Part shown: piece after piece, positions 1 through 64,000 of the stretch | How the letters are laid out: each line of letters opens with the position of its first letter | How positions within the stretch are numbered: position 1 is the stretch's first letter | Assembly (NCBI GenBank): GCA_015501585.1 | Contig: JADNRY010000102.1 | Span: forward strand, 1 to 64,000 | Origin: Rhodocollybia butyracea | Lineage: Eukaryota; Basidiomycota; Agaricomycetes; Agaricales; Omphalotaceae | Direction: 5' to 3' | Length of the DNA: 64,000 nt | The notes under the pieces: model-generated | Told to the model about the DNA's origin: nothing | What the model saw: the letters and a program-made list of their open reading frames with translations, nothing else | The model's database searches: none | Made by a program: the position numbers and the translations under genes

Positions 1-348
1 GGATAAACCTTCCGAATAAATTATTATTGGATTCAGACGCCCAGGTAATATGCCTTACCTGGGCATCTACTTATCTCAAGTGGATTCTCACTGAGAATCC
101 CTCAGCACACTCGGAAACTTCCGAGTCTGCGCTTGAACATTCGGACATTTCCGAATCAAATCATGCTCTAGTGGTACGCCCCACTATTGTTTGATTGGAC
201 AAGTCCGAAAATCTGATGCGCCGCATCAATTAATCCCGTACTTGATGCGGGATCATTCTATGTTAAACCAAATTAAAAATGGTTTGGATGGTGATGATGT
301 CATTACCATTTTCATTCACATCCCTGATGTTAATCTGGTGGGGGAGGG
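1..348 (+). mobile_element. 3' internal end of a Gypsy-like LTR element (cut by window edge)
   Basis: This is non-coding or decayed sequence directly upstream of an LTR. It ends in the purine-rich tract GTGGGGGAGGG (338-348), the expected polypurine tract for plus-strand priming; the same tract precedes the LTR at 19519. It is dense in short hairpins, for example 10-nt arms at 39-48 and 55-64. The rest of the element lies left of the window, so coding content cannot be judged. A short open frame at 191-382 runs into the LTR and is not supported as a gene. Confidence 0.7.
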
Positions 349-596
349 TGTAACGCCTCCGCCTCTCCATAATCACCACTGACCGTATCCGGCGATACGG
401 TCATCTAGACGCCGCCGATAGACCAAACGGTCTATCTTATCATTCTATTTTTTTTTAATATAATAAATCTGTTACTATAAGTATCATATGATTACTTGAG
501 AGTCTAGTGTAGTCTTTACACCATTTACACACAATAGTATCCTATTTGTCGTGTTCACCGGTGTTCTTAAGGACTTTGCCCATAGGGTGCGTTATA
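349..596 (+). repeat. LTR, subfamily A (3' LTR of the element at the left edge)
   Basis: The repeat starts TGTAACGCCTCC and ends GCGTTATA; the two ends form a short imperfect inverted repeat (TGTAACGC/GCGTTATA). Closely similar copies are at 11972-12224 and, with an internal deletion, at 54431-54616. It contains small hairpins built on CCGTATC/GATACGG and GATAGACC/GGTCTATC. Its position just after a polypurine tract makes it a 3' LTR. Confidence 0.85.
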
Positions 597-730
597 TGTT
601 TCTTCTTTTGTTTCCCCCACCCCCACTGTTTTTTGTTTCTTTTTTACTTGCTATATTTTGATAGTGCGTTTTGCACATTTCACACCTCTAATGCGAGACC
701 CTGACCTATCATTGCCGAAAGGCGGCGGCG

Positions 731-737
731 TATAAAA
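731..737 (+). promoter_or_regulatory. TATA box
   Basis: TATAAAA lies about 100 bp upstream of the ATG at 830 and is followed by a pyrimidine-rich leader (roughly 762-820), a common layout in fungal promoters. It supports the small gene at 830-1054, although a TATA-like word alone could occur by chance. Confidence 0.45.
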
Positions 738-829
738 GATGCGTGCGTGACCTGAACACTCTTGTCCTCTTACTTTTTCAACCACTTTCTTTTCGCTCAG
801 TCTCTTCCCTCTGCCAACCAGAACCAAAT

Positions 830-1054
830 ATGCCTGGTAAGTTTTTTTCTTGCATGTTTACTTAATAATCTTTTAATTTTTCCTGGCAAAGCCTCAACTG
901 CTACTATCCAAAGTAAGAGACACCATTTGGTTTCTTTTTTTGTATATTGACTTGTTTTTTTGCAGGCGCAAAGAAGACTTGTGCTGCTGTCGCCGCCACC
1001 AAACCTGGACCAAAAACCAGGGGAGCAGTAGGGGTCCTTATTGGACAATATTAA
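830..1054 (+). CDS. Candidate tiny three-exon gene, 38 residues, function unknown
   Basis: I do not recognise the product. Predicted exons are 830-836, 892-912 and 966-1054, separated by introns with GTAAG donors and AG acceptors, the second with a pyrimidine-rich tail ending TTTTTTGCAG. Splicing gives one open frame starting MPASTATIQ, with a small basic middle (AKKTC...KPGPKTRG) and stopping at TAA 1052-1054. No membrane segment or known domain is visible. The TATA box, the CT-rich leader and two well-placed introns are the evidence; the short length and lack of homology argue for caution. It could be the surviving 5' end of a longer gene. Confidence 0.35.
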
Positions 1055-2599
1055 ATGGTGCTTGCTGTTGCTAAAACTAGTACTCTGGTGGCATGACTGA
1101 TGAAAAAATCAAATCAAAGACTATGATTATCATGATAAACATGCTTGGCGGCATGATTATTTGGAAAAGCAAAACTTTAGGCTAAGGGTCTCCTTCTTGC
1201 GTAGCTTTTTTCTCGGCAAGTCTGTTGTATATCGCAAGAATCACACAATCGACGTCAGTTTGTGTTTACTCAATCATAATGCCAATCATGGTCTGTTATA
1301 TCACTACTTTTTGTATTTCATTTTACGGCAGCCACGCTCGGGTATACTAGTTTCAAACCTGCGCCATTAGTGTGAAACTTACGCCCCCATTTGCCTAGTC
1401 CCAATTGAGTTTTGTATTGCTATTAATTAGTATAATTTACAGCCAGCATACATTGATAGTCTGTCTTTTTTATTTTCTTTCTCATAACAATGCGTTGCAC
1501 CCAGTGTCCTCAACAGCTAGAGTGTGTAGAGTACCTTCAACTTGGAGTAAGTATGCTAACCTTCTTTCCTATGCCTTTTGTCACTCAGTAATGAATAAGT
1601 TAGCCAAAACTCAGGCCCCAGGCCCATAAATTAAGCGGATCATGAAGAGCTATGTACTGTTACATGAGTAGGTATAAAAAAGCATACTAGACAATGAGCT
1701 AAAGAAGAAACAAATAGAACATACATTGGTTTGTACAATTACAGAGATAAAGGGAGAGGAGGGAGGGTGACAAAAAATTGGCTTGATCAAGCAAGATCTA
1801 AGCCAAATATCAATCAGTACATAGTACATAGATAATATAGGTAGATTGAGTGCACTGAGAGCCCTGATATCCAAGATCTAACAACTAGGTCAACTTGAGA
1901 GGTTCTAGATGTGTGTAGATCTGCTATGGATGTATTAGGGGCTCTGTTCAGTGAAAGATCAGTAGATCAGAGAAAAAGGCACACCAATTCCTGTATCTGA
2001 GACTCTTGTGAGCAGAGCTAAGGTCCGTGGAGATGTAGGAAGTGCTGAGAGATGATGTTTGAGCTATCAGAGCTGTAGAAAGGGGACAGATGTCCTTACC
2101 AACCACCAAAGACAAGGGATATGATGGGGGAAGGGAAGGAAGGAGCAGGAATGCGATTCAGAGTCTTTTCTGACGACCACAGGCCTCTGCACAGGACTCT
2201 GGCACCTGTGGGAGCCAACCACTAAATATACACACTGCTCCAACATCTGTCAAATATTAAACTTGTGATATCTTGGGAACCGGTGACTCAAATCCTATAA
2301 TTTTTGCACCATTGGATTCGCATTAAAAGACCGCTCATAACATCTCCTAGAACCACTGACAGAAAAACTGTCTGGAGTTGATACAAGGATGTCAGACTTT
2401 GAATGGATCAAAGTGATCATATGATGTGAATGGCTCATCCAATGGCCTCGGCAAAAATTCCATTGGATTCTCCTCAAAATTCCTGTCAGAATGATATCCC
2501 AAAAGTCATGTGACAATGATGTGTCACATTGTAGGTTGCAACTTGAACTGTGAATAGCTCAACAGCAAAGGATGATATTAACAAGAGATAAAATGTGTT
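1055..2599. other. Unassigned stretch, no convincing gene
   Basis: Only short open frames without recognisable domains occur. One isolated intron-like signal (GTAAGTATGCTAAC ... CAG, about 1546-1588) follows a short Cys-containing frame starting at ATG 1490, but the joined frame meets a stop at once. I see no repeat termini or RNA genes. Confidence 0.5.
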
Positions 2600-3117
2600 T
2601 TGAAGCTGGGGTTCAGCTTGTTCAAATTGTCTGTAAGCCAGAAGAGAGACACTGAAGCATGCTGGAGTCAGGACAAAGCAGAGAGAGTTCATGTGCACCA
2701 AGGTGATGAACTGTGCTCTATACCTGTCAAGATAGATCTGTTGTTTGCAGAGGCCTTCAGAAAGTCTCCCTACCCTTGGAATCTGCCTTCATGTCAAACT
2801 TGGAAACTTTTTGACTCTGGGCACTTCCCTTTTACTCATTTCTGTACACCTTCTCTCAGCATTATTCTGTCCTTGCGGCAGATAATTTGCTATCAACTCA
2901 AAGCAGTTTCCCTGTGTCACTGTTCTTACGCTGTTATTTCTGACCTTGTGTCGCATCCTCTCTTTTGCATGTCTAGTACTTCGCTGGTTCAACGTGTTTT
3001 CTCTATGTATGCAATGGTAGGTTGTACTTTGGGTCAATTCTTCCGTGAACTGATCAGCCAACAGAGCACTCCAATCCTCAAATCCCACCATGGACTCATA
3101 GGCCACAAACATCCTGA

Positions 3118-3522
3118 GTGCAAGATCTTCATCACTTCCCCCAACTCTTGCAGTATCTTCCTGACAAAATCTGGGGCCACCAAAATGTCCATCTATGGCG
3201 CAACTACCACTATGGTGAGTACGACCCCATGCATATGCTGCAGTTTCTCAATCTCAAAGTCATCTACCTTTCCCTTATACAACTCCCCAATACCAATACC
3301 AAACTCCCCTTCCACATTCTCTGGCACAGACTGGAGGAGGACAAGTTTGACGTGATGGATGGCTTCAAATTGGTGGAACTGGTCATTGGCCGCCTTCCAA
3401 AAGAGTTTGTTGAGGCGTTGGAAAGGGCATACCTCCACCTCTATCATTCAGTGACTGATGCTAGGTCTTCATTCAGATTCCAAGTTCAAGGACTATTGCA
3501 GTCGCATCCGCTGACACATTGA
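3118..3522 (+). CDS. Hypothetical ORF fragment
   Basis: I do not recognise this ORF of about 134 residues. The middle reads like real protein (charged segment LEEDKFDVMDGFKLVELVIG, then RLPKEFVEALERAYLHLYH), which suggests an alpha-helical domain fragment. An overlapping plus-strand frame spans 2600-3355, and a minus-strand frame (2789-3112) also looks protein-like, so the coding strand is not certain. No start context, complete domain or intron model could be established. It is probably a remnant of a longer gene. Confidence 0.25.
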   Translation: MQDLHHFPQLLQYLPDKIWGHQNVHLWRNYHYGEYDPMHMLQFLNLKVIYLSLIQLPNTNTKLPFHILWHRLEEDKFDVMDGFKLVELVIGRLPKEFVEALERAYLHLYHSVTDARSSFRFQVQGLLQSHPLTH

Positions 3523-4270
3523 ATTACGCTGTATGCCGAAATTCAAGCGAAATGTCATCATTTAAAAGACCACACGTCACGTCACTACCTAGGGTACGTT
3601 ATGTATTAGACACTTTGAAGGTCCACTTCAGGTATCTAGTATGTAGAAACCCATTTGAAGGGAGATACACTATGTTTTAAGAGGCTACATTACTGTGCAA
3701 GGATGCATCGTTGACCTACAAACTCAAAATCAATCAAATTGATTTACCTAGATTGATTTAGGCTTGCCAGATCTAAAGTCTATTCAATTAATACTACCTA
3801 CTGCAAAAAGTCCTATACAGGGATATACAAGACAGGATTAAAATAGATGAAGAGAGACGAATGAGGGCAAGCATAATGCGAACCCATATCCGTTTTAAAG
3901 TAAGAGAATCGAAGCACTGGCTCCCTGGAACGAACCACAGAGAGAAACTAGACAATTAGTGATGAATTAGACGCCGGGGATCAAAGTGGCCCGGCGCCGG
4001 CAGTAAAAGAAAGGCGGGGCGCGTCCTAGCAACATGCCTATAATAAAATTTATTCGGACCGACCTACGGGACGGTCCACATGTATACAAGTACCCGGTAG
4101 GACCCGGGAAGAGAAGAGAAAAGGGGAGATACGGAACGACGCCGCAAACTTGAACCGCGGGACGGACGGACCGCCCGGCGCTTAAAGCGCATCAAAGTCG
4201 AACCACTCATCGGGAATGCATCGTTCTTCCCTCCCCTCCATTACTTATTAAATAAAAGATGTAGAAAAGG
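3523..4270. other. Unassigned stretch with a GC-rich block
   Basis: I see no gene. The segment at about 3970-4200 is notably GC-rich and has short dyads around GGACCG...CGGTCC and CCCGGTAGGACCCGGG, unlike its AT-richer surroundings. It may be the terminal part of an unidentified element. On the minus strand a short frame ending CIPDEWFDFDAL followed by a stop could be the tail of a decayed ORF. Confidence 0.35.
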
Positions 4271-4752
4271 TGTAATATGGGTAGAGGACCCATGAGACAA
4301 TGATATAGAGCCCTGGGGACAGTGTAGGAACCAGGAGAATACTTATAAGCTCAGTTATGGCTAACAAGGGCAACATGAGATTTATCTTCTTGGCTCTTGG
4401 CAAGCCAAGAGAGTCTTACCAACCCATGGTACCTTAATTAAGAAAGTTTCAAGGACCTAGGAGTATAAAAAGGCAAGGAAATGAAGAGAAAAGCATTCTT
4501 TCTTACCCCCACCAGGTGTAGCAGCTCCTTATCAGGCTACTACTAAACGATTGAATTGATATAAAGACTGGGATTTACAGAGAGAAATTGACAAGCAATT
4601 GAACTTGAGTAAAGAGACAGAAAGAGATTCAGTGTGAACTGAGTGCAGAGAAGTTAAGACAAAGACTTAGAAAGGACTTTGAATATTATTTTCAAACCAC
4701 AGTTAGGCTGCAGTCAGAGCTCTGTCTGAGTTATAGGGACACCCTCTGGTCA
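4271..4752 (+). repeat. LTR-like segment abutting the Harbinger fragment
   Basis: The segment starts TGTAATATGG and ends GGTCA, giving TG...CA ends, and has an internal TATAAAAA box near 4465. Its right end coincides exactly with the point where the Harbinger frame (4753-5104, minus) is interrupted, so an insertion boundary at 4752/4753 is well supported. No 5-bp duplication matches across both ends (AAAGG versus GTCTT), so this is either one end of a larger element or a rearranged copy. Confidence 0.35.
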
Positions 4753-5104
4753 GTCTTCAATTGATATGTAACAACTATCTGAAAGTCCACCTATGTTGCG
4801 AAGCTCACTGATGAGTGCACAGAAGACATTCTTTCTCATGCCAAACATCTGGCGAAAGCATTCATTATGGCCTACCACCATATACATATTAAAATGGAGG
4901 ATATAGAGATAGACTCTATTACTTACCTGCAAGCAACTCTTTCAGCCAATGCTCTCCTTTGAATGATCCATTCATAAGAGGTTGGCAGGTTGAATTTCCG
5001 GCTAAATGAACTGTGACAACTGCTACAGCAGCAATTACTGTAAAAGCTGCTATTTTTTTTTTATACCAAGGCCCTTTTCTGTAGCCTTGGAGCAACCGAG
5101 CCAT
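4753..5104 (-). pseudogene. PIF/Harbinger-type transposase, N-terminal fragment
   Basis: Two minus-strand exons join: 5104 down to about 4925, then about 4872 down to 4753, across an intron GTAAGT...GGTAG. The joined protein reads through LLAGHNECFRQMFGMRKNVF and ends CYISIED. This matches the N-terminal helical region before the DDE domain in basidiomycete PIF/Harbinger proteins (known pattern: ELLAGH-x-x-RF, then M-x-R-x-x-F, then a segment usually continuing EEQLAIFL). The frame stops where the LTR-like segment begins, so the catalytic domain is missing. The family call rests on motif memory. Confidence 0.6.
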
Positions 5105-5228
5105 ACAGAAGAGGAGAGAAAGGATAGAAGCTTGTTAAAGGTGCAATAGCGGCCCCCAGGTACTAATCTCACATCAAAGTTGGGTGGCCGGATTAATCTC
5201 ACATCAAAGTTGCGTCAGTTGCGACAAA

Positions 5229-5924
5229 TCAGATCTCACATTTTGTTGTCGGATCACCCTGTTGTATCAAAGTTACAGAATGGGGCCATATGCCTACAGT
5301 GAGAGTAGGCTCTTTGGGAGCGTTACCAAACAACCTGCGCTTGATGAGTTGCACTGCGGCCGGTCGATATTGACATACACGAAGGAAAATTTTTTGCAAT
5401 TCTATGTATAATACATTATGATTAATCATCTTGAAAAGAAAGGAAATTGACTCACTACCAAATTGCAAAACAACAACTTCTAGGACCCGTTCCCTAGCAG
5501 TCATGCAAGTACAGTTGCCGTTGTGTTGGAGTTCAATGTCCTGAGGGAGGTTGAGGGATTTTTGGAGATATTCCATGTATGGCCTGACAAGAATTGGTAA
5601 GACCTCGTTCTCCCACCTCAATTGCTGTGCAAACCACTTCCGCACATGAGGTGTCTGTGGTACTTGTGTGGATGACCCTGCTGTTTTGTTCTCGGTTCCC
5701 AATGTAGGAGTGGAAGGTCGTTCCAGGAACCCAAATTGACTGACAGGAGTTGGGAGGTTGCGCTGTGAAAGAATTGCACCATGCAAGATGGGTCGCGTGT
5801 TTTGTTTAGATGGTGATGCTGATTGGGGAGAACTTGGAAAGGTGTTGGAATCAGAGCGTGTTGGTGTGGATGGCGCAGAAAGATTCTTGGAAAGATGACC
5901 TTTCCTCAAATGGAGATGCACCAT
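5229..5924 (-). pseudogene. KDZ transposon-associated protein (CxC1-like), N-terminal fragment
   Basis: The minus-strand frame begins with a Ser/Thr/Pro-rich region (SAPSTPTRSDSNTFPSS) and then WENEVLPILVRPYMEYL, a CTC cysteine cluster, and CQYRPAAVQLIKRRLFGNAP. The C-x-CRPAA-QLL--GLF-AP pattern is typical of the cysteine-cluster region that opens Kyakuja-Dileera-Zisupton (KDZ) transposase genes in Agaricomycetes. A probable intron falls between VVLQF and the LRVCQYRPAA segment, with GTAGTGAGTC as donor. The transposase core is absent: the frame ends at 5229 and a Harbinger fragment follows. It is relevant that KDZ elements and TET/JBP genes (one at 25.7 kb) are known to have expanded together in these fungi. 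Confidence 0.6.
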
Positions 5925-7334
5925 TGTGAGAGTGGAGGAGAGAGACTGATGGAAAATGAAGTATTTTTATTGTTGGTAAAGGCAATGTCATGATGGGATC
6001 ACAACAATGACATGGAACCAGGAAACTGAGGTTCAATGGATAATGAACAATACACTTTCATCAAGTACAGTCTTCCCATTTGACACACCAACAGTCACAT
6101 GGTCTAATTTAACCCAAGTGCAGCCTGTTTGACCCATCTACAGCCACACAGTCTCACATATATCCCCAACGTCTCGCAATCCCCACAGCTATAAAACACA
6201 AGGCCAAATAGCCAAACACCTACATAGACTCAAGGTCCAATGTAGTGCACCAACGCAAGGATGGACCAAAATCATATCAACGACACAAGGCCGTGAACTA
6301 GGAAAGTGATTGCACGTACTGATTGTTTGCTGGCAAGCCGTTTGCACTACAGATGAACTAAGAGGTTAGAATTGGCTACACTCAAAGACCAATGTGATGT
6401 ACCTCAAATGTCTGAACTACATGGAACAAGCTCTTATCTTAAGAGGTTTGTGAGGTCTGGATTGGGAACGGTCTCAGTTGTGAGTACTGAGTACATCAAT
6501 ATTTTGTCTGACAAAAAACTTCTTGTGTCCTGCAAGGAGGTGGTATTAGTCCTCAAAGTGGTATTAGTTGTTGAGGAGTAATGGGAAGAGAGAGTAGCCG
6601 ACAGATGCCTAAGTGTGAAAACTCAACAAGGGTCAGAAAAGCAGAAAAGGAAACTGAAAGAGGAGCTTACAATTGTTGAAGGGAGTGTAAAAAGGATTCA
6701 TCCTAACAAAAAAAAACAAGAAAAAACCAACGACGCAAGGCTGTGAAAACTCAATTCAAGATTGAGCTGTATAAACAGTTGACGCAAGGCCAACAGTGCA
6801 GAACAGTAAGCAGTAGCGATGCATGGGCGCTACTGCAGGGAAGAATTGATGTTGGCAATGTGGACAATGAGGGAAGATGCAAGAAGTGGCTGAGAAAAGC
6901 GCCGACACACAGCCATGCACAGCTTTGGGCACTTCGAAACTTTTAAGTCTCGGCGCTCACACAGCTGGTAGCGAAGATAATTTTGAGCTTCTACTTAGGA
7001 TACAGCTCCATTTCACTTAGTCAGTTTGTAAAGCTTTCATATTTGGATACAATTGGCCAAGATACATAGAACAAAAAAGGAAAGATATTAAGATACAGTA
7101 GGCAACTAGAAGATATACATAAAGTTTGACAAGTTTGAGATATGTCCAAAATACAAACCGACAGCTGAAAGACACATTAGATGGTAGAGGGAAGCATCAG
7201 GGGCCGTCTGAAAAAGTCAGAGAAAACTCAGATATACCAATGAGCAACCAGATACTCCGCACGGTCTACCTCTGTGACACTGGGCTGTCGGCTCGGGGAT
7301 AGCCACCATACCGCCATTGTCACATCCAAAGGTA
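5925..7334. other. Unassigned stretch with short dispersed repeats
   Basis: No gene is recognisable. The phrase CAACGCAAGG/GACGCAAGGC recurs several times between about 6250 and 6800 (near 6251, 6280, 6728 and 6780), suggesting a decayed tandem or regulatory array. It may be the 5' flank of the KDZ fragment. Confidence 0.4.
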
Positions 7335-7706
7335 TCATGTTGTACGGAGAACACCATTCAAGGCTTGCATGATACGATACAGGTTGAATGAGGCAGCTTG
7401 GTGTTGCATCAATTCTAAGGAACCAAACCCCATCCTCACGTTACTGAGCCCCTCAATACCACCCAGCTTCTCCCTTTGCAGGCAATTCTTAGAGGGCGCT
7501 AGGTCATCGACCTCTTCATCTTCTGTCTTGCTGTCTACAACCATGTGAGAAGTTGCCGAGCTCGTGTTGTATAGATGGTGGTCGGCCAAGAGCAGATCGG
7601 CTTTGAAGTTGTTGCAAGTGAGGTTATTGAGTATGGAGGTGTGAATTTCATCAGGAATTACATCTGGATATTGTACCCCCTTCCACGATGCAACAATGTC
7701 CTTCAA
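7335..7706 (-). CDS. Hypothetical ORF, 123 residues
   Basis: This minus-strand frame has an acidic central part (DSKTEDEEVDDLAPS) and ends LNGVLRTT. I recognise no domain, signal peptide or membrane segment. It lies just outside repeat copy A and has no copy near repeat B, so it is not part of that repeat. It may be spurious. Confidence 0.2.
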   Translation of the reverse strand: MKDIVASWKGVQYPDVIPDEIHTSILNNLTCNNFKADLLLADHHLYNTSSATSHMVVDSKTEDEEVDDLAPSKNCLQREKLGGIEGLSNVRMGFGSLELMQHQAASFNLYRIMQALNGVLRTT

Positions 7707-8283
7707 AACTTGTGAGATCTATTGACTACAGAAACAGTGAGTGCAAGTACATATGATATACATCCGGAAAAAACACCCCTTTGCCAAGGATGATTCACAT
7801 CTTCCTGAGGAGCTACCACGTGCTCCCAATGACCTGGAAGCTCTAGATTTCATAGGCTGCCAGGGGACAAGCTATAATTCCCTCAGTTTCAAGGCAACAA
7901 AGGAGACCCAGGAGAGTACTTTTAGGCTATCCTCAAGATGTCCCTCAAGTAGCTTTTGTAAGCTTCAGGTGTGGCTAAAGAACAGTCAAGGAGCCTGGAG
8001 GATAAATAGAATACCTCTGAGATATCTCTTGAGAGGACAATACCTATCAGAGGTTACAGAGAAACATCCTTTGACTATTACAAAGGTTCCATGTAGAGCT
8101 TTCAAAATGACTTCGGAAAATTCTTAATACTCTGTGAGCAGTTGAGGTTTGCGAAGAAGAAACTGACTTGCCTCCTGTCCTGCCCAGGAAGCATCCCTAA
8201 TGCCTCTGTGAATCCCTCAGATATATCTTCAAATAGCTATGGCTGCACTTGAACTTTCCTACAGTACTGTCTAGAACGTCCCA

Positions 8284-8530
8284 TGGGTGTTCCTGGGCTG
8301 TCCCAGGGATGCCCTGGGCTGTCCTAGGCTGTCCTAGGGATGCCCTGGGCTGTCCCAGGGATGCCCTGGGCTGTCCTAGGCTGTCCTAGGGATGCCCTGG
8401 GCTGTCCTAGGCTGTCCTAGGGATGCCCTGGGCTGTCCTAGGCTATCCTAGGGATGCCCTGGGCTGTCCCAGGAATGTCTTGGGATGTTCCTAGGCTGTC
8501 CCAGGGATGTCATGGTCTGTCTTCGGGCTG
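8284..8530. repeat. Minisatellite, 21-bp-based units (copy A)
   Basis: Imperfect tandem units of the type GGGATGCCCTGGGCTGTCC and CTAGGCTGTCCTA fill this block. Each unit contains a small palindrome (CCCAGG...CCTGGG type). The corresponding array in copy B (34575-34935) is longer and more regular, so copy number has changed since duplication. Confidence 0.8.
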
Positions 8531-8851
8531 TCGCAGAACATCTCTTCAAACCCCCGGACATACCTCAGAACAGCTATGGCTGAGCCCCGACTTTCAAACA
8601 ATGACCCAAGGAAGCTCAACAGAGCTGCTGGCAGTTTTAAATTTAGTTCTGAAATCATTTTTGCTTTCCTGAAATAAGCGACAGCGGGATTATTCCTGTA
8701 CTCAAGTAATATTTGATAGGACAATATATATACAGCAGAATGAGCAAATGCAGATATGAAAGGTGAATAAAGCATATGATCAATGGAGCAGACAGTGAAT
8801 GAAGTGAATGGAAGATGCAAAGAGTAGCAAAAAATGACTGAATATTTTGTG

Positions 8852-11800
8852 TCACCGACCCTCATTGCTTCCAGCCATTGTCTTGGATCTTAGATTTCTC
8901 TGCACCCCAGTGCTCCCGGCGTTTTTTTGCTCCTCTGGTGTTTTTTCCCTCCCACGTCTTGTTCTTCCATCTTGCCAGAATTCCTGCTCGTGCTTGGGGA
9001 TTGTATATTTCCCTCCTTTCCATCCGCATTGTCGTCACTGTCGAGCTCTATCACATCATCCAAATCCAATATCCCCATCTTGCTCCCAATTTCCTTCCTA
9101 ACGTCCGGTTTTGGGCTATTGTCTGGGCGATGATCTGATCCCTCCGCTTTCGACTCGATGCTGAAAGCTCCACCTTCCTCCGCCCCGACAATGGGCACCT
9201 TGGGAGTTCCTGTGTTTTCACTGTCGAACACCGCACCAAACCCCTTGTCTCCAGCATTGGACCTGCGGCTGCCACTGTCGCCGGGCCCCTAACTATCGCG
9301 GTTGGACCCTTCATCAAACCCCTCACCCTCATGGCTGGACTTTCCATCTGAGTCCTTGTGTTTGAGCTTGGAGCCCTCGTTGTCGTTGTCGTTTCCGCTG
9401 ACGTTGCTGTTGTTGCTGTTGTTGCCATTGCTGTTGTTGCTGTTGTCATTGTTGCTGTTGTCATCGCCATTGTTGCTGTTGTTGCTGTCACTGTTGTTGT
9501 TGTTGTTGTTGTTGTCATTGTCATTGTTGTTGTCGCCGCCGGATGCATGGTCAAAGCCCTCGCTGTCTCGGTTGGGCGCTTCATTGGACTCAGCGCCCTC
9601 ACTGTCACGGTTAGACTCTGTGTCAGACCTCTTGCCATTGCTTGAGTTAATCCTTCACTTCTCCACGCTCCTCCTCTTGGGATCCGGTTCCCCCTTCTGC
9701 TTCTCCTCCCCCTTCTTGCTCTTAGCTGCCTTCCTCAAGTTCTTGTCCATTTTGCTCATCATCTTCCCTGCCGTCTTCACCTCTTTCGTTGCCTTTAGCT
9801 TTATCGCATTCTTGTTCTCTGCCTTCTTCGACGCTATCTCTGGAATCCTCGCCTCTGGCTTCCACTTTGTTGGCTTCTCCTCCTCCTCCCTCTTCTTTGC
9901 CAGCTTTGCTGGTTTCTTTGCCCCTCCTTCTTCTTCAGTGGCTTTGTTGCTTTCTTTGTCTCCTTGTTCTTCTTCGCTGGTTTCTTCGCTGGTTTTTTTG
10001 CCTCCTCCTTCTTCTTTGCCTCTTCCTTCTTCTTTGCCTCCTCCTTCTTTTCTGCCACCTCCTTCTTCTTCTCCTCGTCCTTCTTCTCCTCACTTTCTGC
10101 AAAAAGATGACAATGCGTCATAATTGAATGTTTGAACAGAAAGAAGCGAATGACTGGGTGCTCTAAAGCATTATTACATATGAGGGCCTAGCTAGATAAG
10201 TGCGACCAACAACTTACCTCATTCTTTCATAAGTTTTTTTCTCTAGAAAATCGAAGTATGGCGGAGAGTTCACCCAAATCCTGTCAATGCTTTCCCATAT
10301 GGCATTGTATCTACAGCAAAATTATGATAAAGCAAGTTAGTGACAGTAAAACAATGGACTGTTGTTCACTGACTGATCCTGGAGATTTTTTGCTGAGAAA
10401 TGTATACTCTGCCTCATTCCACTCGCATGCTCCATTATACAGTGATAGATCTGCAAATGAGGGTTTGAGCAGGTCGACAAGAAGTTGAAACAAATACTGT
10501 TGCCGTCACTGCAGCTATCAGACGTCCTGGCACATGTTGGAGTCGATGCAGTTCTGTAGTTATAAGGCGATAAGTTGTCTTTTTTTGCGCATTGACTAAG
10601 AATGCACCAAGGATTTGGGCAATGAGTGAACAATAGAAAGGCTTTCCCGACTTCTTTTCCTGAATAAAACCAAACCAGTGACGAAAAAGATAGGGAAAAG
10701 AGAAAAGAATTACCTTGAAGTCAACACCTTCACAGTGGTATTGGCCTTCGCCCATCAGCCAGTTGGCCAATTCCACCTCGAGAAAACATTCTTAGAGCAA
10801 TTAAAGGAAATAAAAAGGAAGAAGCCTTTACCTGAGGCCCTCCCTCATCCACTGAGCTAAAACCGAAATAAGGATCCACGAGTGTTCTGGTCTGTTGCGC
10901 TAAGGCATAACGAACATCAGATTTGCTATAACCTATCTGGTAAGAGGATTTAGAATGAGAGCATTGGAAGAGCAGAAGGAATTCACCCAGCGTAGCAACT
11001 TATCCAGTGCCTGAGGATCCTTCTTGGTCTCATGTAAATCCTTGAGTATCTGGTTATCATCACCTTGCTGCGAAACCAACTCCTCTTCCAGTACTTCCCA
11101 GGCAAACATCTTGTCAGAAGGAAACATATCCAGAAGGCAGATTGCCTTTCTCACCGCCTGTTTACTTATCTTTGCAAGCACATCGGAAGCAAGATCGCTT
11201 TGAAGGACTTTTGCCCTGGTTCCATTCTGTTTGTTCTTGTTCTTGTCTCCTTTGTCACGTCCTCGATAACCATCTGAAGAAATGGAACATATGTACATTA
11301 GTGGAAAAATCAAAAGAATAGATTTTCGCTCACATCATCTCTTTCATCTCCATTGTCTCCTTCACTGTATTCCATTGTAACACCGCTGTCTTGCTGGGTC
11401 TCATCATCCAAGGTATGCGGAATATCCGAACTACTATCTTGTGAGGTAGTAACCCCAAACCTGTCAGCAACTATTCCACCTTGGAGCATGGATCACCCAC
11501 CATTTCCTGAAGTGCCTGCACAAAACCGTCAAAGGTAAGCCTGTTCTTGGTCATTAAGTTCTGTGGAGTTGTAGTATGTGCGGTATGTAAACCATATAAG
11601 ACGAACCAACCCAATCCATCTTTTCTCAATTCTAAGTGCTCGCAGAACAAGATAAACTGGCTGCTTCTACAAAGAGGTCCAACAACTTACCTTTCGGTAT
11701 TGTGCCCTCTGCAGATGCATCAAACATCCTCGCATAGGCTTGGATGTGGCCCACCTGTCTTGGCTTTTTGGGGCCATTTGCATTTTTAGAGGGTTGCAAG

Positions 11801-11868
11801 CCGGAGGTTTTCGGCTTTTTCTGAGAATGAACTGAAGCAGAGTTACAACATTTGTTTCCACCAGACAT
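8852..11868 (-). pseudogene. DUF6532-like gene of the dispersed repeat, copy A
   Basis: The gene has several minus-strand exons. The first starts at 11868 (MSGGNK...) and is Lys/Ser-rich. It is followed by an acidic stretch (DDETQQDSGVTMEYSEGDNG), a helical block (AKISKQAVRKAICLLDMFPS, then FAWEVLEEELVS), and a further block (KPFYCSLIAQILGAF, then HVPGRLIAAVTATV). This is the layout I associate with DUF6532-type proteins of Agaricomycetes, in which a Lys-Pro-Phe block precedes an Ala/Thr-rich helix. The C-terminal part is low complexity: Lys/Glu-Ala repeats (about 9830-10120), Asn/Asp/Ser repeats (about 9390-9530) and an acidic DVIELDSDD motif. The tail frame shifts relative to copy B near 8930, so this copy is probably not fully intact. 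Function is unknown. Confidence 0.4.
9365..9540. repeat. Trinucleotide-type microsatellite (GTT/GCT/ATT)
   Basis: Interrupted GTTGTTGCT repeats lie inside the C-terminal low-complexity part of the DUF6532-like gene. On the minus strand in the coding frame they encode Asn/Ser/Asp runs. Several frames stay open across the tract, so other apparent ORFs here are artefacts. Confidence 0.8.
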
Positions 11869-11971
11869 GAAAGAAGGAAGAAAGACGCGAAAATAACCAC
11901 GTGACAGCGCTTGGAAAAACTTAAAAGAAATGATGGATCTGTGCCTTCATCAGTCTTTCAGACTGTCCTCT

Positions 11972-12224
11972 TGTAACGCCTCCGCCTCTCCCTCATCACC
12001 ACTGACCGTATCCGGTGATACGGTCATCCTAGATGCCGCCGATAGACCAAACGGTCTATCGTATCTTTCTATTTATTATTAATTATATAATAAATCCGTT
12101 ACTATAAGTATCGTACGATTACTTAAGAGTCTAGTTAGTCTTTTACACTGTTGTACACACAATAGTATCCTATTTGTCGTGTTCACCGGTGTTCTTAAGG
12201 ACTTTGCCCATAGGGCACGTTATA
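11972..12224 (+). repeat. LTR, subfamily A (5' side of the Gypsy region)
   Basis: This 253-bp copy starts TGTAACGCCTCC and ends CACGTTATA and is near-identical to 349-596. It is followed by retroelement internal sequence, so its position is that of a 5' LTR. The flanking bases (CCTCT before, CTTTT after) are not a target duplication, which rules out a simple solo LTR. The LTR at the other end of the region (19519-19753) belongs to a different subfamily. Confidence 0.85.
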
Positions 12225-12392
12225 CTTTTTTGAACATCAAAAAATTACTATTGTGTGAATAACACAAAGCTATTAGTTTAACAAGCTAAAAACAGTTATA
12301 CTACCAAGTATAACAACCACTATTCCAACTCACATCACAAGCTATACAAAACCCGCTCCATTTTCCGTCCCGCTATATCATTTGCTGTCTCA

Positions 12393-13877
12393 ATGACCTC
12401 TCGAAATCAATCAGAGAAGTCATATCGGAGCGTGCGCGATCGCGCACCTTCCATTCGTGGTGACGTGTCACCACAATCAATCTATTCAGTCGCATCAGCG
12501 ACTCATTCCGTGCGTGTGTCTGAAGGACGGCACTACAGGTAGGACAAGAGTCCACCTAATGAACAGTCTATGACTATTCATAAGAAACGGCTGACCCGAG
12601 AGGGTTTAAGTGAGATTTCTTCTGCGCTACGAGATGTAGTGGCATCACTCGACAAGAGTACGCAAGTACTCAATCGTATTCTCAATATAACTGAGAAATG
12701 GGATGCATCTAGCATCCGATCTGATGAAGAAAGATCTTCTTCATCAAGAAACAGCAATAGAACCACTATTGCTGCACCCACACTGAGACGGCCTGCCGTC
12801 ACACCACCGGTATTGCACAACGCAACACCATAAATTCATACCGAGACAAACAACTCGGTACGCCAATGGCGTGAGACTGTGCCCAAGGCACCGTCAGTCC
12901 AACAATCACTGTTGGACGAACAGTATTCACAAGGGATGACCAAGTCACTCCGTCATGTTCCTGTATTTCGACAGGAATACACACCAGTGTCAGTAACTAC
13001 ACTGACACCCATCAACACATCCCGCATGAGACAGAGTCCCAATGCGGAGGCAGCGTCTCAGACACTGCGAGGTCCCAGGCCATTACCTGTGACCAAATCC
13101 CACTCACTGCAAAGTGTGGTGAACATCAACAATGAACCAAAGTTACCTCGTAACTTCAATCAGGTAGTAGCGATACCACCACAGGAAAGTACAATGTACT
13201 CACCTACTGCAAGGGCGCCAGTGGTACCCAATATTATTATTACACCTCCAGTAGTTGTACTGAACACTACTGGAGATCACTCCAGTATGGGACCGCAACA
13301 CGGTACCCTTCCGGTAGTTCCTACTACCATATCCATCGCCCCGGCGACACAAAGTGTTGCCCATCCGGTAGTACACACTACCGTAAGACTGCCCAAATTG
13401 CCGCCCAGCAATGCGCCAGAGCCAAGTTCAATGCCAGTACCAACGGTATTGGCCAAGTTGCAACCACAGCCGCTTCTGTTGGGAGTAGCTAAAGATTGGA
13501 TGAGTCGCATAACGATTCAATGCCAACATAACACCAGTCTCCGAGATTTTGGATTCACGCCATCTGGGCTTCCCGACCAAATGGTGGGATATAATGTTGA
13601 CAGAATACCCGTTGATAAATTGACTACTCCCAGAGAAATCTGGGATCGATTTTACATTCCACCCGCTGAGTCCTTTCCAGGACCAAGCAATAATGCCGGA
13701 GCGAAAGCGCCTAGCAAAAAATCCCATGAAGGGGGGAGGAAGCACAAGAGTGCTAAATCCAAAGGCCGCAAACGCAGCCCATGGTCAGATGAATCATCGG
13801 ACCCAAGTGACACTGAGTCAAATACTGACTCATTGTCTAATGCCTCTTGGCTAGACAAATTTGCTAGCCAAACATAA
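12393..13877 (+). pseudogene. Gag-like region of the Gypsy element (decayed)
   Basis: The first ATG after the LTR (12393) opens a frame starting MTSRNQSEKSYRS that is stopped near 12540. Frames 12570-12833 (helical, ending in a Ser/Arg-rich stretch) and 12879-13877 (Pro/Thr/Val-rich, with a C-terminal basic region SKKSHEGGRKHKSAKSKG and an acidic Ser/Asp-rich end) continue it. No CCHC zinc knuckle is visible. Composition and position between the 5' LTR and the RT point to a gag or gag-protease region that has lost segments. The nucleotide sequence is full of short hairpins (for example 13161-13177, AAGTTAC-CTC-GTAACTT). Confidence 0.55.
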
Positions 13878-16368
13878 GTACCGATCCAAGATTGATCTTA
13901 GTGATGCATACAAACAAATTTGTACTGAAGCAGGCGATGTTTGGAAAACAGCATTCGCCTGCATCTTCTGGACATTTGTCAGTAATGTCATGATGATGGG
14001 GGATTGTAATGCCCCAGCCACTTTCCAGCAAATGATGACATTCATCTTTCGCGACACTATTGGGAGATATGTACACGCATATCTCGACGATATCTTTGTC
14101 TTCAGTGATACACTAGAAGAACATGTTAAGCACATCAGAGATGTACTTGATCGCCTCAGGAAGCATCATTTCTTCCTTTGAGCTGCTAAATGCGAGCTCT
14201 TCTCTGCTAAAGTGGAAGCTCTTCTCTGCTACAGTGGACTGTCTTGGACATTCCATAGACGATAAAGGTATCCACGCAGACACTGACAAGATGGACAGGA
14301 TTCGCGAATGGCAAACTCCGCGTACGTTCAATGACGTACAACAATTCTTGGGGTTAGTACAATACATAGCCCCGTACATGCCAGATGTAGCCCAGTATAC
14401 TGGACCACTGTCTATAATGACAAGGAACAATGTTCCTTTTGTATGGATGCCAGTCCATGGAATGTGCTTTCAGCACATCAAAAGACTGGCAACCAAGGCC
14501 CCAATACTAAAACCTATAAATACTAATAAAGACGAACCTATATGGGTCATCTGCGATGCATTGCTATCCGGCGTCAGATGCATGTACGGTCAAGGACCTA
14601 CATGGCAACATGATAGGCCTGCCGGCTTCATGTCCAGAAAGTTTACTGCAGCGCAGCATAACTATAGAGTTTTCGAAATAGAAACTCTAGCTATCCTCAA
14701 AGCTCTTCTCAAATGGGAAGATAAACTTCTTGGATATCAAATTCATGTGGTCACTGACCACAAAGCGTTAGAATTCTTTCTAACGCAATGAAAATTGTCC
14801 AGTAGACAAGCTCAATGGATGGAATACCTATCCAGATTTGATTTTGATATACGTTATATCAAAGGAATAAACAACAAAATAGCTGACACATTGTCGCGCT
14901 ACTACAAATCTGACATGATTCATGAATATCATGAACCGCATGAATATGTAAATGCGGATATACGCATTGACAAAAATCTGGACAATCTTCCACAAGGAAG
15001 AGTTGAAGAATTGGCTAAGGAACACTTAGCCAATATAGAATTAAGGCCCTCATCACACTTGCGTGGTAAACAACCGGCGCAACATCCAATAGTCAAACCC
15101 GTCAAACGACGAGATGAAGAGGCTGCAGAAATGCAAGCCAATGCGGAAATACAGGTACCAAAGGTACCAGTAATCCTCCCTAACAAGGAAGACATTAATG
15201 TCTTCCAATCAAGGCCTAGAAGTGTAGAACCTCTAACAATTCTACCCGAAAGGGATGAATTCATCGAAGAAGTCAAGCGGTTATATACCAATGACCCATT
15301 ATTCTGCAAGGTACTCAGTAACCCTGAGCACCATAAACCATTCTCAGTAGAAAATGGTTTAATCTACACGAGAAATTGTGGCAGAGAAATAGTTCTCTGC
15401 ATTCCGTCTGGCCAAGCGGCCAATGGAAAGAGCTTGCGAGGCATAATAGCCGAACAAGCTCAAGAAGTAATTGGTCACTTCGGAGGACAACAAACCGCCA
15501 ACTATGTTTGACAATGGTACTGGTGGCCACGGTAATGTCTACATCATTCCACCCCCAGACGGATGGAATAACTGAACGAGTAAATCATTCAATTGGCCAA
15601 ATCTTACGGTCAATGGTCGAAGCAGACCAAAACGACTGGGTAGAAAAATGCCCAATGATGGAATTCGCATTGAATTCCAGCGTAAACAAGAGCACAGGGT
15701 ATGCTCCCTTCGAGGTAGATGGAGGGTACGTGCCATCCATGGTTTGCGAATACCCGAGCGATGCAAAAGTCTCGCCGGGTGTATGCGAATTCGCAGATCG
15801 TGCCCTTCAGCACCTCTCTGATGCCCATGATAGCCTTATCGAGGCAAGGGTAAAACAAACCTTCCATGCTAATAAGCACAGAAGGGATGAACCCAAAATT
15901 AAACTAAATGATTTAGTTTACCTATCGACAAAAAACTTAAATTTGCTGAGGGGGAGGGCTACCAAGCTCTTACCAAAATTCTTAGGACCGTACCCTGTCG
16001 TTGAGGTACACCCAGATTTGTCTAACTACCGAATCGGATTGCCAATAGAGTTGGCAAAGCGTGGAATACACAATAACTTCCACGCGTTGCTAATACGCAA
16101 ACATCATCCTAACAATGATGCATTATTCCCTATGCGCTCTGTAGCAGAGCCATACGATTTCGGCAAACTATCCACAGTGGAATGGTTAGTCGATGAAATA
16201 ATTGGACATCATTGGGATGGCCGAAAAATACTATTCCATATTAAATGGAATCTTGGTGATACCACCACAGAACCATACACAACATGTAAGGACCTAGTTG
16301 CTCTAGATAGATATCTAGAACTTCAAGGCATTGACGACTGGCAACGACTTCCACGGACGACCAGTTAG
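13861..16368 (+). pseudogene. Pol polyprotein of the Gypsy element: RT, RNase H, integrase, chromodomain (broken)
   Basis: The RT core is recognisable from KIDLSDAYKQI and the catalytic YLDDIFVFSD (about 14075-14105). RNase H follows (IWVICDA, then VVTDHKALEFFLTQ). The integrase keeps part of the zinc-binding region (IGHFGG, WYWWP) and the distal block MSTSFHPQTDGITERVN with the catalytic Glu; the two catalytic Asp are missing because about 115 codons are lost near 15530. The C-terminus has a chromodomain-like segment (VDEIIGHHWDGRKILFHIKW). Damage seen: a TGA at about 14179, a 22-bp tandem duplication at about 14192-14235 that shifts the frame, a TGA near 14789 and the integrase deletion. 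It cannot encode an active polyprotein. Confidence 0.85.
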
Positions 16369-16567
16369 GTCTCCATTCTAATCAAAATATTCTATATAAT
16401 AGAATCACACAGAAGCAACGGCATCTGCTTCTTTTAGTAAAAGATTGCCCCAACAATCACATTTGGTGGCTTTACCTTATGTACAACCACAATCGGGCAA
16501 TGCCTCATGTTGTGCCTATAAAAAGGGAAAGAAAAAATTATCTTTCCCAACTTACTCTTTCACCATC

Positions 16568-19434
16568 ATGGAGAAAGACACGCCGTCGAAAGACAACGAC
16601 AAAATGATGGCGCTGGGCAACCAGCACTATCTCCATCCTCGATACCAGCTCAACTGAGCAATCAGTTGATACCTAATCAACGAACGGTTGGCGCGTCGAA
16701 GAACCCGCCAGCACAACTTGTGTTTGGCACAGCGAACGCATATCCTGCTGAACCAGCGGGATTACAACAAGCCAGTAACATGGCAGGTACGAAGTCATCA
16801 TCAATGGCCTTCAACCAGGTATCCAACAACATCGGACACCAGTTATCATGGACATTCCACCCTAATATAGGGTGTCATCTTCACGAGATTTTGAACATGG
16901 GGATTTGTCCTCATTGCCAAAACTTCCTCCAGCATTCGACGGAGGCATTTGTTATGGCGGACCCTAGTTGGACCGCCGCTGGTAACACTCAAGAGGAGTA
17001 CTACCGGCAACACCATCGACACAACATGTTGAACAACGAAAACAAATCAGCAGGATAGCCAGCTGCACTGCCAGGATATCAATATTTTGCCTTCGTAAAA
17101 GGCAAGGAAATATATAACATTTTCCCATCGATTTTTCAGTGTTTTTTCTCCCCTGCAAAATATCACTTGTTTCAGAAGAAAAAGGTGTGGGAAAATAGAT
17201 CCTTATTCACCTGTAAAATAACATATTTTACACTAGCTATTTTTCTACATTTTTTGCCACTGGAAATTTTATAACAGTGGCAAAATATTGTATTTTTCAT
17301 TGTATTTTTCTTGTGAAAAAGGATTTATTTTACGGCCGGGCCGGCCGGCCCGGACAAAGGATTTCTTTAACCCGTTCATCGCCTGTTTCTTTTCACAGCA
17401 TATATTTCCTAAGTAAAACAAAGCTTTTACAAAGGTAAAAACTATGGAAAAATTACAAATATTTCAAGGAAAATAGATTTGGTAAAATATGTACTTTTTC
17501 CAGCGGAATAAGCGCCGAAAAAGGTTTTATTGTCCCACACCTTTCACGGACACAAAACATGATATTTTACAGGGGACAAAATTACTGGAAAATGACCTGA
17601 AAAATGTAAAATATTTTTACAGCAGAAAGATACTGATATCTTGGCAGTGCTTGGCACCGCTAGCCATGACTTATCGTCTCTTACGAGACGGTATACTGAT
17701 TTACAGCGCGACTACGATGACACAGCACGCGCGCGCGAAATTCGCAGCCTCCAAGAGAGGTGCAACAGATACTCAGATGAGTTGGAGGGATACCGCTGGT
17801 ATTCATCCACCAGACATGGTCATGGCTCTCCTCGTTATGAGGAGGAAAGCCAGTCTGGGAAATGACAACGGGTAGAAGCTCCGGCTTCCACCGTATTCTT
17901 GTCTAACGACGACTCAGTGTCATTTGACATTGATAGTAGCGCAGGTCCAATGGACCTGGATCCATCAACGACAGGAGCACCTGCTCCGTCTTCTTCCTAC
18001 GCAGGAGCGGTACTTAGTACCAATCCTGCTTCGTCTTCCACCATTCCTCCTGAAACTCAGGAGGACGCTCCAGCAATACTGCCAGAACTCCCTCATTGAA
18101 GGAGTGATGGTGGCTACTTTGCCACCGATGGCTGGAATTGCTACGGTGAAGATGCCAATCTCGTGAAAGTCAATGACAATTGATGACTTCCCATTTCTTA
18201 TGGCATTCACACCGCTTGCGAGGCTACCCTCGCTAGAGCAGAAAATCTTATATTCCCGGCTAACAGCCAAGAAGTCATCTGGTATCTTAGGATACTTTGC
18301 AAACCCACGTTCGCGAGTAGACATGGGTACAACACCTCACGGCGTTGGACCCTATACCGGGTCTTAGACCAGGAAGTCTGATCTCTCCGAAGAGGAGACC
18401 TAACTCACATAAGTGAGTTACAACGAACTCTGCTCGTCAACTGGTTTGAACCAGTTTTCATATCGATTGCCCGAACTGCTAAGCAGGACAAGGCTGCTGG
18501 CATCACTGCTTGCACTCTGGATGGAGAAAACTCCGTCCAAAAGAAGAAAAAAGGGAAAGGCCGTATGAAGCCCGCCCCTGTAGGCTGGTCCAGCAGTACT
18601 TCTGCCGGACCCTCATCCATTTGAATGGCTCCTGCGGGCACTGCACCGCGAGCCGAACTCTCACTGCCATCCCGAAATGGTACGGCTGATGCCTGGGCGG
18701 CATATCTTGTCACCCCACAAGGGCTGACAGTGCGCCCTTCGGGTATTGTGTACCGTGAAGACAGTGCAGTAAGCAAGTGCTCCATTTGTGGACGCCAGCT
18801 GATCAATCCAAGGCGGCCTGATCCGCCTCCTGGAACCCCTCTGGACATATCGTCCAGATATTTGCTGTTGGTAGCGGAGGTTATCCTCCATCACCATTAT
18901 TATCGCCATTTAGTGGCTACAGGGCGGATTACAATCGCCTCGCCTCCGCCACCACAAACATTGTTCACTAATTACCTCAATGGCAACATTGAGGATGTTG
19001 CCTGATTCTTTGCTGAGCAAGGAATCTCTGTTGCGGATCTCGAAGATTCCGCTTTGTATGCAACCACCTGGCTGTAAACATTCAATCCGCGTAATGCGGA
19101 AGCAGCATTAGCTGCTTCAATACTCAGGGGACGTATGCCCCCTCATCTTCATCTCCCTGCTGGGATCAACGATCACTATTGTACCCTTACAGGTACAATA
19201 GACAATCGTCTGCCAGCCATCACTGATGTCCAGCTTACTCCAACGGTGGTGCCTACGGCACCGCAAGTATTCAACCTGCCGCCTGTGCCTGTGCCACAGG
19301 CTTCATCTATTGCATCGACTTTGTTGATGACAAACAACACTGCTCCAGCTCATTCTTTATCTGGACCTGCTCCCGCAGGACCGTCTTCATCATCTGGAGA
19401 TACGTCTCCCCAGATGGATGAATCTGATGGATAG
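16568..19434 (+). pseudogene. Third ORF region downstream of pol (decayed)
   Basis: Between pol and the polypurine tract lie about 2.9 kb (excluding a 586-bp insertion) of sequence with protein-like pieces: MEKDTPSKDNDKMM at 16568; a His/Cys-bearing piece (CHLHEILNMGICPHCQNFL) at about 16870; a coiled-coil-like piece (LQRDYDDTARAREIRSLQER) at about 17700; a piece with KCSICGRQL at about 18775; and a Pro/Ser-rich end. A TATA-like TATAAAAA (about 16518) sits some 50 bp upstream of the first ATG. Frames are interrupted repeatedly. The position is where errantiviruses carry env, but I see no signal peptide or membrane anchor. An alternative is a displaced gag or an accessory ORF. Hairpins saturate this part as well. 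Confidence 0.5.
17065..17650. mobile_element. Foldback/MITE-like element, AT-rich, CACTG termini
   Basis: The ends are inverted repeats: GCACTGCCAGGATATCAATA on the left and the complement of GATATCTTGGCAGTGC on the right. Imperfect inversion continues inward (TCCCCTGCAAAATATCA near 17150 against the complement of about 17558-17575; AGGTGTGGGA near 17184 against about 17535-17545) and meets at a GC palindrome (GGCCGGGCCGGCCGGCCC, about 17335). It has no ORF. It splits the third ORF of the Gypsy element. Flanks CTG/CTT could be a degenerate 3-bp target duplication, which with CACTG ends would fit a CACTA-related MITE. Confidence 0.6.
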
Positions 19435-19507
19435 TCCCCCCAGTAATACGTCTTACTGGGGATTTATCCCATCATATCGTTCAATTAGTACCCTAGGTAC
19501 TAATCTA

Positions 19508-19518
19508 GTGGGGGAGGG
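19508..19518 (+). promoter_or_regulatory. Polypurine tract of the Gypsy element
   Basis: GTGGGGGAGGG immediately precedes the LTR start at 19519 and is identical to the tract at 338-348. This is the expected primer for plus-strand synthesis. Confidence 0.7.
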
Positions 19519-19753
19519 TGTAACGCCTCCTCCCCATCTTGCCTGATTTCCTTGACTTAACTTTTGTCGCATCGCGACTCTTATCTTATCTTATCTTACG
19601 ATTAGATATCATTTCTATTATATTCATTTCGATTACTATAACTAGTCGAATTACATAAATTACTGTAGTTCTTCTACACTATGAGTACACAATTGCATAG
19701 CCTTTGTCGTGCTCTTTCATGTGAACGTAAGACTCTCGCTTAAGGGCGTCATA
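19519..19753 (+). repeat. LTR, subfamily B (3' side of the Gypsy region)
   Basis: It starts TGTAACGCCTCC and ends GGGCGTCATA. It shares order and scattered words with subfamily A (CGATTACTATAA, TTTGTCGTG) but most of the sequence differs. Following bases CTCAA do not match the bases before the 5' LTR (CCTCT). The pair therefore did not arise from one simple insertion. Confidence 0.75.
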
Positions 19754-19754
19754 C

Positions 19755-22700
19755 TCAATCATATGCAGACTTTGAAGATGATGATATGCCAGATGTGTTA
19801 ATGGAGCCTGAAGCAGAAGCCGGGTTTGACTTCCTACCCCCCCTTGAAACCGGCTAGCCCAAACTTCCCCGATTACTCAACAAGTGGCATCCACTCTGAT
19901 CTCACATATCCATCCAAAGACATTGATATGGGAGAGGTTTCTGAAACTGGCTCCTCTAATTTGGATACTGGGGCCTCTTCTATGATAGACCATGACTCAG
20001 ATATGAACACCTCTTCTGACCCCAAGGCCTCAGGAGAGTCTGAGGCTTCTTCATCTCCAAGACGTTTCAATTAGCCGGCATCCTCAACAGTGTTGATGAC
20101 AAAGACCAAGAACTTGGCAATGGAATGATACTGCTGGTAAGGTGATCAACAAACGTAAAACTGTCTATGAATGATGGGAAAGTATTTTAAAATCGAAAGG
20201 GCAACAGGAACTTAGTAGTGGTACTACTACTCATGATGATAATCTTGATCAGAAGTGCTATCACCCTTTTGCTTCCCAGTTGGATTGGGAAATTGCACAG
20301 TGGGCAGTCACAGAAAAGATTTCTCAAAAAGCTCTTGATCGCCTGCTTAAAGTTCCTCAGGTAAAGTCTTTCAAATATTTTTTGATGACTCGCTCCAGTG
20401 GCAGTAGTCACTGAGAAGCTGTAGTAGTATTCAAGGTTGTTGACTTTTCAAATCTCATAGGTACAGCAAAAATTAGGTCTATCTTATGAAAAATCCCGAG
20501 GTATGCTAAAGTGCATTGATGAAATCCCCGAGAGATGTGGAAAATGGTGGACTAAACAATTATCATTCCATGATAAACCTGGTGAACATTTTACTGTGTA
20601 TCATCGGGACTCAGTTGAAGCAATCAAAGCGCTCTGGGGTGATCCTGCCTTTGCTGAACACTTGGTGTACAAACCACAAAAGCTTTTTCGTGGGGCAGAA
20701 CAGACTGAAAACAATTGTATCTACTCTGAGATGTGGACTACGGGTTTTTGGAATGCAGTGCAGGTGTGTAATTGAACTTATCCGTCGGCTGCCACTTCTT
20801 GCAAATCTCAATTCAAAACCTAGCATGCGATTCCAGTTGGAGGGACAGTCTGCCCTGTGATTATAGCCTCTGATAATCTGACCAGATTCTCAGGGAACAA
20901 ATCGGTGTACCCGGTATATCTCACAATTGGCAATTTGCCCAAGGCTTTAAGGAGGAAGCCCAGTGCCTGGGCATGTGTCCTTATTGCTTATCTCTTGGTC
21001 AATAAGCCGAATAAACAAGGCCTTACAAAAAAAAGATCTTAAATTACAAACATATGAAATTTTTCATTGTTCTATGGCTCATGTGCTGGAACCATTAAAA
21101 TCTGCTGGAAATCTAAAAACAGGGGGGATAGAAATGGTTGGAGGCGATGGCAATGTGAGGAAAGTCTATCCTCTGCTCTGTACATATGTTGCAGACTATC
21201 CCAAACAATGTCTCGTAACATGCACAAAGTATGGCACCTGTCTAAAGTGCCAGCGAAAGGCAAATGACTTGGGTCTTGCCAGTGCTGGGGATTCTCAGAC
21301 GGTGTTATGGACCCTAGGAATAATGAAAGAAGCTCATGATACTTCAGTAGCTAATCAGAAGGCTACTCCGGGCCAAGATTCAAATCCATGTGAATAAGTA
21401 AGAGTTGCGCACATACCCTTGCTATGAAGCACAATGTTGCTGGGGGAATTGAACCTTTTTGGAAAGACTTTCCTCTAACGGACATTCATGATTGCATCAC
21501 CCCTGATATTCTCCACCAGTGTTATCAGGGAGTATTCAAGCATCTACTTAAATGGGTGCAAGAAATTGTAGGTGAAAATGAACTTGATGAGTGATTCCAA
21601 GTCCTACCGCCTACATGTGGAGTATGTCATTTCAAAAAGGGGATAGCAGATTTCAGCCAGGTAACTGGAACTGAGCATAAGCACATAGCACGTATCCTCC
21701 TTGCATCTCTAACAGGCAAAGTTGACCAAAGGGGAATTGTAGCTTGCAAAGCCTTGTTGAATTTCATACACCTTGCTCAGTATCCTTCACATGATGAGGA
21801 TACCCTTGGCTATATGGATTTAGAACTAAATGTCTGGCACAAAAATAAGGCTTACTTTGTCGAACAACAGACTACCAAAGATCAAATCAACATTCCCAAA
21901 TTCCATTCTCTGCTTCATTATGTAAATTCCATCAAGTGGCTTGGCACAACTGATAACTACAACACAGAAGCATTTGAGTGTTTCCATATAGACATGGCAA
22001 AAGAAGCCTGGGATGCCACCAATAAACGCGATCACTTCCCTCAGATGACCCAGTGGCTTTCAAGACAAGAAAAAATATTGTCATTTGATTTCTATAGAAA
22101 CTGGATTAATTCTACTAGTACCAATCAGGGTGCACAGAAAAATGATATTACTCTGAAGCTTGATGTTGCCAAACTTGGGTTGAAAAAGAGACAGATTCCA
22201 AACAGTGATCAAAGAGCCGCCACTGCTACTCCTGCCAGTACTAGTAATGCTAATACCAAAACATTGCTGCAGACCAACATCTGAATAGCTAAACACCCAC
22301 AGGAGACAAAAAAAAGTCTTAATGCAATTGCAAATTCTCATAATGCACCTGGTTTTATACCGGCATTGAAGCTTTATCTAAACTCTCTTCTTCCAAAAGA
22401 AGGACAGGTTACGAAAGCAGAAGCTTTATCAATAGGATGTCTTTCTTTTACTTTACTTGATGTTTGGCACCATTTTAAATTTACACGTGTGAATCTGTTT
22501 GATGATGCGTCAGATGTGCCAAAAGAAATAGTAAGAACTGCCCCTTCTTCCATCAAAAAAAACTCCAAGTCAAAGTCAAAGTCTCGATATGATACAGTGA
22601 TAATATTGATCAATGATGAAGCTGAATCTACGGCAGTAAGAGGCTGTAGGGTTGCCAGACTTAGGGTCATATTCCGGCTCCCTAACGTGGTAAAAAGACT

Positions 22701-23025
22701 TGGGCAAAGATCTGAAGAGGACGCTCCCCCAAACTGGCCCAAGGCTGAAACACCTCTTGCATATGTTACATGGTTTTCTCAATTTAAAAGTGTACCTGAT
22801 AGTAAAAATGGAATGTATCGCGTACAACCATCAGTCAGTGCCTCGAATGGCACTCCTCAAGGTGAAATCATTCCATTGTCAGATATTAGACAGAGTTGTA
22901 TGCTTGTACCAAGCTCGAGTGATTGGGAAGGAAACGGCTGGACTTCAGACAATATACTGGATAAGTGTCCAGCATTTTTTGTGAATAATTTTCAGAGTAA
23001 ATATACATATCAGACGATATATTGA
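19755..23025 (+). pseudogene. Plavaka-type transposase gene (decayed, N-terminus missing)
   Basis: Protein-like pieces occur in the order expected for Plavaka transposases: an acidic N-terminal part (19785-20073); YKPQKLFRGAEQTENN and MWTTGFWNAVQ (20660-20765); SGNKSVYPVYLTIGNLPKAL (about 20895); GGDGNVRKVYPLLCTYVADY (about 21140); HDCITPDILHQCYQGVFKHL (about 21490); a large piece with IPKFHSLLHYVNSIKWLGTT (21754-22284); and a C-terminal part with GCRVARLRVIFRLPN and WTSDNILDKCPAFFVNNF (22366-23025). Frameshifts and stops separate the pieces beyond what introns explain, and the usual N-terminal zinc finger is absent at the LTR boundary. It is therefore inactive, truncated on the left. Confidence 0.75.
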
Positions 23026-23397
23026 TTATCAACTTCCACTCCGATCCCATTGTTTCAAACCTACAGAGTCCTCGAACTGTCGCTAAATTCAATGACTGCG
23101 CTGCTGTTACCTTGGTCCAGACCTAGAAGTTTGGAGCGGTCAAGCAAGCGCGTGAGGATCATGTATGCAGACTTTCACACTCAAATTCCCTGTCGATAGA
23201 TTGGGCTCTTGATTGGGCTGGTTTCTGGACTTTACACTTTACAAGTCTGTTGCCTTTCCATCTCGTCTTTTCTTTATCTTTTCTTCGTATATTTTGCTAC
23301 TAGCTAGAATACTAGTGTTGGTATATTGTATTTTTTTGGAGAAATACTGTAAATACACATATACAGACTTATAGTGCATTAGTAAAATGTAAGTGAG

Positions 23398-23451
23398 CTG
23401 GAGCCACTCAAAACGGCTCAGGCACTATGCAGCCGTTTCGAGTGACTCCAG
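23398..23451. repeat. Hairpin, 21-nt imperfect arms
   Basis: CTGGAGCCACTCAAAACGGCT (23398-23418) pairs with 23431-23451 with two mismatches across a 12-nt loop. It lies about 370 bp after the Plavaka coding end and could be part of that transposon's terminal region. GCGCTGTACAGTGCC, a second small dyad, follows at about 23468. Confidence 0.5.
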
Positions 23452-23746
23452 CCTAGCGGCTCCCGGCGCTGTACAGTGCCGGAAAGCGGCTTCCCATGCG
23501 CGGTGTCTTGTTTAAGCAAGAACGGTAGACCTGGCGACAACAAGTACTCGGACCCTAAATTGGACACCCTAACCACTCCCCCATCAGCACATTTCAAATA
23601 AGTAGTGATTAATCTGCCTTTGTAAATCGTGGAATATCATTTGCTTGATCGTGACATCTCGCGTCGGCTGAATGGTACTGTATCATCAATGACAAGACTT
23701 TCTCATCCTATTCCCCGTTGACGAAGCACATCTTATATGAACTTGG

Positions 23747-24070
23747 GGCTTTACCAGTTTCCGCCCTCAATTTGAGGAGATTGGAGCCTTCGTTAAACTT
23801 GTTGTTAAAGGTAGTCTTCCTAGCAACGTGCCAGTTATTACTACTGCAGCATGTGCACCAGGTGAAGCTACGCATGCACTTTGCACATTGTTGGGGATGA
23901 ATGGAGCTTCCTTTGGACTGTAATACGATATTACACAGCCCATGCCAGCTGAAAGTGCCAGTCCCATACAGGTCCCTACGCCGACGCAGGCGGCGAGCTC
24001 GACTCCGGTAAAGAAGGTAAACTACAAGGCCAACGCAGGGATGGTACTAGCCAATGCCCGTAAAGACTAG
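23747..24070 (+). pseudogene. Fragment of an unidentified gene, one in-frame stop
   Basis: One reading frame runs through FEEIGAFVKLVVKGSLPSN, CAPGEATHALCTLLGMNGAS, a TAA, and then YDITQPMPAESASPIQVP to a final TAG at 24068. The sense of protein continues across the TAA, so it looks like a single nonsense change (a CAA to TAA transition would explain it). The end is Lys-rich (STPVKKVNYKANAGMVLANA). I do not recognise the family. It may be a captured host-gene fragment. Confidence 0.35.
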
Positions 24071-24146
24071 CTGTTACAGCTACTATCTAATTCTACCCTA
24101 ACATGATTATGATCTTATTAGTACTAATGTAGAGAAGTACTACCAA

Positions 24147-24229
24147 GGTCCAATAGCGTAGAGGTTAACATGCACGATGGCTTGATGATAGACCTCCGTG
24201 AGATCCAGGTTCAAGTCCTGGTTGGACCG
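24147..24229 (+). tRNA. tRNA-like gene, isotype not determined
   Basis: The acceptor stem GGTCCAA pairs with TTGGACC. The A box TAGCGTAGAGG fits TRGYNNARNNG, and the B box GGTTCAAGTCC is canonical with a T stem CCAGG/CCTGG. The region between the D and T arms is too long for a plain anticodon arm and does not fold cleanly; a partial stem CACGA/CCGTG is possible with the extra bases as an intron. I could not assign the anticodon. It may be a pseudogene of the better-preserved copy at 27043. Confidence 0.6.
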
Positions 24230-24597
24230 TACCGTCAACCAGGACTTATGGCCTCGTATTTTGATTTCTTTTGGCAGTGACTCAAAGTAATTTTCTTTGT
24301 GAGCTATGAAATGGCTATGTTATACTGGAAGATGAGTTGCTTTGCGTACTGTCCGACGCGTGTCATATTCTCCTTCTCCTCACGAAAGCTTATAACAACA
24401 TAATTTTCACGTGATTTCGGACTCTTTCAATTTCACTGCCATTTCCAGTCGTCGACCATCATCATGACACTGACAGCCATCTCTTTCCACCTTGCCTGCA
24501 CGGGCCCCGCAGAGCAGATCTTTACACTTCTGAACCTGATTTCAACCAATCGCTGGCCTTCCTGGAAACTGAAAGAGATTTTTTGTCACTGATAAGT

Positions 24598-24711
24598 GTA
24601 AGCCTGGGCTTACCAAGTTTCTATAATGTGCATATATAGTGGCCGGTGACTTTGAATGTCACTGGCCACTATATATGCACATTATAGAAACTGTGGTAAG
24701 CCCAGGCTTAC
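24598..24711. repeat. 114-bp near-perfect palindrome (MITE-like)
   Basis: Arms 24598-24650 and 24658-24711 are almost perfectly complementary around a 7-nt loop (TTTGAAT). The outer ends GTAAGCCTGGGCTTAC are themselves palindromic. TA dinucleotides occur just outside both ends (about 24593 and 24714), which would suit a Tc1/mariner-type MITE, but the ends are offset by one base, so this is tentative. Confidence 0.65.
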
Positions 24712-24784
24712 AGTAAGCTTTCGCACATTTGACATCTTTATTGCTTTAGCTTTCGCTTATCGCTGAAAAGCTTTAGATGTAGAC

Positions 24785-24973
24785 ATGGATTCACCGGTAC
24801 GCTCTGTCAATGTGGATGAGGGGATCCTCCTGCCGAGCCTCCAGACAACTCCAGCTGTGTATCCAGTGTTTCCGCGACAGGAATCTGAGAGCGCTCTCTG
24901 CTTGACTTGTGAAGGGATCAACAACCGCTCGGAACTCTCAGCCGCTGAGTCGCTGGGTCTAGGAGTTGTATGA
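24785..24973 (+). other. Short ORF with a second copy near 29.4 kb
   Basis: The frame starts MDSPVRSVNVDEG and is about 62 residues. The nucleotide words TCGCTGAAAAGCT and CGCTCTGTCAATGTGGATG recur in the same order at about 29393-29440, where the second frame reads LVRSVNVDVTPPSS. The two segments are therefore paralogous fragments of one gene or repeat. I do not recognise the protein. Confidence 0.35.
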
Positions 24974-25715
24974 ATTATAGGCTCCCTCCTTTTGCCCTTC
25001 TAGCCGAAGACGCGATGGTTAAAAACACTCGTTGTAAACGCTGCAATTTGGTCGCTTGGTTGTCGTAGTTCGATACTTATCTTGTCATCATTTGACCTCC
25101 GACTCCTGGCCGGAAATACATAAATCTTTAGACAAATCAGGGATGTCGCAGATGAAGAGATTGTTAATTTCACTGAGACAGCGGTCGGTTGGGAGAAGTA
25201 TTGATCTTGCCGTTATAAGAAAGCTTTTGAAACTTGGTTAACGTCAACGCTGAGCGCTCATGCACATACCACGTGATGCACAATAATAAATTCCTATTTG
25301 TCGCGGGAGTTACCGCTTCCCTTCAACGTTCAGGTTGCGCTATGCGCTTACATCTGGTACTTCTGCTTATACTTTCTCTCCTTAACATTCAGGCCCGCGG
25401 GATGACGACCCAATGTAATACCATCTCCTGTTGTTTCATTTGTCTTTGCTACTACCTTACCCGCACTGCAAGCATACCCCGAGGGCTCGTCTTTGTGGCC
25501 TGGCGGATTGCTGCTTTGCCTTTTTTCTTTCTTCTTCTACCTCCTTACCATTAATGCCCCGAGCTACCATTAATGGCGATGCCCTAAAAGCACCAGCGCC
25601 TGACCCGCAGAAGCCTCCTTGAGGGGATGCTGCTCAGCTGCCTCTGGATCAAGGGAAGGCAGCTTGAAGGAAGAGAAAAACCCAAAGAAAGCATGAGCAG
25701 CGAAGCGTTAAATGA

Positions 25716-26972
25716 AAGGTTGATCAGCCGGCCCAACCTCTTCTGCAGAAGGCTCTGAAAGAGGTTGCACGCCGTCGTGCTGCAGAGGCGCAAACCCTCA
25801 GCGCCGGCGATTCTTTTTCCACTGAAGACCTTCCTGTCAACAAGGGTGCATGGTCGGGGCTCAGGCAAATCTTTGAGAAAATACTTGCAGACGTTGCTGC
25901 GCTTACTGGTGAGGAATATAAGCTGGAGCTTGTTCCATGGAATGGAAAGTGAGTGGGTCCATTCCTTCGAATTTGTTTTATTTGCTTACGCAGCACAAAC
26001 TGCTCTAGGGATTGTTATGTTGTTGTAGATAAAGCAGGCCGTATCATCGCAGTTCTTGCCGGCAAACCTAGGGATGATAATTGGGATGCAGTTATGACCG
26101 AACTTACGGCCCAAATCAAAGATGCTCGTGGCAGTATGACATTCAGTAAGAAACAGGAAGCTCATAAAAGAGGGAAGTTTCCTTCGGTTGCTGTAGGTAC
26201 ATTGTTTGGCGGGGGTAGTAAGGTATAGGCGCTGATTCTCCATCCCATCCCCAGCTAATTTTTCAACCGCAGAGACCTGGTACAATGGCTTTCTATGGTG
26301 TAGCCAATCGTGCCATCCTTGTCAGCCTTATTGCGTCTTCTGGCTTCCGTCGTCTTGTTGGGTTTGCAAACTGTAAGCTACTCCCTCCTTTTATTGATAT
26401 TTAATTTCTAATTGTTTTCTTCTATAGCCATCTTCCAATGCTTTGCGGCGAATACCTTTGGATTGTACAACGAAAACCTCAACAACCTTTTTGCTTCCAA
26501 TCCTAGACTTACTCGATGGTTCAACGGTGTTTTCGCAGGCGTTTCCTTTAACCTCGGCCCATGTACAGTCACCTGGCCTCATACTGACTGCCACAACCTT
26601 GCTTTTGGATGGTGTGCTATCACTGCTCTAGGTAACTTTGATCCAGATTGCGGCGGGCATATGATTCTCTGGGACCTTGGTCTTGTCATACGCTTTCCTC
26701 CTGGATCTACGATTCTCATTCCCTCCGCACTGCTGACCCACTCGAATGTGCCCATTCAACCTGGAGAAGAACATTACTCAATTATTCAGTATTCATCTTC
26801 AGGTCTTTTTCGTTGGGTTTACAACGGCTTCCAGTCCGATAAAGACTTCATGGCAGCTGCGACGCCTGAGATGAAGATGAAGAGAGAGGAGGATCGAAAA
26901 GCCAGGTGGGGAAATGGGCTTCAGATGTTCTCTATATGGGAAGACCTTCGTAATCAGTACGCTAAAAAGTAA
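25716..26972 (+). CDS. TET/JBP-family 2-oxoglutarate/Fe(II) dioxygenase
   Basis: The predicted product is a nucleic-acid base hydroxylase of the TET/JBP family, which oxidises 5-methylcytosine or thymine; nuclear action is expected. Exons are about 25716-25948, 26009-26222, 26273-26372 and 26428-26972 (about 363 residues); all introns have GT...AG ends and keep frame. Family hallmarks are KKQEAHKRGKFPSVAVGTLF, the iron ligands in WPHTDCHN (His codon 26580, Asp 26586), the core GWCAITALGNFDPDCGGHMI, the distal His in LTHSNVP (26739) and a candidate 2-oxoglutarate Arg in LFRWV. No stop or frameshift is seen in the core. The 5' end is uncertain: a stop lies at 25713 and no ATG follows soon, so an upstream exon is missing or damaged. 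Basidiomycete TET/JBP genes are known to have expanded with KDZ transposons. Confidence 0.82.
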
Positions 26973-27042
26973 TCGTGTTGGTATCAATTTTTTCGTTGGC
27001 TTCAGAGCAGTCAAATATCTCTGCAAAAGAAATAATTACATC

Positions 27043-27132
27043 GGTCCAATGGTGTAGTGGTTAGCGCGCATGGCGGTAGTGGACGGCGGAAGGCTGTCCC
27101 GTGAGGCCCAGGTTCGAGTCCTGGTTGGACCA
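27043..27132 (+). tRNA. tRNA gene, isotype not determined, probably intron-bearing
   Basis: The acceptor stem GGTCCAA (27043-27049) pairs with TTGGACC (27125-27131). The A box TGGTGTAGTGG and B box GGTTCGAGTCC match the Pol III consensus exactly, and the T stem is CCAGG/CCTGG. A stem CATGG/CCGTG can form the anticodon stem, leaving 25 nt that would be a 7-nt loop plus an 18-nt intron. A run of T starting at 27136 gives a Pol III terminator. The usual U33 is not obvious, so I do not name the anticodon. It shares ends with the copy at 24147. Confidence 0.7.
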
Positions 27133-27445
27133 TTCCTTTTTTTTTTTTCAAATTACTTTCAACATAGATCTTTTTTGGGTTTCTCAAGGGATTCTCAAGG
27201 GCTTCGTGGTCAAGGTTGCATTTTTTCAAGGACAACAGGCAAGTGTACTGGAGTTGTAATACAATGTTAAAGAGAATGCTATTTCTCACCCTTGAGCGCT
27301 CATTTGTTTCAACCCATGACGGCACTTAGCTCACAGAGCTTGTTTAAAGCTTGACGATAAAGACATAAATGAACAGCTTCGATCTTTCTCGGGCCCCTCT
27401 GTCGTTTCAGAGGCGCAAAAAGTAATTCAACTGGTATCGAATGTG

Positions 27446-28975
27446 ATGGATGAAGACATCAAAATCGTCGAGGCTCAGATGGAGAAACTTGATGCTCAAA
27501 TCGAGGTTCTGTTTTCTGACCGACGTAACCTTGGCCATGAAATGGAGATACCGCGAAAGCAGAGAGAAAAAATCAAATTTTTGCCATCTCCCTTTTGGAT
27601 GATGCCAGACGAAATATTAGCGATAATTATGGAGTACGCATGCGCAGAAAATTATCTGAAGAGCCACTGCTACACCTCTCTCCCTGCCATCGCGATAGGT
27701 TCCGTTTGTCATCGTTGGTACAGAATCGTAAAAGGATTACCAAAACTCTGGTCCAACTTAACAGTAGAGACAACCATTTCTAGGCCGGAAAACTGGGGAG
27801 CGCCTGAACGTTCAGTGGCTAGCTTTTCAGATAGGATCATCGGGTTTCTGGAGAAATCTCATCAGGTTCCGTTAAACATAATGTTGCTTGCAAAGGGTAC
27901 ACAGCCCCTTCACTGGCATGGCCCTCTTACCTTTCCTGGCCTAACTATGCTCACAAACAAAAGTCATCGTTGGAAGATGTTCAGATACACTGGAGATAAT
28001 TCAATCTCTGGTTATAATATACTCTCTGGCCTTGAATTTCCCCTTCTTGTTGAGCTGGATATCAGTGGTGGAAAAGGTGCCAGTGCCGCCAATCTTTGTC
28101 GGTTCGAAACTTCCCCGAAACTTTGTACAGTTCGGGGTTTTGTTGAACCAACGTCTCTACTGCCAATCCCCACCATCATCTGCCAAAAGATTACAAAATT
28201 TTGTGTCGACGGACACTTAGAGTCCCTGGAAACATTGAAGAAAGTTCTGGATTGCTGCATTTCTCTGACTTTTCTCGAGATCAGTTTCATAGAAGACTCT
28301 ATCAGACTTGAGAAAGCCAGCAAATACCCCAACATCACTTCACTTGCTACAAGAGATATAGTCTCACTAGAGGCTTTATTTCTCTCCTTCAATTTTCCTT
28401 CTCTGGCCGAGCTCGTGGTTGATGGTGGCAAGGAGTGGTCAACCGAGGCATTTGAATCCTTCGTGTCAAGATCAGAATGCATGATCACTGCATTTGTTAT
28501 CAAAAGGATATCTCTAACTGATGATAACCTTCTACGAACCCTCCATCTCATGCCATCTCTAACTTCCCTCGAAATTGAGGACGCTGCCACAATTTACCGC
28601 AATCATCAGAGACAAAGTCCAGTCACTTTAAAGCTGATGTCAGCGCTCACTGTTTGGGATGATATCTCCCTTGTTCCGAAACTACACAGTCTCTACCTGT
28701 CTTCTGATAGCTGTTGCAGCCACTCTGAACTCGTTTCAATGGTTCAATCACGCTGGTTTCCACTGGGTTCAGAGCGGTCTGCAGCAATGTCAAGGGGACA
28801 AGGCTGCATACAGTCTGTTATTCTCAAGTTTCCGCTCGGCACAGTTGATCGCGAAGTTTATGAGCCGTTAGAGAATTTGGATAGACGTGAAGGTTTGCGA
28901 GTAGTGCTATTAGAATTCGTGCGGGATGATGACTGGGTCTGTTATAGTTCTATTTTTCTTTGTACATTTTGCTGA
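27446..28975 (+). CDS. F-box protein with C-terminal leucine-rich-like region
   Basis: The predicted role is a substrate receptor of an SCF ubiquitin ligase. A 509-residue single-exon frame has an N-terminal coiled coil (EAQMEKLDAQIEVL), then the F-box (LPSPFWMMPDEILAIIMEYA, later GSVCHRWYRIVKGLPKLWSN), then degenerate Leu-rich repeats (for example SLTFLEISFIED, FPSLAELVVDGG). This length and order are typical of the large F-box family of Agaricomycetes. The frame is open upstream of the ATG to about 27330 and reads LDDKDINEQLRSFSGPSVVS, while ATG 27318 begins MTALSSQSLFK in another frame; a one-base difference near 27351 may have cut the natural N-terminus. No internal stops occur, and the codon pattern is free of the hairpins seen in the Gypsy element. 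Confidence 0.8.
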   Translation: MDEDIKIVEAQMEKLDAQIEVLFSDRRNLGHEMEIPRKQREKIKFLPSPFWMMPDEILAIIMEYACAENYLKSHCYTSLPAIAIGSVCHRWYRIVKGLPKLWSNLTVETTISRPENWGAPERSVASFSDRIIGFLEKSHQVPLNIMLLAKGTQPLHWHGPLTFPGLTMLTNKSHRWKMFRYTGDNSISGYNILSGLEFPLLVELDISGGKGASAANLCRFETSPKLCTVRGFVEPTSLLPIPTIICQKITKFCVDGHLESLETLKKVLDCCISLTFLEISFIEDSIRLEKASKYPNITSLATRDIVSLEALFLSFNFPSLAELVVDGGKEWSTEAFESFVSRSECMITAFVIKRISLTDDNLLRTLHLMPSLTSLEIEDAATIYRNHQRQSPVTLKLMSALTVWDDISLVPKLHSLYLSSDSCCSHSELVSMVQSRWFPLGSERSAAMSRGQGCIQSVILKFPLGTVDREVYEPLENLDRREGLRVVLLEFVRDDDWVCYSSIFLCTFC

Positions 28976-29710
28976 CGGTATTGGTAGTGGTAGCGGTAGT
29001 ATAACCAATGTGGTCCCATTTAGGAACTGCCGGGGCCCCATATCACGCTAAATACTTGCCTGGATGCGTAGCCAATGCGTAGCTATGACTTGAGCTGTGA
29101 TCAGCACTCGCAGTGCCATATTTATAGTAGACCCAAATTCGAAGGTATCAGGAGTTTTAAAAACATATGTTGCAGTGCGTTTGCGGCGTGACAAGCATAA
29201 GAACAATGATTCAACATGAAAAAGAAAATAATTCATAGTTGTGGCTTTCATCGATAGGGCTCGTTAATAGATCACGTGCTTACGACTAACAAGCACTGGG
29301 TTTTGTATCTTGCTTCAAACCGTTCACCGATGAAAATAAAAATAGAGTCTACTGCAAGACTTGGTACGTATTTCTTGCTTTTGTGCTCCATTATCGCTGA
29401 AAAGCTCCATCCTTCTTTAGTGCGCTCTGTCAATGTGGATGTTACACCGCCTTCCAGTGCTTCTCCCTCATAGATGTTGCAAAAAGTGTTTGTTAGTAGG
29501 TGCGTACAATTTCTTTTCTTATTACCATCGCCCTAGCTGACGCAATTACCAGTACTTTTCTCCCCTTTAAACGCTTTATCGGAATAGACTAGAGGCTCCG
29601 ACAATCTTAAATCTCATATGAGTCTTTGGCTCACAGGTGGACATGATGGTCGCAACCTACAAGAAGTGGGAGATTCGGTGTCTCCTAAATGGAATCAACT
29701 TTATGCTAGT

Positions 29711-30049
29711 TATCAAACACGGGAAGCGTGTGCATATCTTACTTTTCGACGGCTCTATTGAGAGGTTGAGCATAAAATTCTTCGACGTGTACTCGAAGCC
29801 ATACTTTCGTGAATGCACGTTGCTGTATTCACTTCAACAATCATTTTTAACTAATTTTGCAAAAGCCTATAGTCCCGTTCACAATGGCAACACTTTCCTT
29901 GTGCGAGAAGGAATGCGTGCTGTGGAATTTGAAGCCGTTGAGCCGAATTGTTGCACAAGCTACTGCCATCCGCACAGGTTCGAATCTTGTATCCATCCGC
30001 CTGAAAAATCTGACTAAAATGTTTTACTTGCAGAGGACGATCCAGCGAA
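29711..30049 (+). pseudogene. CDC48: CDC48/VCP AAA-ATPase N-domain fragment
   Basis: Pieces read IKHGKRVHILLFDGSIERL, FFDVYSKPYFRE, YSPVHNGNTFLVREGMRAVE and IVAQATAIRT, then EDDPAK. These match in order the conserved CDC48 N-domain (known pattern: IKYGKR-HVLPFDDSIEG, YLKPYF-EAYRPV-KGD-F-VRGGMR-VEFKV, IVA-DT-IH-EGDP-KR). Pieces are separated by intron-like gaps (about 29819-29866, and GTTCGAATC...TTGCAG at about 29981-30032), so the fragment was copied from genomic DNA rather than mRNA. The ATPase domains are absent; at about 30050 the sequence changes to SPT16. It is non-functional. Confidence 0.75.
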
Positions 30050-31560
30050 GGTGATTTTACCTACCTTCGAATCTATTTCCAGACGCCGGGTCAAGTCATT
30101 GGTAAGTAATAAGTACCTTTAAATGTAGCCGTTGAAGATCCCGATGCTCCCTTTGTTTGGTCAATCTCATACCGTTCAACGGATGGACATCATTTTGACT
30201 CGATCAATAAACAAATCAACGCGCTGAAAAGGGATGTAAACGAACGGGAGGCGCAGAAGAAGGAAGTGATCGATGTTATTGAGCAAGAATTGCTTGTTGT
30301 CTGCTCCAGATGGTAAAAGGCTTCCGGGCGAAGTAGAAATCCATCGGAACAGTGTTCAATACCAATCTCCAATGGGTCAGAAAGTCAGTGAGTACTTGCC
30401 TTGAAATATCGCTTGACGTTATTAACTTAATACGGTGTAGATGTGCTACTCAACAATATCAAACACCTTTTCTTTCAGCCTCGTCATTGTTCATGTGCAC
30501 CTTAGATCCCCAATTCTTGTCAACAAGAAGAAAACATTTGTCAGCTACATTTTTTCTGTTATGTTATGTATAGCTTACCTTTGTTCCAGGATGTCCAACT
30601 CTTCCGTGAGGCTACAGATGTTCAATTTGACAAAACAGGAAGCATAAATACCAATGACGAGGATGAAATTGAGATGTAGCACCAAGAACAGAAGCGAAGG
30701 TAAATCTTACACAAGGAAATTAAGGCGACCGCAGAAGCCGCTTCCTCATCTGTAAGTCGCATGCCCTCACTTGCACACTGCTTCATCTCATTTGAGATTC
30801 CGCAGAATGGAGAAACACTGGAGCTTGACATTCTTTTCTGAGAACTGGCTTTCGAAGGTGTCCCCTTCCGTACTTCCGTACTTCCGTTCGACTAGCCTAC
30901 GACAGACTGCTTAATTCATCTCACGGATCCTCTATTTTTGTTTGTCACTCTGTCTGACATAGAGATTGCTTCACTTGAGCGTGTGCAGTACAGTCTCAAG
31001 CAATTTGATCTGTGTTTGATTTTCAAGAATTTTACCAAGCTACCGTTGCATATCCACTTAATCTCAAAGCTCGTCAACGGACAATGTCAAAAATTGGCTA
31101 GAGTGAGTTGATTTTCTTTCTACATCGAGTCGGTGCTAATCGCGTCTTTCGAAAAAAAGTTCTGTGGACACTGCGATGGCTGAAGGTCCTGTCAACTTGA
31201 ACTGGGATCCTATCATGAAGCATATCAACGAATCACCGTATGAGTTTTTCCAAGGGAGTTGGACCTTCCTGTGCAGCACTACCCAAGGAGTGGAGGTATG
31301 TACCTCTTCTGTCTTAAGAACGAGAATATCCCTGATGCCATCCTCATCTCATAGAGCAAAGCATCCGATGCTTCAGATTCAGATTCAGAGTTTGTGGCCG
31401 AACCAGACAAATTGGCGGAGTCCGCTAGCAGCGCTGGGGCGAGCGACTTCTCTGACGCCTCTCCTCAATCCGTCGTCCATTTCCTCATACATTGCACAAG
31501 AAAAGCAGCTGGCTGCTACTCTCGAGCGTACTCGACTTGTTCAGATTAGTTCAAAATATA
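30050..31560 (+). pseudogene. SPT16: SPT16 (FACT complex) C-terminal fragment
   Basis: SPT16 is the large subunit of the FACT histone chaperone. Exon pieces occur in the correct order: GDFTYLRIYFQTPGQVI (30050); VEDPDAPFVWSISYRSTDGH and INALKRDVNEREAQKKE (30129-30290); GKRLPGEVEIHRNSVQYQSP; LLNNIKHLFFQ; VIVHVHLRSPILVNKKKT; DVQLFREATDVQFDKTGS; SDIEIASLERVQYSLKQFDL; VNLNWDPIMKHINESPYEFF (about 31195); and the acidic Ser/Asp-rich tail (31353-31480). Introns are retained with GTRAG/AG borders. Damage seen: TAG at 30677, TAA at about 30698, TGA at about 30838, a small deletion after the FFQ piece and an 8-bp duplication near 30870. Several stops make it a pseudogene. Confidence 0.8.
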
Positions 31561-32639
31561 TCGTTTCTTTGGAAACCCAATGTTTACTCCTGAACAGTGG
31601 TGATGCAACCGATCTTCCTACAGAGTGGTGAACATTTGCAGCCACTGCGCCGCTGTTACTGTCCCTACCCGGTGCGAGGCGGCAATATTCTATACCAATG
31701 CGGCATATTGTATTACCCCAGTGCACCCAGCTCAGCGGAACGCTCTCTGCTTGGCATGGGATGGGAAGGGAAGTCAGGGCAGAGTACGCAGTGTACTTTG
31801 TGCTTGCATCCCCAATTTACAAGTAGCAGGGCCTCTGGCCCTGCTAAACCCTGCTAACGTGTGTCGACAACTTCTTCGCTATTTCCTTGGACCTTGAAGG
31901 AGATGAGACGATTCTCCACGTCCCCGCTGTATTGAGAGCGTCCCTCGCCCTTACCCATCGCGGAGACAAGTCTTCTTTGAAATCTTTGACTTTTTTTTTG
32001 TGTCATATCCCGCGCAGCTGGTTCTTTCGCTGCCCGCCTCTCCTCAATTCCGCGCTGCCTTTTGTTCTCTCGCCAAGACCAGTTTCACTCTCGCCCTTTT
32101 GTTTCTTGTGCATCTTGCTGACCCTAATCGTTGTGCGAAGTGCCTTGTCATCGTTCTTCCTTTTCGACACTTCTCATTCGCCGTCTGGTTATCAGTTTCG
32201 CGCGCCACAATGCGCTACATCGCCATCGTTCCGCTTCGACGATTCATATTCACCATCTGATTATATTGCATCGCCATTCCTCTGTTTCGACTACTTTCGT
32301 TCGCTGTGCTTGTTTGTTTCCGATTTGCTGTTGCATTGGCTCACTCTCGCCTGCCGTTAGCATTGCGCTACGACTCCGACTCTGACATCATCCTTCCATT
32401 GTCTTTCATTGTTCACACTAGCGCGTCTAGTTGCTGTACGCCTACTCGCTCTCCTGATTCTTCAGTATATCTTACTTGTCATTCCAAACTCAAAGGATGC
32501 TTAGATGGTGCTTAAGTAAATTACTTGTATTCCAGTAGTTTTGGTTAAGGATGGTTGCCATGATTTGCGTTCGATTCTTAGAACAGTGTCTCCCGCTCCT
32601 ACTCTCCGGACATCTAATAAACTTTCTTCATGTACAGAA
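31561..32639. other. Unassigned stretch, pyrimidine-rich
   Basis: Several overlapping open frames occur (31597-32385) because the sequence is pyrimidine-rich and poor in stop codons. A Cys-bearing piece (NICSHCAAVTVPTRCEAA, about 31625) looks protein-like but I cannot place it; it may be another captured fragment next to the CDC48/SPT16 chimera. No RNA gene or repeat termini are visible. Confidence 0.35.
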
Positions 32640-32738
32640 GACAGTCTGAAAGACTGATGAAGGCGCAGATCCATCATTTCTTTTAAGTTTTTCCAAGCGC
32701 CGTCACGTGGTTATTTTCGCGTCTTTCTTCCTTCTTTC

Positions 32739-34236
32739 ATGTCTGGCGGAAACAAACGTCGTAACTCTGCTTCAGTTCATTCTCAGAAAAAGCCGAAAAC
32801 CTCCGGCTCCCAACCCTCTAAAAAAGCAAATGGTCCCGAAAAGCCAAGACAGGTGGGCCACGTCCAAGCCTATGCGAGGACGTTCGATGCATCTGCAGAG
32901 GGCGCAATACCGAAAGGTATGTTGTTGGACCTCTTTGTAGAACCAGCCAGTTTATCTCGTTCTGCGAGTGCTTAGAATTGAGAAAAGATGGATTGGGTTG
33001 GTTCGTCTTATAAGGTTTCCATACCGCACATACTACAACTCCACAGAACTTAATGACCAAGAACAGGCTTACCTTCGACGGTTTCGCGCGGGCACTTCAG
33101 GAAACGGTGGGTGATCCGTGCTCCAAGGCGGAATAGTTGCTGACAGGTTCGGCGTTACTACCTCACAAGATAGTACTTCGGATCTTCCACATACCTTGGA
33201 CGATGAGACCCAGCAAGACAGCGACGTTACAATGGAATATGGTGAAGGAGACGAAGGAGGCAATGGAGACGATGGAGATGAAGGAGACGAAGGAGACAAT
33301 GGAGATGAAGGAGATGATGTGAGCGAAAATCTACTTCTTTTGATTTTTCCACTAATGTACATACATTCCATTTCTTCAGATGGTTATCAAGGACGTGACG
33401 AAGGAGAACAAGAACAAGAACAAACAGAATGGAACCAGGGCAAAAGTCCTTCAAAGCGATCTTGCTTCCGATGCGCTTGCAAAGATAAGTAAACAGGCGG
33501 TGAGAAAGGCGATCTGCCTTCTGGATATGTTTCCTTCTGCTCTTCCAATGCTCCCATTCTAAACCCTCCTACCAGATGGGTTATAGCAAATCCGATGTTT
33601 GTTATGCCTTAGCGCAACAGACCAGAACACTCGTGGATCCTTATTTCGGTTTTAGCTCAGCGACAACGGCAGCGGAAACGACAACAACAACGAGGGCTCC
33701 AAGCTCAAACACAAGGACTCGGATGGAAAGTCCAGCCATGAGGGTGAGGGGTTCGACGAAGGGTCCAACCGCAATAGTAAGGGGCCCGGCGACAGTGGCA
33801 GCCGCAGGTCCAATGCTGGAGACAAGGGGTTTGGCGCGGTGTTCAACAGTGAAGACACAGGAACTCCCAAGGTGCCCATTGTCGGGGCGGAGGAAGGTGG
33901 AGCTTTCAGCATCAAGTCAAAAGGGGAGGGATCAGATCATCGCCCAGACAATAGCCCAAAACTGGACGTTAGGAAGGAAATCGGGAGCAAGATGGGGATA
34001 ATGGATTTAGAAGACGTGATAGAGCTTGACAGTGACGACGATGCGGATGGAAAGGAGGGAAATATACAATCCCCAAGCACAAGCAGGAATTCTGGCAAGG
34101 TAGAAGAACAAGACGTGGGAGGGAAGAAACCCAAAGGGCGAAAAAACACCAGAGGAGCAAAAAGCGCCGGGAACACTGGGGTGCAGAGAAATCTAAGATC
34201 CAAGACAATGGCTGGAAGCAATGAGGGTCGGTGACA
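32739..34236 (+). pseudogene. DUF6532-like gene, internally deleted copy B
   Basis: It starts MSGGNKRRNSASVHSQKK as in copy A. An acidic repeat (GDEGGNGDDGDEGDEGDNGD) at about 33240-33320 is longer than in copy A. The helical block AKISKQAVRKAICLLDMFPS is present, but the following FAWEVLEEELVS block, the KPF block and the Lys/Glu-rich region are deleted. The C-terminal acidic segment DVIELDSDDD and the end TMAGSNEGR (stop about 34234) remain. Deletion of the conserved core makes function unlikely. Confidence 0.55.
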
Positions 34237-34574
34237 CAAAATATTCAGTCATTTTTTGCTACTCTTTGCATCTTCCTTTTGCTTCATTCACTGTCTGCTC
34301 CATTCATCATTTGCATTATTCGCCTTTCATATCTGCATTTGCTCATTCTGCTGTATATATATTGTCCTATCAAATATTATTTGAGTACAGGAATAATCCC
34401 GCTGTCGCTTATTTCAGGAAAGCAAAAATGATTTCAGAACTAAATTTAAAACTGCCAGCAGCTCTGTTGAGCTTCCTTGGGTCATTGTTTGAAAGTCGGG
34501 GCTCAGCCATAGCTGTTCTGAGGTATGTCTGGGGGTTTGAAGAGACGTTCCACGACAGCCTGAAGGCAGACCAC

Positions 34575-34935
34575 AACATCCCTGGGACAGCCTAGGAACA
34601 TCCCGAGACATCCCTGGGACAGCCCAGGGCATCCCTGGGACAGCCCAGGGCATCCCTAGGACAGCCCAGGGCATCCCTGGGACAGCCCAGGGCATCCCTA
34701 GGACAGCCCAGGGCATCCCTGGGACAGCCCAGGGCATCCCTAGGACAGCCCAGGGCATCCCTGGGACAGCCCAGGGCATCCCTAGGACAGCCCAGGGCAT
34801 CCCTGGGACAGCCCAGGGCATCCCTAGGACAGCCCAGGGCATCCCTGGGACAGCCCAGGGCATCCCTAGGACAGCCCAGGACAGCCCAGGGCATCCCTGG
34901 GACAGCCTAAGAACATCCTGAGACATTCCTGGGAT
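34575..34935. repeat. Minisatellite of 21-bp units (copy B)
   Basis: About 15 tandem units alternate between GACAGCCCAGGGCATCCCTGG and the same unit ending CTAG, giving a 42-bp higher-order period. Two frames on the minus strand remain open through it as 7-residue repeats (GCPRDAL and GMPWAV), which is a by-product of the 21-bp period, not evidence of a gene. Confidence 0.9.
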
Positions 34936-35440
34936 GTTCTGGACGGTACTGTAGGAAAGTTCAAGTGCAGCCATAGCTATTTGAAGATATATCTGAGGGA
35001 TTCACAGAGGCATTAGGGATGCTTCCTGGGCAGGACAGGAGGCAAGTCAGTTTCTTCTTCACAAACCTCAACTGCTCACAGAGTATTAAGAATTTTCCGA
35101 AGTCATTTTGAAAGCTCTACATGGAACCTTTGTAATAATCAAAGGATGTTTCTCTGTAACCTCTGATAGGTATTGTCCTCTCAAGAGATATCTCAGAGGT
35201 ATTCTAATTATTCTCCAGGCTCCTTGACTGTTCTTTAGCCACACCTGAAGCTTACAAAAGCTACTTGAGGGACATCTTGAGGATAGCCTAAAAGTACTTT
35301 CCTGGGTCTCCTTTGTTGCCTAGAAACTGTGGGAATTATAGCTCGTCCCCTGGCAGCCTATGAAATCTAGAGCTTCCAGGTCATTGGGACCACCTGGTAG
35401 CTCCTCAGGAAGATGTGAATCATCCTTGGCAAAGGGGTGT

Positions 35441-37080
35441 TTTTCCGGATGTGCTCGGACGGACCTGTTACTGGCAGTCCTACCTTAAGCAACGGCGTTG
35501 GTGGGAACAAATCCAACTACGAATACCAGTTAGATGGTTCTAAAGCAAACATAAAAAAACCCACGTGCCTGTTGACAGATCGAGCAAGAGGGAGACATTT
35601 TCCCGGGTGTTTGGAGGCACAACATGGAGAGAGCATTCCGGGGGTGGTCTGGGGCTTGGGTTAGATAGCATTGAAGGGAAGGGGTTTAAGAAACATGCAC
35701 CGCTGCTTGGTTTGGAGGCGCTCGAATTTTTCACCTTGACCGTAACAATCCCATTGCATGGCGGATGGTGCCTTCCTTTCCCGGGGGCTGTGCCAACAAA
35801 ACGCGGGTGGCTAAGGCTGCAATTTCAAGAAAGAGAGAGACGAGGAGCTTACACAAGAGCCTGTGATGACTGTGCTCAATCGTCGTAAACATGCCATGAA
35901 TGGAGGAGATTACACGGAGTCACAATCAATGGCTCCAATCCCTAAAAATTGACAATGCGGGTGAAAGTCACTGCAACAGAAAGTGAAGGCAAAAGCAAAA
36001 GTAACGGCGGCGGAAGGAAGACAACACAAGTGAGGGAAACAGTCCAAGTCAGTATCGTGATTTCCCTGGTGTCTGAGCACAAACTCACCTTCGAGCAAAC
36101 AGCAATAGGAACTACACGTTTATCACCAGTCATTTTGACTTGAAGACAGCTCCCTTCCCAAGTCCTAACTGAGAATATGGCAAACAAGGCAGCGGAGAGA
36201 GTTGGGATGCAGAGTGGAAGTTGTGGGATGTGATAGAAGAGATGAGTTCTATCATACAACTAGACAATGTATTTTTAAGATTGGTGCTCGCAGACGTACC
36301 TTTTATCACCAGCATTGAGAAAATCTTTAGTGTCAATGTCAATCGACAATTGAGACTTCTAACTTTTTGATTGTACACACACAAACAGACTTGGGATCTG
36401 GTATAGTACATATGTAAGGAAACAGTGAGAATCCAATTGCTTGTAAGTTGGTGGTGGGTCATTGTGGGTCGTCATGGTTGTCGTGGATGTCGTACTGCAG
36501 TAAATTCAACTTCACATGACATAATCATGTGATCTGTCACTTCCGTTCCAATTGTCCTGATTATCCCGCTCATTCAAAGTCATTGGCGCAACCGATCCCT
36601 TGCTGCGTCTTCCAACTCTATGGCTGCTTTACCTGAACGCCCAATGGCTTGCAAAGACTTTATGGTGCTTGGCGAGCACCTAATCTTAAAATGTTCTCTT
36701 TGATATTGTTCATCTATTCTCGTCGGACTTCTCTCACACATTGGTGTTCTGGATCCAGGACTCTCTCTGAAGGAGTTTGTTGGAAAAGTTTGGATGCTGC
36801 TGGGTTGAGAATGAAGGATATGTGGAAGGGCTTGGAAGGGACAAGAAAACAGTCCGCAGGGCCGCACTATGTTGGAGAATTGTTTTGTACGTTATAATGG
36901 GCCTGCCGTGATAATAGAATTATAATGCCGAGATAAGTCAATGCTGATCACTATCATGCAATTATAATGACTGCCGATTGTTATCACGCAATTATAATAA
37001 CTCTCAATTGTTATCATGCAATCATAATGTCATGAGATAGTTTCGCAGCCTGTGTGTGACTATCCCTAGGCTCAAATTAA
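35441..37080. other. Unassigned stretch with a small 30-bp tandem repeat
   Basis: Open frames at 35565-35888 and elsewhere carry no recognisable domain. At 36957-37035 two and a half units of about 30 bp (GCAATTATAATRACTSYCRA then TTGTTATCAY) are repeated in tandem. Otherwise nothing is seen. Confidence 0.5.
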
Positions 37081-37290
37081 CAGGACCCCTGATTATACAG
37101 TTCAAACATTTCCGGTTATAGGCCGGGATTATATGAACCAAAATTGGGCTCAGGTGCCCCCTGATGATACAAACTCTCAACCAGGTTAAATTTTTTCTCT
37201 ATGCGTGGTCTGAGGTCCTATTTCGCGTTTTCACATTCTCTACAAGCTTTCTACATTACCTGGGTGCCTAAATACTACAATATACTACTT

Positions 37291-40200
37291 TCTGGACTTA
37301 AAATGTTTCATACAATTATCCAGTACCTTTTTCCCCTTTGTAGTGCTAAGTTCATCAAAATATCCCATATCAATGGAGTTAGGAACACGCATTGAAGCAA
37401 TCCCACTGTGAGCAACATGTAGAGTGGCTGGTGCAGTAAGTTGAATGAGAAAGGCTTCTGAGCGAATAAGCAAAAATGCCTTCATTTGAAAGGGATGCAT
37501 GAACAAAGGAGATATTTTGAACCCGTTATGGTCATACCTCTTGAATATTTGAACTGCGATCCGTGACAACGCAGCAATATTTGCCACTTCACAAACTGCA
37601 GCATGTTTGCTGTACATTGCAATAACTAAAAATAGGAACAAATGAGCTAATGTGCATTGATATTGTTTCAAACTGAACTGACCTTTACCAAGATAAACAC
37701 CACTTTCCATCCAAACAATACCAAAAGAACCGACCTGGAGAGGATGGACCTGCGTGACTTAACCTGTGTGTACCACTTGATAGCATGGAGCACCATGCTC
37801 AAGGAAAATTTTCCACCACTTATTGCTCTCTGCTTTATGCTCAGCAGCAGCAACGACTACAGCATTTGCTGCAGTCCCTGCACACTTTTCCTGCCATTGC
37901 TGAAGTCTTCCCTGTCCAGATGTAATGCCATGATCTTGTGAAGCCTTGATCTTGTCCCAGAAAGCCCGAATGATCCCTTGACACACACTTTCCTCCTTCT
38001 TATCCTCTGCTGATGCATAGCTGGTGTTTCCATGTGTACAGATAGAATGAGCGGCATAGTATGTTTGATGTTTTTCACGAAGGGAGATGAGTGAATCAAT
38101 AGAGATTTGGTCAAAATTATCAGCAGGGAGTAAAGTGGTCATGAGTTGGCTGTAGTTTTGTGGAAGGGTTTTCATCTCTTTTCTGACTTCCTCAAGTGCT
38201 CGAAGCAAGTGCTCAAAGATCAGCAGCAAGAAATTCAGCATAAGCTTCATCATAAGCTTCGTCGAGGTCTTTGTCCTCAGTTTGAGAAAACCTGTTATTG
38301 ATATAAGGCAAGAATAAAAAAGATGAGAAGAAATACATACAAGCGGCAACTCTCGTCAACAGAAAGCGCAACTGCGGCATCCCTTAAACGGTCTAGTCTT
38401 CTCTGTTCAGCCAAAGTAAGGTCATCATAGCAAACTGCACTCGCATGAATCAAGTCTTGCAGTTCCTCCATATCTTGATCAAAATCCTCTTCAAAAATCT
38501 GTTCCTATTCCTCGAATTCCTCATCTTCAACATTCCTAGTTCCCAATGAACTAAACTCAAATGACTGGGGCGAAACTCCGAGCAAATCTGACCAGATTCC
38601 CATTGCCTCTTCCCAAGAACAGAAGTTAATGTCCTTGATTTTGGAGTCTGAGGGATAACAAGAAAGTGCTGCAAGGTTGAGTTCCTGCATATCCATGTAT
38701 GTATGGTGGTAACTGGCAGCCCGAGCGGTCATATTTGCATTGGATTCAGAGGCAGACGCATTCAAGGAGGCCTCACAAACCTGCAGTAATAGTACTGGGA
38801 TAATTTGAAGGAAGTCTAACATGTTGAAATTAGGTTTGCGCTTCTGTGCAAGTCCAAATACATGCTCACAAACTTCCGTGGAATGGAGGTGAGGAACAAG
38901 TGGATAGTTGGGATAGAAGTCTTGATAAACAAGTATCAAGGAAATGAGACCCTCGATAATGATCCGGAATATATCGAGAGCTTCATGGAAAATACAGTTC
39001 TGCAATGTTTTATAATGCTCTGATTTCTCGAGAAACTGAGTCCAGAGCTGAAGAAAGTAATGTGCACAAAGAACCATGTTGAGACGCTCTGAATGAGGTA
39101 TATGGCGATTTTGGTATGCATCACAGCACTCGCCAAAAATGAAGAGATAGACTATAGCACCATGGCACTCTGGATGTTCCCCCAGGTTGGAAGCAAAGAA
39201 TTGAAGTGTTGCTGCAGAAAAAAGTCGAGCAGTGGCATTGTTGTCCTGTCAATCAAGCTTTTCAACATCCCGGCGGTAAAGAGGACAGCCAGGTTCATCG
39301 ATAATATCATGAATAATTTGGTAAAATGCAGTTTCATTACCCAAGACCAACAGGTGAGCACCAGCAAAAAGGTTATTCCTTGAGGTTTTTTCCCCATGCT
39401 TTGAGTCCTGACCATTTACCACAGGTCGCGAGACACCACAATCCACCCGGTAAACGGGTACTCTGAGAGCAATTCCACAAACGCCAGGTGTAGGACTTGG
39501 AATGTTATATTCAATATACTTCTCGGCCTATGTAGCTTCAAAGATGTGCTGAATTTTCCGTTCAGTTTCTGTGCCATCACAAAAGTATGAGGCGAGTGCA
39601 ATACCAACCTGGAGCAAGCTAAATATGATCTGCTTGTGTGGACCAAGGAGTGCATCTGCACCACAGCTATCGGTAATTGGCAGAGCGGCAATGATAATTG
39701 GTGCAAATCCTGGTAAAGGAACTTGAAGTGTCCACAGACAAAGCTATGATAGATGTTAGCCAAACTGGGATTGTAGAGCAGAGTATTAGTCACCTTTGTT
39801 CCTTTTGTAATGTTAGAATCATTCATATACTCCCTAACGTTCTTGATATCGAGAATTTCTCTTGGACCATCAATGGCACCAAACAAGGAAATGGCGCTTT
39901 TTCTCGTTGTCCCAGTACAATCCCAGACTACTGAAAAGCTTTGTATCATCGCAGGCAATAGCAACAGGATCTGAAATGTTAAGACTTTCGAGGTACTGTT
40001 TTGCCCAAGTGAACGTGGCTTCACAAATTTCAACAGGTAACTTGGGTGCATGGGATTGTTGTGTACTACTTAAACTTTGAGTAAATGAACTTTCTACAAT
40101 GGACAAATCCAACTTACCGAAGTGACCGGTGTGTACGAGCAGGAAAGTGCTGTGAGAGCCATGTATGTGTGTGTGGACTATGACTGTACAAGATTGCAAC

Positions 40201-41403
40201 AAACTCATCAAACGCAGGAGCATACTTAAAGTTTTGCATCCCTTTTCCTCTCTCTGTTTGATCTACCTTCTTCAGGGCAGCCTCCATAAGGCCAGCAAGG
40301 ACTTTTTCATCTTTGAACTTCCTGCTACCACACCCTTCGCAAATTGGACGCAAACACTTCCCTCAGCTGTCTCCTGTAAGATTGGACAATTTAGAGGGAT
40401 GTAATGAGAAGAATGGTACAAAATACTGACCCCAGCAGTGAAAAGGCTATTAAGCTCCTTACACTTTGCATAGTGGGTCTCAAGAATCTCGTTTCGCCAG
40501 TAGTCATTCGTATGGTGGAATTTCTGGACTTCAGGTATTTTATGACAAAGTTGAGATAAAAATGCATTGATATTGAGAAGTGCCATGCATCTTGAACAGG
40601 GAGAGGGATTACCATCCATATCAGACTTTGGTGAGATTTTAGCACAGTCTGTGGAGAAAACACGCATGTGTTGATGTTTGTTACACCACTGGTGCTCATT
40701 ACTCTGAGCAGTCAAGGCTTCCAGTTTCTGTTTCTCACTGAGTTTGGTGTATGGGGTTTCAGGATAAAGCTCTTCAGCGACATTGAGAGGAGAACAACCA
40801 CCCCCTCCTGTTGCTGCAGATCGACGAAGGTAACTTTCTATACATGAATCGGTTTGTGGTGTAAGACCTGGACAGGGGCATGGCTTCAATTTCCCATTTG
40901 GCAGCGTGGGATGTTTGTTGAACAGCTCTTTGAACCACGACGTCAACTTGTGTGTCTTTGCCGCATGATTGGACTTTTTCAGGTCATAACAATTTTTAAT
41001 GCATCGGTCATAGTGGACATTGAATAGCAACAATCCATAGGGATGGCCAAGATGAATAGGGTTACCGCAGTTAGAGCAGACAACCGGATACCAGTCATTC
41101 TTGTCAAATGAGGCGCCACTGTCTTTTGCCAATATCCTCGCTTCCAGCTGGTCAACAGTCATGGTCCCGGATGCCAGCTGCATACTCCTGACAAGCTCTG
41201 GCTTCACTGATCGAAGATTTTGCTTGGGGTCCTGTCTTTGCCTTTTTTGTAGCTGATTCAGTAGATTTGGTTGGCTCATCACCTTTCACAGCTTTTCTCT
41301 TCTTTCCTGACTTCGAGTCTCCCTTCTTAACCTGTGGCTTTCCAAAAATTGCACCCCATGCCGCCTTCAGCTTTGGCTTTGTATCCTTTGTCTCACTGGT
41401 CAA
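37291..41403 (-). pseudogene. DDE-type transposase with N-terminal zinc finger (one frameshift seen)
   Basis: Multi-exon minus-strand gene. It starts Lys-rich (KKGDSKSGKKRKAVKGDEP), then a Cys/His finger (VCSNCGNPIHLGHPYG ... HYDRC), then CPCPGLTPQTDSCIESYLRR, HMRVFSTDCAKISP and a CSRC pair. The body has three blocks with candidate catalytic acids: IACDDTKLFSSLGLYW (about 39930), SYFCDGTETERKIQ (about 39560) and LHSTEVCEHVFGLAQK (about 38865). A C-terminal part continues at 38140-37760 and 37700-37291. I know this as a recurrent Agaricomycete transposon protein; its superfamily is uncertain (a P-element-like fold is possible). Near 40318 the frame shifts by one base between EGSVCVQFAKGVVAG and KFKDEKVLAGLMEAALKK, so this copy is probably inactive. 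Confidence 0.65.
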
Positions 41404-41659
41404 TGTTGATGGTCCTGCAGTTGGTTGGGGAAGTGACTTGGATGGGGTATATCAATGTCCATGTCATTGGAAGGATCTCTGCTGTCTGTAAAGACTTCCG
41501 GGTCCCAGTCATCGCAGAAGAACTGACCGATGTCATCCCAGGCCACCATTTCATCATCAACAGTGTTGTTCAGCAGGTTTTTGAGAGTCGGCACCAGAGC
41601 AGAGGTTATGGTTGGTGAAGTTGACTGTGGATATAGATAAGTGGAATATATTTTCAGGT

Positions 41660-42954
41660 GTGAACAGGACATACATGATAACAGGATCTGTCTGCAAGTT
41701 TTACCCACCATTGGATTCGGTGCAACCACCATGAACCATGATCCCAGAGAGGATCATTGAGTATACCATGTGCGATTGTGTTCATTGTCACGGGTATACA
41801 TGAGATGTGATCTTTCTGTCTACCATGAGGTAAGGAATTTCCAAGCTCTCAAAATGGCGAGCCGTAACTTTTTTGGAGCCATTGTTGGGCATGCTGGATG
41901 ATGATTTGGGGGCCCGACTGATCAAGACTATCCCCTAAATTAAAATCCAAAGGTCAGCACCCTATTTTTGTGGAATCTTAGATGATAGCTTACCATAACT
42001 GATTGTCCTTTCTGCAAAGTCAATACAGATGGCCGTCTCATGAAAATCCAGAAGTACAGCAAACCATACTTTGACGCCTGGACTTTTTGCCACAACCGCT
42101 TCTACCTCCCTCAAAGTTCTAGGAAGCTTCTGAAACCTCTTTTCTACAGCGGCACAAAGAACTAACGCAAAGCGCGATGGCGCAAGGTAATGTTTTGTTT
42201 TCAAAAAGTCACTTTCAGCCAACCACACATTCAAGATATGGTTCATAGCTTGAGTGGTGTCGTCGTCAATCATGACTGGTCGCAACAGCCGTGTAAAGCT
42301 GAGTGTCGTGAATGTCCATTGACCAAGCCAAAGCTCCATATCCCAGCCATGCTGGTCAAAAACAGCACCTGGTGAGAGGAAATACATTGATACATTCTCA
42401 TCCTGGATGGCTTTTTGTACATTTTTGTATGACTCCTTCCACTCCTTTTGAGCTTTGTACATCCTCGCTAACTCTTTCCACAATTGAAGCACCATAAATG
42501 GTAGAAGATCACGGCCCTTGTTGTATCGTGGGTCCACAATTGATTTGGCACCATCTAGCCACTGCTGTCCAGTATCATCCTTCAACATCTCAAGAACTTC
42601 CTGAGAAGGGATAGAGCAATGGGTAACAATATGGAAACAGTCTTCTACAGACATTGTTGAAGGGGAGTCACTGCACCAAGCATGTGAGGCAAAGGTATTA
42701 AGACTCTGGCTTTGTACAGGCAGTGGTAATGAACAGAACTGGACAATGGGCATTGTTGGAGGAGGCAGGAGTAGAATTACTTGGAATGGAATGGATAGTT
42801 TACACTCGTAGGTGTCAACAATGTATGCAGGTGCATTATGGAAAGTTTTCCCACTTTTAATCCACTCATTCCTGTGAAAAACAGTATTCAGCAGTGCAGT
42901 ATCTATGCTGATGTCCATGAGATCAAAATACTTTGGAGCAGTAGGGCTCGACAT
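41660..42954 (-). pseudogene. Ulp1-like (C48) cysteine protease of the transposon, one in-frame stop
   Basis: Exon 1 (42954-41994) holds a long N-terminal region (LQLWKELARMYKAQKEWKES) and FAVLLDFHETAICIDFAERT with the candidate catalytic His. A 59-bp intron (GTAAGC...TTTAG) leads to exon 2 (from 41934): GDSLDQSGPQ with the Asp, then KDHISCIPVTMNTIAHGI with the catalytic Cys. The His-Asp-Cys order and spacing fit Ulp1/SENP SUMO-type proteases, often carried by fungal and plant transposons. The Trp that normally follows the His is Glu here. A TGA at 41849-41851 interrupts the frame before the Cys block. An acidic piece at 41640-41400 leads to the transposase start, so protease and transposase may be one polypeptide. 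Confidence 0.6.
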
Positions 42955-43339
42955 CGTATAATTGACTGTTGTGTGAATTCGAAGGCGCGAGGCGGGAGTG
43001 ATTGAGTACGGGGAATTCCTTGAAAAGACTCGGCGCGTCGGGACAAAAAAAATCGATTCATAAGATCTAGATAATTATCATTTGCAACTCTGGCCTACTC
43101 TGGTGCGCTGGTGGAGCTTGGTGGAGGCTAGAGGGCTCTAGCGGGTTGATGCAGGTTGATGCCGAACTTCAGGAGAGTGGCTTGTCGGGCCTTCCCTGGC
43201 CTTCCTGATACAAACTCTCAACCGGCTCTGCCTGCGGCGGGCCCTTTGATATGAACATCTCAACTGGGTGTGAGGTCTTCAAACCCATCCGATGATACGA
43301 ACCAGCAACCAGGTTCGAACCGTATAATCAGGGGTCCTG

Positions 43340-46300
43340 AAGTAACCCAGGTTGTGAACCTCTGGGGTGATTATCAATCGACCTATTGCCTGTTCTTGTG
43401 ACCTATGATGTCTGTGAAATGTGACATGTGACAAGTTGAATCTGACTTCCAACAACATGAACCGTGAATGCTTACAACAAAGGACCCGCCGGCGCTCAAC
43501 CGGCGTGGAAGTGGTAGCTGCCCTGTCAGTAGCTACATATCCTTATACACTGTTCAATTGTACTTTATACTTACACCCATATATATTACAAACTGCTTTA
43601 CACATCAAAAACTTTATCATTCCACTTTGTTCTCTTTCACATGCCTTTTCTCTTTCTTCTTCACTTTCACCATCAATTCTTCATTTGTCCTTCTTTTCTC
43701 CTATACCTTCTGGGCTCAAGGATAATTGAGGATCTGTCAACAACTCAACATGTATTGGTAATATCGGCATATCACCATCACTGATACACACTATTGGAAA
43801 TTTGACACGAATCGACTCACTTATCAACACATCTTTTCAACTTGAAATGCATTTCTGCGGCACCCTCACCATGTCCCCTTTCAATTCCACATATCGTTGG
43901 AAGGGTAGGAAGATCGTAGAAGTTAGTTAGGTTTGGTGTGTTGTATGTATTAAAATTTTTCATCTTCGTTGCTTGATCATTATTCCCTTCCGCTCCAACA
44001 AGTCTCTGGATACAAAACAGCAGATACTGGTGTACACCTAGACCGTGACATTGGGAGTGGCAATCCCTTCTGTCCTTGCAGATGGTCATAGGCGAGAGGT
44101 CTAGCTTACTTGTCTCATGTGTGTTGCCTGCACTGTCTTGCACAAACCTTAGTTTCTTGAACTTGAAGGTAATTCCAATCCATCGGACTATTCTTTCCTT
44201 GAAACATTATTTATTTTACTACATACCACATGTACAAGTCAGGTGGCGCAAGAGTATGCGTGGCGGCCTGTATATCTACTTGTAGGTCAGAAAATTGAGG
44301 ACTTCAATTAGCAACGACAGATAGCAAGGCAACTCTGCTTGTAAATGCAGATTGGAAGTTAATTTTGTCCTTTCCCTCTTTACACTTACTTCTCTGTGGA
44401 ACCCAACTGGTAATCCCCACTGGTCCTTGCTTGGACCGATTCTTCTTGCTTCACCAGTGCTAGCTCAAGATATTTAGCTTTGGAACTAATTGTCATGATG
44501 GAAGTGCTGTTAGATTGCTTCAATGAGCACAAAGGTGCATAGCTTTCAGAAACCATGCCCATAAAATATTTTATGCCCTGTTCATTTCCATCCCAGCCAT
44601 GAGCTACTGGTGTCAGGAGTAGATGACTACAAAATCAAAGTCTACCATGCAAGTGTTACTTCTACCAACTTTAACTACATCATTTCCATGAGACTTGCTT
44701 GTACTATTGGTACAAACACAAAATCATTGCCTACCTTCTGTGACCTGTCTAATGAAAATTACAATTCACTATGATTATACCCTCTCTCCTGCTGACAACC
44801 TGCTGATTCCTGAATAACTGGTAACTCAGTCCATGTGCTATAAACATGCTCAACAGCAGCCTTGATGGTCAATTTCTTGACCTTGCCAGCAACAGATGCC
44901 ACTGTTCATAGCCCCAACCCCAATCTCACCAAGCTACCTGAGGAACTACACATACTCGAGTCTTGCTTGAGTCCAATTACTTAGCTCCAGTTGAAGGAGT
45001 ATTATTCTGACTCTGTCTACACGCTACTACTGGTGTCAGGAGCAGACAACTATAAAATCAAAGTCTAGGGTTATCAAGGTAATATCACTGGTACAGAGAG
45101 AGAGACAATAGGGGCTCCTCTCTGACCAGGAAGGTAATACTAACTCAAACAGGTAATCAACCCTTAACTTGAAGTTGGCTATGGCGCTAAGTCATCGCTC
45201 AACAGGGGTATGTGGCAACTTTCCTTTTTTGCTTGCCTGTGTTTGATGTTGGAGTGAATTAAGAAGGGTTCAAATAAGCTCTAAGTTCACTCCGGTCTAT
45301 AGCAAGTGAGCCCTAGCAAACGCGCAGGGGAAAATCATATTGTAAGCTACCTTAAATACACTATAGCTACGGAGAATATACGGAGTAAGATATGGCAAAA
45401 TAAAGATAAAACACAAAGTAAAACTAACAAGCTCCACAGGAGAAACTTTGGCGAGCAATACTGATTGCTCACCTGACATCAATATCTCCAACATTTGACT
45501 GACTGGGGTAGATATCTGATATTCAATGACCAAACCAAAGGCATTTGTAAGTTGCAGTCCTTGACTCCAGACTTATGTCTGCTTTCTTCCTTGCCAAAGA
45601 TGGTCTTGTTGTCTCTGCTCCCATGGGTCAAACTGTACATGTTTGGGACATTTCTTGGCTTCATAAAGGTTCCTCAAATTCTGATCCAGCAAATTACAGA
45701 ACCTTTGATACTTTTTCAGCTGTTAAATATGTTCTTGCAGTTATTTAAACAATGTTTCCATTTGGTTTCCATGTTGAGGATCCATAATGCTCTCAAATGC
45801 TATGTATGCCAGAGATGGTATGTCTATGTTCAGAATATTATGAGATGTTTTATCATCAGCTGTATAGATCTGAAGCTGCTCAAGACTTGAAGGACCTGTA
45901 CTAACAGCTGTCTCAGAATCTCAGAATCTACCAGTGGTATCTCATTAATATGCAGAGTTGATGGAGAGTCAGCTTTGGATACATGCTGCTTCCTTTAAAC
46001 AGAGCTCTGTGCTCTATGTTAGCTATTTGGATGAAAGAGAGCAGTGGTAACTAACATCCTCAGAATTCTGGAAACTACTGATTTCCCTGGAGAAATGAAA
46101 GTGCTTATTCCTCTGTATTATTCTCAGTTGAAGAAGAACCACCACCTAGGGATCTGCACCATAACCATAAGATGCGGCTTACGGTACAGCCATATGAGTA
46201 CCCATAACTGTACACGGTACCGTAAAGGGCACCTGGGGACACTTTTACAGCCATATTTATACGGTTGTTATACAGGTACCCCACAGCACAGTTATTGATC

Positions 46301-46950
46301 TCTGGGTCCAAAAATGGTCAAAATATGATGGTATACAGGTCCTGGAAGCCATACCATATACTGTGTAGATGAATAAACTCAGTTGAATGTAAGGTAACGG
46401 CGGTACAACTGAAGGGGTGAAAGTGAATATATATGAAAGGACCAAGTCTCATATGTAAGCAGTGGAAGCATAAAGAAGGAAATGTATCTATAAGCAGCAA
46501 GTCAAAACATACTGTACGGAGTACTACTTAGACTACTTAGCATACCGTCCCATAAGGAGCAAATTTTGGGAAATTTACGGCCGTAACCGTATACAGTATG
46601 GTGCCTGGTGCCAATTCCTCACCTTCTTTTCATGAACTTATGACTATCTTCCAGCAGTAAGTCATTATTTTTTGGTAAATCCTTGCCAACCACAAAAAAA
46701 ATTCAGATTTGGAGACAGTTTGGTAGGTCGATGTTGGAACGTTTGGTGTGTTAACTCAATGATTGCTTTCACCGCCATTGCGGTGCATCCCTTTATCTCT
46801 GTTATCATATACAATGTAGCTCACCCAATGAGTCTGTTGAGCAATAATACATACACAGCAAATACATATGAGGCCTCGACAAATGTACTAGTAGGCTAGG
46901 AGAAGTTAGGTGACCTATGTCTCTTATTAACCCAAGACATGTATCTAAGT
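43340..46950. other. Mostly unassigned; short direct repeat and decayed fragments
   Basis: A segment of about 45 bp containing CTACTGGTGTCAGGAG then TAAAATCAAAGTCTA occurs at about 44603 and again at about 45029 in the same orientation. A plus-strand piece at 45560-45740 reads LSFLAKDGLVVSAPMGQTVH then VWDISWLHKGSS before a stop, a possible decayed gene fragment I cannot name. At 46160-46600 the words ACGGTACC, TATACAGG and CCGTA recur in both orientations, suggesting an old MITE. No complete gene is seen. Confidence 0.4.
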
Positions 46951-46952
46951 AT

Positions 46953-47045
46953 AACAGTATCGTGTAGTGGTATTTATGCCTACTAATAACTTGTAGGTGC
47001 TCGCGTGACCCTAAGGTCAATGGTTCGAACTGTGCTATAATAACC
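46953..47045 (+). other. tRNA-derived relic or SINE head
   Basis: An A-box-like TCGTGTAGTGG (about 46960) and B-box-like GGTTCGAACTG (about 47022) are spaced about 60 nt apart. Between them CCTAC/GTAGG can form an anticodon-type stem. The acceptor stem does not pair well. Downstream sequence has no long T run. A degenerate tRNA or the head of a SINE fits; it is unlikely to be a working tRNA. Confidence 0.35.
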
Positions 47046-48365
47046 AAGTAAGTCTCTAATGAAATTGTAATAAAGCCTATTAACTAACATTCCTTCAGTA
47101 AATACCAGTACAAGTATAATAACTAACTAACTAACAAGTGGCTCTAGTAACTTCACTAGGTACAATAAAAGTGCGATACTAACAGAATACTAACTATACT
47201 ACTACTAATCAAGTAATGATATCTTTTTCGCCCTGTAAGCCGGCCGCCAATTTATAAGCCCTTATAATTACGACACCCTTTCAAATACCGGGTCCTATTT
47301 AGAATGCGACTGATCCATTGAGCGGCATTATAATGGCAGTTCTCATTATGGCCATCATAACGGCTTACACCGCCTTATCTGCAATTTATTAAAGTTCTGA
47401 CATAACATGCAGCTTTCCCAGTCTCCCCGGAATTCGGACCAAGAGACCTCGTCCTGAGATCCTGCACTGCTAGGACTTGCTGTGCGTGCAAGGATTCATT
47501 CATGAAGAGCTATCGGAAACACTGCACCAAGATGCTTATCTGGCACTTGGTTGCTTGTGTTACCTCACTTCCAGGATGCTACGCGTATGATACACAGATG
47601 CTCACCACAGCTCAACAAACACCATTTGCTCGCATCTCTACCATTCCTATTGGCGTCTTTGCACAAAATTCAGGTCCTTTTTCCAACGTGGTGAAGTAAG
47701 AAGGTTTGGTCCAAGCGAGGACCAGTCGGGAACTACACAAGAGTAAGCATCGAAGATAAAAGAATAACTTGACCTTCAAATCTGCTTTCTGTAGCAGAGT
47801 CATTTTGAACCCTGGCATTGCTAACAGATCCATATAATGTGAAAAAGAAGGTTTTTGATTTTGTGTACCTATAAGTAGATATACAGGCCACCGCATGTAC
47901 TCTCGCGCCGCCTGACTTGTACATGTGGTAAATACCAAGAGATAATGTTACAATGAAGGAATAGTCTGAAAGAATTTGAAATACCTTTGGGTAGACAAAT
48001 CTAAGGTTTTTGTTGTATAGTGTGGGCAACACACTTGACAAATAACTAAATCTCTGATTGTTAAGATCATGCAAGACCGGAGGGCCCGAGAGGGATATAT
48101 CAACGAAGTTAGTCTCAGACTGATATCGGAGATAATAGAGAGAGTGGGACGTGCAGTATAGCTATTAGCTAGACCCTTGTCACGCCAAGTAGTCCCGAAG
48201 AGAGAGACCGAGATAGATTTGGCCTATGAAGGGCCGAAGAGTATAAAGACGAGAGTACTAAGACAGAACTTAGTCGGACAGAGTGTCTTGGTTATCCAAG
48301 TTGATCTTTAAACTGAGGTCTACCGTACAAAGTACCACTACTTATATACTAATGGAAAAGACAAT
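47046..48365. other. Unassigned stretch
   Basis: No recognisable gene. Short frames at 47502-47699 and 47612-47938 lack domains. A TGTCACGCC word at 48178 followed by a GAGTATAAAGA TATA-like box (about 48239) resembles LTR sequence, but I cannot find a matching partner or ends. Confidence 0.4.
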
Positions 48366-48625
48366 CACCTCAACATCACAACACCCAACTGATGTAGACA
48401 TGCCAAAAGGGGTGGGGTGCGGCATTGATGTAGCAATCAATTATCTCAATTCCCTCACACTGCCAATAAATGGGCTAATATTGTGAGATATATACTAATA
48501 AAGAAGGACATCAAGTGATCACTGGTGCTGGTTCCGTTACTCATCCTGCGCTGTTGCTACATAAACAAGTACTTGTCCCGCGCCATACACGGCACTAATC
48601 CTTCACTGTTTACACCTAGCGTACA
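48366..48625 (+). repeat. Inverted repeat pair, left copy
   Basis: About 165 bp (48366-48530) is more than 90 percent identical by eye to the reverse complement of 51577-51745, and weaker similarity continues to about 48625 (for example ACTTGTCCCGCGCCATACACGG here against the complement of 51510-51540). The pair is about 3 kb apart. No ORF with a recognisable domain lies inside the copies. Confidence 0.75.
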
Positions 48626-51489
48626 GCACTACTTCAGAATTTTATAAAGAAAATTTCGCTGGCATATTTAGATATGTACAACAAATGCTACTCCACCTGA
48701 GGGATGGCCATTCAAATGTTCACCACTGCCTGCTTTGTTGTTGGTATGTCTTTTCTTTCACAGCAAGCCAGCATCCTCAGTTCTCTGCTTTCGCTTCCTC
48801 TCTTTGGCATGAATACCTTCTCCGTTGCACCAGATACTGCATATGAGTTTACAAAACTGTCTGGAACACGCATCACAGCATGGGAGGTTCCAGGAGAAGT
48901 TCCTCCAGGAGCTCCAGTAATGTTGGGTAGGTCAGTCACTGGCGGTATAGAATTGGGACCCTGTCTTCATGCGCCGGAGATGCCTGCCCTTTGCCATTGC
49001 TTTCTTTGGTGACCTCTGGCCCCATTGCACCATTCGTTTCCCAGGCTTCAAACTCGGAAGTCGTCATCTTGTAGAAATGCATTGTCCTTGACTTCCAAGC
49101 ATTAGCGAGCAGCTGAACTTCTGTAGAGGTAGCCAGGTCACGTGGAGTCAGCGGCCAGTTCTTGATGATGACTCAGAACTTCTGGGGATATGCTTGGAGA
49201 AGTGCTCTGTTTTCTTATGCATTTGTCTGCAAGTAGTCTGTTTGAGCAATACTTGAAGACACCCCTATGGAAGAGCCTCATGTCTGCTTTCCTTCCTGCA
49301 CTGCTTAGTAGTGTAAACACTCTCGATTTCTTTGTCCACAAATTTGAGCTTTCTTGGTTACGTTGAAGATTCAGCTTTATGGCCTCAGAAGTATACTTAA
49401 AAATTGTGCCATGAACCCATGCATACCGAAGAGATAATGGGACGAAAGGTAATAAACACCGTGGGAAAGTTAACAAGACTGCCTGCCCAGGTGCGCCGGC
49501 AAGTGTACCTTTATGCGCCTTTGGCCGTCTTGACATACATGAGCAAGAGGACAAGGGCGCACTGCTGCTAATAGCTGCATAGCTTCATTTTTTACTTGAT
49601 TGATGTGTCATTTTTTGATAACCTCTCGACAGAGCCTCTCCACACATTGGAGGGTTAAATAACTGCATGCACAGCAGAGCTGCTCCTGTAGGGCAAGTCA
49701 ATATGTAAATCTGTTATCATTGAGGATGTATGCTAAACTGTGTCTTAAATCCAGCTGTACTAATTTCTATATGAAGAGAATACTTGGGTAAACTACTTGA
49801 GATTTTGGAAAATCTGGGTTTGCGGGGGCATTTTCTAGTGAGCAAGTCTGTCAAAAGCACAACTTGCAGTACATCTAGAATTGAATCATGCGTATCTATA
49901 ATAAAATGCTAATTTCTACTGGGGTCATATTTTATGGCTGGAGACTTGGTGAAGAACCGTTACTTTTGGCACTCAAGTTTGTCTTAAACATCGAACTTAC
50001 GGTAATTCATGTGTAACTTGTATGATGGGTCTAAAAATACTCATATGGCTTCACTACAATAGTATAAACACTCTCAACTTGTAAAAATGGTTAAAAGCTT
50101 CATTGATGGAGCATGCTCAACGTTACAAGCAACGACCTCAAGTCCCGGGATCACGGGCCGTGCCTACCTCCACAGCAATTAAGTCAATTTGCGCATCGAA
50201 AAGTTATAAAAATTGATTTGCAGCGAAGTATTTAGCTACGTATGCAGTCCAAGTTCATCGCGAGTACAAAGTAAGTCTAAACCCATCTCCCAATGGCCAA
50301 CTTTACAATTCTTCCACTGACATCTGTCACTGATCGCAACAAAAACTGCCTCCAGCTGAGTACCGTGTAAAGGGATATGGTGTCTCATGCTTAGCTATAA
50401 GTAGTTGTATTACCGTGTCAACAAACTCCTAAAGGGATTGTGATGAGGCAGAGGAAATTTTGATAACAAGTTTTGAGTTCCAAAGTACAAGATGCCTACC
50501 CTTCCTCCAGTCAAACCAACCAAGAACCTAAATCCAGCACCAAAGAAAAGGTAGGTTACCAGGCAGACAGTATGAGGCCTGAAGTTGAACGCCGCTGTAA
50601 AGACATGGATGAAAGAGGCGTCACTTAAGAGTGGGCTCTCAAAGTGGCTGCTACAACACTGGTGCAACCTTGGGGCCAGGTTTTGAAGACTCCTACTTGA
50701 CACGGCTGTAATGAAGTAGCAAAAGTAATAACTTAACTAACCTTTTGCGTAGCCAGAGAGACGTTGAAATGGAGCCGATGCCACCAACCTGTCCAGAACC
50801 GCAATATTTTCTTTGTCATTTGAGATGTTGGCAGGCCTCTGAAATCCAATGAGTAAGATGGAGCATTGTACAGTATTTGCCGGCGCGGTATTGATTGAAG
50901 TTCCTGATTAATATCAGATAGCAAAATTTTTGAGGAGAACAAGTACTCACTGGCTCACTACCGAGCAGTCATATCAAATTGAATGTTGAGGGCCTGCTAA
51001 ACACCTCGTCCTTGTCTCATCACTATCTCCAGTGTTTCCCATGCCCATGGTGTCAAACCCGAAGTTATCAGAGGTCATCCTGCATGCTGCCAGTGGTGTC
51101 ACCTGAAAGGTCACGGAGAAGGTGAAGGGATTCAAATTCAAGGCCTACTAAGGACTGACTAAGTGAAAAGAACTCCTAACAAAATTAAGAGACTGACCTT
51201 GCGCTGCACAATGCAGCACAAGCGAATCACTATTGTACTGTGTCTCATTTGGCAGCCTGAGCCTTGATAACGACATTGGGCCTCCAAACCTTCTATTACT
51301 AAGGTATTACCCCTCTCCCTTGCATCAATTTTGCCCCATGTTGCTGCCTTGTGGTGACTAGTTGCAAGTAACTTTTGGTCGACGCCGTAAAATGTTAAAA
51401 GATATTTATTGCCTGGACCAGTGAATACAAGTAAAGCAAAGCTGAGAAAAGAAGGAAGCTGCTGTGCTCAGAAGAACGTCTGGCTGAGT
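48626..51489. other. Unassigned stretch between inverted repeats
   Basis: Open frames at 48704-49012 (plus), 49138-49554 (minus) and 50410-50703 (minus) show no known domain. Some intron-like signals are present but no consistent multi-exon model could be built. This could be the interior of a decayed element bounded by the inverted pair. Confidence 0.4.
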
Positions 51490-51745
51490 AGGGTGAGAAA
51501 ATAAACACAGTCACGCCGTACATGGCACAGGACAAGTAACAAGGCGCTGAGAGGCGGAGCAGTAGCCAGCACGGTGATCACTTGATGCTGGCTTGACGTC
51601 CTTCTTTATTAGTATATATCTCACAATATTAGCCCATTTATTGGCAGTGTGAGGGAATTGAGATAATTGATTGCTACATCAATGCCGCACCCCACCCCTT
51701 TTGGCATGTTTACATCAGTTGGGTTTTGTGATGTTGAGGTGAAGA
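51490..51745 (-). repeat. Inverted repeat pair, right copy
   Basis: This is the counterpart of 48366-48625 in reverse orientation. It has an extra 7-8 nt (near GTCAAGCCAGC on the minus strand) compared with the left copy. Similarity stops at about 51745 within GTTGAGGTGA. Confidence 0.75.
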
Positions 51746-52808
51746 CAATAGCCAGGGACGAGTTCGGGAGACCGAAGTAAGTAATATCAATATAAGACAA
51801 TAGTAATGAATGATTCGGGAAGGTAATAGAGTCATAAGATAATAAGGACCAGTGATGTGATAGTCCGAATGAGTCCGAGACCTTCCGGTATTGGATGAAG
51901 ATAAGATGTGAGAGATAAGATGAAGAGATAAAGGAATTGATGAGATAAGTATTGGAAAGGAATCAGAGAGATGCCAGACTGATGGCCATGATGATCCGAA
52001 GGTGATCTGAGACTCGGCAAGTCGGCATGATTGTAACAGTATCCCCCTTTTAGGCTTGAGCCTCGAAAGCCTCTAAGTCAAAGACCAAGGTTGGGCTGAT
52101 AATTATCAGACCAAAAGTCAGGGACGCTGTGATGAGAGAACAATGCGAAACAATGCCAAGACGTCACCAATATGTCCAGGATCAACCCTGCCCTCAATAG
52201 AGTGTAAGCGCCAATGTATATAAGGCCATGCCAAAATCCAAAATTTCCCCAAGTACCCCAAAATATCCCGCAACATGTCTCCCAACTCTACTGCCATTAC
52301 TCACCAATCCGCGGAAGCTGACAGCTCCGACAAGGAACTTAGACTCAAAGAGGAGGAAGCGGAAAGGGCCCATGTCGAGGCTGAGACCAGGGCCGCTGAA
52401 CTCACAGCAAAGAAGGCTAAGAGAGCAGAGGAGAAGCAGCAAAAGAAGGAGGCCAAGACAGAGGAAAAACGGCAGGCCGAGCGGTTGAGGGCGTACGCCG
52501 CAGAACAGGCGAAGGAGAGGGAGAGGGCTGCGGCCAAGCGCAAGGTGAGGGAGAAGGCTGAGCAGGAGCAGAAGGAACGGAGGATGTCGGTAGCTGACCA
52601 GCTTGTGCTGCGCAAGAAGCAAGAGGCCGACAAGGAGAATGAGAAGAAGGCGGGGCTGAGCAAGCCAAAAGGGATGAAGAGGACGCAAGAAGGGGCGCTA
52701 AAATCTTCGGTGATGGTGAGTCCATTTTTTTGACTTCAAGTTTCTTCCTAACTGACGACCTTGCTTTTAGGTACCCCCTTCTCCTCCGAGCTCACCACCT
52801 CTGAGCCC

Positions 52809-54177
52809 TAGAGATGTCCACGAGTCCGGATCCAAGTACTTGTGGCCTAAAAGGCCTGACTCGTGGGAAACGGGTCACTGACTCACAAGTACTTGTGGAT
52901 CCGCACACTAATCAAGTAGTTACAGCTATATTCACAAGTATTTACCATTATTTACTTGCATACAGTGATTGTACAGTGTATAATGCTATTAAAAACCTGT
53001 ACTTTACTTGTTACACTAATTTCATACTATGGTATGAAGTAAAAATGTACTGACAGTTAGGCTTTGGATTGTAGACAGCCTACGGCGATTGGGAGCTAAA
53101 ATAAACGCTCATTCGCTGTGAGCTGTCTACAACCTCAAACATGTGTGGCAGTACTTGATAAGTACTATAATAAATATGATACTATTAATTACTGTAAGTT
53201 TTAATAACCAACAACAAATATATGAGTTCATATTGCTTGCACAATGTAAGGATCTAAGCAGATCCTTATGGCGACGGGACGATGATATACTATCTCGAAT
53301 GGGGGCGTCGGAATGGTTCCGACAGGATAATTTGTAGATAGTGTACTCGATCTGGGAATGGTGACGACCCTAAGAGCGTGAGCGGAACCAGGAAGTGAAC
53401 TTAGAATGGACTAGACAAGTAAGCCTATGAGGGGAAGTGTTCCCGACTTGAAGGGTAGGACCCGCTGAGTACAAGCATTTCCGAGGACGATGATGCTGTA
53501 TCGGAAGAGTCGAGCGGAAGCTGACTTGTAGATGCGCAACGGATTGGGATCAAAGAAGGTTATATTGCAGAGTGAGGAAAACAATAGAGTGAAGAAATTG
53601 AGTAGAGAAACTGATAAGACGTGAAACGAGTCGGTAACTGGGGGTGTTGTTCAATATAGCAAATCTAGAGTATCGGAAGTAAGTAGGGAGTATTTAAGTA
53701 TCTTCGAGTAAATGGAACCGTCAGGGATAATGGGCGAGTAGAAGGGTGAAAGGGAGGAAATACAAGGTGATAGCGGGAACAATCAGGATACAAGGTAGAG
53801 CCCGATTTGGCGAGCAGGATGGAATAGCTGTTACCTGGCTCATTTGACCGGGGACGTCCGAAAAGGGTAATTCTTGTGTATGGCAAGATGGGATAAAGGA
53901 ACTGTTCTTGGAAAGTAGCGGGATGGAATAATTATGTTATGTCGGGAGCGCGGAAACGAATAGATCGAGTGTTGGGAACACTGAGAACAATAAGATGAGT
54001 ACAGGGCATGACACACAAGTACTTGCAAGTCAACTGAAAATTGCAAATGTCTGACTTGTGACCCGTGCCTGACCCGTGGGAAACGGATCCTGGGATCCGC
54101 GAGTCACATACTTGCGGGTTTTCCCACAGATCTTACCTGCGAGTACTTGTGAAGACTTGGACTCATGGACATCTCTA
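52809..54177. mobile_element. Non-autonomous hAT-type element (MITE) with 8-bp target duplication
   Basis: The ends TAGAGATGTCCACGAGTCC and its inverted copy (one mismatch) bound the element. The 8-bp CTGAGCCC directly precedes it (52801-52808) and directly follows it (54178-54185). An 8-bp duplication plus ends beginning TAGAG are characteristic of hAT transposons. It holds no transposase; without the solo LTR inside it would be about 595 bp. Subterminal repeats of AAGTACTTG occur near both ends. Confidence 0.9.
53245..54013. repeat. Solo LTR nested in the hAT MITE, 5-bp target duplication CACAA
   Basis: The 769-bp sequence starts TGTAAGGATC and ends GGGCATGACA, giving TGT...ACA ends. CACAA lies immediately before (53240-53244) and after (54014-54018). 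No internal retroelement sequence is present, so this is a solo LTR left by recombination between two LTRs. It inserted after the MITE did. Confidence 0.85.
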
Positions 54178-54430
54178 CTGAGCCCAGGTGATGACGGGGG
54201 CAACAACTCCAACAATGAGGACGACAAGTTGAAGAAAGGGAAGGAGAAGGAGAAGGGTACGCCAAAGCTGAAGAAGATAAAGCCGAGCGCAGGCCGTAGG
54301 GTGGAGAAGGAGGATAGGTGCGACCGGTGTGCCAATGCCGGTTGGGAGTGTCATGAGGTGAAGCCCAGGGCGGCATGCGAGGGGTGTCGTGCGAGGAAGT
54401 TGAAGTGCAGCTGGCTGCCCGAGGCAGGGG

Positions 54431-54616
54431 TGTAATGCCTCCGCCTCTCCCTCATCACCACTGACCGTATTCGGTGATACGGTCATCCTAGACGCCGCCG
54501 ATAGACCAAACAGTCTATCTTATCTTTCTATTTATTATTAATTATATAATAAATCCGTATCTTATTTGTTGTGTTCACTGGTGTTCTTAAGGACTTTGCC
54601 CATAGGGCGCGTTATA
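54431..54616 (+). repeat. Solo LTR, subfamily A, 5-bp target duplication AGGGG
   Basis: It starts TGTAATGCCTCCGCC and ends GCGCGTTATA like the LTRs at 349 and 11972, but lacks about 65 bp in the middle. AGGGG flanks both sides (54426-54430 and 54617-54621). It interrupts the Cys-cluster gene two residues after the end of the cluster region. Confidence 0.9.
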
Positions 54617-55009
54617 AGGGGACCGGAAGAGGGTGAAGGTGGACCATGACGAGGTCGCAGGCCTCCGTCAGGAGGTTGTGATGATGAGGGAGGAGATGAT
54701 GTCAGAGCGGAATCGGGCCCGCAACGATATCTGGCGTCTTATTGACGCAGTGGACAGTCTGAGGGAGGAGTTGGCTGAATTGAGGCCGAGGAAGCTGAAG
54801 TCAAAGGGGAAGGAAAAGGAGAAGCCGAGGGAAGAGGAGGGAAGAGGAGGATGAGGAGTAAGGGTTGTCGGCCGGGCCTTTGGGCCCGTAAGATTTTTAA
54901 ATAATTTTGATAACTTGGAGGGAATCAGATCGGGCCGAAGTGGGCTTGTAAATAAAAATTGTGTTTGTATATATTGTAGAAAAAGTTTTGAGTTTTTAAT
55001 TTGACTGAA

Positions 55010-56958
55010 ATGTAAGGAGTGAGTTTAAATGCGGCCGAAGCCAGAATCGGAAAAGTCGGACTGACTTGGAAGAAAATGATAAGAGAAGGGGTGATCGCTC
55101 AATTTGCTATCACAGCAATTGAACCCCTCCAAGCTCCGGGGTCGGAGACTCGGTATTTGGGTATTTACGTGTAGGTATGTGAAAGGTGCTATAAAACAAC
55201 CTAACAAAAACACTACCGCACCTAACCAGACTATTGATATGTAAGGGAGTGAGGGCGGGTTGTCAGAGATTCCCCGAGGGAAAGTCTTGTAATATCGGAT
55301 GTACGCGCGCGACTGCTCCAGGTTCAAGACTGTAGCGCTAACGTGGGTAACTAAGCTTAGACAACTCTTAGAACTAAGTCGAGAGAAGCCTAGTTGGGGT
55401 GTACGACTGTACGAGGGAACCAGGTGTGTATGTCCAAATCAATTAACCAAAACCAAAACCAATACAACGAAACTAAGATTCTCCTAGGCAAACTCTGGCT
55501 CTAGCTAGAATAGTAATCTCGAGGTTTGTCAACAACCCTAGGCAAACTCTGGCACTAGCTGCTGTGATGCCGTAAAGTCCTCGACCAAACTCTGGGCCAA
55601 GCTACGATATTGTGAGTGAACTTAATCACTAGGAACTTGTACCACAATCTCAGTGGCTTGTCTAACTTTGTGAAGAAGTCAACTAAGGAACCCTCACTCT
55701 GGAGCCAAATAATCCCTTACTAGAAGCCGTCCCCTCTAAGGAAGCAACTAGATTTGAGTTGATCTGGAGTTCGAGAGAACTCTACACACTTAAATTCGAT
55801 CAAGATATAAATGGGCTTTGCGAAGCGCGTGAAGTTTATTACTTTCTTAAGATAACCAAGTCAGGAGGCGTCATGCTACTGATCCCGTGGGGACGTTCTA
55901 CGGAGCAATGGTCTTAGCATTCAAGTCGAGGGCAAGAAACTTGTCTTATTGAATAAATATATCTGGCTTATATACTGAGTAGAGAGAGTTTAATACGAAA
56001 AATAGATGAAACAGATACGGAGAGAGACGGAAAGAGAGTGGAACAGAGGAATCTGGCTTGGAAAGGAAACTCCAGCCTATATATGGTACACACGATAAAG
56101 AAATAGTCCATTCTTGGGTATATATCAGAGGTGTAATATGATTTCGTGAGGATTAACATAGTTTTAGAGTGTTTTGATCTGAGCGAGGTTTCTGTGATTA
56201 CTCCACAATTCTCCGGGGTCAGGAGTACCTTTACGCTTCATGATCACTTGCCGCCCGGTTTCCCTTGGGTGAGTTTCATTCTATTCCTCGGATAGTTCTG
56301 TCCATCCTGAGTGTGATTAACATTCTCTCGAGAAGACCTGTTATCTAGCTTTCCAACGACACCACTTATGATAATCTCGAGCAACTGCGCTGAGTATGTA
56401 GAAGTGATTCCCGATAGTCGGCTTTAACGGATAAGACCTTCCGTGTATGATTTCTAAGATCAAATGTTTCGATTTGCCAAGGCTATCCCGGCGCGTAGCT
56501 TTCCGTAGGACCGCTAAGTATGTTTCTACCGTCCTCACGGTTACGACCGGTGCCGCGAATAGACCTCTACGGTTTCCCTCGGGATTGTTCTGGTCCATTG
56601 TTACGGACTGTAAAGTCCACATCTTAACATAGCTTGTTGGGGGTCTTAGTGCGAGGGATGCCTTCCCTCGAGTAACGCGTTGGCTTAGTACTTATCCCGC
56701 TTCGAGATGTCCTGTAGTTTAGAGAGTCTACACTCTTGGGTATAACTAGATTGACGATCTAGCGTTACATCTCCGGGCAGCCCAGGTATCCTTGCTAGCT
56801 TGGCTCTAGGCTACACTTGTGGGCGTACCTTCACGGCTCGCTGAGTATTATTGTTAAGTTCTTTGCCTCGGCAACAGCTATCACGCTCGGGCTCCGTATA
56901 ACTCTCTTATTGCATTGTATAACACATACAAAGTGTCAAAATGTACGGTTACACACCT
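55010..56958 (-). repeat. Probable LTR and flanking region of a minus-strand Gypsy element
   Basis: Read on the minus strand, the sequence after the integrase stop reaches the word CCTAAGG followed by TGTGTAACCGTACATT (about 56958 downward), which looks like a polypurine-type junction and an LTR start. The LTR's far end could not be fixed. A 24-bp word, CTAGGCAAACTCTGG plus CTAGCT, is repeated at about 55485 and 55540. No gene is recognisable here. Confidence 0.35.
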
Positions 56959-57032
56959 TAGGCCGATTTTAGGCCTAATATCGGAAAAGTGATATGAAAC
57001 AAAGAAAAGAAGTGTAAGTATGCACAAACAAT

Positions 57033-57900
57033 TTAAGTAGGTCCAGGTTTATTCAGATAACCTCGGTGGAAGGCCGGAACCAGTTCATCAGCGGCAATCC
57101 AAGCAAACTCGTCATTGGTGCCTTCATAGCCAGCCCATCAGATGTAGTAGCGGAGTGGGCATTGCTTGTATCTTCGGTCAATCTTGGAGTCAAGAATTTC
57201 AGCCACATTGTATTCTTCTTCACCATCAACTTCAATTGGTGGCAGAGGAGGCTGCGTTCGATTCGGGATGGAATTCGGGACTGAAGGTTCCAATTGTGAG
57301 ACATGGAAAACAGGGTGTATATGGTGAAGGTAGTCCGGGAGTTGAAGCTTGTAAGAAAGAGAACCAGAACGTTCAAGGACCTTGAAGGGGCCAAGGTACT
57401 TCTCGGCAAACTTCTTGGTAGGCTGAGTAGTCCGAATATGTTTCTGATCGGCTTGTTCCTTGTAGCGTTTTTGTGCATTAAGTATTTCATCTTGGAGGAA
57501 GGAATGAAGCTCATCTAGATTGACCACAAAATCTTGTGCGAGGTCGGACCGAATGTCAACCTCGGGATGTACAGTGATGTTGGGATGATAGCCCTTGTTA
57601 GCAAAGAAGGGTGAAATGCCGGTGGAGGCATTCGGAGCATTGTTGTAAGCGAACTTGGCAATGGCCAAGAGTTTAGCCCAATCATCCTGTTGGTAAGAAC
57701 AGTAGATTCTGATGTATTGCTCCAGAGTCTGATTGACTCGTTCCGTTTGTCCATCAGCCTCAGGATGGTAACCTGAAGTGTAGTGAAGTGTCATAGAGAG
57801 AGCTTCTTTGAGAGCCCGAAAGAACGCAGACACAAACTCGGAACCTCGGTCCAATGTAATGTGCAAAGGAACTCTGTGCTTAGAGAAAACACTGCCAGCA
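57033..57900 (-). pseudogene. Gypsy pol fragment: integrase C-terminal half and chromodomain
   Basis: The minus-strand frame begins at VFSKHRVPLHITLDRGSEFV, includes HYTSGYHPEADGQTERVNQT with the catalytic Glu, YLGPFKVLERSGSLSYKL, HPVFHVSQLEP, and a chromodomain start EYNVAEILDSKIDRR. It continues after a TGA (57138-57140) as WAGYEGTNDEFAWIAADEL to a stop at 57033-57035. The TGA stands where Arg is conserved (a CGA to TGA change would explain it). The upstream part, including RT and the first catalytic Asp, is cut off at about 57900 by an AT-rich insertion. It belongs to a lineage different from the hairpin-rich element at 12-19 kb. Confidence 0.85.
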
Positions 57901-58244
57901 CCTGGGTATATGTCTGCCGAAAAAGGGATAGAGAAATATCATATATTTCAAACCCTATTTCGGTTCATATCTCCTAAGGAAAATTCCATATATTTCTCCA
58001 GTAATATATGCCGAACTGAAATATATGTTGTAAATACTCATATTTTACTGTAGTTACATCTCTTAAATTTCCGCCGAGAAAGAAGTGATATTCCGGCCAA
58101 TATTTCTGCCGGATCAGATTATCTTTTTCAGCTCCAATTGCTGCTGAAATATATATGATATTTCCTGCGAAAAAGGTTCCATATTTCAATATTTATCTCC
58201 TTTGAAATATGTTTTATATTTCAGCTGCAAAAAGCAACGGGCAA
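57893..58244. mobile_element. AT-rich foldback-like element
   Basis: The segment begins CACTGCCAGCACC, like the element at 17065, and consists of repeated, inverted GAAATATATGATATTTC-type words (for example about 57930-57950, 58141-58172, 58195-58217). The right end near ATGAGTGGGC can be read as an inverted CACTCAT. No ORF is present. It truncates the Gypsy pol fragment. The ends are less certain than for 17065-17650. Confidence 0.45.
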
Positions 58245-60334
58245 TGAGTGGGCATTGAATGGGCTTTCACTGGTTGCTGAACAGGCAACTTGAGGGCTGA
58301 GAAAGGGTGCTCACGCATTGCTTGGACATCTCCATGCTTCAGAGTACTATCCAGCCTAACTTTCTTTGAAATCATACATGTTGAGATAGGTAGTGTGGCA
58401 TAATTCAATGCCCATTCATGCCCATTCACAACTTGTGTACACACCTGGTCATGCCTACTCTCACTGAAAAGAGGGACAAACCAAGCGCAGATATTTAAGT
58501 AACACCATTGTACATAGAACGTGTAGGCTAAATGATATCTTGAAAGTAATACAGATACGTAGATAGATAGAGGAAAAGTAAGAGTAAAAGTAGAGCCGAT
58601 GCTGTTCTTTCCTACAATGCTGTTTGAGCACGACTTTGGGCGTAATTGTATCACCACCTTGGGCTCAACATTTCCAAAGCCGAGGGAGTGAATTCAGCGC
58701 AAAGTAAGCGTAACGGCACCGGCTGCAGTATTTCCAAAATCGAGGGCGCGCATGCAGCACAGAGAGCGGGAAATCTGCAAGAAATGTAGAGTCACAGAGT
58801 CCTTCAGCACATGGCAAAAGGCTATGGGGGAAAAACGGTTAACAGACAAAAGAAATCAGGGGCAGGCTCCTCACCTCGAGGTTGAATAGAACTGCTCTAC
58901 AAACAACTCCTTATCCCAGTTTATCGGCCCAGCATACCGTCAAAGTTGAATTCGAGCCCTGCTGTATATAAGGCTGTCGGAGTCTCTTCGGGAAAGATTC
59001 AGAAAAGAGGCAGAGATGTCAGAGAAGCTCAGTTTTTCTAGCCATTCAGACCCTATTCGCTGCAATAAAGGCATCCTAGAGTACGGACATGGTGGTAGAG
59101 AAAGCGAGACTAAGCATGCACTTAATAACAGCTGCATTGCTTGGAGCTATACTTATACTATACTTTGTTGAGTGTACAAGCTCTTTACCTCTGCTATGAA
59201 AAGGGAGCGGGAGCCAAACTCTGTAAATACTTGGTAAGTCTCTCCTATGCTGCTGAATAGTGGACAAAAATCCTTTGCACAAATTTTACATAATTTGTAG
59301 TTTTCTGCACGCGCACCCTCATTTCCGCACACGCCCAAGTTTTCGAGCATACTATGTTTGGTAAGGCCTAGTCTTGACTCAGTTATACAGCTGCCTTTTG
59401 CACGAATTTTGTAGTTCTCTGCGTGCGCACAAGTGTCTGAGGAATTACTCATCAGATCTATCATATCTGGTAAGGCCCAGTCTCGACGCCAGGCTGTGGG
59501 GATGTGGCGAGCTTCTTAAGCCTGTGCATCCAGGATCCCTCCCTCGGCCCGTAATAGGAGTGACATGCAGGACATCAGTCGACAAACTACGATGTGACTG
59601 TCCCTTCTCCATTGCCCCTGCACAGGCCTCTCCCGGCGGTTAGAAACTCAGGCTTATCCTGAATTTTCCTTAGAGCTTGGACTTATTCCAATTCCATTGC
59701 TCCGTCGCCCGACACTGGCGCCGCTTGGGTGGATATTTGACTTCCTCTTGGCAATAGCAGGGTTTCATCCAAACAGCTCTAAATACTCGATTTGGGCGAC
59801 GGTAGGCGAGATATTGTTGCTGCGACTCTGCGACTAATGGTCGGGCTGGGAACTCAATAGCGCCGGAGCTGTAAGCACTCAGAAGCTCTAAGAGTGTCCA
59901 GGCTGTAAGCGCTATCCTATCCCCTTGTCTGTTTTCTTATGCGTATCTCTAGTGCATCATATGCCATAGACGGGCTTCCTCGATGACGCTGTGCAAATTG
60001 CAGATGGTACAGATCCGAATGTTAGTCTCTAATGGAAGCGTGTACGTTGCCTCTACAAAGTGAGCATTCCTCTATACAGATTAATTTCGAACAGCTGACT
60101 ACTCTGCTGTGCAAATGACTCAAGCTGCGGTTCCAGCCTTGGCCCAGCACATCAGGCGTACAGTTGCTGTGACTTGGTTTCGGGGAACCAGTCCCCGCCG
60201 TGCTTGAGGGCAAAGCGGCTGCAGTAGTGGAATAATACCTAGGCTTACACTCGAATGCATTCACTATCATACAATCTGATTTTAACGAGAGAGATCTGAT
60301 CGCCAAGACATCAGCAAGTCTGTAACAACGAAAG
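58245..60334. other. Unassigned stretch with a two-unit diverged tandem repeat
   Basis: Two related segments, about 59273-59378 and 59396-59487, each run from TTTGCAC through TTTTGTAG and CTGCRYGCGCAC to TCTGGTAAGGCC or TTTGGTAAGGCC and CAGTC. They are tandem duplicates of roughly 100-120 bp. A sequence near 58620-58655 (complement TGATACAATTACGCCCAAAG) resembles an LTR start, unpaired. No gene is recognised. Confidence 0.4.
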
Positions 60335-60966
60335 TCAGGATAGGTAATCCAGTAGACGGGAAACATGCCTTTTCATAGCTCTGTCCGCTGCTTGGTCTTC
60401 CATTCCGCTCCTTAGGTTGCGCACTGAAACCTTAGCCCCGCATGCTACCAGCAGCACATTCCCCTCCATCCTGCCACCCCCGAGGTGCTGAATCGATTGA
60501 TTTACAGCAAGGTATTTATGCCTTTTGAAAAAGACTTTAAACTTGTGTAGAACTCCTTCGTAGTAAATGGTGAGCATAAGATCATGGATGTAGGGCTGAA
60601 GTTGGTGATTCGAGAGCAAGTCTGATGCAAGGACAAAGCGTTCTCCTCCAGGTAAATTGGCTCGGTAAAATCCGGAGACCGTCTGGGGCAGCAGGCTAAA
60701 GGCTGGATAAAATCGGGCGCGGATAGGCTTCATCTCTGTCTATACAATATTGTGAGCAAATACTGACCAGACTCAACTCTAGGGCCCCTACTTACACGCC
60801 TCGTTGGCTGATCAGGAAGGTGATTCATAACCATTTTGCTTGAATAAAATGTATTGAAAGTCGGATGGCGAAGGCGTTGAGCGAGCACCTTTATATACTT
60901 GGTCTGCCCAAGCCCTTTGTTAACATCCTTTTTGATCATCAGAAACTTGCCGCAAAAGATGTTCAC
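60335..60966 (-). CDS. Hypothetical spliced gene fragment
   Basis: Two minus-strand exons fit together in frame: 60966-60796 and 60737-60335 or less, across a 58-bp intron (GTAAGTAGGGG...TATAG). The joined protein reads LPDQPTRR then TEMKPIRARFYPAFSLLPQT, with FYRANLPGGERFVLASDLL, LTIYYEGVLHKFKVFFKRHK, and GGGRMEGNVLLVACGAKVSV. A second possible donor (CATGTTTCCC) near 60362 could continue the gene to about 60022. I do not recognise the family, though it resembles uncharacterised Agaricomycete proteins. The 5' start is missing: an in-frame stop lies just upstream of EFVNIFCGKF. It may be partial. Confidence 0.4.
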
Positions 60967-61147
60967 AAACTCCCTTTAGGCGGGTAATGAAAGGGCAGCC
61001 TTGAAACTGTGGGCGTTCAATGAGTAGATTATTCATGCACGCAAAGGGGGTTTTTGCCTGCAATTTGGATAACATGGGGCCTCCACTTGATACAGCTGGA
61101 CTGGCGGCAATCAGACAGACATAGACATCATAAAGGGCAAACTCTAT

Positions 61148-61600
61148 GCCTATTTTATTTCCTCAAAATCGCATTTTTTGGCGGAATCCATACAGATCAG
61201 GGAATACCATCGCTTCAGGTGCTGCATAAATTGTTCTTGCATATGGCAAAGCTTAGTATTATATAGTACAGTCCATATACGACGTCTTAGCCCCCTGGCT
61301 ACTCTCAAGGCCCCAATATTCCATGATAATTCCTCAAAAAATCGAGTTTTGAGGGAAAATCAATAAAGATCAGTGTATACCATCGCATCTGGTGCCATAT
61401 AAATGGTTCTTGGACACAGATCGAGTGTATAATATGTTGGAGAGTATACCTACCGAGGTTTGAGGTCCTACCTGCGCTTAGACACTCATTATTGGTATTT
61501 AATTCCTCAAAAATGCGAATTTTGATGGTTACTCACCATTGATCACTCCATGTACATATGCCTGCCCACATATTGTCAAATATAACACCTGGAGGGCGTA
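61148..61600. repeat. Degenerate tandem repeat, period about 175 bp, three units
   Basis: The words TTCCTCAAAA then ATCGMRTTTT, GATCA, ATACCATCGC and TGGTTCTTG recur at about 61148, 61329 and 61501. The units have diverged strongly. They contain no ORF. Confidence 0.6.
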
Positions 61601-61639
61601 GCTAGTATACTACAGCACTCAGATATGTATTCCTGACCT

Positions 61640-62280
61640 CAGACTTTGAGAGGCCATGCCATTACTGAGCCCAACTTCGACTCAATACCACCTGTATGTA
61701 ATGATATATTTCCCTATTTGGTCATACAGCTTTGACCTCCTCCGGCCTAGAGCGGGAAATTACAGCCTATTCTCTCCACAGAATGCTCTGATTTCGCTTC
61801 AGGCATATATATATTATGCAGAGACCATGCCTGTACCACTAGTATATTAAACATCCCTACTTTTATTTCGATTTTTTACAACACAGCCACAGACCCAAAC
61901 ATCGAAGCAGTGCTACTATTACACCATATACCTGGTTTAATTTTGCTTTAGGTGCCTACTGTACATCTATAAACACTGTATAGACTGCTATTAGGTAGAA
62001 TACCCATGCATAAACAAGCTTTTAGGCCGCTTTGCTGGCATTCTAAATATGGTAATAAAACAGCTTTGACCGCAGCTATCGCTGTAATTTCGCTTCAGGG
62101 ACCTATTATATATGTAAAGATACTATCTACACTCTTATAGGGCGGAATATCCATGTAGAAGCAGGCTTTTTAGGCCGCTTTTACTGTTTTGATGGCATTA
62201 CCCAATTTGGTAATGCTCAGCCAGCTTTGACCGAACATCATCTAGATTTGATTTTTCAATGCAATCCATCCTCTTATGGT
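61640..62280. repeat. Degenerate tandem repeat region with CAGCTTTGACC words
   Basis: CAGCTTTGACC occurs near 61727, 62062 and 62218; TTTCGCTTCAGG near 61792 and 62088; and TTAGGCCGCTTT near 62020 and 62165. Together these indicate two to three diverged copies of a unit of roughly 150-330 bp. It adjoins the 175-bp repeat block on its left. Confidence 0.5.
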
Positions 62281-63480
62281 GCCTAATCCACCTCGGAGTA
62301 GTGCTCAAATATTAATACATTATATATAGTCTTTTTGGGGCTAGCTACCATCCCAGAAATTGCCTAAATAGGCCCGTAAATAACCTATTTTCGTCCAGCC
62401 ACCCAAAAGCTGCAATGAACAAGTCACATGACCTCATCAAATGCGAACACAGAGGGATTAAAATGCCCCTACACTCTTACTGTACAGTAGCTTACTGGGT
62501 TTATTATCATAATCTCCACAACAGGTACTGGGGGTATTTAAATAATGCTACTGAAGCAGCTGGTATGCCAAGCGAGAGGATAGGGACTTCGTTAACAATG
62601 ATCAATCTCTGCTGAAAAGAATCAGGAGATAATAAATAATAAGAGGCTTTAACTTTATTAATTTTTGCATTCTTCAAAATATAGACCTGTTTTTAATAAA
62701 TCTACTTGGCCCAAAACATCTAAACGTCGTGAGGCTATGGAGTCTACCAAAGTTCCCAGTGGTATGCCATTTGAAGCTAGGAGATAAGAGGGTACTCTTC
62801 GGGCGGAAACCCAGAAGTTCACCGCCCGTTCAATGCCCGTCTATTTTTTTTGGTTCGACTTGTTTAACTGCAATAGGTTTGATGCCCCCAGCAACTTGGT
62901 GAGCTGGACTGCTGCACGGTGCGCTAGATGTTGAAGAGGTCATCTCTTGTTTTGACCGTTGGAGAAGAAACAAGGGACACGCCAAGAGAATGCAAACAAA
63001 ATGTACCGAGTGTAAACTTTATCCTCGATATAGTCAGCCTGACTCCGCTACCAACAAGACAGTCTCTCACAGTATACGGTACTCCTCGCATACGCATCCT
63101 ACTCTCCCTCCCCAAAAACGACCAAGCCTCTCACAGCATGCAGCTGCATATCTGCCACTTCTCTTCCACATCGCATACGTGCTTTACTCTCACCACGCAC
63201 TGAACCAATATCCATGTCCCAACGCTCTAATTGCATTCTACGTTGTTTATTCAATCATTGTCATCGTCGCCCGATTTCTGCATTAGATGGAACTGGAATA
63301 ATCTACATTACCAGAGAACAAGTGGGCTAGGTGATTTTGCTATGCTGCCGGTGTGTGGTGTGTGGTGCGTGCACATGTAGATTACAGAGTAACTTTTGAC
63401 TCTAAACTGAGGAAGAAATATGTATTCCCAAGTTGAACAAGTCAATAAGAGTATAATATGTTCATTGTACTACTAGAAAA
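62281..63480. other. Unassigned stretch
   Basis: Open frames at 62928-63286 are short and without recognised domains. No repeat termini or RNA genes were seen. Confidence 0.45.
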
Positions 63481-63502
63481 TTGGTAAGAATAACTTCAAA
63501 CA

Positions 63503-63811
63503 ATGAAGTGGACTTGGTACTCAGTACTCTCAGTAACCACGCACGCACTTGCACGCAACATGCATGGACTGCATGGCAAAGTGTATGTGCCGCGAGAGCG
63601 AGTGATGGCCAACAGCTGTTGGATACTGAAGATTGGCATGACAAAGAATCTGGCCTGTAGGCTGAAGGAACATCGGCGGAACTGCCCCAATCCAAATCCT
63701 CAATTGTGGTGGTTCAAGGGCGTTGGATTCAGACGGCGTATTGGTGCGTGTACAATCGGGTTTTTTCTTTGTAGATCTAACGAGCTTGGGCAGAGGCATT
63801 GTTTCACCTAA
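63503..63811 (+). CDS. GIY-YIG-like (T5orf172/DUF1766-type) protein fragment
   Basis: The frame contains ILKIGMTKNLACRLKEHRRN followed by CPNPNPQLWWFKGVGFRRR. This matches the K-x-G-x-T/S-x-x-L-x-x-R-L-x-x-H pattern of GIY-YIG nuclease-like domains found in fungal DUF1766/T5orf172 proteins. The first half (the YIY-type strand) is not clear, and the expected continuation (Arg-x-E-x-L-x-H-x-E-L) is not seen; a possible intron GTGCGTG...TTTGTAG (about 63744-63774) leads to a short piece and a stop. It is probably a partial or decayed gene at the window edge. Confidence 0.4.
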   Translation: MKWTWYSVLSVTTHALARNMHGLHGKVYVPRERVMANSCWILKIGMTKNLACRLKEHRRNCPNPNPQLWWFKGVGFRRRIGACTIGFFLCRSNELGQRHCFT

Positions 63812-64000
63812 ATGTTGAGGCCATTTCTGGTGATAGGCCTCAGACTTTTGTAGGTTTTTGTTTCCTATCTGCGGCATTCCATTCACCTTACTCCAGGCCA
63901 CCGACAACACGTCGAACTTTTTATGCTTATGCCTCACCAGATCTCAACTGAGCTGCTCCCACTCTTTGCGCATCTTTCCTAAATCTAAATTGATTTTTTT

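What the first reader, a model, noticed from the sequence alone, without database searches (positions are those of the whole stretch)
12393..19504. Gypsy element saturated with short hairpins, in coding sequence too
Seen directly: gag, pol, ORF3 and the tail are packed with short inverted repeats of 7-10 nt arms and 1-11 nt loops. Examples with arms of 8 or more: 14765-14773/14778-14786; 14843-14851/14855-14863; 15011-15019/15025-15033; a perfect 20-bp palindrome at 15187-15206; 15381-15388/15393-15400; 15900-15908/15912-15920; 16059-16066/16078-16085; 18046-18053/18057-18064; 18401-18408/18413-18420; 19099-19106/19111-19118; 19178-19185/19192-19199; 19438-19446/19453-19461; 19484-19492/19496-19504. 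I counted about 17 with arms of at least 8. With equal base frequencies and loops of 3-10, chance predicts roughly one in 7 kb. In 14.98-15.52 kb I see about 11 dyads of all sizes. Protein coding is still recognisable, so codons satisfy two constraints. The F-box gene read the same way lacks this. Inference: either selection on RNA/cDNA structure, or a mutational process such as template switching during reverse transcription that turns near-palindromes into perfect ones.
Basis: partly seen in the sequence, partly recalled or inferred. Interest (0 to 1): 0.9.

Follow-up and report, generated by a model that had tools for sequence, protein, structure and literature searches.

The report
Hairpin-saturated retrotransposons in a mushroom genome
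A group of jumping genes in what is probably a mushroom-forming fungus has most of its sequence, protein-coding parts included, written so that it should fold into a dense row of small hairpins with no detectable cost to its proteins, an arrangement otherwise described in some RNA viruses.

Summary
All 13 listed inverted repeats are exact. 12393-19504 holds 38 with arms of 8 or more, against 1.1 in dinucleotide shuffles (maximum 4 of 100); the F-box gene holds none.

The element is a chimera of two related LTR families: A (gag-only) and B (gag-pol plus ORF3). Three of the 38 repeats lie in an unrelated insert. A, B and a third family C (75% DNA identity to B) are hairpin-rich, B and C also inside open pol frames; eight other gypsy loci with long open pol frames are at chance. 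Codon-preserving shuffles do not reproduce the excess.

Predicted folding surplus is 40-44% for B pol, C pol and A (B gag 35%), -1 to 10% in controls, and 27-31% in RNA phages MS2 and Qbeta. B and C stems are kept with compensated pairs (12 against 4.4 expected); residues in stems depart from relatives no more than elsewhere. I favour selection for a hairpin-rich RNA/cDNA genome, acting through synonymous sites. Reverse-transcriptase fold-back copying remains possible: G-U is not favoured over A-C, as in the phages but unlike rRNA.

The parts
11971..13866 (+). Family-A-derived 5' part of the chimeric element: 5' LTR 11971-12224 plus the first part of the A body (gag reading frame).
   Evidence: Matches 4 of 4 fetched A copies (L037-L040) at 95-99% in the main pieces (one 106-base piece of L037 91%); homology ends at 13866 in three and 13869 in one. 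Arms>=8: 13 against 0.31 in shuffles.
13867..17065 (+). Family-B-derived pol part (RT, RNase H, SH3_Tf2-1; integrase only as a remnant by comparison with B); frame interrupted in this copy; about 360 bases missing at 15533/15544.
   Evidence: blastn against 20 B loci, 16 of which align from 13865; Pfam RVT_1, RT_RNaseH, SH3_Tf2-1 in the pieces; 16 repeats with arms>=8 against 0.46.
17066..17648 (.). Insert of an unrelated repeat with inverted ends; not part of the hairpin-rich families, though itself rich in repeats (3 against 0.51).
   Evidence: No alignment in this interval in any of the 20 fetched B loci; own copies, 76-87% over the full-length matches, elsewhere, with ends that match each other inverted; count.
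17649..19753 (+). Family-B-derived 3' part: ORF3 remnant and 3' LTR-like end (about 19460-19753, boundary inferred).
   Evidence: About 91-95% to most B copies; the end is 61% similar to the A LTR; 10 repeats with arms>=8 against 0.38.
15187..15206 (.). Perfect 20-bp palindrome inside pol; family C has a 7-base stem in the same register with one compensated pair.
14422..14438 (.). Stem aaggaaca/tgttcctt; in family C acggaaca/tgttccgt: double compensatory change in coding sequence.
14665..14689 (.). Stem tagagttt/aaactcta; in family C agagtct/agactct: compensated pair.
15334..15361 (.). Stem taaaccatt/aatggttta; in family C gccattctc/gagaatggc in the same register.
1..597 (+). 3' end of a second family-A copy (LTR 349-596), with the only other cluster of inverted repeats in the window.
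   Evidence: 86-93% to L037-L040; 6 repeats with arms>=8 against 0.12.

Best explanation
A small clade of Ty3/gypsy-type LTR retrotransposons in what is probably an agaricomycete fungus (families B and C with pol, and the gag-only family A) carries a genome-wide array of short Watson-Crick hairpins: stems of about 6-10 pairs, loops mostly of 3-5 bases that are A-rich on the sense strand. The array runs through LTR, gag, pol and ORF3. SHOWN: the hairpin-forming repeats exist, are confined to this clade among the elements examined, carry no detectable amino-acid cost, and are kept between families with more compensated pairs than expected. INFERRED: the element is under selection at synonymous and non-coding sites for an RNA (and perhaps single-stranded cDNA) genome folded mostly into local hairpins, much as in the RNA coliphages MS2 and Qbeta. 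The most plausible benefits are compaction and dispersed binding sites for Gag in the particle, and shielding from small-RNA targeting or from annealing with complementary strands. Which benefit acts is not tested.
For: Density: 38 against 1.1, and 12-41 repeats with arms>=8 in each of the 20 fetched B loci of 6.5-7.8 kb (no shuffles there; three of them shuffled: 36-38 against 1.1-1.2). Clade-specific: of 10 gypsy loci picked from the 150 listed for long open frames, 8 have 0-1 repeats with arms>=8 and 2 have 14 and 12; those 2 (98% identical to each other) are the only ones with DNA similarity to B; the next relative fetched, L054, has 1 against 0.34. Codon-preserving shuffles: B 17 against 1.25, C48 14 against 0.58, D50 11 against 0.76; 8 of 8 controls at chance. 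MFED in 350-base windows: B pol 42.3%, C pol 40.4%, A 44.2%; 4 controls -0.6 to 9.6%; B gag 35.3%, window B 3' part 29.5%; MS2 27.1%, Qbeta 31.0%. Codon-matched null between B and C: compensated pairs 12 against 4.4 (maximum 10 of 1000) and 9 against 3.6; stems with at most one broken pair 13 of 24 against 4.6, and 18 of 28 against 4.2. Enrichment peaks at spacers of 3-5 (17-70 fold). Loops 49% A against 31% in shuffles (B), 47% against 30% (A), 42% against 33% (C). Residues in arms>=6 depart from 17 relatives at 24 of 169 positions against 63 of 447 outside; at columns at least 95% conserved 0 of 75 against 14 of 202. In gag, A and B (61% DNA identity) still keep several stems nearly paired, some with compensated pairs.
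Against: RNA selection should tolerate G-U. One-mismatch hairpins show G-U 15 and A-C 27 (0.79 and 1.15 expected), and B-C changed pairs show G-U 16 and A-C 26 (31.9 and 45.1 expected; both directions added). MS2 and Qbeta show the same near-equality (6 and 5 each), but E. coli 16S and 23S rRNA show G-U 4 and A-C 0 (arms>=8), few but as expected of RNA. Predicted pairs hold 5-6% G-U against 10-11% in controls. Mismatches that a synonymous change could repair are not rarer than expected: 49 of 107 against 46.5, and 32 of 60 against 26.4 for longer stems. Folding energy itself is lower on the antisense strand. One of six control loci also has A-rich loops (L049) and the loops of window 1-597 are not A-rich. 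Short direct repeats are also in excess in B (15 against 5.6) and A (7 against 2.2), not in C. Retention between B and C is inflated because stems were chosen as perfect in one family, and the two directions overlap. All structure is predicted, not probed.
Confidence: 0.6

Rival explanations
1. Arm conversion by the element's reverse transcriptase: the nascent cDNA folds back on an imperfect palindrome, copies its own arm and returns to the template, so that near-palindromes become and stay perfect. Purifying selection removes versions that damage proteins.
For: Watson-Crick strictness and scarcity of G-U. Compensated pairs are what arm conversion would leave. A two-base change, inferred as derived in L025 and L027 (2 of the 17 sequences, of 21 searched, in which the site was found), completes a stem of 13 bases in ORF3. 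Family A, in which no pol frame was seen, is equally affected. Published argument that template switching can create and maintain RNA hairpins (PMC8794818: abstract, start of the text and sections 8-9).
Against: Of 301 clusters of differences between copies, 8 are associated with an inverted repeat present in only one partner (4 in each direction, not polarised), against 2, 1 and 2 for three control transforms. Strand-specific copying should alter one arm more: 24 left against 35 right in B-only stems, 29 against 28 in C-only stems. No amino-acid footprint. Pairing in the other family shows no clear loop-to-end gradient.
Confidence: 0.27
2. Selection on the DNA form: double-stranded palindromes (cruciforms, protein sites) or hairpins of single-stranded cDNA only.
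For: G-T and A-C about equally common. Loops of 3-5 also suit DNA hairpins (recalled knowledge).
Against: Loops and flanks are strand-asymmetric (A-rich loops on the sense strand), which double-stranded DNA would not give; this does not bear on single-stranded cDNA. The stem sequences differ from one another, so no common protein site is evident.
Confidence: 0.08
3. Chance, composition bias, codon usage or reader's bias.
For: The flanking DNA also has about twice the shuffled expectation.
Against: Dinucleotide and codon shuffles, 8 control gypsy loci, 20 other loci on 20 other contigs.
Confidence: 0.01

Closest known systems
Genome-scale ordered RNA structure (GORS) of positive-strand RNA viruses
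   Same: Many local stem-loops through coding sequence, measured as folding-energy surplus over shuffles.
   Different: Here a DNA-integrated LTR element. Surplus 40-44% for B pol, C pol and A, against genome means of about 15% for SARS-CoV-2, 7-9% for HCV and 23.4% for the highest coronavirus in PMC7642675 (passages; shuffling not identical; the paper also mentions a local peak above 50% in one SARS-CoV-2 gene). Positions there are called poorly conserved; here many stems are shared by B and C.
RNA coliphages MS2 and Qbeta (Fiersviridae)
   Same: Closest in numbers with the same scripts: MFED 27.1% and 31.0%, excess of perfect stems, G-U no better than A-C.
   Different: Repeats with arms>=8 are 6 and 9 times expectation in the phages (MS2's 3 is not above the shuffle maximum), against about 31 (B), 26 (C) and 66 (A) here; phage loops are not A-rich; no DNA stage (recalled).
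Template-switch mutations creating RNA hairpins (PMC8794818)
   Same: Perfect stems and multibase compensatory changes.
   Different: There studied in RNA genes; here a whole element, and direct footprints were weak.
Coding palindromes of Nematomorpha mitochondria (PMC6649704, abstract only)
   Same: Inverted repeats inside functional protein genes with protein conserved.
   Different: There repeats of up to 284 bp; here stems of mostly 6-10 bases, about one with arms>=7 per 100 bases in B (76 in 7.56 kb).
Ty1 and Ty3 genomic RNA structures (PMC11381356, passages)
   Same: LTR retrotransposon RNA with dispersed structured regions.
   Different: The passages seen speak of a well-folded core of about 20% of Ty3 RNA and stable structured regions of up to 30%; no hairpin saturation is described in them.

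Membership tests
Ty3/gypsy LTR retrotransposon | RT, RNase H, integrase in this order in pol | tested here: met
   L016 pol: RVT_1 226-386, RT_RNaseH 478-580, H2C2 777-831, rve 847-945, SH3_Tf2-1 1064-1129.
Ty3/gypsy LTR retrotransposon | Long terminal repeats | tested here: inconclusive
   Family A: met, 214-258 bp direct terminal repeats in 4 of 4 loci. Family B: only the 3' end was seen, 61% similar to the A LTR; a B pair was not shown.
Ty3/gypsy LTR retrotransposon | Gag with zinc knuckle | tested here: met
   zf-CCHC in the B gag frame L035:28-2112, 21.7 bits against a cut-off of 20.8; A gag 53% identical to it over 364 columns, no Pfam match of its own.
Ty3/gypsy LTR retrotransposon | Aspartic protease | tested here: inconclusive
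   RVP_2 E=0.0016, 18.7 bits, below the curated cut-off of 20.3.
Chromovirus | Chromodomain at the end of integrase | tested here: not met
   PF00385 not among the 7 families found in B pol at E<=0.01; 8 of the 120 relatives listed carry it. Not filed here as a chromovirus.
GORS (as defined for RNA viruses) | Folding-energy surplus over shuffles through the coding region | tested here: met
   40-44% for B pol, C pol and A, 35.3% for B gag.
GORS (as defined for RNA viruses) | RNA virus genome | tested here: not met
   It is an integrated LTR element; so 'works like', not 'is'.
Selected RNA structure | Compensatory covariation beyond an independent-substitution null | tested here: met
   12 against 4.4 (0 of 1000 draws reach it) and 9 against 3.6 (0.3%).
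Selected RNA structure | G-U tolerated over A-C on the functional strand | tested here: not met
   also not met in MS2 and Qbeta; E. coli rRNA G-U 4, A-C 0.
Template-switch origin | Excess of inverted-copy clusters in recent divergence | tested here: inconclusive
   8 of 301 clusters against 2, 1 and 2 in control transforms, 4 in each direction.

The most novel reading that the evidence does not exclude
An LTR retrotransposon clade has evolved an RNA-phage-like genome: nearly the whole sequence, coding and non-coding, is a selected row of short hairpins written at synonymous sites and conserved by compensatory change. Over its length it is denser in perfect hairpins than MS2 or Qbeta, and the gag-only partner obeys the same rule in its own, different sequence.
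Probability: 0.55. Interest if true: 0.88.

Novelty: new variant of a known kind. Interest (0 to 1): 0.75.

Why it matters
Genome-scale RNA structure has been discussed for RNA viruses, with persistence, shielding, packaging and strand separation as possible reasons. An integrated element with a higher mean surplus than the viral genome means quoted in the passages I saw, and than MS2 and Qbeta measured here, makes those reasons separable: an LTR element has no RNA-templated RNA replication (recalled), so keeping plus and minus RNA apart cannot be the whole story. Two pol families, a gag-only partner and at least eight unstructured gypsy elements in one genome form a ready natural experiment. 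If the cause is instead reverse-transcriptase fold-back, it would show a mutational process strong enough to rewrite synonymous sites of a whole element.

Tried and rejected
Chance or composition: rejected. General feature of this genome's gypsy elements: rejected, 8 of 10 fetched control loci at chance. By-product of decay: stems are present in copies with open frames. A single repeated unit inserted many times: the stem sequences differ. Insert 17066-17648 as part of the family: rejected. Slower divergence of arms between the window and its copies (arms lower in 24 of 24 loci): not used, because choosing perfect stems in the window biases it. G-U against A-C as a decisive test: withdrawn after the RNA phages gave the same near-equality. 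Arm polarity, loop-to-end gradient, synonymous repairability of mismatches: no signal. Fixed differences between B subfamilies (269): mean loss of folding energy 1.01 against 1.36 kcal/mol for random changes of the same kind; in the expected direction but dominated by C-to-T and G-to-A changes, so given little weight. Pair-orientation asymmetries (closing pair C-G 41, G-C 13; outermost G-C 37, C-G 10; of 111 stems) are unexplained. Relatives' DNA: viral contigs twice and genome contigs once gave nothing. Literature: among the titles and abstract starts listed none described a hairpin-saturated LTR element; one search found no papers and one search listed only virus papers.
Full report
What was checked. 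All 13 arm pairs of the finding are perfect complements at the stated coordinates. A scan for perfect inverted repeats with arms of at least 8 and spacers of 0-12 finds 70 in the 64-kb window, 38 of them inside 12393-19504. One hundred dinucleotide shuffles of that stretch give a mean of 1.1 and a maximum of 4; at arms of 10 or more it is 7 against 0.07. The F-box gene has none. The rest of the window stands at about twice the shuffled expectation, so the excess is local. The other cluster, six repeats at 39-436, falls inside the 3' end of another copy of one of the two families involved (1-597).

What the element is. Copies in the same genome (95.6 Mb, 1381 contigs) show that the window element is a chimera. 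11971-13866 matches family A: one search lists 40 matches (the window's own included; 40 scored of 185 candidates) at 94-100% identity. A is a gag-only LTR element of about 3.3-3.7 kb with 214-258 bp terminal repeats in the four loci fetched. From 13865 to 19753 the sequence matches family B (42 matches, the window's own included, 40 of 62 candidates scored). Pieced from loci, B carries gag with a zinc knuckle, a protease match below its cut-off, a 1215-aa pol frame (RT, RNase H, integrase, SH3_Tf2-1) and a 555-aa ORF3 without Pfam match. A and B gag are 53% identical. An insert at 17066-17648 belongs to an unrelated repeat and accounts for 3 of the 38 repeats. The host is probably an agaricomycete: of 6 F-box relatives, 5 are named, from Rhodocollybia and Gymnopus; the pol relatives that bear names come from Phanerochaete, Trametes, Phlebia and Mycena.

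The feature belongs to a clade. Each of the 20 fetched B loci has 12-41 repeats with arms of 8 or more per 6.5-7.8 kb, flanks included; the low values are mostly truncated or more divergent copies. Of ten 3-kb loci that I picked for long open frames from the 150 matches, eight have 0-1 such repeats and two have 14 and 12. These two (L048, L050; family C, 98% identical to each other) are the only ones with DNA similarity to B, 75% over the codon alignment. Further C-like loci are also enriched (L051-L053 and two pieces of L037: 2-6 repeats against 0.15-0.44), while L054 (56% DNA identity) has 1 against 0.34. In codon-preserving shuffles B pol shows 17 against 1.25, C48 14 against 0.58 and D50 (L050) 11 against 0.76, while eight controls are at chance; a second shuffle that also keeps junction dinucleotides agrees.

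Shape of the hairpins. Enrichment (arms of 7 or more) is 17-70 fold at spacers of 3-5 and between 0 and 2.6 fold beyond 20. Short direct repeats are in milder excess in B and A (15 against 5.6; 7 against 2.2) and not in C. Loops of 3-8 bases are A-rich on the sense strand: 49% against 31% in shuffled loops in B (P 1.3e-7), 47% against 30% in A (P 1e-4), 42% against 33% in C (P 0.03); of six control loci one, L049, also has A-rich loops, and the small set in window 1-597 has not. RNAfold in 350-base windows gives a folding-energy surplus of 42.3% for B pol, 40.4% for C pol and 44.2% for A; four control gypsies lie between -0.6 and 9.6%. B gag gives 35.3% and the window's own parts 41.5%, 39.6% and 29.5%. 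With 200-base windows eight controls lie between -2.3 and 8.6% and the F-box region at 3.2%. With the same script MS2 gives 27.1%, E. coli rRNA 5-6% and Qbeta 31.0%. PMC7642675 (passages) gives about 15% for SARS-CoV-2, with a local peak above 50%, and 23.4% as the highest coronavirus; its shuffling differs, so only the order of magnitude compares.

Evolution. In the B-C codon alignment 24 of 35 B stems and 28 of 30 C stems can be followed; the others meet gaps and were dropped. Under a null that redraws the other family's codons given its amino acid and the partner codon, paired positions are 140 against 114.8 (maximum 130 of 1000 draws) and 166 against 130.8 (maximum 145). Compensated pairs are 12 against 4.4 and 9 against 3.6; stems with at most one broken pair are 13 of 24 against 4.6 and 18 of 28 against 4.2. 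Stems were chosen as perfect in one family, which inflates retention but should hardly inflate the compensated pairs; the two directions overlap. Eleven of the 24 B stems followed share at least 3 pairs with a perfect C stem, so there is turnover too. In gag, at 61% DNA identity between A and B, several stems are still nearly paired, some with compensated pairs, and others are gone.

Cost to the protein. Against 17 relatives, B residues in arms of 6 or more differ from the majority at 24 of 169 positions and elsewhere at 63 of 447 (columns at least 60% conserved); at columns at least 95% conserved it is 0 of 75 against 14 of 202; family C behaves alike. I infer that stems are built mostly from synonymous choice.

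Selection or copying. G-U pairs are not favoured over A-C: 15 and 27 in one-mismatch hairpins (0.79 and 1.15 expected), and in 79 of 81 one-mismatch hairpins of B the mismatch is the majority state of 11 other copies, so it is not private decay. I first took this as evidence for copying. MS2 (6 and 5) and Qbeta (6 and 5), where structure is accepted as selected (recalled knowledge), behave alike, while E. coli 16S and 23S rRNA show 4 and 0; the test therefore does not decide. Direct signs of copying are weak: 8 of 301 difference clusters, 4 in each direction, and one two-base change completing a 13-base stem. Arm polarity is absent. Synonymous repairability of mismatches is near expectation in elements and phages. 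On balance I put selection at 0.6 and fold-back copying at 0.27; both may act.

Limits. One genome, two pol families and one gag-only family. Structure is predicted. Why the clade would need hairpins (packaging, compaction, RNAi shielding) is inference.

Noticed in passing
window 13865-13866: Sharp junction between family A and family B sequence in this copy, at or within 3 bases of where the homology of all four fetched A copies ends and where 16 of 20 B loci begin to align; looks like a recombinant of two elements.
   Followed up: partly
window 17066-17648: 583-base repeat with inverted ends, full-length copies at 76-87% elsewhere, inserted in the element; itself predicted to fold strongly (33-35%).
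   Followed up: partly
window 53402-56669: Patchwork of repeats including a fragment of the family-A LTR at 54428-54616.
   Followed up: no
window 32633-33612: Repeat 93-96% identical to sequence upstream of the element (about 10900-11975 by the offset of locus L029).
   Followed up: no
L016:5548-7215: ORF3 of 555 aa after pol with no Pfam match at E<=0.01, in a hairpin-rich region; function unknown.
   Followed up: partly
hairpins of L016, L048, L038: Closing pair is C-G 41 against G-C 13 and the outermost pair G-C 37 against C-G 10 of 111 stems; unexplained.
   Followed up: no
G000:C937:11676-12602 and ten similar places: RT matches at 38-40% identity lying in open frames of about 1500-3134 aa; long reading frames.
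   Followed up: no
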